Shown: positions 1 to 41,005 of the stretch, one piece after another
Layout of the letters: the number at the start of each line of letters is the position of its first letter
Numbering within the stretch: position 1 is the first letter of the stretch
DNA from: an uncultured Alphaproteobacteria bacterium
GTDB taxonomy: Bacteria; Pseudomonadota; Alphaproteobacteria; RF32; CAG-239
Direction of reading: 5' to 3'
DNA: 41,005 nucleotides
NCBI GenBank assembly: GCA_947588655.1
Contig: CANPYS010000016.1
Span: forward strand, 1 to 41,005
Program-made: the position numbers and the translations under genes
The notes under the pieces: model-generated
The model's input: only the letters and a program-made list of their open reading frames with translations
Databases searched by the model: none
Told to the model about the DNA's origin: nothing

Positions 1-58
1 GGTTCCAAAAACCAAAAAAGCAAGGAAAATCAAGAAATAATGAGCAAAAATCAACTGT

Positions 59-96
59 CTCAAAAAAACGTACCTTTAAATGATACAATTGTCAAG
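59..96 (-). promoter_or_regulatory. 38-bp element copy A (leftward promoter-like)
   Basis: Read on the minus strand this holds TTGACA, a 17-nt spacer and TACGTT, pointing out of the window to the left. The plus-strand core AAAAAAACGTACCTTTAAATG is nearly identical to the copies at 31861-31898 (plus) and 31933-31970 (minus). A weaker direct copy (CACAAAAAAAGGTAC) begins at about 151. Seen directly: the repeat. Inferred: promoter or recombinase-site function. Confidence 0.45.
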
Positions 97-116
97 CTTT
101 TTTATGAGCGTAAAAT
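89..116 (+). promoter_or_regulatory. Possible promoter of the first Cys-rich gene
   Basis: TTGTCA (89-94), a 16-nt spacer and TAAAAT (111-116) would start transcription near 123 and give a leader of about 80 nt. Its -35 overlaps the -35 of the leftward promoter in the 38-bp element, so the two would be divergent and share operator DNA. Confidence 0.35.
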
Positions 117-202
117 CAAGCACTTAGGTTTTTAAAAATGCCCGAAAAAAATGCACAAAAAAAGGTACAATTAAATTATCACTTTTTTATAGGAGATTAT
201 TG

Positions 203-1627
203 ATGAAACTAGTAATTTTATTTTTGGCGATGCTTATCGCTAACCCTGCTTTGGCTGTAACGTGCTTAAATGATTATGATAATTCTTGCGCGCAAGAACC
301 AGGGCATTCAACCGCAGGCGATTGCGAAGATTTGGGTTATAGTAAAACAATTGAGGAAAACTGCGAGCATACTATCGTTTGCCCCTTTAATTCCTCTTAC
401 AAACGTTGTGTGAAACTTGAGGCACTGAGTATTCCAGGTAAAGATAAAGCCTCTTGTGCTGATTTAGGCTTTACATCAACAAGCCCTATTGTTGGTTGCA
501 AGGACTCAAAAACTTGTATAGAAGATGGTAAAACTTATTATCTTTGCGGTGACTTTGCCCAGGAGGTGCCAACTTGTGCTGAAAAAGGTTTTACGCTTAC
601 ACATAAAAAATATGGTAGTTGTTTTAATTATTCAGAATGTACTGATAAAACTGGCACGCATTATCGTTGTGACACGCCAGCAAGTTGCGGGTCAATGGGC
701 TTTTTTGAAAACCCTGTGCCTAACTGCGATGAAGATGATTATGAAACTTGCGTAGAAAATGGTAAAACGTATTATCTTTGTAATGCCGTTGAACCGCAAG
801 AGCAAAAATCTTGTTCAGCTTTAGGCTTTACAGCTGATGATAAACACAGTTGGTGTAACAACATTGTCACGTGCGATAATCTTTCCCTTTGTGCTAGTGC
901 TACAGGCGCTTGTTATGTGCACGAAGAATGCAATGTTGGCGATTTTGTTTTAGATAATGATATGTGTTCAACACTTTGCCTTCCAAAAGAGATGCCTAAT
1001 GCGAAGGTTGTCGGTATTGTTGCAACAAACAAACTTGTTATAAGTCAAGCCGATTTGTACTTTAGCTCCAACAGTTGTGATTTTGCTTCAAGTTGTGACT
1101 TTTCTTCTAAAGATCCTGGTGAGGCGTGTGTCTATCAAGATTCTGACAGCAATACAATCGGTGAATCACAGGCTCGTCACTGCTATGCGTGGGATTATAA
1201 GATTTCTGATAATATGTTTTCCTTCCCTTCCGTAGACGGCTACGAAAATACAAAAGCTATTGCTAACATGGGTGCTCTTGTTCCAAAAGCTATTATGGCA
1301 AGGAAGACACCATTTGATAGTAAAAAGGAATGGTTTATCCCTTCAGAATCGGAACTCACAGAGATATTAAAATATTCAGCGCCAATAAACAAAGCTTTGG
1401 AAGAGCTTAACAAGTTAACAGGGCAAAATGTTAGCACTTTGAATCTCTCGTACGTATCATCAACACCAGTTACGGATCAAAACTATTTAAACAGTGTTTG
1501 GTATTATGTAAACGGTAACTTTGAGGATAGAGGAAATGCGTTTAAAGTCGTTGGTGGAGGAGGCGACTTTATAGGTTGTGGTTTAGGAAACAACGATTGT
1601 CGCGTTAGAGTCGTTTATAAGCGGTAA
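203..1627 (+). CDS. Secreted Cys-rich repeat protein with DUF1566-like C-terminus
   Basis: The start is ATG at 203, preceded by AGGAG (191-195) at good spacing; the TTG just upstream is less likely. The 474-aa product begins with a Sec signal peptide (about residues 1-18, ending NPALA). About five tandem modules follow, roughly residues 18-235, of the form C-x2-LG(F/Y)-x(7-11)-C-x(4-6)-C-x(6-9)-C, several ending in GKTYYLC. The C-terminal half has a WFIPSESEL segment like the conserved WxLP..EL part of DUF1566/Lcl-type secreted domains. The many cysteines suggest disulfide-stabilised modules outside the cytoplasm. Two more loci in the window (30491-31567 and 33664-34905) carry the same module. 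The function is unknown; a surface or adhesion role is only inference. Confidence 0.75.
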   Translation: MKLVILFLAMLIANPALAVTCLNDYDNSCAQEPGHSTAGDCEDLGYSKTIEENCEHTIVCPFNSSYKRCVKLEALSIPGKDKASCADLGFTSTSPIVGCKDSKTCIEDGKTYYLCGDFAQEVPTCAEKGFTLTHKKYGSCFNYSECTDKTGTHYRCDTPASCGSMGFFENPVPNCDEDDYETCVENGKTYYLCNAVEPQEQKSCSALGFTADDKHSWCNNIVTCDNLSLCASATGACYVHEECNVGDFVLDNDMCSTLCLPKEMPNAKVVGIVATNKLVISQADLYFSSNSCDFASSCDFSSKDPGEACVYQDSDSNTIGESQARHCYAWDYKISDNMFSFPSVDGYENTKAIANMGALVPKAIMARKTPFDSKKEWFIPSESELTEILKYSAPINKALEELNKLTGQNVSTLNLSYVSSTPVTDQNYLNSVWYYVNGNFEDRGNAFKVVGGGGDFIGCGLGNNDCRVRVVYKR

Positions 1628-1778
1628 TTCTGTTTATCAACGTACCAAAAACGCACCTTAGCGAAAAGGAGGTAAATAAAGCAAGGTGCAAGGGTTTTGT
1701 GGATGAGGTTGCTAAGCGCATCAATGTTCTCCTAAAAGTAGATGTCTTAAGCAAATAAAAACCTCGTTCACGAAAAAG
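1628..1778. other. Intergenic stretch with orphan Shine-Dalgarno-like site
   Basis: AAGGAGG at 1668-1674 looks like a strong ribosome site, but the nearest downstream start (GTG at about 1685) meets a stop after six codons, and the ATG near 1703 gives only ten codons. It may be a relic of a lost gene. No other feature was seen before the terminator. Confidence 0.3.
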
Positions 1779-1807
1779 GACAGTCCGCAACTCGCGGACT
1801 GTCTTTA
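1779..1807. terminator. Bidirectional intrinsic terminator
   Basis: A perfect 10-bp stem GACAGTCCGC/GCGGACTGTC (1779-1788/1794-1803) with a 5-nt loop is followed by TTTA and preceded by an A-run. It separates the convergent Cys-rich gene and mltG. Confidence 0.85.
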
Positions 1808-1822
1808 TAAATGCCAAAAATT

Positions 1823-2776
1823 TTATTTCCGTTTTTTAAGCCATGCCTTAATATGATTGTTATGCTCTTTTAATGACCTTGAAAAATTATGTCCGCCTTC
1901 GCCATTCGCCACAAAATAAAGATAAGGCGTATCTTCAGGGTGCGCCGCTGCCTCTAAAGCCGCCAACGACGGATTACAAATCGGCGCGGGGGGAAGACCG
2001 GCGTATTTATAAGTATTAAACGGACTATCCACAGATAAATCCTTATGCTTGAGCGAGCGCTCCAAGTCGCCTTTGCCTTGCGTAAGGGCATAAATAACCG
2101 TTGGATCGGTTTGCAAAAGCATACCTTTGTTCAAACGATTAATAAAAACAGATGCCACAATAGCGCGTTCATCGGGGCGTCCTGTCTCTTTTTCAACAAT
2201 AGACGCCAAAACCAAAAGTTCGCCCTGATTATCAAGCGGCAAATCGGCGGCGCGATTTTGCCAAACACGCTCTAAAGTACGTGTCATAGCGTTTTTTGCA
2301 TAGCGAATAATGTCAGAACGTTTTGCCCCTTTATGAAAGGTGTATGTTTCGGGCAAAAGTGCGCCTTCCGGCACATTAAAATCAACTTCGCCCGTCAAAA
2401 GCGGCTCTGCGGCAATAATTTCTAAAAGCTGGTGCGTTGTTTTGCCCTCGGGCAACCTGATTTTATGCAACACCACTTTGCCCGAAACCAGCAAATCCAA
2501 CACATCAAGAACCGACATCATAGGACGAATTTCATATTCGCCGGCTTTAAGCTTGCCGCCAATTTTTTTATAGCGCGCAATGAGTCTGAGCAAAAAACCA
2601 TGCTCAAACAAATTGTTTTCAGAAAGTTTTTGCGAAAGTGTGCGCACGCCCGCGCCTTGTGGCATTTCCAAAACAAGCGGATGCTCAAGGGGCAGGGGAC
2701 GATTAATAACCTGATAAGCCCAAGCCACGCTTAAAACCACAAAACCCAAAAAGATTACAATTAAAATTTTTTTCAT
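1823..2776 (-). CDS. mltG: Endolytic murein transglycosylase MltG (YceG family)
   Basis: The 317-aa product, near the usual MltG length, has one N-terminal membrane anchor (residues 3-22) and would act on nascent peptidoglycan at the inner membrane, cutting glycan strands to set their length. The family signature ASIVEKET (191-198) holds the catalytic Glu195. The motifs LLPETY (about 140) and LQTDPTVIYAL (about 221) are also typical, as is the C-terminal YAGLPPAPICNPS..A segment. The start ATG at 2776 follows GAGGGG. In many proteobacteria mltG lies next to fabF, acpP or tmk; here it follows pgk but has its own promoter and is cut off from pgk by a terminator, so it is probably monocistronic. 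Confidence 0.93.
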   Translation of the reverse strand: MKKILIVIFLGFVVLSVAWAYQVINRPLPLEHPLVLEMPQGAGVRTLSQKLSENNLFEHGFLLRLIARYKKIGGKLKAGEYEIRPMMSVLDVLDLLVSGKVVLHKIRLPEGKTTHQLLEIIAAEPLLTGEVDFNVPEGALLPETYTFHKGAKRSDIIRYAKNAMTRTLERVWQNRAADLPLDNQGELLVLASIVEKETGRPDERAIVASVFINRLNKGMLLQTDPTVIYALTQGKGDLERSLKHKDLSVDSPFNTYKYAGLPPAPICNPSLAALEAAAHPEDTPYLYFVANGEGGHNFSRSLKEHNNHIKAWLKKRK

Positions 2777-2794
2777 TTACCCCTCACGGATTAA

Positions 2795-2823
2795 AACTTA
2801 CCGAACACGCCACCGATTGTCAA
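2795..2823 (-). promoter_or_regulatory. mltG promoter
   Basis: TTGACA (2818-2823), exactly 17 nt, then TAAGTT (2795-2800) on the minus strand, just upstream of the mltG ribosome site. The same TTGACx-N17-TAAGTT layout precedes grpE. Confidence 0.6.
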
Positions 2824-2850
2824 ACATCGCCACGCTTTTTTTGCACAAAC

Positions 2851-2880
2851 AAAAAAGCCGGCTTTTGAACCGGCTTTTTT
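2851..2880. terminator. Terminator after pgk
   Basis: A GCCGG/CCGGC stem (2857-2861/2870-2874) is flanked by A6 and T6 that extend the pairing, giving U-tracts in both directions. It lies 11 nt past the pgk stop codon. Confidence 0.85.
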
Positions 2881-2891
2881 AAGAAGAAAAA

Positions 2892-4100
2892 TTATTTTTT
2901 CATCACGTCAACACCAGGGAGGACTTTACCTTCCATCCATTCCAAGAAAGCGCCGCCCGCGGTTGAAATGTATGAAAAATCAGCCGCCACACCGGCATTT
3001 TCCAACGCCGAAACAGTGTCGCCGCCACCGGCAACGGAAGTGAGCTTGCCGGCTTTAGTTAAATCAGCAACTTTTTGCGCCACTTCATTGGTGGCTTTAT
3101 CAAAAGGCTTCATTTCAAACACGCCCAAAGGTCCGTTCCAAACCAAAGTATTGCATTCTTCCAACTTACGGCAGATTTCAGCAACCGTTTTTGGCCCAAC
3201 GTCCAAAAGATGCCCGCCTGAGGGAATGTTTGTTAAATCAACCGTTTGGTTCTTGGCGTTTGGCGCAAATTCTTCAGCGTTCACCAAGTCAAGCGGTAAA
3301 ATAATCTCGCAATTGTTTTGGTGTGCGTTTTTCATAATCTCGCGCGCGGTGTCAACCATATCGGGTTGCAAAAGCGAATTTGATTCGTTCACGCCCTCAA
3401 CGCCTTGCGCCTTCAAAAAGGTGTGTGCCATACCGCCTGAAACAACAAGCTTGTTGACCTTTTTGACCAAATTGTTCAACAAATCAAGCTTTGTGGAAAC
3501 TTTTGAACCCCCAACAATCGCCATCACGGGGCGTTTGGGAGCATTAAGCCCGCGGGTTAAAGCGTCAACCTCTTCGGCCATAAGAAGCCCCATCGCGGAG
3601 GGCAATAATTGAGCGGCCGCCACCATGGAAGCATGCGCGCGGTGTGCGGTTGAAAACGCGTCTGAAACATAAACATCGGCAGGCTTCACAAGCTCTTTGG
3701 CAAAAGCCTCGTCGCCTTTGGATTCTTCTTTATAAAAGCGCAAATTTTCCAAAAGCAAAACTTCGTCTTGGCTCATATTTTGCACGGCTTGAAGAACTTT
3801 GTCCCCAATGCAATCGTCCACAAAAATGACCTTTTTGCCCAAAGCTTTTTGCAACTCCGGCGCAACGTGCTTGAGCGAATTTTTATCATCGCCTTTGCCT
3901 TCCGGACGCCCAAAGTGTGAAATAACAACCACTTTCGCACCTTTTTGCATTAAAAGCTTAATGGTCGGCACGGTACGATCAATGCGCGCGGTGTTCGTCA
4001 CTTTCAAGTTTTCATCAACAGGCACATTTAAGTCAGCGCGGAGCATCACGACTTTACCATCAAGGTTGCCCAAATCATCAATTGTTCTGTATTCCATCAT
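2892..4100 (-). CDS. pgk: Phosphoglycerate kinase
   Basis: The 402-aa product (normal length) transfers phosphate between 1,3-bisphosphoglycerate and ADP in glycolysis/gluconeogenesis. The N-terminal substrate domain shows RADLNVPVD (about 21-29) and SHFGRPEGKG. The C-terminal nucleotide domain shows AIVGGSKVSTKLDLLNNL, VSGGMAHTF, WNGPLGVFE and the glycine loop AGGGDTVSALE. Two adjacent ATGs (4100 and 4097) follow AAAGGA; the second has the better spacing. It lies directly downstream of gap, but a strong terminator-like hairpin sits in the 56-nt gap between the two genes, so read-through probably limits its expression. Confidence 0.97.
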   Translation of the reverse strand: MMEYRTIDDLGNLDGKVVMLRADLNVPVDENLKVTNTARIDRTVPTIKLLMQKGAKVVVISHFGRPEGKGDDKNSLKHVAPELQKALGKKVIFVDDCIGDKVLQAVQNMSQDEVLLLENLRFYKEESKGDEAFAKELVKPADVYVSDAFSTAHRAHASMVAAAQLLPSAMGLLMAEEVDALTRGLNAPKRPVMAIVGGSKVSTKLDLLNNLVKKVNKLVVSGGMAHTFLKAQGVEGVNESNSLLQPDMVDTAREIMKNAHQNNCEIILPLDLVNAEEFAPNAKNQTVDLTNIPSGGHLLDVGPKTVAEICRKLEECNTLVWNGPLGVFEMKPFDKATNEVAQKVADLTKAGKLTSVAGGGDTVSALENAGVAADFSYISTAGGAFLEWMEGKVLPGVDVMKK

Positions 4101-4110
4101 TTATTCCTTT

Positions 4111-4142
4111 AAAAAAGCCCTCTTGCGGCAAGGCAAGAGGGC
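4111..4142 (-). terminator. Terminator/attenuator between gap and pgk
   Basis: A perfect 10-bp stem GCCCTCTTGC/GCAAGAGGGC (4117-4126/4133-4142) with a 6-nt loop is followed, on the minus strand, by six U and then at once by the pgk ribosome site. It would end most transcripts after gap or set the gap:pgk ratio. Confidence 0.75.
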
Positions 4143-4156
4143 GCTGAACTTCAGAC

Positions 4157-5173
4157 CTATTTTGAAAAAGCCTTCGCCATAGCGACAGCGGTATCAGACA
4201 TCTTGTTAGAGAAGCCCCATTCGTTGTCATACCATGAAACGATTCGGACAAACCGACCATGAATAACTTTAGTTTGACCGGCATCAAAAATAGAGGTGTG
4301 TGCGTCGCTGACAAAGTCTTGCGAAACAAGCGGCTCGTCATTATATTCCAAAATACCTTTGAGCTCGCCTTCAGAGGCTTGTTTCATCGCGGCGTTGATT
4401 TCTTCCGCCGTCACATCGCGACCGGCGTTAAACGTTAAGTCAACAAGCGAAACATCAGGAGTCGGCACACGCACCGCAGAACCTTCCAACTTGCCGTCTA
4501 AGGAAGGAAGCACCAAGCCAATAGCTTTGGCGGCACCCGTAGATGTCGGGATCATGTTCAAAGCGGCGGCGCGTCCACGATACGGATCTTTCGGGTGAAC
4601 AATATCTAATGTGCGTTGATCGCCTGTATAAGAGTGAATGGTTGTCATATAGCCGCGCTCAATGCCGCAAACTTTTTCCAAAACTTTGCACACAGGCGCT
4701 AAGCAGTTTGTGGTGCAAGACGCGTTTGAAACAACCCGATCCGATGCTGTTAAGGTGTCTTGGTTGACGCCGAAAACAATGGTTTTATCAGCGCCTTTGG
4801 CAGGTGCAGAAATCAAAACCTGCTTAGCGCCGGCTTCCAAGTGAACGGAAGCTTTTTCCTTGTCGGCAAAAATACCGGTGCATTCCATCACAACATCAAT
4901 GTTAAGCTCGCCCCATGGAAGATTTCTCGGATCTTTTTCAGCAAAGACCTTAATTTTGTGACCATTGACCGTGATAGAATTATCATCAGCCGTCACTTCG
5001 CCTTGAAAGCGACCGTGAACAGAGTCATATTTTAACAAACGGGCGTTATCAATCGGTTTGCCTAAATCGTTAATCGCGACCAATTCAATATCTGTGCGGC
5101 CAGATTCCACCATAGCGCGGTGTGTCAAGCGGCCGATTCGGCCATAACCGTTAATAGCAACACGAACTACCAT
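4157..5173 (-). CDS. gap: Glyceraldehyde-3-phosphate dehydrogenase, type I
   Basis: This enzyme oxidises glyceraldehyde-3-phosphate with NAD(P) and phosphate to 1,3-bisphosphoglycerate, the substrate of the next gene. The chosen ATG at 5173 has GGAAGGA upstream; an in-frame ATG 27 nt earlier lies before that site and is rejected. The 338-aa product has the Rossmann motif INGYGRIGR (7-15), the active-site SNASCTTNC with Cys153, His180 in TTIHSYTGDQ, NMIPTSTGAAKA, and WYDNEWGFSNKM near the C-terminus. Length and motifs are normal. It forms a gap-pgk unit, with a transcription stop signal just past its stop codon. Confidence 0.97.
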   Translation of the reverse strand: MVVRVAINGYGRIGRLTHRAMVESGRTDIELVAINDLGKPIDNARLLKYDSVHGRFQGEVTADDNSITVNGHKIKVFAEKDPRNLPWGELNIDVVMECTGIFADKEKASVHLEAGAKQVLISAPAKGADKTIVFGVNQDTLTASDRVVSNASCTTNCLAPVCKVLEKVCGIERGYMTTIHSYTGDQRTLDIVHPKDPYRGRAAALNMIPTSTGAAKAIGLVLPSLDGKLEGSAVRVPTPDVSLVDLTFNAGRDVTAEEINAAMKQASEGELKGILEYNDEPLVSQDFVSDAHTSIFDAGQTKVIHGRFVRIVSWYDNEWGFSNKMSDTAVAMAKAFSK

Positions 5174-5205
5174 TTTATATTCCTTCCTAAATGTTCCCAA
5201 AAGGG

Positions 5206-5282
5206 GTGCGGTTTGCTCCGCACAAGCGTTAATTTAAAACTTTAAATCAAACCTAATTTAGCATTAAAGTTTTAAGATTCAA
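5206..5282 (-). promoter_or_regulatory. gap promoter and leader hairpin
   Basis: On the minus strand TTGAAT (5277-5282), 16 nt, TAAATT (5255-5260). The leader then contains a 6-bp hairpin GTGCGG/CCGCAC (5206-5211/5218-5223) upstream of the ribosome site; its role is unknown. Confidence 0.45.
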
Positions 5283-5314
5283 GCAAAAAATAAATGTTCT
5301 ACTGTTTTTAAAAC

Positions 5315-5340
5315 AAAAAAAGTGCGTTTAAAACGCACTT
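5315..5340 (-). terminator. Terminator overlapping the stop codon of the next gene
   Basis: The near-perfect palindrome AAGTGCGTTT/AAACGCACTT (5320-5340) contains the stop codon of the gene ending at 5328. On the minus strand it is followed by a T-run (5311-5319 read in reverse). Confidence 0.7.
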
Positions 5341-6152
5341 TGTAATTTTTTTTGCTCGGCCTTTTTCCGACTGACCATCAAATCAATCAAATCTTTGACC
5401 GTGCTTTTTTGATTAAACGTATCCTCCGGCAAGGGGAGAAGTACGTCAAATTCGTCGGCGGCAAAAAAGATAGGGAGCTCCCAGTCTTTTTCTTTTTTGT
5501 AGCCCTCCCAACGGATTTGCATGAGAGGCGTTTCAAGCAAGACTTCGTCCGAGACATCGCTTTTGATTTCAGCTACCCGCCGGTACGAAAGTAACGCTTT
5601 TTTGCGCAACAACATATCCCCGACTTTTTGCTCTTCACGCCGCGCCAACGGTTTTGGTACAGGCATCTTGTAAATCTCTGCCGGCTTGGCAAAAAACTTA
5701 GCAAGGTCACGGAAAGTAACCAACACATCCAAGACTTTTTCGTCCATAGTGTGGTTTGTGGCTTTCTCCAGCGTCTCAACCATTGAGATAAGGTACGGCC
5801 TTGTTACCGTTTGCCCATGCAAGCGCCGATGCGCGATTTCATCGGGAGCGATACCGGTTTTTTCAGCGAAAAACGATAAAATATCATCCTCGTCAAACTG
5901 TCCGGTCAATTCTGAAACCCAGCGCCCAATGGTAGAAGGCTTGCCGAGTGAAACTTTTGCCTGCGCGCCACCGCGTTTTTCAAGCGTCGCTTTTAATGAT
6001 CTTTGCAAACTGTCCGGCAGCTCACAAACAGGACGTTTCATAACCTCCCGAATAAAGTGCGCACGCGTTGTTTTTTTCTGAACTTCCGCGAAGATCAGAT
6101 CATTCTGCGCAAGGCGTAACGCCACATAAGTTTTTACTAACATAGAGTTCAT
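5328..6152 (-). CDS. Hypothetical protein, possible DNA-binding-like N-terminal half
   Basis: A 274-aa protein that I do not recognise. It has no signal peptide or membrane segment and is charged throughout. The central part (about 65-145) is helical and reads like a helix-turn-helix-type region (STIGRWVSELTGQFDEDDIL), but this is weak. The C-terminal third contains ETPLMQIRWEGYKKE and ends in a basic tail (SRKKAEQKKL). Neither the ATG at 6152 nor the one nine bases later has a clear ribosome site. Its upstream DNA matches that of the unrelated hypothetical gene at 20887-21300, suggesting common regulation. It lies downstream of rsmA but is separated by 79 nt. Confidence 0.6.
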   Translation of the reverse strand: MNSMLVKTYVALRLAQNDLIFAEVQKKTTRAHFIREVMKRPVCELPDSLQRSLKATLEKRGGAQAKVSLGKPSTIGRWVSELTGQFDEDDILSFFAEKTGIAPDEIAHRRLHGQTVTRPYLISMVETLEKATNHTMDEKVLDVLVTFRDLAKFFAKPAEIYKMPVPKPLARREEQKVGDMLLRKKALLSYRRVAEIKSDVSDEVLLETPLMQIRWEGYKKEKDWELPIFFAADEFDVLLPLPEDTFNQKSTVKDLIDLMVSRKKAEQKKLQSAF

Positions 6153-6193
6153 AATAATTGATTTTAAAAGTTAAACATAAAAATATCTTGATG
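6150..6193 (-). promoter_or_regulatory. Upstream element shared with gene at 20887
   Basis: The plus-strand text AAAAGTTAAACATAAAAAT, followed by TCTTGATG, recurs with few changes at 21298-21343 at the same position relative to the start codon. On the minus strand a TATGTT with TTGCTT 16 nt upstream could be the promoter. Confidence 0.4.
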
Positions 6194-6231
6194 AAAAGCA
6201 ATCTAGCACAAGATTTTTTTAAAATCAAGCA

Positions 6232-7068
6232 TTATTTTGACAAAATTAAGGCGAGATCTAAAAATTGTTGCGGCGTTAGCTCTTCCGCACGCGCTGTTAA
6301 AGGAATATGAAGCGTTTGGCAAGCCTCTTCAAGCAAAGGATAAGCCTTTAAGCTTTGGCGAATCATTTTCCGCCGCTGTCCGAAAGCCCGCTCGGTAAGT
6401 AAAGAAACTTTTTTCAAATCAGGGGTTGAAGGCCTGTGAGATAACGGCCTAAAAAGCAAAACGCTTGACCACACTTTGGGCGCGGGAACAAAGCATTGTG
6501 GATTTAAATCCATTAATTTATCTATGCGCGCCGTCAATTGCGCCAACACCGAGAGTCGCCCGTAACTTTTTGTTTGAATGGACGCCATAATACGCTCGGC
6601 AACTTCACGCTGAAACATCAGCGTCAAGGCTTCAAACGAACCCAAATTTTCAAGCCAACGCGTTAAAAGTGGCACAGAAATATGATACGGCAGATTGCTC
6701 ACAACTTGCCGCGGCTCACAATCAAAAAGGGCAAAATCGGTTTGAAGCGCATCGCCTTGAATAATGTTCATCGGAACATCGGTTTGCTTTTGCAAATCAG
6801 TCATAATCTGCACACAACGCGCGTCCATTTCAACAACGGTTAGTTTTTGGGGCTTTTGCTTTAAGACAGCGCGCGTCAATCCCCCCGGACCAGGGCCAAC
6901 CTCATACACATAGCGCCCCGAAAAATCAGGCAGATTTTGGCAATCAAGGGAAGTGCGAATAATTTTATCAGTTATGTTTTCATTAAGCAGAAAATTCTGC
7001 CCCAAAGATTTTTGAGCCATCAGCTGATGTTTTTCAACCGTTTCTTTTAATGAAAGCTCAAAGTCCAT
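6232..7068 (-). CDS. rsmA: 16S rRNA dimethyladenosine transferase RsmA (KsgA)
   Basis: RsmA dimethylates two adjacent adenines (A1518/A1519 in E. coli numbering) near the 3' end of 16S rRNA during 30S maturation, using S-adenosylmethionine. The 278-aa product shows the entry motif QNFLLNENI (24-32), the SAM loop EVGPGPGGLT (56-65), VVEMD (78-82), the acidic residue in GDAL, and the catalytic NLPY (125-128) followed by HISVPLL. The C-terminal helical domain is present. The start codon lies one base past the surA stop, with AAGGG inside the surA end, so translation is probably coupled to surA. Confidence 0.96.
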   Translation of the reverse strand: MDFELSLKETVEKHQLMAQKSLGQNFLLNENITDKIIRTSLDCQNLPDFSGRYVYEVGPGPGGLTRAVLKQKPQKLTVVEMDARCVQIMTDLQKQTDVPMNIIQGDALQTDFALFDCEPRQVVSNLPYHISVPLLTRWLENLGSFEALTLMFQREVAERIMASIQTKSYGRLSVLAQLTARIDKLMDLNPQCFVPAPKVWSSVLLFRPLSHRPSTPDLKKVSLLTERAFGQRRKMIRQSLKAYPLLEEACQTLHIPLTARAEELTPQQFLDLALILSK

Positions 7069-7069
7069 T

Positions 7070-8164
7070 TCAAACCCTTAACTCAATAACAGCTTGTTGT
7101 CGCAAATCGCGGATATATTTGTTGGCAATTTCTTCAAGCTTTTTAGAACGCAACAATTCGCGAATTTCATCAGGGTTTGTTGAGGGCGGCGTGTCAATGC
7201 CGGGGCGATAAATTTTTTCAAGCTTGAGAATGTAAAAATCTGAGCCAACGGAAATAGGGGACGAAACCGCGCCCTTTTTCATCTTAGAAACAACATTGGC
7301 TAAAGGCTCTGCCAACTGATTAAGCGAAACCCACCCTAAATTGCCGCCACTTTTGGCGGTTGGACTCTCTGAAAATTGCATAGCGTAAAGTTCAAAGCGC
7401 GGATCTTTCCTCAAATTTTCAACCAAATCTTGAATGTTTTTGGCTTTTTTCTTATCAACCACAATTTCCGAAATCAAGTATTTCTGCTTGGTTTTATCCT
7501 GATTAACCAAATCAACGGCTTTTTGAATTTCAGCTTCGCTGACTTCGCCTAAACGGCGATATTTCATCATGACCAAGCGCGACCACGCCATTTCAGCTTT
7601 CATCTGCGCGCGAAAAACCGCTTCATCAACGCCTGTTTCGCGCAAGGTTTGACGCAACTTTGAAACGCTGATTTTGTTACTGCTTGCAAAATTTTTCATA
7701 CCGTCATTTAAATCAGCCTCGCTAATTTCAACACCATTCTTTTTGGCTTCTTGTAGTTTAAGTTTTTCATCAATAGCGGCTTGCAAAACCTTTTGAATAA
7801 TCATTTCTTTGGTTTGTGCCGTGACGGGGATTTGCGTTGTGGCGACAAACGCATTAACGCGGTTTTGCATATCGCGACTGGTAATAATCTCGCCATTCAC
7901 TTCGGCAAAAATTTTGTATTCATTACCAAACAGATTAACCGGACGCAAGGCTTTGCGGCGTTCTTCTTCCATGCGGCGTTTTTGTTCTTCAAGCCGCGCC
8001 TGTTCTTGGGCTTGTTGCGCCATCATCTCTTGAGCCTGAAACAAAACCGATTGCTTGCCATTGCTTCGCGCAGACCGATCAAGCGCCGAAATATCGGCTT
8101 TTTGCGCTGAGGCGGATAATGCCCCAAAAACACATAAACAAGCTACAACAAAAAAACGTTTCAT
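7070..8164 (-). CDS. surA: Periplasmic peptidyl-prolyl isomerase/chaperone SurA
   Basis: SurA escorts unfolded outer-membrane proteins, including LptD, through the periplasm. The 364-aa product has a signal peptide (1-20, ending SASA) and then a Gln/Arg/Glu-rich linker (44-72). A SurA N-terminal chaperone domain follows (about 78-215, starting FAEVNGEIITSRDMQNRV). One parvulin domain (about 225-330) contains the FSESPTAKSGGNLGWV..L signature. E. coli SurA has two parvulin domains; one is common in alphaproteobacteria. GGAGG precedes the ATG by eight bases. It sits between lptD and rsmA, as in many proteobacteria, but pdxA, often found in this cluster, is absent. Confidence 0.92.
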   Translation of the reverse strand: MKRFFVVACLCVFGALSASAQKADISALDRSARSNGKQSVLFQAQEMMAQQAQEQARLEEQKRRMEEERRKALRPVNLFGNEYKIFAEVNGEIITSRDMQNRVNAFVATTQIPVTAQTKEMIIQKVLQAAIDEKLKLQEAKKNGVEISEADLNDGMKNFASSNKISVSKLRQTLRETGVDEAVFRAQMKAEMAWSRLVMMKYRRLGEVSEAEIQKAVDLVNQDKTKQKYLISEIVVDKKKAKNIQDLVENLRKDPRFELYAMQFSESPTAKSGGNLGWVSLNQLAEPLANVVSKMKKGAVSSPISVGSDFYILKLEKIYRPGIDTPPSTNPDEIRELLRSKKLEEIANKYIRDLRQQAVIELRV

Positions 8165-8179
8165 TCTAAATTCCTCCTT

Positions 8180-10450
8180 TTATCGTCCCATACCGCCTAA
8201 GGTTTTGAGATAAAAACTAAATGTGTATTCATATCCGTCATCTAATTCTGGATCGTTTGAATCATATTTTTTAACAGATGTTATAAACATAAAACACTCG
8301 TCTTCATAAATCAGGTTTCCGCCGTGTTCCAACGAGCCGCCATTTTCAGCTAAATCCTGCCGGTTATAAATACTTAAAGACCAGTCTTTGGTTAAAGCCG
8401 TTGTGAGCGAAGTGTAAAGTTCTTTACGATCGCCAAGCGATTCGTCGGTATTTTGGTTTGGTGTGAGATATATATATGAAACATACATATTCAACAAATC
8501 AGTCCCGATTCGCGCGCCCAATTCGCTGTACTCAAGGTCGTAATTTTTACGATTAAGCCTAAAACGATAATCCAAATCCAAGAAGTCAGACGGAGCGGCA
8601 TAAATGCGCCCAACGTAATCTGTTAAATGCCCCTCGTTTTGGACATCACGCGAGAACGAGGTGTCTTTGTTAAATTGATAAGTCTGCGCAATAAAGGCCG
8701 AAGTCCGCCCGATAATGTTGCCATAACTGCTCCAGTTCAAACCATAACTGATACGACTACCCGTATCGTTGCGATCATAGCCCGAAAACCTATCCAAACT
8801 TAAAATGTTTGTATCATCAAACTCAAGGTCTTCACTATCCTCGTTGGGGATTTTATTTGATTTATTGCCCCCATTCGGCGCGGCAACCGCCACCACAACC
8901 GGCTCAACAATCTGACGGGTTGTTTCGGTCGCTTTAACAAAAGGCAAACGCCATTCCAAGCCCAATTGCGGGAACATACGCGTCACATCGCCATCAATAT
9001 CTTCATTTTGAGCATTAATGAAATTTTCCACATTATAAGCGTCTGACTTAACAGATGCCACCACGCGGTAACGCTCGCCAAAAGGACTTGTCCACGGCAA
9101 CACCCAAGAATTTATCATAGAGGCGCGATGCGTGCGTAAATCGCTCTCATGATAAACTGAAGCCATATTAAACTCGTTCTTAAAATAAGAGCCGATAGAA
9201 CTTGGCGTGCTTACAAGCTCATAATCTATCAAAGGCGCGACAAAAGGCTTGTTTGCCTTGCGGCGTTCATATTCAAGCATGTCGGTTGTGCGTAAGTCGT
9301 AGCTGATAAGCTTGTAATAATAAGCCTCTATAGAAGCGTAATCGCGGTTATCAAACATCTGAAGCCGCGCCGAAGAAGTTAGCCAAGCGTCATCATCATG
9401 GTCTAAATCAAGCTCTTTTAAGTAAAGATTATCCGAAACATATTTTAAGTCGGTATCGGCTACCCATTTATCATTAAGCTCATAGCGCCCTGTTGCAAAA
9501 ATATGCCCGCGATCGGAAGGCCTGTCGTCATCATCATCTTTTAAATACGATCCCTGAAAATTAATGTAGCCTTTGTTAAAATATTGCTCATATTGTCCGC
9601 CCCAAACCACATCTTTTTCAGTGGTTAAAATAGGTGTAAACAATATATTTGTTTGCGGGTTGACGTCCCAAAAATAACGCAAATACAAAGCGCCACCCAA
9701 ATAACTACTGCTCCCGATAGAAGGCAATAAAAAGCCGGAGCGTCTTTTAACGGAAGGATCAGGGTGTGATAAAAACGGCGTGTATAAAACCGGCACACCC
9801 TTAAAATCAAGGACGGCATCATTGTAGTTAATGTCCTTATTTTGGGCATCGTGCGTTATTTTGCGGGCTCTGATGCGCCAAAGGGGCATGCCGTCAGCCT
9901 CGCAAAAATCGCACGGCGTATAAATAGCGTGGCGCATCACCTTATTATCATTGGCTTTTTTATAAAAATACTTTGCCCAAATTTTAGATTCATCGCTTAA
10001 AATAGCTTTAATGCGCATCATATCAGCGGTGGACATTTTGTCTTTCAAATTAACCTTGTCGGCATAAACCGTATTACCCGTTCCGTCTTCAAGCCGCACA
10101 TTTCCAATAGCTTGAATATTATCAGTTGTTTGATAATAAATGAGTTTGTCAGCATAAACGGTTAAATTTTCGCGGCGGACTTCCACATTCCCGATAGCCT
10201 CAACTTGTTTTTCTTTTTCATGATAAATAAGCTCATCAGCTTCAAAGAAAACATCAGGTTCTTCATCTTTGGTAGCGACGGGTTTGAAAATATCCGTCAC
10301 ATTGTGCGTTGGCTCTAAAACGCCGTGCGGGGAGGGCTTATCATGCTTGACAACTTCGCCAGCGACAGGTCTTTCATCAGCAAAGGATAAAGCGCTATAA
10401 AAAAGTGTTGTACTCAAAAGACTATAAAGAAAAATTTTAGAGAGACGCAT
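8180..10450 (-). CDS. lptD: LPS-assembly outer membrane protein LptD
   Basis: LptD forms the outer-membrane barrel that inserts lipopolysaccharide into the outer leaflet. I chose ATG at 10450, preceded by AGGACGG and followed by a clear signal peptide (1-23, ending LSFA). An earlier in-frame start would lie inside lptF. The 756-aa product has an OstA/LptA-like beta-jellyroll (about 55-150) with the repeated pattern EADELIYHEKEKQVEAIGNV and YADKLIYYQTTDNIQAIGNV. The conserved CDFCEADGMPLWRIRA, GVPVLYTPFLSHPDP and KRRSGFLLPS segments follow, then a long aromatic-rich barrel. The CxxC pair in CDFC may take part in disulfide formation. It overlaps the end of lptF by 14 nt, indicating coupled translation. 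Confidence 0.95.
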   Translation of the reverse strand: MRLSKIFLYSLLSTTLFYSALSFADERPVAGEVVKHDKPSPHGVLEPTHNVTDIFKPVATKDEEPDVFFEADELIYHEKEKQVEAIGNVEVRRENLTVYADKLIYYQTTDNIQAIGNVRLEDGTGNTVYADKVNLKDKMSTADMMRIKAILSDESKIWAKYFYKKANDNKVMRHAIYTPCDFCEADGMPLWRIRARKITHDAQNKDINYNDAVLDFKGVPVLYTPFLSHPDPSVKRRSGFLLPSIGSSSYLGGALYLRYFWDVNPQTNILFTPILTTEKDVVWGGQYEQYFNKGYINFQGSYLKDDDDDRPSDRGHIFATGRYELNDKWVADTDLKYVSDNLYLKELDLDHDDDAWLTSSARLQMFDNRDYASIEAYYYKLISYDLRTTDMLEYERRKANKPFVAPLIDYELVSTPSSIGSYFKNEFNMASVYHESDLRTHRASMINSWVLPWTSPFGERYRVVASVKSDAYNVENFINAQNEDIDGDVTRMFPQLGLEWRLPFVKATETTRQIVEPVVVAVAAPNGGNKSNKIPNEDSEDLEFDDTNILSLDRFSGYDRNDTGSRISYGLNWSSYGNIIGRTSAFIAQTYQFNKDTSFSRDVQNEGHLTDYVGRIYAAPSDFLDLDYRFRLNRKNYDLEYSELGARIGTDLLNMYVSYIYLTPNQNTDESLGDRKELYTSLTTALTKDWSLSIYNRQDLAENGGSLEHGGNLIYEDECFMFITSVKKYDSNDPELDDGYEYTFSFYLKTLGGMGR

Positions 10451-11573
10451 GATTGACCGTCCTGTTTTTAAAGCGAAAATATGAAAAGAAATAAGGGTTA
10501 TAAAACCGCAACAAATAAACACAAATCATAAAAGGTAAAAGCGCATTCACATACAAAAGAGGCAGGAAATAAAGCGAGCGTCCCGCCAAATTTGTAATGA
10601 TTAAATCAGCGCCTTGCACCACAATCATGGCAGTGACGGAACAAGCAATAATTTTGGATTGTCCCCGCCGGTTAAACGCGCCAATTAAAAGCCCCGTGCA
10701 TGCCAAAAGCCCAAACACCAGATTATACCATGGCGTTATCAGGCGGCGATGCCCTTCAACAACGTATTTGCGCTTATCTTCTGCCGAAAGAGAAGTATCT
10801 TTTTGGGCATTTAAAAGTTGCCACAGATTTTTTTCACGAACAGAGGCGGGCTTAACGCCACCATTGCCAAAGTTGCCTAAATCTACGGAATAGCGCTCAA
10901 ATTTTAAGGAAGAAAAGTTTTCGCCGTCCGCGCTGATTTCTTGCCGCACGCCGTTAATAAGAATAATTCGCGGACCTTTTTCAGTGTATAAAATACGCCC
11001 TTTTTCAGCGGAAAGAGAAACCCTTTTATCAGGTGTGCGCTCGTCATTGAGTAAAATGCCAGTCACCGCACCGTCACTTTCATGCTTAGAAACAAAAATT
11101 GTTAAATCATTTTGAACCGATGTAAATTCGCCCTCGCGAAACATCAAATGCGAGATATTGTTCTTAATTTCCCATTCCAGATTTCTAAAGGCATTTTCTG
11201 CCGCAGGAATAACAACATTTTGAACATAAAAGCCAAACAAAACAAGCACAATGCCGCAGATAAAAACCGGCTTGGCATTTTTAAGTGGACTAATGCCCGC
11301 CGCCTGCATAATAACAAGTTCGCGGTCAGCAAGCATGCGGTTATAAACAAACATCACGGCGGCAAAAAGCGCAATTGGCGATAAAATGGAAAAAAGCCGC
11401 GGCATCAAAAGCGAGGTAAGCTCCACAAACAAATGAAGTGGCAACCCCTTATTGGTAACCATTTCAACAAACCGGAGCGATTGTGTCAGCCACAGCATAG
11501 CTAAAAGTGAAAAAGACACAAGCAAAAAACCGGCGCTGATTTGGCGGCATATATACAAATCTAATTTTTTCAT
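10437..11573 (-). CDS. lptF: LPS export ABC transporter permease LptF (LptF/LptG family)
   Basis: An inner-membrane subunit of the LptB2FG extractor that moves LPS to the periplasmic bridge. The 378-aa product has the family layout of N-terminal membrane helices, a large periplasmic beta domain (about 120-270) and three C-terminal helices. RMLADRELVIMQAAGISPLK is the coupling region. The LINGVRQE..LKFERYSVDL pattern in the periplasmic domain is more LptF-like than LptG-like. The ATG at 11573 has no Shine-Dalgarno on the minus strand, and TATACT ends only eight bases upstream, so the mRNA may be leaderless. A separate lptG, usually adjacent, is not in the window. Confidence 0.88.
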   Translation of the reverse strand: MKKLDLYICRQISAGFLLVSFSLLAMLWLTQSLRFVEMVTNKGLPLHLFVELTSLLMPRLFSILSPIALFAAVMFVYNRMLADRELVIMQAAGISPLKNAKPVFICGIVLVLFGFYVQNVVIPAAENAFRNLEWEIKNNISHLMFREGEFTSVQNDLTIFVSKHESDGAVTGILLNDERTPDKRVSLSAEKGRILYTEKGPRIILINGVRQEISADGENFSSLKFERYSVDLGNFGNGGVKPASVREKNLWQLLNAQKDTSLSAEDKRKYVVEGHRRLITPWYNLVFGLLACTGLLIGAFNRRGQSKIIACSVTAMIVVQGADLIITNLAGRSLYFLPLLYVNALLPFMICVYLLRFYNPYFFSYFRFKNRTVNHASL

Positions 11574-11640
11574 CAGGAAGGAGTATAACAAAAAAATCCG
11601 ATAAAAAAAGCTTTTTTTTATGTTACTTCACAATAGCGCG

Positions 11641-12201
11641 TTAAGCCTTATCGCTTTTAGCAACCACGACCATTGCTTCGCGCAGAAGTCTGTCAGAAAT
11701 CATATAGCCTTTTTGGAGTTCAGCAATAATTTCGCCGTTTTTCTTATCAGGGCTTTCCACTTCCTGCACCACGCGATGAAAGTTCGGGTCAAAAATCTGC
11801 CCAATGCAGTTCATCGGAACAACGCCATACTTGGCAAGAACATGATTTAGACCGTCGGCGGTGAGTTGCACGCCTTGAAGGAGCGCCGCATTTTCGGCCT
11901 CGGATTCGGCGGCGGATAAGGCGCGTTGCAAATTATCCGCCACGCTCAGCAAATCTTTAGCAAAGGCGGCAACGGCATATTTGTTATTTTTTTCAATTTC
12001 AGCGGTACAGCGCTTTTTGAGGTTTTCCATTTCGGCAAGCGCGCGAAGAAGTTCATCTTTCAAGCGCGTGGCTTCATCAGGGGTTTCATCAGATGTTTCA
12101 CGTGAAACATCTTCATTTTCATATTTTATATCTTCGGAAGCATTTTCTTCCGAGGTATCGTCTTGCTTAAACGTATTTTTTTTAAAGTGTTCTTTTTTCA
12201 T
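11641..12201 (-). CDS. grpE: Nucleotide exchange factor GrpE
   Basis: GrpE releases ADP from DnaK in the heat-shock chaperone cycle. The 186-aa product has an acidic disordered N-terminus (1-45), a long coiled coil (about 45-105) containing LLRALAEMENLKKR, and a C-terminal beta domain with the GrpE signature around PNFHRVVQEV...GEIIAELQKGYMISDRLLREAMVVVA. GAGGAAACT precedes the ATG. The disordered region codes VSRET (32-36) from a perfect parS palindrome, so this stretch appears to be kept for its DNA role as well as its peptide. hrcA and dnaK are not nearby. Confidence 0.96.
   Translation of the reverse strand: MKKEHFKKNTFKQDDTSEENASEDIKYENEDVSRETSDETPDEATRLKDELLRALAEMENLKKRCTAEIEKNNKYAVAAFAKDLLSVADNLQRALSAAESEAENAALLQGVQLTADGLNHVLAKYGVVPMNCIGQIFDPNFHRVVQEVESPDKKNGEIIAELQKGYMISDRLLREAMVVVAKSDKA
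12094..12109. promoter_or_regulatory. Chromosomal parS site (ParB-binding) inside grpE
   Basis: TGTTTCACGTGAAACA is a perfect 16-bp palindrome identical to the widely conserved bacterial parS consensus; the symmetry extends to 22 bp (12091-12112). ParB would nucleate here to organise and segregate the origin region. No parA or parB is in the window. Confidence 0.88.
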
Positions 12202-12244
12202 AGTTTCCTCTTTAATTCAATTATAAAAATCATATATTATCATA

Positions 12245-12273
12245 AACTTAGTTATTAAACGCACATAAGTCAA
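12245..12273 (-). promoter_or_regulatory. grpE promoter
   Basis: TTGACT (12268-12273), 17 nt, TAAGTT (12245-12250) on the minus strand. The leading CTTG could also suit RpoH, but the -10 fits CCTATNT poorly, so a housekeeping promoter is preferred. Confidence 0.5.
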
Positions 12274-12355
12274 GAAAATTAATTTTTTTGTTGTTCTTTG
12301 AAAGAATAGATGATAATATATAGATATATTATTTATATAGAAAGATGCATAAAAG

Positions 12356-14383
12356 ATGAACCGCAAGACTATAAACGTTAGGAAAGGTTTTTTACAAGAG
12401 GGCTTTAACAAAAAAAAGCTCCGTCCGTTTTTTCCCCTCACACATGACAACTATTACAGAACGGTGCAAAGTACCGCCAAAAATCAATGCTTAGGCAAAA
12501 TGCCTTGGCCGGAAATTTCACACATTAAGGGGTGGCTGGTTTCAGCAGAAACAGCAACTTTTATGAAATGGGGCGGCTTGGGTATGGTGGCATCTGAGTT
12601 GCCTGAAAATTTCAACAAAGTTTTTTTAAAAGACGGTCATCAGATGCAGATTTTAACGCCGATGTATTTGGGCGATACAGGCAAAAAGAAAGCCTTTTTG
12701 AAAGACGGTGTTTATGAGGGGGCTGAAAATCGGGCGCTTAAAGTTCAGAAAGTGGATTCGTTTGAAGTTATGTTTTTAAATGAAACGGGTGTGCTTGAGG
12801 CATATCCGGTTTATGTTTATCAGGGCGTGTTTAATGGCGTGGATTATTACTTTTTGCAAAACGAGCGCTTTTTTAGTATTAATCCGCACAAAAACAACCC
12901 TTCAACACAAGATGGTTGCTACATTTTGAACAAGTACGGCATTAACGAGGTTGAGCGCTTTGCCTTTTTCTCAAAGGCGGTTTATCATTTTATCATTCGC
13001 GCGCTTTCACACGAGTTAAAGGGCATTTGTCCGCCCAATATCATCATTTCTAACGACTGGCACAGTGGCGCGTTGTCGGGTTTGTGCAAATACGGCTCGT
13101 TAGCATTGGTGCAAAACCATAAAATAGATGAAGCAGTTGCCGCGCAAGTTCGCAATATCCCGATTATTCACATTGCGCATCATTTAGGTTATCAGGGTTG
13201 GGATTATGAAAATACCGCCAAAATCCTTAATTCTTTGTATGAAGAAATGAGTGCCGAGATTTATAAAAATGCCAAAGCGGTTAAAAACAGCAATCCACGC
13301 GCTGGCAACACGCTGATTGTGTATGATTGCTACAATCAGGCTTCGGCGGCGTTGCATTTGGCAGACCGAGTGGTAACAGTTTCGCGCAATTATATGGAAG
13401 AAGTTTCTAAAGAGTTAGGCTTTGGGTTTGATTTCCGCGATATTTTAAAAATCCGCAAGAATCATCGCACGTTTTTTGGCATTGTGAACGGCTATGATAA
13501 GAGCCTTATTTCACCGAACGCTCAAAAGATTGAACACTTAAATCAATATTTTGAGGGGTTTCATTTCCACGTTTATGATGAAAACAGTCTTGATAAAAAG
13601 CTTGAGAACAAAAAGGAGTGCATCAGGCTGTTATCACAGATAGCTTCATCAGAGCGTTATAAAAACAAATATATTCCGTTAATTGACATCAATCGTTTTG
13701 AAGACATTTCCGACTTAATTTCAAAGGCGGACAAAGTGCCGTTTATTTGCGCGACAAGCCGTTTGGTGGAGCAAAAGGGTTATGACATTGCCGCCAAAGC
13801 GCTGGTTAAAGTTTTAGAAAACAGGTCTTCGCCTAAAAATGAATATCCTATTGTAGTGTTAGGGGGCGCGGGTGACGATTCGTTGTTTGAGGTTTTGAAA
13901 AACTTAAAGTCGGAAACGGCAAAAATCAGCCCCAAAGCGGCGCGCCGAATATTTGTTTTCCGCGGTTATAAAGATGAATTTGCTTATGCTTTGCAATTAG
14001 CGGCGGATTTTTATCTGATGCCGTGCCGTTTTGAGCCTTGCGGTTTAACGCAAATGGAAGCCATGGCGAAAGGCGCCTTGCCCATTGCTATGTCCACCGG
14101 CGGTTTGGTTGATACCATTGAAGACGGTGTTGACGGTTTTAGGACGGAAGTCTTTTTTGCAGACGGCGTGCGTGTTTATGGAAGCAACTTAAAAGCGCAA
14201 AAGTACAAAAACAATGTGAATGCTTATGCAGAATGTTTGTGGCGTGCGCTCAGGTGTTTTAACACAATGCCCAAGGACATTCATCACATGACAATAAACG
14301 CAATGCATAAAGACTTTGGGTGGACTGTTCCAGATGGTTCTGTTTACAAATATTTGAAATTACTTCAAACTGGCGGCTTATAG
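12356..14383 (+). CDS. glgA: Glycogen/starch synthase family glycosyltransferase (GT5)
   Basis: Adds glucose from ADP- or UDP-glucose to an alpha-1,4-glucan. Seen in the 675-aa product: the nucleotide-sugar loop SAETATFMKWGGLGMV (63-78), SNDWHSG, the HHLGYQGWDY segment, TVSRNY, GIVNGYD, TSRLVEQKGYDI, and the C-terminal MPCRFEPCGLTQMEAMAKG followed by STGGLVDTIEDGVDGF. This is the GT5 architecture with both Rossmann domains. It is about 190 residues longer than typical bacterial GlgA, with an extra N-terminus (about 55 aa) and an insertion between the domains. No glgB, glgC or glgP is nearby. The ribosome site is weak (GAAAG). Glucan synthase is confident; the exact product is less so. Confidence 0.85.
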   Translation: MNRKTINVRKGFLQEGFNKKKLRPFFPLTHDNYYRTVQSTAKNQCLGKMPWPEISHIKGWLVSAETATFMKWGGLGMVASELPENFNKVFLKDGHQMQILTPMYLGDTGKKKAFLKDGVYEGAENRALKVQKVDSFEVMFLNETGVLEAYPVYVYQGVFNGVDYYFLQNERFFSINPHKNNPSTQDGCYILNKYGINEVERFAFFSKAVYHFIIRALSHELKGICPPNIIISNDWHSGALSGLCKYGSLALVQNHKIDEAVAAQVRNIPIIHIAHHLGYQGWDYENTAKILNSLYEEMSAEIYKNAKAVKNSNPRAGNTLIVYDCYNQASAALHLADRVVTVSRNYMEEVSKELGFGFDFRDILKIRKNHRTFFGIVNGYDKSLISPNAQKIEHLNQYFEGFHFHVYDENSLDKKLENKKECIRLLSQIASSERYKNKYIPLIDINRFEDISDLISKADKVPFICATSRLVEQKGYDIAAKALVKVLENRSSPKNEYPIVVLGGAGDDSLFEVLKNLKSETAKISPKAARRIFVFRGYKDEFAYALQLAADFYLMPCRFEPCGLTQMEAMAKGALPIAMSTGGLVDTIEDGVDGFRTEVFFADGVRVYGSNLKAQKYKNNVNAYAECLWRALRCFNTMPKDIHHMTINAMHKDFGWTVPDGSVYKYLKLLQTGGL

Positions 14384-14644
14384 TTTTTTATACCCTCATA
14401 ATGATGAGCTTTGCTTTATAAAAGCAGCCAAATTAATTTTATGTGAAAATAAGGTTAATATAAGCTTTTGTAAATATAAGGCTTAATTCATTTGAAAGCG
14501 CGATGCGTTTGCCGATTTTTAAGCAAATGCGATTCGTTTTAAATAACCTAAAATAAAGCTCCAAAATCTAACTTTTTGTTGTGCCGCCAAAGCGCAGAAA
14601 ATAATAATAAAAATATAATTATGCACAATATTAATATGAAAATA
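14384..14644. other. AT-rich noncoding stretch
   Basis: No supported gene. A short CTCAT/ATGAG hairpin at about 14396-14408 may weakly terminate the glucan synthase gene. An ATATTAATA box at 14628-14636 recurs at 14655-14663 and (as ATATTAATT) 14686-14694, bracketing the next promoter. Confidence 0.3.
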
Positions 14645-14673
14645 TTGACTTTAAATATTAATAATGATATAAA
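14645..14673 (+). promoter_or_regulatory. Promoter of the lysozyme-immunity locus
   Basis: TTGACT (14645-14650), exactly 17 nt, TATAAA (14668-14673), giving a start near 14680 and a leader of about 48 nt. The spacer holds one of three ATATTAAT boxes, a possible regulator site. Confidence 0.6.
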
Positions 14674-14727
14674 CAAAATCAATAAATATTAATTTTAATT
14701 TTAATTTTTTTATAAAGGAGCATAATT

Positions 14728-15720
14728 GTGAGTTACACAACTTTTTTTGGAAATACGTTTGAAGACGAGCATGACGAGGAATTAACGCGCAAGTTCGGAA
14801 ATACGTATAAATATTTTAAAGAACAATATCCGGAGTTAAGTAAACTTCCAACATCGGAAATTAAGGATATTTGTCACGAATTTAACAAAAGCCCATACGG
14901 AGATACGTTTGAAAAATCTGTTGAACGGACAAAAAAATATATTGAAAACCAAAAACCTCGTTGGCAGGAAGAATATTTTAGCCCCATGCAAAATAAAATG
15001 ATTGCACAACAGAACAGACAAGTAAATCCGGTTAATCAAGACGAACAACTGATTGACGATTTTTTCAATCATCTGAAAAGTAAGAATATTGAGGGTTATA
15101 AAAATTTTCTTTATTGTGATCCCGTGGGCTTGCCCACCACTGGTCCCGGACTGCAAATAACAGGCACAGGGATGCTTTCAGGTTTTACAACAAGTTCACA
15201 ACCAGGAGCAATAACACCGTTAAATCCGGCACATACGCCAAAGCAACAACAAGATCAGTGGAATCAAGTTCGTAATTACTGCCAAAATTTTGTTAAGGAT
15301 GAAAACGGCGTTAGCAAGCGGCCGGCAATGACGGCGGATGCTCAAAGAAAAGAAATGGAAAGCATGGGAATACCGGTTATGTACTTCCAAGATGATGAAC
15401 TAGAAAAAAAGACCAAAGATTATATCCGTCAAAATACTTTGCCGTATACGAGAAAACAATTTAAAAATATCGGCTTAAATTTTGACGATTTAACGCCAAA
15501 ACAAAAAATTGCAAACTTGGATATACCTTACACGATGTCACCAAAGGACTATAAACTAGGATATGGCTCTGTTGATGATGGCTACTGGCCAAATTACACA
15601 AAAGCTCTACAAAGTGGCAATTTTGAATGGGCAGCCAAAGAAAGCCACCGAAAAGGTGTATCGGAGAATAGAAATAAAATCATACATAATCTTCTATTAG
15701 ATGAAGATGTAAAGTATTAA
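14728..15720 (+). CDS. T4-lysozyme/pesticin-type muramidase, predicted antibacterial effector
   Basis: The start is GTG at 14728 with AAGGAG seven bases upstream. The 330-aa product has no signal peptide or membrane segment. Residues 122-140 read E-G-x5-Y-x-D-x2-G-x2-T-x-G-x-G, with Glu122, Asp131 and Thr137 at exactly the spacing of T4 lysozyme Glu11, Asp20 and Thr26. Near the C-terminus SGNFEWAAKES...NRNKII (296-319) resembles the closing helices of that fold (GRWDEAA...NRAKRVI). Residues 1-110 form a charged helical domain with no recognised match, and could be a delivery or targeting domain. A run of four exported paralogues follows 74 nt downstream, the arrangement expected of an effector and its periplasmic immunity proteins. 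No phage genes are adjacent. Muramidase fold: fairly sure. Antibacterial role: inference. Confidence 0.7.
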   Translation: MSYTTFFGNTFEDEHDEELTRKFGNTYKYFKEQYPELSKLPTSEIKDICHEFNKSPYGDTFEKSVERTKKYIENQKPRWQEEYFSPMQNKMIAQQNRQVNPVNQDEQLIDDFFNHLKSKNIEGYKNFLYCDPVGLPTTGPGLQITGTGMLSGFTTSSQPGAITPLNPAHTPKQQQDQWNQVRNYCQNFVKDENGVSKRPAMTADAQRKEMESMGIPVMYFQDDELEKKTKDYIRQNTLPYTRKQFKNIGLNFDDLTPKQKIANLDIPYTMSPKDYKLGYGSVDDGYWPNYTKALQSGNFEWAAKESHRKGVSENRNKIIHNLLLDEDVKY

Positions 15721-15794
15721 CATTTAAAATAAGCGACAGGCATCAATCATTTTTTAAGAATATCAGAAGATAATACCTTAAAAGGAGAATCACC

Positions 15795-16334
15795 ATGAAA
15801 AGATACCTGTCGCTGATTTGTTTGATACTGATAACGAGCAAAGCTTTTGCTGAAGAAATACCGGAGGAATTTCAAAACCCGATTTTTAATAACATTCTTT
15901 GGTCAGAAAATTATAATCTGACAAACCATATGCGCCTGACGCCAAAATATACTTATGATTTGGAAAATCCACGTGGTAATTATAAGACCACATATATAGC
16001 GGAATCAGATAAGGCCGTTTTGGTTAAATATTATGGAGAAGGTTTTGCAAAAGATAACGTCTCTTATGAGATGTATTTGATTCGTTATAAATATTATTTA
16101 CCATGGGAAAAAAGATTTAGATGTCTTGTTTGGCAATGCATCTTTGACATCAGAAACGGTGTATTTAATCCTAAATACGATATTTCCCAAAATATATACT
16201 CAAGCGACCTGCCTTGTCCTGATGAAGAAGAAAGATATACGGAAAATACGGAAGCGCCTAGGATAGATTGTCTGGAAGAACTCCGCCGCCTCGGTTGGGA
16301 TAAATACATCAAAGCTGAGGAAAAAAAGAAATGA
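15795..16334 (+). CDS. Exported putative immunity protein, copy 1
   Basis: A 179-aa product with a Sec signal peptide (1-19, cleavage likely after AFA), so periplasmic. Conserved mature features are PIFNNILW, NYNLTNHMRLTP, YDLENPRG, ESDKA, VWQC, NGVFNPKY and SSDLPCPDE. Four conserved cysteines (110, 115, 141, 159) would allow two disulfides. I do not recognise the family; it is not obviously MliC, PliI, PliG or Ivy. It has its own good ribosome site (AAGGAG, 15782-15787). Position behind a muramidase gene suggests a lysozyme inhibitor or immunity role (inference). Its stop overlaps the next start as ATGA. Confidence 0.7.
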   Translation: MKRYLSLICLILITSKAFAEEIPEEFQNPIFNNILWSENYNLTNHMRLTPKYTYDLENPRGNYKTTYIAESDKAVLVKYYGEGFAKDNVSYEMYLIRYKYYLPWEKRFRCLVWQCIFDIRNGVFNPKYDISQNIYSSDLPCPDEEERYTENTEAPRIDCLEELRRLGWDKYIKAEEKKK

Positions 16335-16870
16335 AAAGATACCTGTTGCTGATTTGTTTAATCTTGATAACAAGCAAAGTTTTTGCGGAAGAAGTTCCCG
16401 AGGAATTTAAAAACCCAATTTTTAATAACATTCTTTGGTCAGAAAATTACAATCTAACAAACCATATGCGCTTGACGCCAAGCTTTAGTTATGATTTAGA
16501 AAACCCACGTGGCGATCGTAAGTGCACATATGTGACGGAGTCAGACAAGGCAATCTTGCTTAAACATTATGGAAAAGGTTTTGCAAAAGATACCGTTGTA
16601 TATGAATTATATTTGAATCGTTATAAATATTTTTTACGTTGGGAAAAAAGATATAGATGTCTTGTTTGGCAATGTTTTTTTGACATCAGAAACGGTGTAT
16701 TTAATCCTAAATACGATATTTCCCAAAATATATACTCAAGCGACCTGCCTTGTCCTGATGAAGAAGAAAGATATACGGAAAATACGGAAGCGCCTAGGAT
16801 AGATTGTCTGGAAGAACTCCGCCGCCTCGGTTGGGATAAATACATCACTTCAGAGGAAAAAAAGAAATGA
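16331..16870 (+). CDS. Exported putative immunity protein, copy 2
   Basis: A 179-aa paralogue of copy 1, exactly 536 nt downstream and overlapping it by 4 nt (ATGA), so probably translated by coupling with GAGG at the end of copy 1. Its last third is almost identical to copy 1 (including EEERYTENTEAPRIDCLEE). Its middle (SFSYDLENPRGDRKCTYVTESDK) matches copy 4 instead. It has an extra cysteine in RKCTYV. Signal peptide ends VFA. The mosaic pattern points to exchange between copies. Confidence 0.7.
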   Translation: MKRYLLLICLILITSKVFAEEVPEEFKNPIFNNILWSENYNLTNHMRLTPSFSYDLENPRGDRKCTYVTESDKAILLKHYGKGFAKDTVVYELYLNRYKYFLRWEKRYRCLVWQCFFDIRNGVFNPKYDISQNIYSSDLPCPDEEERYTENTEAPRIDCLEELRRLGWDKYITSEEKKK

Positions 16871-17406
16871 AAAGATACCTGTTGCTGATTTGTTTGATAT
16901 TGATAACAAGCAAAGCTTTTGCTGAAGAAGTTCCGGAAAAATTTAAAAACCCGATTTTTAATAACATTCTTTGGTCAGAAAATTATAATCTGACAAACCA
17001 TATGCGCCTGACACCAAACTATACTTATGATTTAGAAAATCCGCGTGGCAATTATAAGACCACATATATAGCGGAATCAGATAAGGCTGTTTTGGTTAAA
17101 TATTATGGAGAAGGCTTTGCCAAAAATAACGTCTCATACGAGTTATATTTTATTCATGAAAAATATTATTTGTCACGGGAAAAAAGATATAGATGTAATG
17201 TTTGGCAATGCATCTTTGACATCAAAAACGGTGTATTTAATCCAAAATACGATATTTCCCAAAATATATACTCAAGCGACCTGCCTTGCCCCGATGAGAA
17301 AGTAGAGGATCTGAGCATTATAGGAAAACCCGATCCGGATTGCCTGGAAGAACTCCGTCGCCTCGGTTGGGATAAATACATCACTTCAGAGGAAAAAAAG
17401 AAATGA
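16867..17406 (+). CDS. Exported putative immunity protein, copy 3
   Basis: A 179-aa paralogue, again 536 nt further on with a 4-nt ATGA overlap. Its middle (YTYDLENPRGNYKTTYIAE) matches copy 1, while its FIHEKYYL segment matches copy 4. Residues 142-157 (DEKVEDLSIIGKPDPD) differ from copies 1 and 2, marking a variable region between the third and fourth conserved cysteines, possibly the surface that faces the enzyme. Confidence 0.7.
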   Translation: MKRYLLLICLILITSKAFAEEVPEKFKNPIFNNILWSENYNLTNHMRLTPNYTYDLENPRGNYKTTYIAESDKAVLVKYYGEGFAKNNVSYELYFIHEKYYLSREKRYRCNVWQCIFDIKNGVFNPKYDISQNIYSSDLPCPDEKVEDLSIIGKPDPDCLEELRRLGWDKYITSEEKKK

Positions 17407-17942
17407 AAAGATACCTGTCGCTGATTTGTTTGATCTTGATAACAAGCAAAGTTTTTGCGGAAGAAGCTCCGGAAGAATTTAAAAACCCAATTTTTAACAA
17501 CATTCTTTGGTCGGGTAACTACAATTTAACAAACCATATGCGCTTGACGCCAAGCTTTAGTTATGATTTAGAAAATCCGCGTGGCGATCATAAGTGCACA
17601 TATGTGACGGAATCAGATAAGGCGGTTTTAATTAAATATTATGGGGAAGGTTTTGCCAAAGATAACGTTACATACGAGTTATATTTTATTCATGAAAAAT
17701 ATTATTTACCATGGGAAAAAAGATATAGATGCATTGTTTGGCAATGCGTTTTTGATATTAAGAACGGTGTATTTAATCCAAAATACAATATTTCCGAATA
17801 TATATACTCAAGCGACCTGCCTTGCCCCGATGAAAAAGAAGAAGAGTATCTAGCATATTTAAAACCCGCCCCTGATTGTCTAGAAGAACTCCGCCGCCTC
17901 CGTTGGGATAAATACATCAAAGCTGAGGAAAAACGGTTATAA
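17403..17942 (+). CDS. Exported putative immunity protein, copy 4
   Basis: The last 179-aa paralogue, overlapping copy 3 by ATGA. It shares SFSYDLENPRGD and RKC-like HKCTYVTESDK with copy 2 and FIHEKYYL with copy 3. The variable region reads DEKEEEYLAYLKPAPD, and it ends EEKRL rather than EEKKK. It is the most divergent copy in the tail (NISEYIYSS, LRWDKY). It ends 14 nt before the convergent pyruvyl transferase gene; no clear terminator was seen. Confidence 0.7.
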   Translation: MKRYLSLICLILITSKVFAEEAPEEFKNPIFNNILWSGNYNLTNHMRLTPSFSYDLENPRGDHKCTYVTESDKAVLIKYYGEGFAKDNVTYELYFIHEKYYLPWEKRYRCIVWQCVFDIKNGVFNPKYNISEYIYSSDLPCPDEKEEEYLAYLKPAPDCLEELRRLRWDKYIKAEEKRL

Positions 17943-17956
17943 ATTTTCCGTGAAAA

Positions 17957-19106
17957 TCAGCGACGTTTGCCCTTTTGTTTTTTATAACGGATATGTATAA
18001 AGCCAAATAAAACGATATGTCGTTTAAAACCGCTTTTATATTTCTTAAAAAAATGAAATCTCGGTAATGTCAATGGTGTATCCGGACGTGATAAATTGGC
18101 GCCTTTGTGTTCACATTCTTTAAAATGCACACTTTTACTGTGCGTAAACGCAAGACAGAGTTTTTTAAGATGCTTGGCATATTTTTTATAAGCTTCGCTG
18201 TTGATGACAAGACCTTGCGCATCTTTTAAAACCCTTATTTCAAATTTCCCTTGTTCGTTTTCTCCGATGCAGTTAAGCAAAGAAACAATGCCACGAAATC
18301 TTTTGTAATCAAAAGAAGGTGCAATCAAAATCACAGGTGTCCCTAGTGCCAAGCAGGGTAGGGCGCAGTGAATATTTTGTGTAATGACCAGCTTGGCGCG
18401 GGCATAATCTTTAATCAGTCGCTCTGCCTCGCGCAGACTTCCTTCGGGATCTGTATTGAGCGGATAGTGATGACTGCGATATAAAAGTTGACAATCAGGA
18501 TATTTTTTCAAAATTTTTTTAACCGCGCCGTCAATTTTATAATTTTTCCCTAAAGCGTAGTCTACAAAAAATATATTATTATGACGTTCACTCTCCTTGA
18601 CGCGGTACGTCTCGCCCAAAGTCAAAGTTAGACAACCGGAAAAATAAGCCTCAATATGGTGTTTTTTCAAAAAATCGCGCGTTTGATAATCGCGACACCC
18701 GATAGGTTCGTGTTTTTTGAGATAATCTAAAGTTTTTTGTGTTACATTTTGCAAATTATTGATATGAAAAGACACAAACAAAGGATGAAAACGCTCTGAA
18801 AAAGCCTGATTACCACGCCATAAAAAATACCATGCGTTCATAATCAGATTTATTTGATTTCCCTGGTAAAATGAAAGCCTATCTCGGTCAATATAAACAT
18901 CTATTTGATTAAAAAACTGCCTTGCCGCTAAAGATTGAATATAGTCGCCAATATTCATATACGGCGGATTATAATAGCCCTTTTCTGATTGAGCATTGTT
19001 ATAGGTATAAATAAGCAGGCCGTTTTTCTTGAATGGGGGGGGGTAGAGAAGATTGTGCCTGCGTCAGCATTTGCAAATGTTTCAAGGCAAGTTGTTTATC
19101 AGTCAT
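17957..19106 (-). CDS. Polysaccharide pyruvyl transferase family protein, OFF phase (frame broken at C9 tract)
   Basis: Proteins of this family (CsaB/WcaK-like) add ketal pyruvate to surface glycans or act as related glycan-modifying enzymes. The natural start is ATG at 19106 with AAGGAT upstream. In this sequence a run of nine C (19035-19043, minus-strand reading) shifts the frame and stops translation after 35 codons. With eight C the frame reads on as LLIYTYNNAQ...NPPYMNIGDYIQSLAARQF, an expected family N-terminus, giving 382 aa. The downstream frame is intact, starting at an internal ATG (18958), and has the family motif GCRDYQTRDFL...SGCLTLTL and the LVITQNIHCALPCLALGTPVI region. A basic C-terminal tail suggests membrane association. 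The gene is probably phase-variable. Confidence 0.72.
19035..19043. repeat. Poly-G/C tract (9 nt), contingency site
   Basis: Nine G on the plus strand (C on the coding strand) at codon 22-24 of the pyruvyl transferase gene. Such tracts slip during replication and switch genes on and off. Eight C would restore the full frame. Confidence 0.75.
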
Positions 19107-19129
19107 AAAATATCCTTTATCAAACAAGT

Positions 19130-20209
19130 TTAAAATTCGCCAACATACATACCCAAGTCTTTAGCCGCCTTGAGGTATGGACTATCTGAATTTAAAAGCT
19201 TTGTCCCTGATGCCACAACATCGTCTAACGGATACGATTCTAAACGTCCATTAGAAAGACCGACCATCAGATTTGTATGCCCATTTGCCAAAAGCTCCAC
19301 GGCTTTGGCGCCGAAAAGCGAAGCCAAAATGCGATCAAACGCCGTTGGCGTGCCAGAGCGTTGAACATGTCCCAAACGCGTCACGCGGGTTTGAAAACCA
19401 TTGTATTGAGCGTTAAGCGCATGGCTGAGCCACTCACCGATACCGCCGTGGATGCTCTCGCCGACCAAATTTTTAGCCGCCGAAACCGATTCGCCGCTTT
19501 CAGTCTTCACACCCTCTGAAACCACAATCACAGCATGTGTGCGCCCTGATTTTTTAATGGATTCCAGCTTTTGGATAATGCCGTCTAAAGTATAAGGAAT
19601 CTCAGGCACCAAGCACACATCGGCAAAACCAGCCAAAGCCGCCTGAATAGCCAAATGCCCCGCATCGCGTCCCATAACTTCCAAAATCAACGCCCGATGA
19701 TGTGAACGCGCAGTTGTTTCCAAGCTATCAAGGGCTTCCATACAAACCTGACAAGCCGTATCAAACCCAACGGAATATTGCGTTAAAGGGGTGTCGTTAT
19801 CAATGGTTTTTGGAATACCAATCATCTTCACGCCGGCACTTTTGCAATAGCCGCTTACAATATTCATACTACCATCGCCGCCGACAACCACCACGGCGTC
19901 AAGGCCAAGCTCTTTCACGCCTTGCCCAAAGCGCGCCGACATTTCAGATTGCGAATCAAGCTTAACCCCCTTATTCAAAGAACCTAAATACGAACCAGCG
20001 ATTCGCGGCCAAGGTGTTTCGGAAAAGTTTTGCAAAGTCAAAACCTCGTATGAAAGGGGGCGCTCCGTTAGCCCGTCCGTGCCGTCGTGAATACCATAGA
20101 CCGTCCATCCCCGAAGGGTCGCGGCATTAAGCACAGCATAAATGACGGCGTTAAGGCCGGCACAATCGCCGCCGCTTGTTAAAATCCCTATTTTCTTAAT
20201 CCCGTTCAT
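19130..20209 (-). CDS. pfkA: 6-phosphofructokinase (PfkA family)
   Basis: Phosphorylates fructose-6-phosphate to the 1,6-bisphosphate, the committing step of glycolysis. The 359-aa product shows TSGGDCAGLN (11-20), VVGGDGSM (108-115), IPKTIDNDT (132-140) with the catalytic Asp, EVMGRDAGHLA, and RLGHVQRSG near the C-terminus. GGDG, rather than GGDD, suggests ATP as donor. PKTIDND, rather than PGTIDND, is more common in pyrophosphate-type and group III enzymes, so donor use is not certain from sequence. GGAG precedes the ATG by nine bases. It is monocistronic and divergent from the next gene. Confidence 0.93.
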   Translation of the reverse strand: MNGIKKIGILTSGGDCAGLNAVIYAVLNAATLRGWTVYGIHDGTDGLTERPLSYEVLTLQNFSETPWPRIAGSYLGSLNKGVKLDSQSEMSARFGQGVKELGLDAVVVVGGDGSMNIVSGYCKSAGVKMIGIPKTIDNDTPLTQYSVGFDTACQVCMEALDSLETTARSHHRALILEVMGRDAGHLAIQAALAGFADVCLVPEIPYTLDGIIQKLESIKKSGRTHAVIVVSEGVKTESGESVSAAKNLVGESIHGGIGEWLSHALNAQYNGFQTRVTRLGHVQRSGTPTAFDRILASLFGAKAVELLANGHTNLMVGLSNGRLESYPLDDVVASGTKLLNSDSPYLKAAKDLGMYVGEF

Positions 20210-20259
20210 ACAAATTTACTCCGTTTTTAACAATTCATGTTGATTTTTTAAATAAGTTG

Positions 20260-20287
20260 TTGTACTATGTCATACAAGCTTTATAAT
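20260..20287 (+). promoter_or_regulatory. Promoter for the DUF465-like gene and rpsU
   Basis: TTGTAC (20260-20265), 16 nt, perfect TATAAT (20282-20287), with a start near 20294. It lies in the divergent gap with pfkA. Confidence 0.6.
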
Positions 20288-20346
20288 CTGATTTCCAGTA
20301 AAAAATAAAGTTGTACTTGTTTTTTGTTTATAAAGGCACTAATTGA

Positions 20347-20559
20347 ATGATAAATAACAACAATTTTGTTAAGCTTCAACAGCAGTTATGCGAACTTAAG
20401 CTTGAAGAACGCCGCGTTCGGACAGATATTAGCCGTTTGGTACGTCAAAACCGCACGATTGATTTTTATCAGGCGCAAAAGCTTAATTCTGAGCGTTCAG
20501 GCTTAAAGAGCCAGATTAAAAAGGTTGAAGCCTGCATGATGCCCAACATTATTGCTTAA
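20347..20559 (+). CDS. Small helical protein, DUF465/YdcH-like
   Basis: A 70-aa charged protein predicted to be a two-helix hairpin. The C-terminal half reads [21 protein letters not shown], resembling the LK.EKL.LKD.I pattern of the alphaproteobacterial DUF465 (YdcH-like) family, whose function is unknown. The call is tentative. There is no membrane segment. It lies 80 nt upstream of rpsU and probably shares its promoter. No strong ribosome site was seen. Confidence 0.55.
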
Positions 20560-20585
20560 AATTTTATGCTTGCAATTTTAAAAAA

Positions 20586-20602
20586 GCTATGTTAAACATA
20601 GC
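20586..20602 (+). promoter_or_regulatory. Hairpin in the rpsU leader
   Basis: GCTATGTT-A-AACATAGC is a perfect 8-bp inverted repeat with no U-run after it, lying about 37 nt upstream of the rpsU start. It could stabilise the mRNA end or bind a regulator; function unproven. Confidence 0.35.
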
Positions 20603-20639
20603 ACCAATTTGTAACACCGAGACGAAAGGGGTGATAAAC

Positions 20640-20846
20640 GTGGTACAGGTGGTTGTTATCAATAATGATGTGAACCAGTCTTTAAAGGTTTTAAAGAAAA
20701 AGATGCAACGTGAAGGCATTTTCCGTGAAATGAAATTGCGTCGTTGTCATGAAAAAAATTCTGAAAAGAAGGCACGCCGTCAGGCTGAAGCCATCAGACG
20801 CGCACGCAAACAAATGCGCAAACGCCTTGATTTAGAAGGTTTTTAG
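20640..20846 (+). CDS. rpsU: Ribosomal protein bS21
   Basis: A small basic protein of the 30S subunit, near the anti-Shine-Dalgarno end of 16S rRNA. I chose GTG at 20640 because AAAGGGG lies eight bases upstream and the protein then begins [11 protein letters not shown], as alphaproteobacterial S21 proteins do; an in-frame ATG at 20589 lies within the leader hairpin. The 68-aa product has [21 protein letters not shown], then [19 protein letters not shown] and a basic tail. Strong terminator follows. Confidence 0.93.
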
Positions 20847-20860
20847 ATTTTTTAACAAGA

Positions 20861-20889
20861 AAGAGGGGCTTAATTGCCCCTCTTTTTTA
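20861..20889 (+). terminator. rpsU terminator
   Basis: A 9-bp stem AAGAGGGGC/GCCCCTCTT (20861-20869/20876-20884) with a TTAATT loop, then a T-run. It overlaps the end of the convergent gene. Confidence 0.85.
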
Positions 20890-21300
20890 TGAAAGTTTGT
20901 AAATCAGGCAGGCTCTATCTACCTGATTGTTACGCTCACCTTTTTCGTTCATAATAAACGAGTCGGGCAAGCCGTGTTGTTTTTGTCTCTGCACCCAAAA
21001 ATTCCCTTTTTCAGGAATTGTTGTTTTAGCGCCAATCTCGGCGAGCATAGCGTTAATCTCGCCCCGCCGGTGCCGAATAATGGTCAAATCTTCCGGCGAA
21101 ACAGGGATGTGTTTGTGGACTGAAGAAAAAACAACCCTTAAAAAATCGCGCCGTTGCATCGCCTCTGAAATGTAAAACGGGGCAATGGTGCAAGTCGGTG
21201 AAATGATAATACCTTCCACCGTCATGTCCGAGTTTTTTAAACATTCTGCACTTTCGTAGCCATTGCTGTAAAGATACAGAAATCTAAATTTCTTTTCCAT
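20887..21300 (-). CDS. Hypothetical protein
   Basis: A 137-aa soluble protein that I do not recognise. It has no signal peptide or membrane segment. It contains CTIAPFYISEAMQRRDFLRVVF (about 37-58), RHRRGEINAMLAEIG and NFWVQRQKQHGLPDSFIMN. Its upstream DNA matches that of the hypothetical gene at 5328-6152 although the proteins are not obviously related. It is divergent from the invertase gene. Confidence 0.55.
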   Translation of the reverse strand: MEKKFRFLYLYSNGYESAECLKNSDMTVEGIIISPTCTIAPFYISEAMQRRDFLRVVFSSVHKHIPVSPEDLTIIRHRRGEINAMLAEIGAKTTIPEKGNFWVQRQKQHGLPDSFIMNEKGERNNQVDRACLIYKLS

Positions 21301-21343
21301 AATAGATATGATTAAAAGTTTAACATAAAAATTTTTTTGGATG
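21298..21343 (-). promoter_or_regulatory. Upstream element shared with gene at 5328
   Basis: The second copy of the AAAAGTTTAACATAAAAAT...GATG element seen at 6150-6193, in the same position relative to the start codon. A TATGTT -10-like hexamer is common to both on the minus strand. Confidence 0.4.
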
Positions 21344-21369
21344 TTTTCATCATATACATTTTTGTTTAT

Positions 21370-21398
21370 TTGTCAAGTAAAAAAATACGCCGTATTTA
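21370..21398 (+). promoter_or_regulatory. Promoter of the serine invertase gene
   Basis: TTGTCA (21370-21375), 17 nt, TATTTA (21393-21398), with a start near 21405 and a leader of about 49 nt ending in AAAAGGAAC. Confidence 0.45.
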
Positions 21399-21453
21399 AG
21401 GAAATTATGTTATCTTCTGAAGGCGAACTTTAACAACTAAAAGGAACATACAT

Positions 21454-22059
21454 ATGATATATGGCTATGTACGTGTCAGTAGTGACAAACAAACAACGGA
21501 AAATCAAATTTTTGAAATTTCCAGATTCGTCAAATACAACAACTTAAAGGTGGAGCGTTGGATAAATGAAACCATCAGCGGCACAACCGATGTCAACAAA
21601 CGAAAGCTTGGAAAACTTTTAAAAAGTTTGCGCAAAGGCGACATTTTAATTACTTCCGAGCTTTCAAGGCTTGGGCGTAATTTGCTTCAAGTGATGAGCA
21701 TTTTATCTTTTTGCATGGAGCATGACATTGCGGTTTGGACCATTAAGGACAATTATCGTTTGGGCGCTGATTTGCAATCCAAAATTTTAGCATTTGCATT
21801 TTCGCTTTCAGCCGAAATTGAACGAAACCTTATCTCACAACGCACCAAAGAAGCCTTAAGACGCATAAAAGCAGAAGGCAAAATTTTGGGCCGCCCGCTG
21901 GGCAGTAGTAACAAACACTACAAGCTGACTGGACGTGAGGAAAACATTTATATGTGCCTTTCTAAGAGATATTCTCTGAACAAAACAGCACGCTCGTTCC
22001 ATGTGCATTCCAGCACGTTAAAACGATTTTTAATTAAGGAGTTTGAAGATTACATATAA
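21454..22059 (+). CDS. Serine recombinase, Mpi-like master DNA invertase
   Basis: A 201-aa site-specific recombinase of the resolvase/invertase type. The catalytic serine is in YVRVSSDKQT (Ser9), with LSRLGRN (Arg72, Arg75) following. WTIKDNYRLGADLQSKILAF and the dimer-helix segment AEIERNLISQRTKEAL closely resemble the Mpi family of Bacteroides, which flips many promoters globally. The C-terminal helix-turn-helix (about 163-198) contains SLNKTARSFHVHSSTLKRFL. Not linked to a transposon here. It has its own promoter and ribosome site (AAGGA). Likely target sites in this window are the 38-bp elements containing AAACGTACGT. The gene may have been exchanged with Bacteroidota in a shared habitat (inference). 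Confidence 0.88.
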   Translation: MIYGYVRVSSDKQTTENQIFEISRFVKYNNLKVERWINETISGTTDVNKRKLGKLLKSLRKGDILITSELSRLGRNLLQVMSILSFCMEHDIAVWTIKDNYRLGADLQSKILAFAFSLSAEIERNLISQRTKEALRRIKAEGKILGRPLGSSNKHYKLTGREENIYMCLSKRYSLNKTARSFHVHSSTLKRFLIKEFEDYI

Positions 22060-22125
22060 ATTTTTGCTAGTGTATGTAAAAAAACGCTTGCATTTTAAAA
22101 TGGTTTATGTCATTTAGAAAGACAA

Positions 22126-22201
<76 letters not shown>

Positions 22202-22221
22202 TTTTAGCAAGAGTTTTTTTC

Positions 22222-22641
22222 ATGGATAAGTATGAACAATTAGTTAGTCAGTGCCACCAAGCAATGGCGCTGGATATAAATTCGCCGTATAGTGTTGATT
22301 TGCTTTTGTTGCGTCAACGGCTGATTAATGAAGAAGTCGCTGAGTTAAATGCGGAGTTTGAGGCGCTTGTTGCGGAGCTTCAAACCAAGGGACAAACATC
22401 ACGAGAGACTCGCGCGCGGATGTTTAAGGAAATAGCCGATGTCCAATATGTTTTAAGCGGAACAGTCGTGGCGCTAGGCATTCCAATGGAAAAGGTTTTT
22501 GAACGCGTGCATCAAAGCAATATGTCAAAGCTCGTCAACGGCAAACCCTTAAAACGCGCCGATGGCAAAGTCTTAAAAGGCCCAAACTACCAAAAACCCA
22601 TTTTAGACGATTTAGCGGAAGAAAAATTTATTGCAAAATAA
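22222..22641 (+). CDS. MazG-like nucleotide pyrophosphohydrolase
   Basis: Members of this all-alpha NTP pyrophosphatase superfamily split nucleoside triphosphates to monophosphates and pyrophosphate, often for house-cleaning. The chosen start is ATG at 22222; the open frame upstream runs through the tRNA and is not coding. The 139-aa product shows the metal-binding pattern EExxE (Glu37, Glu38, Glu41) and ExxD (Glu70, Asp73), then VHQSNMSKLVNGKPLKRADGKVLKGPNY, typical of this subgroup. Only a weak AAGAG precedes it, and it starts 20 nt past the tRNA. Confidence 0.8.
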   Translation: MDKYEQLVSQCHQAMALDINSPYSVDLLLLRQRLINEEVAELNAEFEALVAELQTKGQTSRETRARMFKEIADVQYVLSGTVVALGIPMEKVFERVHQSNMSKLVNGKPLKRADGKVLKGPNYQKPILDDLAEEKFIAK

Positions 22642-22644
22642 AAA

Positions 22645-22745
22645 TTGATAATCTGCTTAAAAAAATTATATTATTTGACAGATGATTCATGTTGCGTGCA
22701 ATATGAAGGGGGTGAGGTGTTAGAAACTAAAAGCCCCCAATTTTA
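22645..22745 (+). ncRNA. Hairpin/terminator unit 1 (candidate small RNA)
   Basis: Promoter-like TTGATA (22645-22650), 16 nt, TATATT (22667-22672). Next comes the inverted repeat TTCATGTTGC/GCAATATGAA (22686-22707). A GGGGG...CCCCC stem follows (from 22708 to 22738) with a T-rich end. Predicted RNA about 22680-22745. It has no coding frame and its first hairpin is repeated 119 nt downstream. Confidence 0.4.
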
Positions 22746-22765
22746 ATTAAAATGAAAATTTTACT

Positions 22766-22853
22766 TGAATTTAGATTTTAAACAATGTATCACATAAACA
22801 ATAATTCATGTTGCGTGCAACATGAAGGGGCTGAAAGAAGCCCCATTTTTTTT
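22766..22853 (+). ncRNA. Hairpin/terminator unit 2 (candidate small RNA or leader)
   Basis: TTGAAT (about 22766-22771), 17 nt, TATCAC. Then comes a perfect inverted repeat TTCATGTTGC-GT-GCAACATGAA (22805-22826) and a strong terminator GGGGCT/AGCCCC with T8 (22827-22853). It matches unit 1 in 26 of 27 nt at 22804-22830. The ribosome site and start of the NYN gene follow directly, so it may attenuate that gene. Confidence 0.45.
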
Positions 22854-22863
22854 GGAGTTTTTA

Positions 22864-23494
22864 ATGGTTTATCCTCGTGTTTATGCTTATATTGATGGCT
22901 TTAATCTTTTTTATGGTGCTCTAAAGCACCCCCAATCGGAAACAATATCGTTGGCTTAATGTTGAAAAGTTAATTCATAATATATACACACCTTCACAAA
23001 AATATGGACTTAAAAAAATCAACTTTTATACAGCGAGAATTGTTCCTCACTCAAATATAGATGATGCACCGAAGAATCAGCAAATATACTTAACAGCTTT
23101 AAAAAGTATTCCTAATTTGGAAATTATTTTAGGTAATTTTATTTCAAAACCTACAAAACTGCCTAAATTTCCGCTTAAAACTCCTCCTGAAATTATAGAA
23201 GTCCTTAAAACTGAGGAAAAGGGTTCAGATGTTAATTTAGCCTCACATTTAGTTTTAGATGCTGCACAAGATAGCTTTGATATTGCCGTGGTCATAACAA
23301 ATGATACAGATTTATATGAACCAATGCGGATAGTAAAAGAAGTTTTTAATAAAAGAATAGTTTTAATTTGTCCTCATGATAAAATGGCGGCATCTTTTAA
23401 AAAATTAAATTTTTTGCATTTTAAAGTTGAAACAAAACATCTTAAAAAATCACAGTTTGAAGATGTAACAAAAAGACCGTCCGTATGGAATTAA
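22864..23494 (+). pseudogene. NYN (LabA-like PIN) domain protein, frameshifted
   Basis: NYN proteins are predicted metal-dependent RNases. GGAG precedes ATG at 22864, and the protein begins VYAYIDGFNLFYGALK, a clear NYN start with the first catalytic Asp. At a C5 run (22929-22933) the frame shifts and stops about ten codons later. With one C fewer the text continues NRKQYRWLNVEKLIHNIYTPSQKYGL and joins the long downstream frame, giving 209 aa. That part has KGSDVNLASHLVLDAA and AVVITNDTDLYEPM, the other conserved acidic motifs. So this is a recent inactivation, a switch or a sequencing error. A partial product could start at 23117. Confidence 0.75.
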
Positions 23495-23523
23495 TCCAAA
23501 CAACAGTGTTTGATATAGTTAGC

Positions 23524-24417
23524 TTAAATTTTCTCTTTTAGGCGGTTAGTGAGTTTAAGCGCGCCTGAAAAATTTAAGTGCGCACCGTCATAAAAATCAT
23601 CATTCTCAAAGCCTTTTGAAAAATCTAAGACATTAATTTCAAGTTGTTGACAAATTTTGTGAAGAGGCGCATAAAGCTTTTTGTGCGAATATCCCAAATC
23701 CTGGCATACTTTATTATAATCCGAACGTGTCGGTGCAATAAGAACCTGAAACCGAATCTGATTTTGTTTGCAAAGCGCGGCAATTTTTTCCAAATAAATC
23801 CACTGATTGTTAAAACTTTCAAAAAGATGAACATGTTTTGTGGCGGCCGCCTGACAGTCGCCTTGCTTTTCTTTGGCATATGTAATGCCTGCAAAGTCGT
23901 AGCCTCCAACAGTTCTTATGCCTTTCATAGTTTTTATTTTTTGGACGCGTTTATAAATTTTATTTAGGTTATATTTTTTATTCAAAGAAAAATCATAAGG
24001 AATATCAAAATATTTTTTTAAAAAAAGGCATTCCCAACAATCTTTTGTATAAACCAAGCAACTTCCGCCATTATAATACGATAAAACCAAAATCAAATTT
24101 TTTATTTTAGGCATTGCGCCAAGAAGTTTTTTAAAAATGTGATAGTCTTCAAACAAACCTATGGAAGATATGCCCATATTAAATGTGTTTGGATTAAGAA
24201 TAAAGGGTAAAATATTAAGTTGTGCCCGAGAAGCGCCTAAAATAAGTGTCTCAATAGTTTTGGACTTTTGCTTAAATTCTTGACATTTCTCTTCCAAGAT
24301 AGAAGCAAAACATTTATACTCATCCCGCTTTTCGGGCATGAGTTTATATTTTAATAAACGGCGAATCTTTTTGTTAGGTACTAAGTTGCAAATTAATCTT
24401 CTTAAAAATTCCGGCAT
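23524..24417 (-). CDS. SGNH-hydrolase-like protein, possible glycan acyl-modifying enzyme
   Basis: The 297-aa product has LILGASRAQLNI (58-69) in the position of the SGNH block I serine (Ser63), and FYDGAHLNFSGALKL (275-289) with Asp277 and His280, the DxxH of block V. This resembles the DltD/AlgJ-like group that moves or removes acyl groups on glycans. There is no signal peptide; the N-terminus is basic and amphipathic (RRLICNLVPNKKIRRLLKYK), perhaps membrane-associated. Seen: motifs. Inferred: a role in surface polysaccharide modification, in line with the nearby fucosyltransferase and pyruvyl transferase. The gene begins 25 nt past the terminator of a structured RNA. Confidence 0.6.
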   Translation of the reverse strand: MPEFLRRLICNLVPNKKIRRLLKYKLMPEKRDEYKCFASILEEKCQEFKQKSKTIETLILGASRAQLNILPFILNPNTFNMGISSIGLFEDYHIFKKLLGAMPKIKNLILVLSYYNGGSCLVYTKDCWECLFLKKYFDIPYDFSLNKKYNLNKIYKRVQKIKTMKGIRTVGGYDFAGITYAKEKQGDCQAAATKHVHLFESFNNQWIYLEKIAALCKQNQIRFQVLIAPTRSDYNKVCQDLGYSHKKLYAPLHKICQQLEINVLDFSKGFENDDFYDGAHLNFSGALKLTNRLKEKI

Positions 24418-24441
24418 TGTCTAAACGTCCTCTGTTAAATC

Positions 24442-24635
24442 AAAAAAAGCCGCTCCAAAAAGAAGCGGGCGGATGTTCAGAAACCGTATAGACTTAAACG
24501 GCTCGGCTTATTTGGCAGAGCCTTATTCGCCGACATCCGTCCATAAACAGAAGTCGGCACAATATTTTTAAAGTCGTGTGCGCACGACTAAGTCTATAAA
24601 GGGTTTCTGACGCCCTAGGCAGAAATTTCTGCCAC
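24442..24635 (-). ncRNA. Structured RNA of about 194 nt, family not recognised
   Basis: The minus strand has a promoter, a structured body and an intrinsic terminator, but no open frame. In order: hairpin GGCAGAAA/TTTCTGCC (24617-24632); a long closing stem CAGAAACC...ATAGACTT with AAGTCTAT..GGTTTCTG; inside it three hairpins, AGTCGTG/CACGACT, GCCGAC/GTCGGC and GGCTC/GAGCC; then CCGCT/AGCGG and seven U (24442-24468). It is not RNase P, SRP RNA or tmRNA by their hallmark sequences, and not a clear 6S rod. It could be a free ncRNA or a riboswitch/attenuator for the SGNH gene 25 nt downstream. Confidence 0.65.
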
Positions 24636-24641
24636 GAATAC

Positions 24642-24670
24642 AGAGTATTGAATTTCAAAAATATAGTCAA
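24642..24670 (-). promoter_or_regulatory. Promoter of the structured RNA
   Basis: TTGACT (24665-24670), exactly 17 nt, TACTCT (24642-24647). The 20 nt around its -35 (GCTTGACTATATTTT) are the same as in the fucosyltransferase promoter at 25768-25796. Confidence 0.6.
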
Positions 24671-24782
24671 GCAAAAATAAAAAATTTATTTCAAAATACG
24701 TCAAACGCCTCAACAACCATCCATTTTTTTTGAATGACTTGGTGATTAAAGATTGATAATGTTTTTGAACCTTGATAAGCGG

Positions 24783-25739
24783 TTACTTTAATTTTTGACG
24801 AAGTTCTTTCCTTTTGCGAGAAGAGGGAACAAAGTTGATAAAAAACTTTTTGAGTTTATACGAAAACCTCTTTTTTCTAAAATTTTCCATAAAAGGGACA
24901 ATCGTTTCTTTCTCTAAAGATAAGAAAATGCATTTATTAAAGTAGTCTTTCAAATCAAGAGCTATCAAGGGATTGATAAAATAGCCTTCATTTTTTGATA
25001 AGATGCGAGCAAAGCGTCCAAAACTTCCTTTGCTTGCAATAAAATGTTGGCATTTAGTCATCAGGTACAAATCCAAATAACCTTTGTCTGAGCCGTTTTG
25101 TTCACAGATTTTATACGCCAGATTTTGCGGTAATTGAGGAATTAAAAAATCATTGACCCAAGACATTTCATCTGAAAAGAAATAAAATTTCACCTTTGGA
25201 ACAAGGGCGTTTATAATTTTTATGGCACTAATAAAATATTCTTCCGAACAGGGGCGCCCATAGCCAGTGTCTGTGTGCATAGCCAAGTCGCCACGACGAA
25301 CATGCACAGCGCAGGAGCAATGTGCGCATATATCGTCTAAAGTTGTTTGAATTGCCTTCAAATCAGATTGGGGGGGGGTAAAGCGTTCGGCAAAAGTTGT
25401 TCTGTTCTCAAGCAGATATTTCATGCCGCTTGGATAACCGTCCAAATAAAGAGGAGATTTCATTTTAAATATATTATTCGTTTTTTTAGGATATTTTTTA
25501 GAATAATACTTAATTTCATCGTGTGTTGCTTCTTCAAATGGAAGTGAAGGAAAGGCTTTCAATAAATCAAAATTTCTGGCAAAGCGTCCGTCCATATCTA
25601 AGCCGTCGGTTTCAAACCAAGTTAAATCAAATTTAACATGGTAATTTTGGCTCATAAAATATGCGCCAATCGCATAAAAATTTATTTGAGAAGATATGCC
25701 GCCGTCAACGCGAACAATAATCAAATCATCTTTTTTCAT
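24783..25739 (-). CDS. Alpha-1,2-fucosyltransferase family protein (GT11), phase-variable
   Basis: GT11 enzymes transfer L-fucose from GDP-fucose onto galactose-containing glycans. The second of two adjacent ATGs (25739) is better placed after CGGAG. The 318-aa product has VRVDGGISSQINFYAIGAYF near the N-terminus, the GDP-fucose motif VHVRRGD in the middle, FYFFSDEMSWV, and a strongly basic C-terminus (SSRKRKELRQKLK) suited to membrane contact. A run of nine C (25370-25378) encodes Thr-Pro-Pro and keeps the frame, so this copy is ON; loss or gain of one base would truncate the protein before HxRRGD. It has its own promoter. Confidence 0.82.
   Translation of the reverse strand: MKKDDLIIVRVDGGISSQINFYAIGAYFMSQNYHVKFDLTWFETDGLDMDGRFARNFDLLKAFPSLPFEEATHDEIKYYSKKYPKKTNNIFKMKSPLYLDGYPSGMKYLLENRTTFAERFTPPQSDLKAIQTTLDDICAHCSCAVHVRRGDLAMHTDTGYGRPCSEEYFISAIKIINALVPKVKFYFFSDEMSWVNDFLIPQLPQNLAYKICEQNGSDKGYLDLYLMTKCQHFIASKGSFGRFARILSKNEGYFINPLIALDLKDYFNKCIFLSLEKETIVPFMENFRKKRFSYKLKKFFINFVPSSRKRKELRQKLK
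25370..25378. repeat. Poly-G/C tract (9 nt) in the fucosyltransferase gene
   Basis: Nine consecutive G on the plus strand within codons for RFTPPQ. It has the same length and kind as the tract that breaks the pyruvyl transferase gene, but here the frame is open. Confidence 0.75.
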
Positions 25740-25767
25740 CATAAGCTCCGAATAAAATACTTCAAAA

Positions 25768-25796
25768 AAAGTATCATCTGGTCAAAATATAGTCAA
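25768..25796 (-). promoter_or_regulatory. Fucosyltransferase promoter
   Basis: TTGACT (25791-25796), 17 nt, TACTTT (25768-25773), with a start near 25761 and a leader of about 20 nt. It shares its upstream half with the structured-RNA promoter. Confidence 0.55.
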
Positions 25797-25812
25797 GCAA
25801 AAAAGCTTCTCC

Positions 25813-25841
25813 CTTGCGTGAAAGTCTAAAAATTCCTATAT
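25813..25841 (+). promoter_or_regulatory. RpoH (sigma-32) promoter of clpB
   Basis: CTTG (25813-25816), 18 nt, CCTATAT (25835-25841) matches the alphaproteobacterial heat-shock consensus. It starts transcription just upstream of the clpB ribosome site. Confidence 0.7.
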
Positions 25842-25864
25842 ATAATTTTAGGAAGGAAAAAAAC

Positions 25865-28366
25865 ATGAATATGGAACATTTAACAGATCGTAGCCAAGGC
25901 TTTTTGCAAGCGGCGCAATCATTGGCGGCGCGCAAGAACAATCAGTTTTTAGCGCCGGTGCACTTGCTTTCGGTGATGCTTTCGGATCGCGAGGGGCTGG
26001 CGTCTTCGCTGATTGAAAAGACAGGCGCAAACAAAGAAAAAGTGCGTGAAGCTGTTGAGGCTGATGTTGATAAACTACCGCAAGTGGAAGGCTCGGGCGT
26101 TCAAATTTCGGCATCATCTGAACTATTGAAATGCCTAGATTTAGCAGAGCAATACGCCCAAAAAGCGGGCGATTCGTTTGTGACCGTGGAGCGCTTGTTA
26201 CAAGCCTTATTGGCACAAAAATCTTATGGTGTTGATGTCCAAAAGTTAAATCAGGTCATTAACGATATGCGTCAAGGGCGTACGGCACAAAGCGCGAGCG
26301 CGGAAGATACCATGGACGCACTTAAAAAATATGCTTCGGATTATACGGAGCGCGCCCTGCAAGGCAAGCTTGATCCGGTTATTGGCCGCGATGAAGAAAT
26401 CCGCCGCACCATACAAGTTTTGTCGCGCCGCACCAAAAATAACCCGATTTTAATTGGCGAGCCGGGTGTTGGTAAAACCGCGATTGTAGAAGGCTTGGCA
26501 CTACGAATTATCAATGGCGACGTTCCTGAAAGCTTGGCGCACAAACGCCTGATGGCGCTTGATATGGGCGCCTTAATTGCCGGCGCAAAATATCGTGGCG
26601 AGTTTGAAGAGCGCTTAAAAGCCGTTTTGGAAGAAGTCAGCCACGCAGGCGGGCAGATTATTCTTTTTATTGATGAAATGCACACGGTGGTTGGTGCGGG
26701 CGCAACGTCGGGTTCTATGGACGCTTCAAACCTCTTAAAGCCGGCATTGGCGCGTGGCGAGTTGCATTGCATTGGCGCGACAACCTTAAAAGAATATCAG
26801 AAATATATTGAAAAAGATCAGGCTTTTGCGCGGCGGTTTCAGCCGGTTTTTGTCGGCGAGCCGCAAGTGGAAGAAACGGTTTCCATTTTGCGTGGCATTA
26901 AAGAAAAGTACGAGCTCCATCACGGCGTCAAGATTGCCGATGCGGCGTTGGTTGCGGCGGCGGTCATGTCCAACCGCTACATTACGGATCGGTTTTTGCC
27001 TGATAAAGCCATAGATTTAATAGACGAGGCGGCAAGTCGCCTGCGTATGGCAATAGATAGCAAGCCCGAGCAGTTAGACGAGCTGGACAGACATTTAATT
27101 CAGCTCAAAATTGAGCGTGAGGCTTTGCGTAAAGAAACAGACGCGGCGTCCAAGGAACGCCTTGCCAAAATTGAAGCCGAGATTGAACAGGCGCAAAAGC
27201 AATCGGCAGAGGCAAATGCAGCTTGGAACGCACATAAATCAAGCGTTCAGCAGGCGGGCAAAATTCGGGCGCAACTGGATAAAGCACGCATTGAGCTTGA
27301 AAAAGCCTTGCGCCAAGGGCTTTATGAGCAGGCCGGCAAACTTCAGTACGAGGAAATTCCATCTTTGGAACATCAGCTTGAAAACATCAGCGCCGATGCC
27401 GAAAATACGGTGGAAACAGTCACGCCCGATGTGATTGCCGCGGTGGTTTCCAAATGGACGGGCATTCCGGTGGATAAGCTGATGAGCAACGAGCGCGAAA
27501 AACTTTTGGATATGGAAAAAACGTTGGCGCGTCGCGTAGTCGGGCAAGAAGACGCGGTCACCGCGGTTTCAAATGCCGTCAGACGGTCGCGCTCGGGCTT
27601 AAATGATCCCAACCGCCCGATTGGCTCATTTATGTTTTTAGGACCGACAGGTGTCGGCAAAACAGAGCTTGCCAAAGCTTTGGCGGAGTTTTTGTTTGAT
27701 GAAGAACAGGCTTATTTGCGCATTGATATGTCTGAATACATGGAAAAGCACGCGGTGGCAAGGCTGATTGGCGCGCCGCCGGGATATGTTGGTTATGATG
27801 AGGGCGGTGTTTTAACCGAGGCTGTCAGACGGCGGCCGTATCAGGTCATTTTGTTTGACGAGGTTGAAAAGGCGCATCCCGATGTGTTTAATGTGTTGTT
27901 GCAGGTTTTAGATGACGGCCGTTTAACTGACGGGCAGGGGCGCACGGTAGATTTTAAGAACACGTTTTTGATTATGACCTCTAACTTGCGCGTTGAAAAC
28001 AAAAATCAAGATGTGCGCGAGGCCTTAAAAGGCTTTTTCCGCCCCGAGTTCATTAATCGTTTAGATGAAGTGATTGTCTTTAAGCCTTTGGGCAAAGATG
28101 AGATTCGTCAAATTGCCGATATTCAGCTTGCGCGGTTGCAACAGCGCTTAAATGACCGGCACATCACGCTTTCTCTTGATGACAAAGCCAAAAATTGGCT
28201 TGCTGAAAACGGCTATGATGAAGAGTTTGGCGCGCGTCCTTTAAAGCGACTGATTCAGCAAGAAGTTGAAAACAAATTGGCGCTCAAGCTTTTAGACGGC
28301 GAAATTAAAGACAATTCGGAAGTCGTTTTAACGGCAGGCAAAGACGGGCTAGAAGTGAAAGCGTAA
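25865..28366 (+). CDS. clpB: ATP-dependent disaggregase ClpB
   Basis: ClpB works with DnaK to pull proteins out of heat-induced aggregates in the cytoplasm. ATG at 25865 follows AGGAAGG at good spacing. The 833-aa product has the N-domain (about 1-140), a first AAA+ domain with Walker A GEPGVGKT (198-205) and Walker [10 protein letters not shown], a coiled-coil middle domain (about 400-515), and a second AAA+ domain with GPTGVGKT (593-600), [13 protein letters not shown] and a final EFGARPLKR sensor-2 segment. It is full length; the missing IGF/L-like tripeptide confirms ClpB rather than ClpA. A heat-shock promoter lies just upstream. Confidence 0.97.
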
Positions 28367-28398
28367 GATAAAATTTGTTTATTTTTGCGTGATTGTGC

Positions 28399-28427
28399 TT
28401 GAGAATTTGGCGCAAACGGTATATTTT
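28399..28427 (+). promoter_or_regulatory. parE promoter
   Basis: TTGAGA (28399-28404), 17 nt, TATTTT (28422-28427) in the 93-nt gap after clpB, giving a short leader. A TATATT in an overlapping register gives a 15-nt spacer. Confidence 0.45.
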
Positions 28428-28459
28428 ACGCGCATTGAGAAATGTTTTTTGAGGACAAA

Positions 28460-30448
28460 ATGCCCGATTTATTTGAAACAACAACCGTTGCCAAAGAGGC
28501 TTATTCCGCCCAAGATATTGAGGTTTTGGAAGGGCTTGAGCCTGTCCGCCACCGCCCCGGCATGTATATTGGCGGCACAGACGAGCAGGCTTTGCATCAT
28601 CTGGTGGCGGAAATTTTGGATAACTCTATGGACGAGGCGGTGGCAGGCTATGCCGAGCGCATTGACATCAGCTTAAATGCCGATAATTCAGTCACGGTCA
28701 CAGACAACGGCCGTGGCATTCCGGTGGACGAGCATCCCAAATATCCCGGAAAATCGGCGCTTGAAGTCATTATGACCACTTTGCACTCCGGCGGCAAGTT
28801 TTCCAACAGCGTTTATAAAGTTTCGGGCGGTTTGCATGGCGTTGGTTTGTCGGTTGTGAACGCCTTGTCCGAGTCGTTGACGGTTGAAATTGCGCGCGAT
28901 AAAAAGCTTTATCGCCAACTTTACAGCAAGGGCAAACCGCAAACGCCGTTAGAGCTTGTCGGCAACGCGCCTAACCGCCGCGGAACAAGCGTCACATTTA
29001 AGCCTGATGAAGAAGTTTTCGGGCTTAATTCCAAGTTTTCGCCGAGCCGCATTTATCGTATGGCGCGCTCCAAGGCGTTTTTATTTAAGGGCATTCGCAT
29101 TTTTTGGACATGCGCGCCGGAGCTGATAACCGAGGGCGACACCACGCCTTTGACCGCGGAACTTCATTTCCCAAACGGCCTGCGCGACTTTTTAAATGAC
29201 CAAATTGGCACGCGCCCGACCATTAATCGTGCGATGTTTGCAGGCGATTCGGAGCTTGCGCACGGCGAGGGTCGTGTGGAATGGGCAATCACATGGCCGG
29301 AAGATGAAAACGGTTTTTGCTATTCGTACTGCAACACGGTTGTCACACCGCAAGGCGGCACGCATGAAATGGGCTTTAAGAACGCGCTTTTAAAGAGCTT
29401 AAAAGAATATGCCGATATGGCAAACATCAAAAAAGCCGGTAACGTCACCGCGGAAGACTTTTTATCTGATGCCGCGATTATGCTTTCCGTTTTTATCACG
29501 GATCCGCAATTTCAGGGGCAAACCAAAGACAAGCTGACTTCAGCAAAAGCAACGCGTTTGGTGGAACAAGCAGTGAAAGATCCGTTTGATCATTGGCTTT
29601 CATCAGATCCTGAAAACGCGTCGGCTTTATTGGAATATGTGATTGACCGCGCCGAGTTGCGCAAAAAGCGCAAGGAAGAAAAGGTTCAGTTACGCAAAAC
29701 TCCCACCAAAAAATTGCGCTTGCCTGGCAAACTTGCAGACTGTTCGCAAGCGGCGGCGGAAAATACCGAGATTTTTATTGTGGAGGGCGATTCTGCAGGA
29801 GGCTCGGCAAAGCAGGGGCGCGACCGTGTCACGCAGGCGATTTTGCCTTTGCGCGGCAAAATCTTGAATGTGGCGAGTGCATCTATTGAAAAAATCACGC
29901 AAAACCAAGAAATCAAAGATATGATTGAGGCTTTGGGTTGCGGTGTGAAAGAAAATTATAAAGAAGAAAATTTACGTTATGAAAAAATCATCATTATGAC
30001 GGATGCTGATGTTGACGGCGCGCATATTGCCTCGCTTTTAATGACGTTTTTTTATCAGCATATGCCAAAGCTTATTGAAAATGGGCATTTGTTTATTGCC
30101 ACGCCGCCGCTTTATAAAATTGTGACGGGCGGCAAAAATTACTATGCCTTGGATGATGATGAAAAAGACCGGATTTTATCTAAAGTTGTGAAGGGCAATC
30201 AGAAAGCCGACATCAGCCGGTTCAAAGGTTTGGGCGAGATGAGCGCGCAACAACTCAAAGAAACCACCATGGACAAGAACAACCGTATGCTTTTGCGTGT
30301 GCTTTTGCCTAATATGAACACGGAAGAGGGGCGGGAAGAAAGCTTTGCCACGCGCCGTCAGGTGGAGCGTTTAATGGGCAAAGATCCGGAACAGCGCTTT
30401 AAATTCATCATTGAACATGCGCGGTTTGTTGACAATTTAGATATTTAG
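28460..30448 (+). CDS. parE: DNA topoisomerase IV subunit B
   Basis: The ATPase subunit of topoisomerase IV, which unlinks daughter chromosomes. ATG at 28460 has GAGG five bases upstream and gives MPDLFE; an earlier ATG at 28442 lacks a site. The 662-aa product has the GHKL ATP-binding motifs EILDNSMDEAVAG and DNGRGIPVDEHP, SGGLHGVGLSVVNALS, the TOPRIM motifs EGDSAGGSAKQGRD and DADVDGAHIASLL, and RFKGLGEMSAQQL at the end. The length and the start EGLEPVRHRPGMYIGGTDE fit alphaproteobacterial ParE rather than GyrB (about 800 aa). parC is not in the window. Confidence 0.93.
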   Translation: MPDLFETTTVAKEAYSAQDIEVLEGLEPVRHRPGMYIGGTDEQALHHLVAEILDNSMDEAVAGYAERIDISLNADNSVTVTDNGRGIPVDEHPKYPGKSALEVIMTTLHSGGKFSNSVYKVSGGLHGVGLSVVNALSESLTVEIARDKKLYRQLYSKGKPQTPLELVGNAPNRRGTSVTFKPDEEVFGLNSKFSPSRIYRMARSKAFLFKGIRIFWTCAPELITEGDTTPLTAELHFPNGLRDFLNDQIGTRPTINRAMFAGDSELAHGEGRVEWAITWPEDENGFCYSYCNTVVTPQGGTHEMGFKNALLKSLKEYADMANIKKAGNVTAEDFLSDAAIMLSVFITDPQFQGQTKDKLTSAKATRLVEQAVKDPFDHWLSSDPENASALLEYVIDRAELRKKRKEEKVQLRKTPTKKLRLPGKLADCSQAAAENTEIFIVEGDSAGGSAKQGRDRVTQAILPLRGKILNVASASIEKITQNQEIKDMIEALGCGVKENYKEENLRYEKIIIMTDADVDGAHIASLLMTFFYQHMPKLIENGHLFIATPPLYKIVTGGKNYYALDDDEKDRILSKVVKGNQKADISRFKGLGEMSAQQLKETTMDKNNRMLLRVLLPNMNTEEGREESFATRRQVERLMGKDPEQRFKFIIEHARFVDNLDI

Positions 30449-30490
30449 GAACTAAGGGAACGCATCTAACCGCTCATCTAGAGGCATTTT

Positions 30491-31567
30491 TTAAAAAGCT
30501 AAAATTGGTCGGACAGGATAAGCAAGCAATTCCTTATTATATTTGCTTCTATACCCATTACCCATATGCAAATGCCATGCAAATGACGAGGTTGATTCAT
30601 TTGATGACCAGTAATAATATTCTGTAAAAAGACTTGCATCACAGCCTTTTTTTATCATCATTTGCAAAGTTGTTTCAACTTTTTGCAATATTTTTTTGTT
30701 TGCCCCATCAGTTCCCCTACTTTCTGTAATCTGATCATAACCATATAAATCCATCAACTCACCAAGAGCCGGCAAATACCACTTACCTTGCCCGACATAA
30801 GAATTATCTGCATCGGCTTCGGGCGGATAGAATTGATGCGCCGCCAAAGCTGCTGTGGGTATGCAATAAATGTTATAATCTTTTGTCCCAACTTGATAAG
30901 TATTTTGAGTACATGCTTCATAGGTAGATTTTGTCTTAATCAGAATTTCCGTGTTTGGTGCACCATTATAAAGTTCTGGAATGTGTTTTTGTAAAGGTTC
31001 AACTATATTTTCCACCCCCGTACTTATATCGACATAGTTTGTTAACTCCAAAACATCAGTACCATATAATCCCCATGACAAATATCCAAATGAGTTGTGG
31101 TATGGGTTTTTAGGGTTAAATGTATGCGTTTGTTCATCTACCGTTAAATCTCTTAAGGCGACAACTTTGCCGTGGCGACCTTCGTCTGTCACATAAAACA
31201 CGACGCCAACAGGGGTTTTAGTGTTGTCATAGTCTGTGGCATAACCGCAAGTGCCATCTGCATAATAAACATCGCCGATTTCACAAAGAGCTTTACAAGC
31301 TGTGTAAGATTTATCGTTCGGGCATTTTGAAATTTTACCACACCAAGAGGATTTGTTGGATTGTGTAAAGCCTAAAGTTTCGCAATTATAGCGAACACAT
31401 TTTTTATAGGTTTGGTCATAAGGGCAAAGAATATAACCGTTTTTATCACATTTCGGATTATCTTCTTTGGAATAATTTAACTCTTCACAAGTCGGTTGCC
31501 TTTCACAATTCAGCGCCACCGCCTGATTTGAAAACAAAATCATCATCAAAAATAAAACGTACTTCAT
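30491..31567 (-). CDS. Secreted Cys-rich protein with DUF1566-like domain
   Basis: AAGGAG and AAGGA lie just upstream of ATG at 31567. The 358-aa product has a signal peptide (1-18, ending AVA). Two modules of the same C-x2-L(N/G)(Y/F) type as in the gene at 203 follow (about residues 20-92). The C-terminal part has KWYLPALGELMDLYG and ends YYWSSNESTSSFAWHLHMGNG...YPVRPIL, the pattern of DUF1566/FISUMP-like secreted domains. It is probably exported and disulfide-bonded; function unknown. Its upstream DNA holds the 38-bp inverted-repeat element, with a leftward promoter-like sequence about 300 nt away. Confidence 0.75.
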   Translation of the reverse strand: MKYVLFLMMILFSNQAVALNCERQPTCEELNYSKEDNPKCDKNGYILCPYDQTYKKCVRYNCETLGFTQSNKSSWCGKISKCPNDKSYTACKALCEIGDVYYADGTCGYATDYDNTKTPVGVVFYVTDEGRHGKVVALRDLTVDEQTHTFNPKNPYHNSFGYLSWGLYGTDVLELTNYVDISTGVENIVEPLQKHIPELYNGAPNTEILIKTKSTYEACTQNTYQVGTKDYNIYCIPTAALAAHQFYPPEADADNSYVGQGKWYLPALGELMDLYGYDQITESRGTDGANKKILQKVETTLQMMIKKGCDASLFTEYYYWSSNESTSSFAWHLHMGNGYRSKYNKELLAYPVRPILAF

Positions 31568-31600
31568 TCCTTGCTCCTTTCGCCCAAATTCTTCCGAATC

Positions 31601-31701
31601 GTCATCCTGAGCTTTGCCCGAAGGGCATTCGCGAAGGATCCAGGAAAAAATTAGCTATAATTATTGTCCTGGACTCTTCGGACTAAAGTCCTCAGAGTGA
31701 C
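31601..31701. repeat. Palindromic intergenic element (REP-like)
   Basis: The ends GTCATCCTGAG and (inverted) GTCACTCTGAG frame a 101-bp imperfect palindrome with inner matches CCGAAG and TCCAGGA on both arms. Elements with such GTCAnnCTGAG ends occur dispersed in several alphaproteobacteria (from memory). Confidence 0.6.
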
Positions 31702-31750
31702 GTTTTTGGGAAATTTTCCCTCTCTTGTTCTAGCCAAAGAAATGTGAAGA

Positions 31751-31853
31751 GTGGTGCAGATAAAGTCGTTTCAAAAGCGAGGAAAATTTGAGCGTACATA
31801 GAAGTACGTGAATTTTCCGAACTTGAAGAAACGGCTTTAGATGTGCCGCTATA
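31751..31853. repeat. Long imperfect palindrome
   Basis: AAAGTCGTTTC pairs with GAAACGGCTTT, GGAAAATT with AATTTTCC, and CGTAC with GTACG around a central ATAGAA. Transcribed, it would form one hairpin of about 100 nt. Its centre CATAGAAGTACG recurs in the 62-bp repeats near 33.3 and 33.6 kb. Confidence 0.55.
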
Positions 31854-31860
31854 CACATTT

Positions 31861-31970
31861 CTCAAAAAAACGTACGTTTAAATGCGCATTTTATCAAGAA
31901 AATAACCTTTTGAAATATCTCAAAATTTTTTGCTTGACAAAATGCACATTTAAAGGTACCTTTTTTTGCA
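31861..31970. repeat. 38-bp inverted repeat pair (element copies B and C)
   Basis: Arms 31861-31898 and 31933-31970 differ at only a few positions and enclose 34 bp. The left arm holds the palindrome AAACGTACGTTT (31868-31879), the right arm AAAGGTACCTTT. Both arms carry outward promoter-like sequences: TTGATA-N17-TACGTT leftward (toward the Cys-rich gene) and TTGACA-N17-TACCTT rightward. AAACGTACGT fits the Mpi invertase recognition motif ARACGTWCGT (recalled), so it may be a recombination site, a divergent promoter, or both. Confidence 0.5.
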
Positions 31971-32089
31971 CACGTTTTGATGATAAGTTGTTGATTTTAA
32001 TTGAAATTTTACATCACTCTGACGACCTTAGAGCCTATAAAAGCACCCAAAGTAATTGTTGTTTTGAAAGCTCTATGTCTTTCCGCATT

Positions 32090-33133
32090 TTAGAAGTATT
32101 TTTGAACAGCCTGTTTATATTGTTCCAAAAACAGCTCTTTGAAATAAGAGGCGTTGTTTTGTTCATAAAACAAAATAACGGCTTTTTTATATTCCACTTC
32201 ATCAACGCTTCTATACGATAAGGGGCAATAATTATCGGCTAAAAGGAGCGCGTTGCCCAAAATCCGTGAGGTACGTTTGTTGCCGTCTTCAAAAGGTTGG
32301 ATGTAAGCAATCATTAAAACGGCAATTAATGCTCTTTCCAACGGATTTTTTGTTTGATTAATCACTTCAACAAGCTTTTGCAAAGCCTCTTTAATTTGGT
32401 GCGCATTGCTCAAGGGCTTGTAATTTGAGCCTACAATGCCAACTGTGCCTTGGCGAATTCCAGGAGAAACATTTAAATCATCCACCAACAAACGGTGAAT
32501 ATCTTCTATTTTCGCAACATTAATTTTTTTGTATTGCTCGGGTGCATTTAAGACAAAATCCAAAGCCTTTTTATGGTTAAGAATCATTATCGTTTCATTG
32601 AGCGTTTTATTTTCTGCAATCACATGTTCTTTTAACAGGCGTTCTGTATCAAGCAAGGTATAAGTGTTGCCCTCAATTTGTGAAGATTTCCACGCCAATT
32701 CAACGGTTAAGCGCTCATATTCCTTTTTAAGCAACAAGGGCGAGAGCTTGGCTTTTTTGGTTAAAAAGGCCTTGTTTAATTTAGAAAATTCGGACTTTTC
32801 TTGATCGGTCAGCAGATTTTTTAAAGCAGAAAAAATATCAAAATTAAAATAAATGTTTTCTGGTGCGCGGTTATCTTGATTTTGCTTAAAATAAGCGTCA
32901 ACATCAACTTTTTCAAAAAGATGAGAATGTTTTAGCGCCTGATAAACCGAGGCTTTTGCCGCGCCTGATTTTTCAACCAACCCGTCATTGATGAGAATTT
33001 TCAAATCGCGGGTAACGGTCATTTTAGTAACATCAAAGTGCATAGAAGATAAAAAATCTTCAATGTCTTTGCGCTTGCACAGGGGATTATCTTTAATAAA
33101 ATCCAAAATCAGTTCTTGGCGTTTGTTGTACAT
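32090..33133 (-). CDS. Fic-family protein with N-terminal winged helix and His-to-Gln active site
   Basis: Fic proteins usually AMPylate targets. The 347-aa product has an N-terminal winged-helix DNA-binding domain (about 1-70, DeoR-like: RKDIEDFL...KMTVTRDLKILINDGLVEKSG). Next is the autoinhibitory motif SSQIEGN (150-156, class II type), then the Fic core. The active-site loop reads IQPFEDGNKRTSR (278-290): the rest of HPFx(D/E)GNxRxxR is kept, but the catalytic His is Gln279. It is therefore unlikely to AMPylate by the usual route and may be mainly a transcription regulator. Operator-like repeats cover its own promoter, which points to autoregulation. Confidence 0.82.
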   Translation of the reverse strand: MYNKRQELILDFIKDNPLCKRKDIEDFLSSMHFDVTKMTVTRDLKILINDGLVEKSGAAKASVYQALKHSHLFEKVDVDAYFKQNQDNRAPENIYFNFDIFSALKNLLTDQEKSEFSKLNKAFLTKKAKLSPLLLKKEYERLTVELAWKSSQIEGNTYTLLDTERLLKEHVIAENKTLNETIMILNHKKALDFVLNAPEQYKKINVAKIEDIHRLLVDDLNVSPGIRQGTVGIVGSNYKPLSNAHQIKEALQKLVEVINQTKNPLERALIAVLMIAYIQPFEDGNKRTSRILGNALLLADNYCPLSYRSVDEVEYKKAVILFYEQNNASYFKELFLEQYKQAVQKYF

Positions 33134-33142
33134 TTTGCCCTC

Positions 33143-33194
33143 AATCGTAACATTTTAACGTTTGAATCGTAACATTTTTGTTACGATTTGTCAA
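33143..33194 (-). promoter_or_regulatory. Fic gene promoter with overlapping operators
   Basis: TTGACA (33189-33194), 17 nt, TACGAT (33166-33171) on the minus strand. A palindrome ATCGTAACA-TTTT-TGTTACGAT (33166-33187) covers the -10 and spacer. A further AATCGTAACATT half-site (33143-33154) lies 22 bp from its copy at 33165, two helical turns. Confidence 0.65.
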
Positions 33195-33284
33195 GTGTTT
33201 TTTAGGAACACATTCAAAGCAAGCGTTACAGAGCGGTGACCGAAGCGAGTTAGCGATTGCTCATAGAGCAGAGCTTACGAGCAA
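33195..33284. repeat. Degenerate repeat unit upstream of the 62-bp repeats
   Basis: GACCGAAGCGAGTTAGCG (about 33238) followed by a TTGCTC/GAGCAA hairpin-like region resembles the two near-identical 62-bp units downstream. No gene was seen in 33195-33284. Confidence 0.35.
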
Positions 33285-33346
33285 GACCGAAACGAGTTAG
33301 GGTTGCCAGAAATGGCAACCCTTATGAGTAAGACCATAGAAGTACG
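33285..33346. repeat. 62-bp direct repeat, copy 1
   Basis: Starts GACCGAAACGAGTTAG and ends CATAGAAGTACG, with a central hairpin GGGTTGCC/GGCAACCC. It matches copy 2, exactly 260 nt downstream, except in the loop. Confidence 0.7.
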
Positions 33347-33447
33347 TGAGGACATTTCTTTATTTTTTGCACCACAGCCGAGGGAATGCGGATAATGGGC
33401 GAGTAGAAGTGAAAAAAGAGGATTTGGAATTTTAGCGCGCGAGGATA

Positions 33448-33471
33448 AAAACAACCCCGATGGGTTGTTTT
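33448..33471. terminator. Terminator-like hairpin in noncoding DNA
   Basis: A 10-bp stem AAAACAACCC/GGGTTGTTTT with loop CGAT. The surrounding 33347-33544 has no supported gene and may be the remnant of one. Confidence 0.6.
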
Positions 33472-33544
33472 TACCGCAAGCGGCGTAGCTTTGTTAAAAC
33501 TGCAAGGGAGCGATAGCGACCGCGGCAGGTTTTACAAAGCAAGT

Positions 33545-33606
33545 GACCGAAACGAGTTAGGGTTGCCATTTTTGGCAACCCTTATGAGTAAGACCATAGA
33601 AGTACG
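33545..33606. repeat. 62-bp direct repeat, copy 2
   Basis: Same as the copy at 33285-33346 apart from the hairpin loop (ATTTTT instead of AGAAAT). Lies just upstream (plus-strand sense) of the end of the Cys-rich gene. Confidence 0.7.
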
Positions 33607-33663
33607 GGACACTTTTGAGCTCAAAATTGCTCTAAATGCCAGCTAGACGCGTTCCCCTAACTC

Positions 33664-34905
33664 CTAGTCAGGACAATAAGTCTTTGTATGATCAAACGGA
33701 CACCTATAAGGAGCTGATCCATCATTACAGCTTTTCTTCGTGCTATCATACCCTAAAGTCGTACAGTCAACTGTCAAGTTGTGGCAAGTACTCACACCAT
33801 AACCCTGCCAGTAGTTATCAAAGTCAGCTTTAGGTGATTCACAAGTTGATTTACAGCTTTTGTACTTCTTCACACCATCCGCATCTGTGCAGTAGTCATC
33901 CGGAGTTTCTGGTGAGACGTTAATTCCAACGCATACTTGTGTATAACCACCTTCAGCACATGTTTGGCAATGGAAAGAACTTCTAACACAATAGGTGTTC
34001 TCTTTACTTTCAAGTACTGAATATTCACTAGAGCTTAAATTATCACCATCTAAGCTTACACCAGTGCAAACTCCAGTATAGCCATTTGTTTTAGGACATA
34101 ATGTAGAACAAGAAGTGCTTGTGCGTTCAACATAGCCACTCGCGCATTGGCAAGCTGTGTATAAAGTTTTGTTGTTAGCGGTATCCGAACAAGCGGCATT
34201 TACACCGACATTATACGAGTTTTTACATTCATATTGATAATTGTTTTCGCATAAACATGCTTGATAGTATGTTTTATCAGCACTGTCTTTACAGTAATCA
34301 TCATCATTTACTTTAAAGGGTGTCTGACCTGTTCCCGTACAAAGCTCATCATAGTTTGTGCCTTTACAAGTGCATTCGGTAGATTTCATGTCAAGAGGCT
34401 CCGTTTCATTTAAACCCGTGTCACAGTCAGCGCATTGTTCGCCGGTGGCCTTAGAGTTATGATAGTTTCTGCAAATATATTTAAATTTCTCGTTACAATA
34501 GACATCACAATGTTCGTTACACGGAGGGTTAGAACAATCTTGAGCTGGGCAACACTTGCCACAATCAGCACTGGAGCTATCGGTTTGTTTTTCATAAGAT
34601 GTTTGACAATGGTGATTGTCATCACCAGCTAAATCCTTATACCCGTCTGCGCAACCCGTTCTTTTATACCACAGACCAACTTCATCTTTACATGATTCAT
34701 TTTTATTATATTTAGAAGTTTCGCATAGCGCCCACTCCAAGGTCATGCCACTTCTTTTATCTTGGCAGGTGTCACCATTTCTTGTTGCTTCGGCCAAGTC
34801 ATCAAAGCAAGCCTCAGGATCGTTAGGTAAAAAGCAAACTTTGGCAGATGCCGAAAAGGCAAAAGCAACTGAGGCTAAAAGTATTGAATAAAACCATTTT
34901 TTCAT
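33664..34905 (-). CDS. Secreted protein with 42 cysteines
   Basis: ATG at 34905 follows AAGGAGGGT; an in-frame start 24 nt earlier precedes that site and is rejected. The 413-aa product has a signal peptide (1-21, ending SASA) and 42 cysteines spread along its length, in patterns such as CGKCCPAQDCSNPPCNEHC and repeated C-x-C-x(6)-Y-x-C units that recall EGF-like or knottin folds. The last 30 residues (CTTLGYDSTKKSC...YRCPFDHTKTYC) are the same module found in the genes at 203 and 30491. No DUF1566-like tail. Probably an exported, disulfide-rich surface protein; function unknown. Confidence 0.72.
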   Translation of the reverse strand: MKKWFYSILLASVAFAFSASAKVCFLPNDPEACFDDLAEATRNGDTCQDKRSGMTLEWALCETSKYNKNESCKDEVGLWYKRTGCADGYKDLAGDDNHHCQTSYEKQTDSSSADCGKCCPAQDCSNPPCNEHCDVYCNEKFKYICRNYHNSKATGEQCADCDTGLNETEPLDMKSTECTCKGTNYDELCTGTGQTPFKVNDDDYCKDSADKTYYQACLCENNYQYECKNSYNVGVNAACSDTANNKTLYTACQCASGYVERTSTSCSTLCPKTNGYTGVCTGVSLDGDNLSSSEYSVLESKENTYCVRSSFHCQTCAEGGYTQVCVGINVSPETPDDYCTDADGVKKYKSCKSTCESPKADFDNYWQGYGVSTCHNLTVDCTTLGYDSTKKSCNDGSAPYRCPFDHTKTYCPD

Positions 34906-34980
34906 AGTACCCTCCTTGGCAACAGCCAAATTTCACCCATATATAAAAATTGTAACACAAGATTTTTTAAAAGTCAATAA

Positions 34981-36342
34981 TTAATAACCTAAAATTGTCT
35001 CAATTTTTCTGATTTCAGCAGAGTGGACAAAGACAATCAACCGATCATTGGCGTGCAAAACTTCGTCATCTTTGGGGAAAATGAAGTCATCATCACGCAC
35101 AATCAGACAAATGCGGCTATTTTCGGGCAAATCAAGCTTTTGAATGCTCTGCCCCACCGCCAAGTGGTCATCTGCCAAATTAAGCTCCCAAATTTCGCCA
35201 AAACCGCGTCCCAAAACATAAGCGTTTGCCAAAGGCGCTTTGCGGATATCTTGCAACATTCTTGAAATGGTAACCGTGGCGCGATCAACAACAATATTAT
35301 CGCCAATATGCTCCACCAAATTATCATAAGCGCGCGAATTGACAAGCGAAACCGTCGCGCAAATATGATTATGCCGCGCCAAGAGCGAAACCAGCAGATT
35401 ATCTTTATCTTGATTGGTAACGGCAATCGTTAAGTCGGCATTTTCAACACCGGCGGCCTCTAAAATGGAATCACGCATCATTTCGCCGCAAATAACAGCG
35501 GTTTTGTTCAGATGTTCCGCCATTTTTTCAGCCAAAGCCTGATCCGCCGTGACAATTTTGCAACTGGTAACAGCGTCATTTTCCTCAAGTTTTTCAGCAA
35601 TTTCATAAGAAATAGCATTTGCCCCGAAAATCACAATATTCCGGTTGACTTTTCGCGTGGCGCCAAAAGCATAAAGCAAATCAAGCATATCTTTGCGCTT
35701 GGCTAAAAGATAAACCTCGTCGCCACATTTCAAAACATCGTCATCTTGCATAAAAAAGTTAAGCCCATTGCGCAAAACTTGTGTGATTTGAAACCCAATT
35801 TTTTCAACTTTTTCATAAATTTCAGGCATTTTTAAGCCCAAAAGGGGACAACAATCAGTTAGCTTGACGGCCGCAAGCAACACATCACCATCTGCCAAAG
35901 GCAAAACCTCGCGCGTGCCAGGCAATGCCGTTAAGCGCAAAATGTTTTCCGCAATTTCCGAGTTAGGCGAAATAACCAAATCAATCGGGAGCGCTTTTTC
36001 GTTATAAAGCGTGTTCCATAAGGGACTTAAAAAATATTCAGAATCAACGCGCGCAATTTTTTTGCTCACATTAAAAAGCGTGTGCGCCACTTGGCAAGCA
36101 ACCAAATTGACTTCATCATTATCGGTGGCGGAAATCAAAATATCCGCCTTGTCCGCGCCTGCTTTTTCCTGAATATCAGGGTTAGAAACCGAGCCTTTAA
36201 CGGGCTGAACATCATAAAGGCGCGCGACCTCGCTGAGGCGTTCTTGATCAGGATCAATTACCACAATATCGTTGTCACTGCGGCTTAAGTAGCCAATAAT
36301 GCTTTGTCCGACGCTACCTGCGCCCCCAACAATAATTTTCAT
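34981..36342 (-). CDS. trkA: Trk potassium uptake regulator TrkA
   Basis: TrkA is the cytoplasmic NAD(H)/ATP-binding gating ring of the TrkH potassium channel. The 453-aa product has two RCK units: the first begins MKIIVGGAGSVGQSIIGYLS (GxGxxG) with IDPDQERL, the second begins NIVIFGANAISYEIAEKL. A TrkA_C domain follows each, as in the ending VGQSIQKLDLPENSRICLIVRDDD. Its ATG overlaps the dusB stop as ATGA, so translation is coupled. trkH is not in the window. In many alphaproteobacteria trkA follows dusB(nifR3)-ntrBC-ntrYX; here the ntr genes are missing between them. Confidence 0.94.
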   Translation of the reverse strand: MKIIVGGAGSVGQSIIGYLSRSDNDIVVIDPDQERLSEVARLYDVQPVKGSVSNPDIQEKAGADKADILISATDNDEVNLVACQVAHTLFNVSKKIARVDSEYFLSPLWNTLYNEKALPIDLVISPNSEIAENILRLTALPGTREVLPLADGDVLLAAVKLTDCCPLLGLKMPEIYEKVEKIGFQITQVLRNGLNFFMQDDDVLKCGDEVYLLAKRKDMLDLLYAFGATRKVNRNIVIFGANAISYEIAEKLEENDAVTSCKIVTADQALAEKMAEHLNKTAVICGEMMRDSILEAAGVENADLTIAVTNQDKDNLLVSLLARHNHICATVSLVNSRAYDNLVEHIGDNIVVDRATVTISRMLQDIRKAPLANAYVLGRGFGEIWELNLADDHLAVGQSIQKLDLPENSRICLIVRDDDFIFPKDDEVLHANDRLIVFVHSAEIRKIETILGY

Positions 36343-37301
36343 CTCAAAGTCTCCTCAAAAAAATTTTCTATTTTTGCCAACGCTTTTTCAAAAGTGTCTA
36401 ATTTCATATAATCTTCGCGAAAACGTTTTGCATCGCGAAAGTTTTTGGAATACCAACAAACAAACTTGCGTGAAAGCGGCAAAGCCAACGCATCGCCGTA
36501 AAAACGACGGAGCAAATCAATGTGGTAAAGCAAAATTTGCTTAATTTGCTGAGCTGTTGGTAATTGAAAAGCCTTGCCTTTCAAAGAGGCCGAAATTTGC
36601 CCCAAAACCCAAGGCGCGCCAAGGGCGGCACGTCCGACCATAACGGCATCTGCGCCGGTTTGCTCAAGCATTTGTCGCGCTGAAAAAGCATCTGTGACAT
36701 CGCCATTGCCGACAACAGGAATTTGAACCGCGCTTTTAGCGTCCCGAATACATTGCCAATCGGCCTTGCCGGCATAACCTTGCGCTTTGGTGCGCCCATG
36801 AATGGTTATAAAGCGCGCGCCGCTTTCCGCGCACATACGAGCAAAAGCGGCCGTGTCAGAAGTGGCGTTATCCCAGCCTTTCCGAAATTTAACACTGACG
36901 GGAAGTTTCACGGCGGAAACAACGCTTTCAATAATTTTTGACGCTAAAAGAGGTTCTTTCATCAGTGCCGCGCCAGCCCCGCTTGAAACAACTTTACGTA
37001 CAGGGCAACCCATATTCAAATCAATGCCAGCCGCGCCCAAATCAGCGGCGAATTGAGCCGCCTGAACAAACAAATCAGGCTCGCGACCTTCCAGTTGCAC
37101 AATAACCGGATATTTTTCGGCGCGCACATCAGCCATGCGATAAGTTCTAGGATTTTTGCGCGAAAGGGCGTTCACAGCCATCATCTCCGAGATAAAAACA
37201 ACGTCTTGAGCGCCAAATTCATAAACCGTTTGACGCATTGGAAAATCGGTTAAGCCGGCCATGGGCGCTAAAAAGACTTTCCCCGGAAGATTTGTCTGCA
37301 T
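36339..37301 (-). CDS. dusB: tRNA-dihydrouridine synthase (DusB/NifR3 type)
   Basis: Reduces uridine to dihydrouridine in the tRNA D-loop using FMN and NADPH. ATG at 37301, four bases past the upstream stop, gives MQTNLPGKVFLAPMAGLTD with the normal start of the TIM barrel; longer in-frame extension would lie inside the coiled-coil gene. The 320-aa product has QLEGREPD, GIDLNMGCPVRKV with catalytic Cys99, GAGAALM, ITIHGRTKAQGY, VVGNGDV and GADAVMVGRAALGAPW, the phosphate-binding site of FMN. The C-terminal helical domain is present. Confidence 0.95.
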   Translation of the reverse strand: MQTNLPGKVFLAPMAGLTDFPMRQTVYEFGAQDVVFISEMMAVNALSRKNPRTYRMADVRAEKYPVIVQLEGREPDLFVQAAQFAADLGAAGIDLNMGCPVRKVVSSGAGAALMKEPLLASKIIESVVSAVKLPVSVKFRKGWDNATSDTAAFARMCAESGARFITIHGRTKAQGYAGKADWQCIRDAKSAVQIPVVGNGDVTDAFSARQMLEQTGADAVMVGRAALGAPWVLGQISASLKGKAFQLPTAQQIKQILLYHIDLLRRFYGDALALPLSRKFVCWYSKNFRDAKRFREDYMKLDTFEKALAKIENFFEETLR

Positions 37302-37305
37302 GAGC

Positions 37306-39384
37306 TTATTCCAAACGTCCCAAAGCACGCGCCACAACGTAATAGATTTTGCCAATGTCTGAGCTTGACAACACAGCCAAAAGTGAGGGCGATTTTTCGG
37401 TTTTCTCGGCGGCTTGGAGCAGTTGCTCAAACTCAGACATATAGCGGTCAGCAATCAGGCGGAAATCAGTATCTTTTTCATAAGATTGCCTGATTTTAAT
37501 GACCTGCGCGCGCTTGAGATTTTTTGTAACATAACGAGCAAAAATGCCATGATCGCCACCATAAAACTTTTTCCACAAATCGTCGTTATCTTCATTGAAA
37601 AAGCGGTTAAAGTCCACAGCCAAATTTTCCAAGTTTTCAACCATTTGCCCCGATTGCGCGATAAAGTTGCGCACGTCAGCATCGTCTAAGGTTTTTTGAA
37701 AATCTTTAATTTGTTGCTCTTGCCGCAGACGGTTCACATCAAGCTTTTCAGCGCGTTGATACAAATCAGTGCTGAGTTGCTCGGTCTGATTTTGATAGTT
37801 ATCTAAAACAAGACTTGTTTGGTTGGCAACATTTTGCAAAGTTTCGCCAAGGGTTGTGATTTGTTTTTCCAAGCGTTGCATTTCGGAAGCGGTACGTGTG
37901 ATAGCGGCGGTTTGTGTTTCAAGCGTGGCAATGCCTTCGCGCCCTTTAGCTGTCAAAAGATTGGCGGTTTCGGTCAAGTTTAGGGCGTTTTGGCTCATAA
38001 TGCCGCTAGCTTCATTAAACTTGTCAATGGCCTCAATAGAACGCGACTTAATATCATCGGCTTTTTGCGCCATATCGTCACTGATGCCGCTGATGCGTCC
38101 GCTGATTTTTTCGGCGGCCTGATGAATTTGCTCGTTTCTATCTTCGGTATAATGAATAAAGCCCGATAATTTTTCAAGCTCGGCTTGAAGAGAGGCGATA
38201 ATTTTATCAATATTACGCGCCACACGACCAGATTTTTGCTCCAAACTGTTGTTTGTGCCATCCAAAATTTGCGACAGGCGCGCGCCGGCGGAATCAAGCA
38301 AATGGATTTGATTTTTAAGATTTTTATCCATGTTGTTAGAGCGTTCAAGCATTGCTTTAGCCTCCATATTAATCAGCCGACCATACTCGGTTAAGCGAGA
38401 TTCCACATTGCCGGAATTTTCATGTAAAAGGTGATTTTGCTGATCAGCCAAGGCACGATGATTGCGCAAGCTTTCTTCAATATGCGCAACGCCTTTATCC
38501 AATTTTTTAAACACTTCTTGGCAATTATCGGCGGTGCGGCGATAAGTTTTTTCAAGCTTATCGGCTTGTTCCTGAAAAGCATGAGCCAGGCTTTCCATAT
38601 TTTCAAAAGTTTGCGCCCGAAAAGCCAAGGTTTGCGATTTTTGGTTTTTTATGTGTTCTTTGCTTTCATCTAAAATATGCTGTAATTGTTCGGTTGTTGA
38701 TAAAGTTTCATTCAAAAGAGGTTCAAGCTCGCGGTTTAAAAGGCGCGTCGTATCTTTAAGCGCTTCAATGCGTTGCAGGTATAAAGACGCCGATTCGTCC
38801 GCCTTGGAAGATGCAACCGCGCAACTTTGCGCAAAAAGATTGCTCGTTTTTTCTAGCTTTTTAAGCCCGTTATTTAAAAAGCCCTCAAAAACCTCAATGG
38901 ATTGGGCAAATTCAGCCGATTTTGCGTTAATTTCATTTTGCAAAACGCCGGTTTGTTTTGAAAGAAAATCAGCGCTATCGGTCAATTGGGCAATTTCTTT
39001 GCGTAAAGTCCGACTAATGACTTCAGACAAGGCTTGTTCATCAGAGCCAAGCAAAAAGCGCTTAAGGCTTTTTTCAACCGTGTAGGCTTGATGTGTGGCG
39101 GTAACTGTGCGGCTGATTAAGGCTGTGAGTAACAATAAAATTGCGGGCGGAATAAAAACCGCCGCCAAAAATGCGGCAAATTCCGAGGGCAAAAGCGCCG
39201 CTAAGCTATCCCAACCGAAAGAAAACTGAATATAAAGAAAAATCAGCGCAAACCATAAAATAATAATCAGCGCAAAGGGTTTGCGGGCGTAAGATGTTTG
39301 TAAAGTTTCCGATTCTGGCTCAAATGATGTCGCGGAGGGCATAAAACGAGCTTCAGACGGCTTTTTTAGCGGTTGAATGTTCAT
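37306..39384 (-). CDS. Membrane-anchored long coiled-coil protein
   Basis: A 692-aa protein with two transmembrane helices (about 37-56 and 67-92). A very long region (about 120-590) follows, made of heptad-rich helices (repeated EKLEKT, LDSAGARL, TLGETLQNVANQT), like a sensor, a septal or an apolipoprotein-like scaffold. The C-terminal globular part (about 590-692) contains FYGGDHGIFARYVTKNL and ends GKIYYVVARALGRLE. I do not recognise its function. It is the first gene of a run with dusB and trkA, its stop lying four bases before the dusB start. The long cytoplasmic or periplasmic coiled coil suggests a structural or cell-envelope role (inference). Confidence 0.75.
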   Translation of the reverse strand: MNIQPLKKPSEARFMPSATSFEPESETLQTSYARKPFALIIILWFALIFLYIQFSFGWDSLAALLPSEFAAFLAAVFIPPAILLLLTALISRTVTATHQAYTVEKSLKRFLLGSDEQALSEVISRTLRKEIAQLTDSADFLSKQTGVLQNEINAKSAEFAQSIEVFEGFLNNGLKKLEKTSNLFAQSCAVASSKADESASLYLQRIEALKDTTRLLNRELEPLLNETLSTTEQLQHILDESKEHIKNQKSQTLAFRAQTFENMESLAHAFQEQADKLEKTYRRTADNCQEVFKKLDKGVAHIEESLRNHRALADQQNHLLHENSGNVESRLTEYGRLINMEAKAMLERSNNMDKNLKNQIHLLDSAGARLSQILDGTNNSLEQKSGRVARNIDKIIASLQAELEKLSGFIHYTEDRNEQIHQAAEKISGRISGISDDMAQKADDIKSRSIEAIDKFNEASGIMSQNALNLTETANLLTAKGREGIATLETQTAAITRTASEMQRLEKQITTLGETLQNVANQTSLVLDNYQNQTEQLSTDLYQRAEKLDVNRLRQEQQIKDFQKTLDDADVRNFIAQSGQMVENLENLAVDFNRFFNEDNDDLWKKFYGGDHGIFARYVTKNLKRAQVIKIRQSYEKDTDFRLIADRYMSEFEQLLQAAEKTEKSPSLLAVLSSSDIGKIYYVVARALGRLE

Positions 39385-39507
39385 AGCATAGACCTTGTTA
39401 TTTAAAAAGTGGAGCGAATATACAATATTTTTTTGCGTTTGTAAACAAGAAAAATCAGGCGAGTATGTCGCGCTTTAAAGAAAGAATAAAAAAATTAAAA
39501 AAAACAG

Positions 39508-39536
39508 TTGATTTTGGGATTCGGTTTGTGTATGTT
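39508..39536 (+). promoter_or_regulatory. Promoter upstream of the tRNA-Thr copies
   Basis: TTGATT (39508-39513), 17 nt, TATGTT (39531-39536). It would transcribe the partial and complete tRNA-Thr sequences. Nothing else was seen in 39385-39600. Confidence 0.4.
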
Positions 39537-39603
39537 GGCAACCACAAGAGATTTTGAGCGGTTACTTTCTGCTCAAAGAACCACTTGAACATATGCCGTT
39601 TGA

Positions 39604-39640
39604 ACATATGCCGTTGTAGCTCAGTGGTAGAGCACGTCAT
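39604..39640 (+). repeat. Partial copy of tRNA-Thr 5' half
   Basis: 37 nt identical to 39795-39831, that is the 5' flank plus acceptor strand, D-arm and half the anticodon stem of the tRNA. The matching stops inside the anticodon stem, so this is a truncated duplicate. A still shorter copy (TGAACATATGCCGTT) lies at 39586-39600. Confidence 0.75.
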
Positions 39641-39656
39641 GTGGTAGCGGCTAAGC

Positions 39657-39681
39657 AAAAATGACTTTAAATGTCATTTTT
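39657..39681 (+). terminator. Terminator-like hairpin between tRNA copies
   Basis: A 9-bp stem AAAAATGAC/GTCATTTTT with a 7-nt loop would stop or pause transcripts from the partial copy. The remaining 39682-39794 has a GGGGTCGCCGACCCC palindrome near 39758 and no supported gene. Confidence 0.5.
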
Positions 39682-39800
39682 GTCTGCAACGCCTAGGAAG
39701 GCTTTGAGAGGGAGGCAAACGGCAGTTGCCGAACCGAGCAATAGCCTGAGTGCTTGGGGTCGCCGACCCCGTCAGGAAATTATTATGAAAGTAGACATAT

Positions 39801-39875
39801 GCCGTTGTAGCTCAGTGGTAGAGCACGTCATTGGTAATGACGGGGTCGCAAGTCCAATTCTTGCCAGCGGCACCA
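39801..39875 (+). tRNA. tRNA-Thr (anticodon GGT)
   Basis: A complete cloverleaf with acceptor GCCGTTG/CAGCGGC (one G-U), D-arm GCTC...GAGC, anticodon stem CGTCA/TGACG with loop TTGGTAA, and T-arm with a TCCAATT loop. It reads ACC/ACU codons. CCA is encoded (39873-39875). Confidence 0.95.
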
Positions 39876-39877
39876 TT

Positions 39878-39903
39878 AAAAAACGCCCTAAGGGGCGTTT
39901 TTT
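39878..39903 (+). terminator. Terminator after tRNA-Thr
   Basis: An 11-bp stem AAAAAACGCCC/GGGCGTTTTTT with loop TAAG and a T-run, three bases past the tRNA. Confidence 0.9.
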
Positions 39904-39985
39904 AATGGTATCGGGCAAGGACGGACTTGCGAAGCAAGTGCTGAAAAAATCCGCTTTCTCAACCTCATATATGACGAACAAGAAG

Positions 39986-40831
39986 TTAATCTTTTGCCGC
40001 TAATTTCTTCCTTCTTTGTGTTGCGGGCAGGTAATTTTCATCTGTTACAACTTTTTGTTTGGTTTCTTCTTCAAACCTTTCCTTGGCAATTTTGGCAACA
40101 TTGCCACCACGGCGAGCGGCTTTTTTATTTTCTTTCATGCCGGTAGCTTGCTCACTTTCAGCGACTTGACGCGTTGTGAGCTCCGCTAAGGCGGTAAAGA
40201 TTAACTCCGCCTCACTCATGTGGTCTCGGAGATTTTGAGATTTGAGGCCTTTTAAACGTTTATGCTCTTGAACGGAAAGCCCGGACCATTCCTGATGAAT
40301 AATATTTGTTAAAATGGCATATTCTTCATCTTTGGTAATTTCATGTGTTTTCCAATAATCCGTTAATTTATTGCGGGTTTCTTGCCCCATCATACGTTGT
40401 TGAATCCATTTTTCGGAATGGCCGAGTTTTTGCCAGTTTTCTCGGGCTCTATCAATACTTAATGCAGGGTCAACTGTTTCTTTCATCCGTTCATAACCGA
40501 CACGAGCCAACCATTGCTTGATAGGCTCCGCTTTAGGACTAGGGACAGATTGCACAATGCGGAGCATTGTTTCTGCAGTGGCGACATCAGTCAAATATTT
40601 CTTACCGTCAGCGGCTTCCAACTTCAGTCGGTGACAATTTGTCACCGACTCATTTGCGCCTTCGTTTCTAAGGCGCTCAGCCAGTTTATTCCAATACTTA
40701 CGGGCGGTTTGGTAGTCTTTTTCAATTAAAATGGCAATGACATCAACAACCGAAAAATACCAAATGTCATTTTCTTCATCATAAACAGAGCGGATTTTTT
40801 TCTGCTCAAAAAGTTTAATATCATTTTTCAT
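39986..40831 (-). CDS. BRO-N domain protein (phage antirepressor-like/DinD-like)
   Basis: The 281-aa product starts at ATG 40831 with GGAG nine bases upstream; an ATG 15 nt earlier has no site. The N-terminal BRO-N domain (about 10-115) shows KKIRSVYDEENDIWYFSVVDV and KDYQTARKYWNKLAERLRNEG, found in phage antirepressors and in stand-alone bacterial proteins of the DinD kind. The C-terminal half is charged and contains HKRLKGLKSQNLRDHM and a basic end (RRGGNVAKIAKERFEEETKQ). No other phage genes are nearby, so it may be a domesticated relic or a regulator. It ends beside a tRNA-Thr with duplicated 5' half, a common insertion setting. Confidence 0.78.
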   Translation of the reverse strand: MKNDIKLFEQKKIRSVYDEENDIWYFSVVDVIAILIEKDYQTARKYWNKLAERLRNEGANESVTNCHRLKLEAADGKKYLTDVATAETMLRIVQSVPSPKAEPIKQWLARVGYERMKETVDPALSIDRARENWQKLGHSEKWIQQRMMGQETRNKLTDYWKTHEITKDEEYAILTNIIHQEWSGLSVQEHKRLKGLKSQNLRDHMSEAELIFTALAELTTRQVAESEQATGMKENKKAARRGGNVAKIAKERFEEETKQKVVTDENYLPATQRRKKLAAKD

Positions 40832-40924
40832 ACGCAAACACTCCATATTATCTTATTTATGACTAACTTAATCCGAATTTCCTAAAAAATACATAACAAA
40901 ATCAGATTATCGCGCCATAAAAAC

Positions 40925-40954
40925 GCCTCCTTCTTGAAGCAGGCGCTTTTTTTA
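40925..40954. terminator. Intrinsic terminator
   Basis: CGCCT-C-CTTC/GAAG-C-AGGCG with a 2-nt loop and one mismatch, followed by T8 and preceded by A4. It separates the BRO-N gene from whatever lies beyond the window. Confidence 0.65.
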
Positions 40955-40982
40955 ATCAGCATTTTTTATCAAAAAATAGTTC

Positions 40983-41005
40983 TTGACAAAAAAATACGGG
41001 GGGGG
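40983..41005 (+). promoter_or_regulatory. Possible promoter with poly-G tract in the spacer (window edge)
   Basis: TTGACA (40983-40988) is followed by AAAAAAATAC and at least eight G (40998-41005) running off the window. If a -10 follows, the G-tract lies in the -35/-10 spacer, where slippage would change promoter strength. Confidence 0.4.

Follow-up and report, generated by a model that had tools for sequence, protein, structure and literature searches.

A C9 tract in a pyruvyl-transferase gene and a genome-wide set of poly-G/C tracts in an uncultured alphaproteobacterium

The window analysed here, a stretch of 41,005 nucleotides, is contig C16 of a 55-contig, 1.55-Mb assembly of an uncultured Alphaproteobacteria bacterium. 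It contains a pyruvyl-transferase gene in which a C9 tract lies between the start codon and the enzyme domain (Table 1). On the forward strand, the run is flanked as TTGAAT-G9-TAGAGA. The first-pass annotation had stated that this run breaks the frame 35 codons after the ATG at 19106, which the position of the stop codon bears out exactly. Translation from this ATG gives MTDKQLALKHLQMLTQAQSSLPPP, after which it continues out of frame until the stop. The tract occupies codons 22-24 in the frame of ATG 19106, so that a G/C tract of at least 8 lies inside the translated region. Two frames, each otherwise open, meet at the tract, and a full-length product depends on tract length.

The motif AAAGGA is located 6 nt upstream of ATG 19106. 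Of the possible starts, this ATG had been described as the only one to have a good ribosome site, which is fair, as the rival in-frame ATG at 18958 has no well-placed site before it. Further, a start at 18958 would delete the first beta strand (13-18) and Tyr19 (numbered in the window frame), a residue conserved without exception in 19 sequences. Thus, starting internally would probably not restore the enzyme. A phosphofructokinase gene (19130-20209; PF00365) ends 23 bases before ATG 19106, and this short gap suggests that the two genes probably share a single transcript. Adjoining the pyruvyl-transferase gene are four paralogues of 179 aa in tandem (15795-17942, forward strand), whose N-termini resemble signal peptides; no Pfam match was found for the last of them, the only copy scanned.

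Table 1. Positions of the tracts, frames and associated features in the window
Feature	Position	Strand	Remark
C9 tract on the coding strand (G9 on the forward strand)	19035-19043	-	Between start codon and pyruvyl-transferase domain; read directly
Ribosome-binding site AAAGGA	19113-19118	-	Read directly
OFF-frame product from ATG 19106	18999-19106	-	35 codons; stop at 18999-19001
Open frame with PF04230 domain	17957-19063	-	At C9, not in the frame of ATG 19106
Internal ATG in frame with the PF04230 domain (residue 36)	18956-18958	-	Start unlikely
Second internal tract, C9 on the coding strand	25370-25378	-	Located in the GT11 gene; frame kept (ON)
Glycosyltransferase family 11 gene (PF01531)	24783-25742	-	Contains the tract at 25370
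Terminal G run of the contig	40998-41005	+	Possibly another tract that stopped assembly, or a poly-G read artefact

The frame downstream of the tract comprises 368 codons and carries no lesion besides the tract, with no other stop or frame change. It matched the polysaccharide pyruvyl transferase profile PF04230 over the whole domain (profile 1-278 of 280; 66 bits compared with a cut-off of 25.3; E = 7e-18), and the conserved invariant residues are kept. A structure model had a mean pLDDT of 90.4, with strand 13-18 predicted at high confidence. The protein resembles known PF04230 pyruvyl transferases (Pvg1p, CsaB) in its profile match, and the best PDB match of the model was the yeast pyruvyltransferase Pvg1p (5ax7; E = 1e-4, probability 1.00); however, the TM-score was only 0.41-0.45 and the identity 15%. 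No solved structure matching the protein by sequence was found. Judged by its family, pyruvylation of a surface glycan is the function that we assign to the product with moderate confidence.

Homologues were searched in the GTDB genome collection, that is, among species other than the window's own. The closest homologues (L070-L073) were 50-58% identical and their frames were unbroken. Before the canonical start, the nearest homologues carry an N-terminal extension (MIDKIAIEHLNKIS..., MDEKLMLKHLELVS...) that resembles that of the window (MTDKQLALKHLQMLT...), and the extensions of L070 and L072 (MIDKIAIEHLNKISKEKLLRKNGLICYTYN; MDEKLMLKHLELVSNTSVEAKSAILTYSYN) are like the sequence upstream of the tract. 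None of the four contained a G/C run of at least 7 in this region. Many other homologues start directly at MKYGLLTY...N(I/V)GD.IQSLAAKQFLP, and the shared motif GLL.Y...N(I/V)GD.IQSLAA.QF agrees with the earlier statement that the downstream frame has a canonical N-terminus. Homologues without the tract were checked for the same broken frame, a case that the first-pass annotation had raised against its own reading, and the frame is intact in them. The unbroken homologues with a similar N-terminal extension indicate that the halves upstream and downstream of the tract are one gene, which is OFF in the assembled consensus. A homologue from Gastranaerophilales (L077) possesses a G13 run of its own near the 3' end of the gene (near 5008).

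In the whole genome, we counted 58 G/C runs of at least 8, which represent 56 distinct sites because two sites were assembled twice, and only two runs of exactly 7. Within 316 kb of sequence surrounding the tracts, G/C runs of length 4 to 12 numbered 622, 68, 5, 0, 7, 32, 16, 2 and 1, respectively; these 316 kb were picked for runs of at least 8, a choice that does not affect the zero at length 7, and the whole-genome counts agree. The G/C length spectrum is thus bimodal, with a gap at 7 and a peak at 9-10, and A/T runs in the same 316 kb fall off steadily without a second peak. Lengths 9 and 10 account for 55% and 28% of the 58 runs, respectively. Under a Markov-1 model of the window, 1.7 runs of at least 9 are expected per genome, compared with 51 observed. 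The same model expects 0.05 such runs per 41 kb, whereas the window has two internal ones, in accord with the earlier remark that long C-runs in such AT-rich DNA are rare unless kept. Among 153 genomes of the order, the 51 runs of at least 9 found here were followed by 14 and 11 in the next two genomes, 14 being the maximum among the 152 others, and 70 genomes had none. We considered loss of mutS as a cause of the excess and rejected it, because mutS is intact in this genome, as it is in nearly all relatives. With mutS intact, slippage may remain moderate.

The only two internal runs of the window are located in its two surface-sugar enzymes, the PF04230 gene, in which the frame is broken, and the GT11 gene, in which it is not. 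Both PF04230 genes of the genome hold tracts, and the other one is likewise broken, at a G9. Pfam assigned further tract genes to glycosyltransferases (families 2, 4, 6, 10, 11 and WbsX), acyl- and acetyltransferases, a DegT aminotransferase, sugar epimerases, SAM methyltransferases and a choline kinase-like gene, as well as to an Opa/OmpA-like outer-membrane barrel and a large adhesin-like protein with a BigA domain. In two cases the domain itself is split at the tract, namely Acyl_transf_3 (profile 2-201 and 206-320) and N6_N4_Mtase (profile 1-50 and 44-220). Three genes of DNA methyltransferase families hold tracts (C3:23682, C3:30513 and C34:6257; L038, L039 and L055) and are candidate phasevarions in an uncultured bacterium. 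The choline kinase/APH-like gene at C15:10367 (L048) has an in-frame G9 tract and recalls lic1A phosphocholine switching in Haemophilus.

On contig C4 (33301-64601; L034-L036), a single glycan/lipid cluster holds 18 tracts within about 31 kb. The cluster encodes a GDP-mannose dehydratase, DegT, LuxC/LuxE/AMP-ligase, two KAS III, a transketolase, short-chain dehydrogenases, an IspD-like protein and AlgX/MBOAT, and it may make an N-acylated perosamine-type sugar. A search with this cluster against the sister genome, run without a positive control, gave no match. By longest-frame models, which are mechanical and rough for tracts close to gene ends, 51 runs lie in coding frames; 21 of these have both sides in one frame and 30 are broken. 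The in-frame share does not differ significantly from the one third expected if length is free (p = 0.24).

Six tracts are found no more than 80 bases from the end of a contig, compared with 0.33 expected (P about 1e-6), and two pairs of them are the same sites assembled twice. An overlap of 115 bases at the end of contig C22 with 113 bases at the start of C1 is identical apart from G12 in the former and G10 in the latter. Similarly, the reversed start of C36 and the start of C18 share 103 and 102 bases, identical apart from C10 and C9, respectively. Two sites at two lengths suggest length alleles in the sample; the simplest explanation is that the DNA contained runs of different lengths, at which the assembly broke. 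Strain mixture or PCR stutter could also produce such differences. No partner contig was found for the G run that ends the window.

In the other genome of the genus that was compared, that of a sister species (G030; 93% complete), there were 15 G/C runs of at least 8. Orthologues in G030 again have tracts: an AlgX-like gene has C10 here and C11 in two copies in G030; the AlgX-like gene beside a DNA topoisomerase gene has G10 here and a nearby G9 in G030; and a gene on C30 has G9 in both. The pyruvyl-transferase gene was not found in G030, in which phosphofructokinase directly adjoins the glycogen synthase-like gene (L193); in the window, the two are separated by a block of about 4.7 kb that includes the pyruvyl-transferase gene.

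We regard the C9 run as highly likely to be a simple-sequence contingency locus. The first-pass annotation had proposed this reading, and it is supported by the bimodal G/C runs in surface-glycan and methyltransferase genes across the genome and by two other tracts of this genome that were each assembled at two lengths. Slipped-strand mispairing at replication would alter the length of the run. In one third of the length classes, the start at 19106 would join the pyruvyl-transferase frame (ON), and in the other two translation would break off early, some dozens of codons in (OFF), which is the state of the assembled consensus. Active slippage at the tract and an effect on glycan pyruvylation are predictions from the sequence. 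Because about 56 slippery runs far exceed those in any of the 152 other genomes searched in the order, single genes for the cell surface are probably turned on and off one by one, and the tracts would act independently on surface glycan decoration, the outer-membrane barrel, the adhesin-like protein and the DNA methyltransferases.

A dead gene, in which the run expanded once and no longer switches, would also have a broken consensus and would fit an accessory gene that is absent from the sister species. We regard this as improbable, as 368 codons have been kept without another stop or frame change, together with the invariant residues, and the 21 of 51 coding tracts in frame are about what free switching predicts. 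An error of base calling or assembly, with a true run of one in-frame length and a gene that is intact and constant, is slightly less probable still. Homopolymer length is the commonest small error; however, such errors would neither yield 58 long runs while leaving length 7 almost empty nor cluster the long runs in glycan genes, and separately sequenced relatives have tracts in orthologues. Further, even if one base at this site were wrong, the tract itself could still be read as a contingency locus. Expression despite C9, by initiation at 18958 or by slippage of RNA polymerase or the ribosome on the run, is the least probable of the three, because the available in-frame ATG lacks the site and the N-terminal residues described above and because transcript slippage, which can arise at long homopolymers, would give only a small leak and leaves 56 tracts unexplained.

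The contingency reading places the locus beside known systems, and the slipped-strand mechanism itself is already known. The poly-G/C phasome of Campylobacter is alike in having mononucleotide G/C tracts in surface-glycan genes, tens of them per genome, with a peak at 9 and then 10 (PMC6321876). In that genus, as listed with PhasomeIt, lengths 9 and 10 make up 53% and 26% at a cut-off of 7, compared with the 55% and 28% obtained here from runs of at least 8 (PMC6321876). In contrast, the lineages are unrelated, and C tracts on the coding strand account for 12 of 51 here but for 5% there (PMC6321876). Further differences are the presence of mutS and the packing of the C4 cluster in the present genome. 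To our knowledge, Campylobacter lacks mutS.

The contingency loci of Neisseria and Haemophilus (glycosyltransferases, lic1A and phasevarions) likewise involve repeat-driven translational on/off switching in glycan, choline-kinase and DNA-methyltransferase genes; however, tetranucleotide and longer repeats also occur there, and our comparison covers G/C homopolymers only. Among alphaproteobacteria, Bartonella has mononucleotide SSR contingency loci in surface-related genes, but other genes dominate there (the trimeric adhesin badE, with A9 and G9 tracts), and we found no comparable glycan-centred G/C set reported (PMC11466379). The phase-variable capsule of Akkermansia, also a gut commensal, includes a pyruvyl transferase in its locus, but the switch is an invertible element that controls the locus rather than a homopolymer in a single gene (PMC13343947).

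We think it likely that a poly-G/C phasome on the scale of that of Campylobacter has arisen independently in an uncultured lineage, to judge from gene content and related records probably an alphaproteobacterium of the gut, with mutS intact and an almost identical length distribution, comprising about 56 tracts, including the 18 of the C4 glycan/lipid cluster and those in three DNA methyltransferases. In literature outside subscription journals, we found nothing relevant on poly-G phase variation in uncultured alphaproteobacteria; the lineage and the density are new in the searchable literature. Homopolymer phase variation is known mainly from cultured pathogens, and the unexpected part is its genome-wide scale in an uncultured alphaproteobacterial lineage. 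A dense, glycan-centred set that is missing in nearly all relatives offers a natural contrast on what selects such systems, and metagenome reads would allow switching to be measured in the host, free of culture. Further, annotation of metagenome-assembled genomes will score many tract genes as broken or missing, and tracts also split assemblies.

A moderate excess was also observed in another genus of the same family, in which one genome (G062) has 14 G/C runs of at least 9, possibly through an independent expansion.

Follow-up and report, generated by a model that had tools for sequence, protein, structure and literature searches.

A probable C4-type leader antisense RNA, related to sRNA-Xcc1, ahead of envelope-protein genes in gut Alphaproteobacteria

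What is the role of a compact, highly structured RNA that is encoded directly ahead of a protein gene and appears to carry its own signals for the start and the end of transcription? Such an RNA lies in the window, by which we mean the whole analyzed stretch of 41,005 nucleotides from an uncultured alphaproteobacterium of the CAG-239 lineage, on the minus strand at about 24636-24443, between a GT11-family glycosyltransferase gene (24783-25742) and a gene for a 297-aa protein (Table 1). The sequence can be read as a promoter-like site, a 5' hairpin, the compact RNA and an intrinsic terminator, and every part named in the original prediction, i.e. TTGACT-N17-TACTCT, the 5' hairpin and a terminator whose end is 25 nt short of the following gene's ATG, was located on this strand. 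That prediction described a structured ncRNA of about 194 nt with its own promoter and terminator, or alternatively a riboswitch-like attenuator. The structured RNA is borne out by its fold, with -85.4 kcal/mol versus -50.9 +/- 4.2 kcal/mol for dinucleotide shuffles (z -8.3), and by the strong covariation in the alignment of its homologs, and what was called the promoter is a promoter-like site. As predicted, there is no gene-like frame on the RNA's own strand: the frames that cross the window RNA are short, at 27 to 58 aa, and have GTG or TTG starts. The “SGNH-type” assignment of the downstream gene is unproven, and in a Pfam scan its protein gave no match.

Table 1. Positions of the RNA elements and of the presumed target gene in the window
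Feature	Position	Strand	Detail or basis
Promoter-like TTGACT-N17-TACTCT	24642..24670	-	TTGACT 24670-24665, 17-nt spacer, TACTCT 24647-24642
5' hairpin GGCAGAAATTTCTGCC	24618..24633	-	sequence; hairpin recurrent among family copies
5' half: P1 5' strand UCAGAAACC and P2 5' strand AUAGACU-U	24590..24615	-	covariation
P3 hairpin AGUCG...CGACU	24572..24589	-	covariation
Pseudoknot PK1	24557..24581	-	GCAC 24581-24578 with GUGC 24560-24557
Core: closing stem GGACGGAUGU:ACAUCCGCCC, P4 arm, P2'/P1' strands	24467..24542	-	RF02221-matched part
RBS-pairing strand UCUGAACAUCC, a' equivalent, overlaps P1'	24471..24481	-	complementarity to GGACGUUUAGA
Intrinsic terminator	24443..24468	-	7-bp stem + T7
RBS region of downstream gene, partner of 24481-24471	24420..24430	-	sequence; GGATGTT enrichment
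Downstream gene, 297 aa, presumed target, ATG at 24417	23524..24417	-	no Pfam match

Some features of the neighborhood may be mentioned in their own right. The GT11-family ORF contains a run of nine G at 25370-25378 (C on the coding strand), possibly a phase-variable tract, with further runs of 8-9 G at 19035-19043 and at the end of the window. On the plus strand, four tandem 179-aa ORFs with successive 4-nt overlaps (15795-17942) have signal-peptide-like starts and share 140-153 of 179 residues between copies, and a serine-recombinase (Resolvase) gene at 21454-22201 adjoins a tRNA-Thr gene, a junction that is possibly the edge of an inserted element.

How widespread is the RNA? A plain DNA search found four copies in the own genome and, with this genome counted, copies in 24 of 55 genomes. 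A covariance model (A2/R1, below termed R1) was built from 29 copies of the CAG:239-group RNA and scores the window RNA at 165 bits. Of the 126 genomes in the gut “Azospirillum CAG:239” group, it detected the RNA in 103, with one to at least 24 copies per carrier genome, and outside of this group it found the RNA, among 240 genomes of the class, in eight genomes from seven other alphaproteobacterial families. The carriers are mostly animal-gut MAGs. Six genomes (G423, G425, G391, G400, G407, G413) have 18 to at least 24 copies each; in G423 and G425 these mostly stand ahead of different secreted proteins, and a co-duplication of leader and gene is suggested there. Tandem pairs of RNA copies on the same strand, a few hundred bases to less than 2 kb apart, were seen at L108, L117, L074 and L294.

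The flanking signals recur in the family. Among 94 copies, TTGA is found at the matching distance in 48, compared to 10 in a control interval, and the peak of the -35/-10 score is confined to the interval with the -10 element at -40 to -23, where 30 copies score 9 or more (5-9 in other intervals); it was the position-restricted scan alone that gave this signal, as an unrestricted promoter search across 120 nt was uninformative. A hairpin with a T-tract lies between RNA and gene in 69 of 93 copies, with 1.2 expected from shuffles, and the terminator of the window RNA is top-listed among the 11 terminator-like sites of a 5.8-kb scan. A 5' hairpin of at least five pairs is present in the 24 nt before P1 in 85 of 93 copies, versus 44 of 93 after shuffling.

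Which parts of the fold are conserved? In a structure-blind MAFFT alignment of the family, 95.7% of the cells are paired and 20 of 42 pairs show changes on both sides, compared to 9.1 in shuffles. The covariation score is 0.290 (0.135 shuffled), and 500 shuffles as well as all slid controls fall far short of it. The 5' strands of P1 and P2 have their covarying partners at 24485-24477 and 24498-24487, with both-side changes in 13 of 17 pairs. P1 is of the UCAGAAACC type, and P2 is locus-specific, with both-side changes at every pair and a z of 33 for own versus permuted complementarity. In P3, three of four pairs changed on both sides and 99% of the cells are paired, and its loop forms the pseudoknot PK1 with GUGC (92% of cells paired), in which one pair (CG/UA/AU) has both-side changes, seen in 11 of 28 sequences. 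The core begins with the letters GGA, and its P4 arm has the internal loop GAAUAA/AAAUAA. Two long-range helices, two hairpins and one pseudoknot are thus supported by covariation. The originally described three hairpins belong to a single-sequence fold; what covariation backs instead is P1 together with P2, the pseudoknotted P3, and one P4 arm. A further hairpin of the MFE fold, GCCGAC:GUCGGC, was rejected, since it is conserved and yet covaries only at shuffle level (91 of 500 shuffles as high). The conserved GGACGGAUGU has two options, as it can pair within P4 or with ACAUCCGCCC as closing stem. The latter alternative is paired in 98.9% of the cells, its covariation being thin in the CAG:239 family (one pair) and strong in sRNA-Xcc1 loci (own versus permuted z 12.9).

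The core strand that overlaps P1' has a second potential partner, namely the RBS of the next gene. In the window copy, UCUGAACAUCC can pair with GGACGUUUAGA (24430-24420) by 10 pairs around one A-C mismatch, and this match is among the weaker ones. In 89 of 94 copies, a mechanical ORF call that includes a few doubtful ORFs places a co-oriented ORF shortly after the RNA; no close ORF was found behind L012, L121, and one copy each of L108, L117 and L025. One RBS-pairing strand is common to many copies, the RBS GGATGTTC being the complement of GAACATCC in the RNA, and the target site in the CAG:239 family is mostly one continuous GGAUGUUC-type site. GGATGTT occurs in the RBS windows of 59 of 91 ORFs behind the RNA, compared to 12 of 647 other ORFs. 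Where the strand changes, the RBS changes with it, as in GCAUCC:GGAUGC (L120) and CAACAUCC:GGGUGUUG (L021), with UUUCGAAC:GUUCGAAA and GGUUUCUC:GAGAAACC as further compensatory pairs, and GGUUUUUGACUCC:GGAGUUAAAACC (L295) and UUUGUAACAUCC:GGAUUUUACAAA (L287) in other alphaproteobacterial families. The complementarity to the own RBS was reached in none of 10,000 permutations among the CAG:239 variants when aligned ungapped, in one of 10,000 when gapped, and in none of 10,000 in the other alphaproteobacterial families, all without correction for relatedness, and related loci are non-independent samples in such tests. In folding predictions, the accessibility of the RBS was 0.35 when the strand was shuffled, dropped to 0.05 when it was real (76/80), and was raised from there to 0.23 in the full leader (74/80). 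Lipoproteins, autotransporter-like and pilin-like proteins and outer-membrane barrels are found among the downstream gene products, next to a substantial unclassified remainder. As most copies lie directly upstream of a gene, on the same strand, and can pair with its RBS, the leader of the attenuator idea comes nearer to these data than a free-standing sRNA.

Is the RNA a known one? No Rfam family, including 6S RNA and riboswitches, reached its gathering score in the window, and the only meaningful sub-threshold match was sRNA-Xcc1 (RF02221), with 30.8 bits over the 3' half at a gathering score of 53, in an alignment that spans all 87 model positions. Of 13 diverged copies, 10 are matched by RF02221 at this position with 33-41 bits, and the best relative, with 40.9 bits, is still below threshold. 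In the reverse direction, R1, which contains CAG:239 sequences only, detects 12 of 60 sRNA-Xcc1 loci, always on the RNA itself and spanning its two halves, with E-values of 1.4e-4 (L040), 3.8e-4 (L157), 1.7e-3 (L048), 7.5e-3 (L141) and weaker ones for the rest; RF02221 thus covers just the 3' half of what is a longer RNA. In both RNAs, the closing stem encloses an arm that carries an AAUA-type internal loop and a CCGU..ACGG hairpin, and homology extends along the full RNA, including the 5' half. The window RNA, described as unrecognized, indeed belongs to no Rfam family at threshold, but it is best filed as a diverged full-length relative of sRNA-Xcc1, below the formal cut-off, with a layout like that of C4 and IsrK.

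The sRNA-Xcc1 loci, found by RF02221 above threshold in 35 out of 299 genomes of Pseudomonadota with up to nine copies each, differ in two respects. They usually have no terminator before the gene, and they precede, among others, genes of SymE, Bro-N, KilA-N, P22_AR_N and pRha proteins (8 of 10 scanned downstream proteins), whereas the CAG:239 copies mostly precede envelope-protein genes. On plasmids, annotated neighbors include SymE and Rha genes. sRNA-Xcc1 is carried in integron cassettes and occurs upstream of symE, for which merely “a divergent regulatory mechanism” has been proposed (PMC12444791). The exact core pattern was not found in viral contigs. In the sRNA-Xcc1 loci, the stretch ahead of the core recurs in the SD region of the following gene, as in L042 with UCGAAAACCCCAAUAGUAGC upstream, UCGAAAAGGAGAAUAGUAGC before the AUG, and the complement in the core, and two target sites are seen. 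The core strand is complementary to the own upstream half (z 11.6) and to the own RBS (z 7.5; 0 of 10,000 permutations, relatedness uncorrected), with z -0.2 for a control stretch. The sRNA-Xcc1 loci have the C4/IsrK layout of an upstream strand, its complement in the core, and a copy at the RBS. A freeing of the RBS by the 5' half obtained no support from folding in these loci, with accessibilities of 0.28 for the full RNA, 0.39 without and 0.28 with a shuffled 5' half.

In our opinion, the window RNA is probably a leader antisense RNA of the C4 type, which would block the translation of its own downstream gene. A single transcript would start near 24636, and the 5' strands of P1 and P2 would compete with the downstream RBS for the core strand that reaches from P2'/P1' into ACAUCC. 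Binding of this strand to the RBS would block translation, and its retention by the 5' half, if the competition takes place in vivo, would leave the RBS freer. The RNA would act in cis rather than in trans, and RNase P might process the transcript at the GGA that opens the core. As a terminator separates RNA and gene, most transcripts should end as an RNA of about 195 nt, which could also act in trans on read-through mRNA in a C4-like manner.

What alternatives exist for this mechanism? The RNA could be a terminated sRNA that acts in trans on several mRNAs with GGATGTT-type RBS, its place beside one of these targets being of secondary importance. We consider this unlikely, since the complementarity is locus-specific, the motif is rare at other ORFs (12/647), and of the eight AGGATGTT-ATG sites that the own genome has besides, only one (L167) is gene-start-like, although the strong terminator (69/93 copies) and the strand shared by many copies would suit such an sRNA, as would the facts that sRNA-Xcc1 was discovered as a free sRNA of about 88 nt (PMC2996969) and is termed trans-acting in the title of a cited work (reference 82 of PMC12444791). 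Genome-wide trans targets were rejected as an explanation: there are 10 AGGATGTT-ATG sites compared to 3 in the reversed control, and two of them are RNA copies.

A ligand-sensing riboswitch, in which the core would bind a metabolite or second messenger and RBS and terminator would serve as expression platform, is quite improbable. The complex pseudoknotted fold with its conserved core and internal loop, the alternative GGACGGAUGU:ACAUCCGCCC pairing in 98.9% of cells, and the combination of terminator and RBS sequestration would all be compatible with it, and envelope genes are frequent targets. c-di-GMP riboswitches are multi-copy leaders of surface genes, and their regulons often include envelope genes as well; their fold is different from that of the window RNA, and there is no Rfam match. 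Against any ligand speak the lack of a pathway common to the downstream genes, the position of relatives before phage antirepressors and SymE, and the locus-specificity of P2, the most variable helix. No Rfam riboswitch matches the RNA, and no sign of ligand binding was found. Lastly, a MITE-like or integron-borne mobile repeat whose fold reflects transposition rather than regulation is very hard to reconcile with a P2 that differs among copies yet stays paired and with co-orientation upstream of an ORF in most copies, and would leave the pairing with the neighbor's RBS unexplained, in spite of the at least 24 copies in the richest genomes and the presence of sRNA-Xcc1 in integron cassettes and on plasmids.

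We thus return to the leader antisense RNA and its models. The C4 systems of phages P1/P7 and of prophages (RF01695, RF03163 c4-a1b1, RF01394 isrK) have upstream a1/b1 segments, a core with b'/a', and a copy at the RBS; in true C4 loci, the Rfam annotation has isrK and c4-a1b1 immediately ahead of C4. RNase P cuts C4 out of a longer transcript at GGW, and the b' loop partly occludes the RBS (PMC5320573), while IsrK is a terminated 5' RNA that in trans activates the inactively folded read-through transcript (PMC4825925). True C4 loci, taken as positive control in the complementarity test applied to the sRNA-Xcc1 loci, gave z-values of 7.5 and 6.5 (control -1.1; 0 of 5,000 permutations, relatedness uncorrected). 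RF01695 gave no match with E up to 10 in the window, and none in the family loci or the own genome. A sub-threshold c4-2 match (L040:2890-2958, minus strand; 34.8 bits, E 0.001) shares a 3-kb stretch with an sRNA-Xcc1 locus upstream of a P22_AR_N gene. That C4 and sRNA-Xcc1 share an ancestor is argued here from layout and not from alignment; the literature considered was that of open PMC papers, and an earlier recognition of sRNA-Xcc1 as C4-like may exist elsewhere.

It is possible, and we propose this tentatively, that gut Alphaproteobacteria adopted a phage-type C4/IsrK module as a duplicating leader that gives each surface-protein gene a matched switch, and that copies with shared RBS motifs could silence or wake each other, a surface variation based on RNA only. 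The C4-type layout offers an explanation for sRNA-Xcc1 upstream of symE, and each gene's RBS yields a directly testable pairing prediction, and the release of such RNAs becomes an accessible question. The principle would extend beyond phages to more than 100 gut species, with at least 24 copies in the richest genomes and mostly ahead of envelope genes.

As in C4, the window RNA family has a core strand with complementarity to the next gene's RBS, and the same strand is complementary to an upstream segment of a1/b1 type (P1/P2). C4 pairs via a' and b' with two target strands, a2 and b2, one of them over the SD, whereas the window RNA family has one RBS-pairing strand and mostly one target; C4 controls the antirepressor (ant) operon, whereas the family precedes non-phage genes; and the terminator-like hairpin of the C4 system is replaced by the pseudoknotted P3. 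Given the lack of a covariance-model match, a single target strand instead of two, and targets other than antirepressors, the window RNA is no formal member of C4. New in the CAG:239-group RNA are the terminator after the core, which C4 lacks, and envelope proteins as target class. With this, sRNA-Xcc1 and C4/c4-a1b1/isrK, which are separate entries in Rfam, would be joined under one working principle.

Follow-up and report, generated by a model that had tools for sequence, protein, structure and literature searches.

A nine-base C tract in a divergent GT11 glycosyltransferase gene, a probable contingency locus within a genome-wide set of poly-G/C tracts in an uncultured alphaproteobacterium

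A run of nine C residues within a GT11-family glycosyltransferase gene of an uncultured alphaproteobacterium is probably a simple-sequence contingency locus that switches a surface-sugar transferase. The run lies in a window of 41,005 nucleotides, which is the whole of contig 16 of the assembly, and it belongs to a genome-wide set of such tracts. Phase variation by slippage is well supported for the tract set and very probably extends to the focal tract. The mechanism is already known; the lineage and an ABO-type gene module are new, and the genome-wide tract set together with the tract-bearing GT11-GT6 pair is more interesting than the single focal tract.

The C9 tract and its reading frame

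The focal gene occupies positions 24783 to 25742 of the minus strand and encodes 319 amino acids in an open reading frame (ORF) that runs unbroken through the tract, i.e., in the ON state. The tract, at 25370 to 25378, reads GGGGGGGGG (nine G) on the plus strand and C9 on the coding strand, where it contributes in frame to codons 122 to 125 (ACC CCC CCC CAA, or TPPQ). The codons of the donor-binding motif HVRRGD (residues 147 to 152; 25287 to 25304, minus strand) lie downstream of it, as stated in the first-pass annotation, which had described an in-frame nine-base C tract ahead of this motif. The tract is a homopolymer of at least eight bases within a coding frame, and the gain or loss of one base shifts that frame. 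The computed products were 125, 127, 126, and 128 residues for tract lengths of 7, 8, 10, and 11, respectively, and the full-length GT11 protein (319 to 320 residues) for lengths of 9 and 12; the earlier claim that slippage would cut the protein ahead of the donor-binding motif is therefore correct. In the predicted structure, the tract falls in a loop between two helices, directly before the strand leading into HVRRGD, so that slippage would remove the second half of the enzyme.

Under the proposed mechanism, slipped-strand mispairing during replication would change the length of the C9 run by one or two bases. Multiples of three (9 or 12) would give the complete enzyme, other lengths would leave a stub of 125 to 128 residues comprising the N-terminal domain without the donor-binding domain, and individual cells would gain or lose this surface-sugar transferase at random.

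At the corresponding site, the DNA of relatives encodes FKPVDL or FKPIDL, with one Pro retained and without poly-C, and the tract was thus gained in this lineage. The first-pass annotation had held that Pro codons conserved without poly-C would speak against a switch; the relatives do keep one such Pro, but the switch is not refuted thereby.

Within the window, five positions matched C runs of eight or longer, versus 0.22 expected, and none of 100 dinucleotide shuffles reached five. The "identical" tract mentioned in the first-pass annotation does exist: it is a C9 run at 19035 to 19043 (minus strand) within an OFF-state gene for a polysaccharide pyruvyl transferase, with 28 codons before the frameshift, and the ORF downstream of it (17957 to 18958, minus strand) matches PF04230 with an E value of 7e-18. 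A third tract, absent from that annotation, is a poly-G at the contig end (40998 to 41005, plus strand), shortly after a TTGACA hexamer; it is possibly a promoter-spacer tract cut off by the contig end, resembling one on contig C3 that is described below.

Downstream of the GT11 gene lies a gene of unassigned family (23524 to 24417, minus strand), for which Pfam gave no match and which has a 28%-identical homolog near the GT11 gene of a rumen relative (L015). Elsewhere in the window, positions 15795 to 17942 (plus strand) hold four tandem paralogs of 179 amino acids, 78 to 85% identical to the first; each overlaps the next by ATGA and has a signal-peptide-like N terminus, and a Pfam search with one of the four gave no match.

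Family and fold of the encoded enzyme

The assignment of the focal protein to GT11 is supported by Pfam (PF01531; E value, 7.3e-16; 58.7 bits versus a gathering score of 23.9). The HxRRGD donor motif is present, and its H, R, R, G, and D were invariant in an alignment of 19 sequences. The AlphaFold model had a mean pLDDT of 78.7, with values mostly around 90 across residues 11 to 250, and showed the GT-B fold of the fucosyltransferase superfamily. Among its matches to PDB structures, the top 42 entries were all GDP-fucose fucosyltransferases; the best was NodZ (Z score of 15.8, 3.3 Å over 232 residues), followed by POFUT1, plant FUT1, FUT8, and POFUT2. NodZ of Bradyrhizobium is an alpha-1,6-fucosyltransferase, but it shares about 15% identity with the focal protein and belongs to a different family, and the same linkage is not claimed. 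A sequence search of solved structures with the focal protein gave no match, and none of the NCBIfam models covers it.

The FutC-like motifs GGLGNQ and NS[ST]FSWW, which the majority of other GT11 proteins in this bacterial family have, are missing: GGISSQ and SKGSFG replace the GGLGNQ and NSTFSWW of ordinary GT11 enzymes. The focal protein forms a small branch with L015 (from the rumen metagenome-assembled genome RUG791), L046, and L047, which have GGICSQ where that region is covered and lack NSTFSWW. In L047, the GT11 gene lies between genes for FdtA (PF05523; E value, 3e-43) and an acetyltransferase on one side and a DegT aminotransferase on the other, and in L015 it directly follows a DegT-type aminotransferase gene. 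FdtA and DegT neighbors are typical of aminated deoxysugars. No homolog of FdtA, an enzyme of the dTDP-Fuc3NAc pathway, was found in the present genome. A gmd gene above its curated cutoff is present at C4:63178-64182, along with fcl-like genes, and GDP-fucose can therefore plausibly be made. The GT11 family extends to an alpha-1,3 enzyme, HhFT2 from Helicobacter hepaticus (PMC4202792).

The same-genus genome lacks the focal GT11 gene. Two apparent tracts in other genomes were rejected: a seeming frameshift in the G073 homolog was a scaffold gap (N run), and a C9 run close to a GT11 gene in G070 (L054) is not part of the GT11 ORF but falls where the related genome L044 has an intact ORF beside its own GT11 gene.

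The focal protein most likely acts on surface polysaccharide as a GDP-fucose-type transferase of GT-B fold, with both donor and acceptor predicted. The earlier assignment to GT11 was upheld, and a GDP-fucose transferase fold is supported, but the FutC-like motifs proved to be missing. Because the GT11 branch of this gene is atypical, neither FutC-like activity nor "host-like fucose" follows for it; the proposed host-like fucosylated glycan and the comparison with futC are speculative for this gene, given the divergent motifs and the aminated-sugar genes adjoining two of the three closest relatives.

Poly-G/C tracts across the genome

The whole genome (1,552,048 bases in 55 contigs) was searched. 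Overlapping match positions and the stretches that were read together gave 51 G/C runs of at least nine bases and 58 of at least eight. Markov models of orders 1 to 5 predicted 0.003 to 0.5 runs of at least nine in the 444 kb read; these stretches were chosen for holding tracts, and the density must therefore be judged on the whole genome, for which the expectation is about 1.7 (order-1 model) or fewer versus the 51 observed. The lengths of G/C runs in the 444 kb were bimodal, with 8 runs of six bases, 0 of seven, 3 of eight, 32 of nine, 16 of ten, 2 of eleven, and 1 of twelve; A/T runs fell off smoothly with length. The shares of lengths 9 and 10 among the tracts were 59% and 30%, respectively. 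Across 49 family genomes, this one had the most tract matches (74 positions), followed by genomes with 20 and 17.

The overrepresented tracts lie mostly in genes for surface glycans and surface structures, among them sugar-nucleotide enzymes and outer-membrane proteins. Pfam matches of tract-bearing ORFs included glycosyltransferases (group 1, GT2, GT6, GT10, and GT11), WbsX, pyruvyl transferases, DegT, and epimerases, as well as hexapeptide acetyltransferases, AlgX-like proteins, methyltransferases, transketolase halves, and ketoacyl synthases; DNA methylases (dcm type and N6/N4 type), an Opa-like beta-barrel, and long proteins of unclear type also carried tracts. By reading frame, 22 of 54 tracts were ON and 32 OFF (for the 47 that have substantial ORFs, 21 and 26, respectively); these states were assigned mechanically from the longest frames on either side and may be in error at some loci. 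Loss of mismatch repair as a cause of high slippage was ruled out, because mutS and mutL are present, both open.

Several individual loci were recorded. A glycan gene island of about 31 kb (C4:33301-64601; L020 and L021) contains 18 G/C tracts of at least eight bases, with gmd inside it, and encodes transketolase halves, ketoacyl synthases, DegT, methyltransferases, and glycosyltransferases. The tracts at L034:6257-6266 and L018:10513-10521 lie in genes for a dcm-type cytosine methylase and an N6/N4 DNA methylase and might confer phase-variable epigenetic control. On contig C3, a poly-G (L017:10646-10655) follows TTGACA, with TAGACT at a distance of 16 bases, upstream of the Opa-like beta-barrel gene; by analogy with Neisseria porin genes, it is possibly a promoter-spacer switch.

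Length variation at other tracts

Tract length varied elsewhere in the same genome and genus. A stretch of 113 to 115 bases shared by the end of contig 22 and the start of contig 1 is identical save for C12 versus C10; with C12 the frame continues into a canonical GT11 domain, and C10 ends the GT2 protein a few residues past the tract. Likewise, contigs 18 and 36 share 102 to 103 bases at their starts, identical save for C9 versus C10, within a GDP-fucose-synthase-like (fcl-like) gene that scores below the equivalog cutoff and is ON at C18:27-35 (G9; L029) and OFF at C36:68-77 (G10; L035). Overall, 6 of 110 contig ends lay within 100 bp of a tract, versus 0.38 expected; four of these six belong to the two overlap junctions, which leaves four independent events (P of about 7e-4). 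PCR slippage could account for part of the in-assembly length variants, but it does not explain the tracts themselves.

In the same-genus genome (G001, a sister species), orthologs carry tracts at the same places, with lengths of 10 versus 9 at C4_33301 and 10 versus 11 at C22_21802; at C30_10035 both tracts have nine bases, yet one gene is ON and the other OFF through a neighboring base. The first-pass reading of the focal run as a contingency tract is strongly supported by the genome-wide tract set, by two further tracts that differ in length within the assembly, and by the tracts shared with the sister species. Both species of the genus also have an intergenic G10 near a tRNA gene (L026:9999-10008, on C13, and L067:3246-3255), followed by about 110 conserved bases, and Rfam found no family in this region beyond the tRNA itself.

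A candidate blood-group-like module

On contigs C1 and C22 the gene order is GT2-[tract]-GT11, a GT6 gene with a tract, an AlgX-like gene with a tract, and an ORF that is MBOAT-like by our own reading of the sequence. The first part spans C1:1-942 and C22:22090-23812 (L016 and L030), a GT2-GT11 fusion with the C10/C12 tract in its linker, followed by GT6. A tract-free fusion in another genus (L042) indicates that GT2-GT11 exists as an ordinary protein. The GT6 gene, of the ABO family, carries a G9 tract on the conserved GG codons of GGFNGGG, reading GGG GGG GGG here versus GGT GGA ATT in the relative L083. GT6 was present in only 5 of 152 family genomes and adjoins GT11 in G129 and G073. A GT10 gene with a G10 tract lies on C5.

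From these sequence features, the host-mimicry idea would fit the canonical, GT2-fused GT11, GT6, and GT10 better than the focal GT11, and the GT2-GT11 and GT6 genes of C1/C22 may constitute a phase-variable blood-group-like module. The genome size and a rumen relative suggest a gut or rumen habitat and membership of the alphaproteobacterial order RF32 (GTDB). We tentatively propose, at somewhat less than even probability, that in this uncultured alphaproteobacterium of the gut or rumen, poly-G/C slippage controls a blood-group-like glycan module in several layers, comprising the fcl-like sugar-nucleotide supply, an H-type GT11 (the GT2-GT11 fusion being made or lost), an A/B-type GT6, and a Lewis-type GT10, with the atypical GT11 of the window as an extra, independent decoration.

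Discussion

The findings can be set beside several known systems. In Helicobacter, fucosyltransferase genes (including futC, a GT11 gene) are listed among the phase-variable lipopolysaccharide genes, and some strains carry an extended C repeat in HP0651 (PMC1599737). The focal locus likewise has a C tract in a GT11 gene but differs in its lineage, its divergent motifs, a specificity that is only predicted, closest relatives without the tract, and the presence of mutS and mutL. In Campylobacter, 52% of poly-G tracts are 9G and 30% are 10G (PMC6321876), and C. jejuni NCTC11168 has 29 poly-G loci (PMC6321876; PMC4965091). Here too, lengths peak at 9 and 10 and many tracts lie in surface genes, whereas this is another lineage, with 51 tracts of at least nine bases in a 1.55-Mb genome that has mutS and mutL. 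GT11 and GT6 enzymes build H, A, or B blood-group structures in Escherichia coli O86 (WbwK, GT11, and WbnI, GT6, the pair making the B structure), Helicobacter mustelae (BgtA), and Bacteroides ovatus (BoGT6a) (PMC4202792). The present genome likewise has an adjacent GT11-GT6 pair on C1/C22, but both of its genes carry G/C tracts, and a tract-bearing linker joins the GT11 to a GT2 ahead of it; the GT11 of the window lies outside this pair.

Three alternative explanations were weighed. The switch may be real and the focal GT11 branch may transfer another sugar, e.g., an aminated 6-deoxy-hexose, in an ordinary polysaccharide without host mimicry, which we regard as rather unlikely. This explanation is favored by the GGISSQ and SKGSFG motifs, shared in kind by the three closest relatives, and by the FdtA, acetyltransferase, and DegT genes of L047 and the DegT-type aminotransferase gene of L015. 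It is at odds with the lack of an FdtA homolog in a genome that has gmd and fcl-like genes. The top structural matches, too, are all users of GDP-fucose, but fold similarity does not by itself establish the donor. That the C9 run is instead an incidental Pro-Pro stretch without switching function is highly improbable: close relatives keep one Pro at this site (FKPVDL or FKPIDL) without a tract, in keeping with that view, but runs of at least nine bases exceed expectation about 30-fold or more with a gap at length 7, and the run was gained, since relatives lack it, as in the GT6 gene versus L083.

The remaining concern is that tract lengths in the assembly are unreliable owing to sequencing or PCR slippage, so that the ON/OFF calls and the two-length junctions are artifacts. 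A C. jejuni tract study found that PCR overestimates the frequency of phase variation 20- to 35-fold (PMC4965091), in line with this concern. However, most tracts were assembled through unbroken, the runs themselves cannot be artifacts, positions are shared with an independently assembled sister species, and the difference between 10 and 12 exceeds a one-base error; we consider this explanation improbable. The favored reading of the focal C9 run stays that of a contingency locus.

Phase variation by poly-G/C tracts is known mainly from pathogens, e.g., Campylobacter, Helicobacter, and Neisseria. A literature search of partial coverage found no paper on it in the present lineage, which is weak evidence of absence. 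The approximately 50 tracts in a genome that keeps its mismatch-repair genes suggest that bet-hedging of this kind arose in an ordinary resident of the gut or rumen as well. The tract-bearing GT11 and GT6 neighbors offer a route to testing whether a commensal switches ABO-like antigens ON and OFF, and such switching would be relevant to how natural anti-A/B antibodies arise and to the evasion of phages or immunity.
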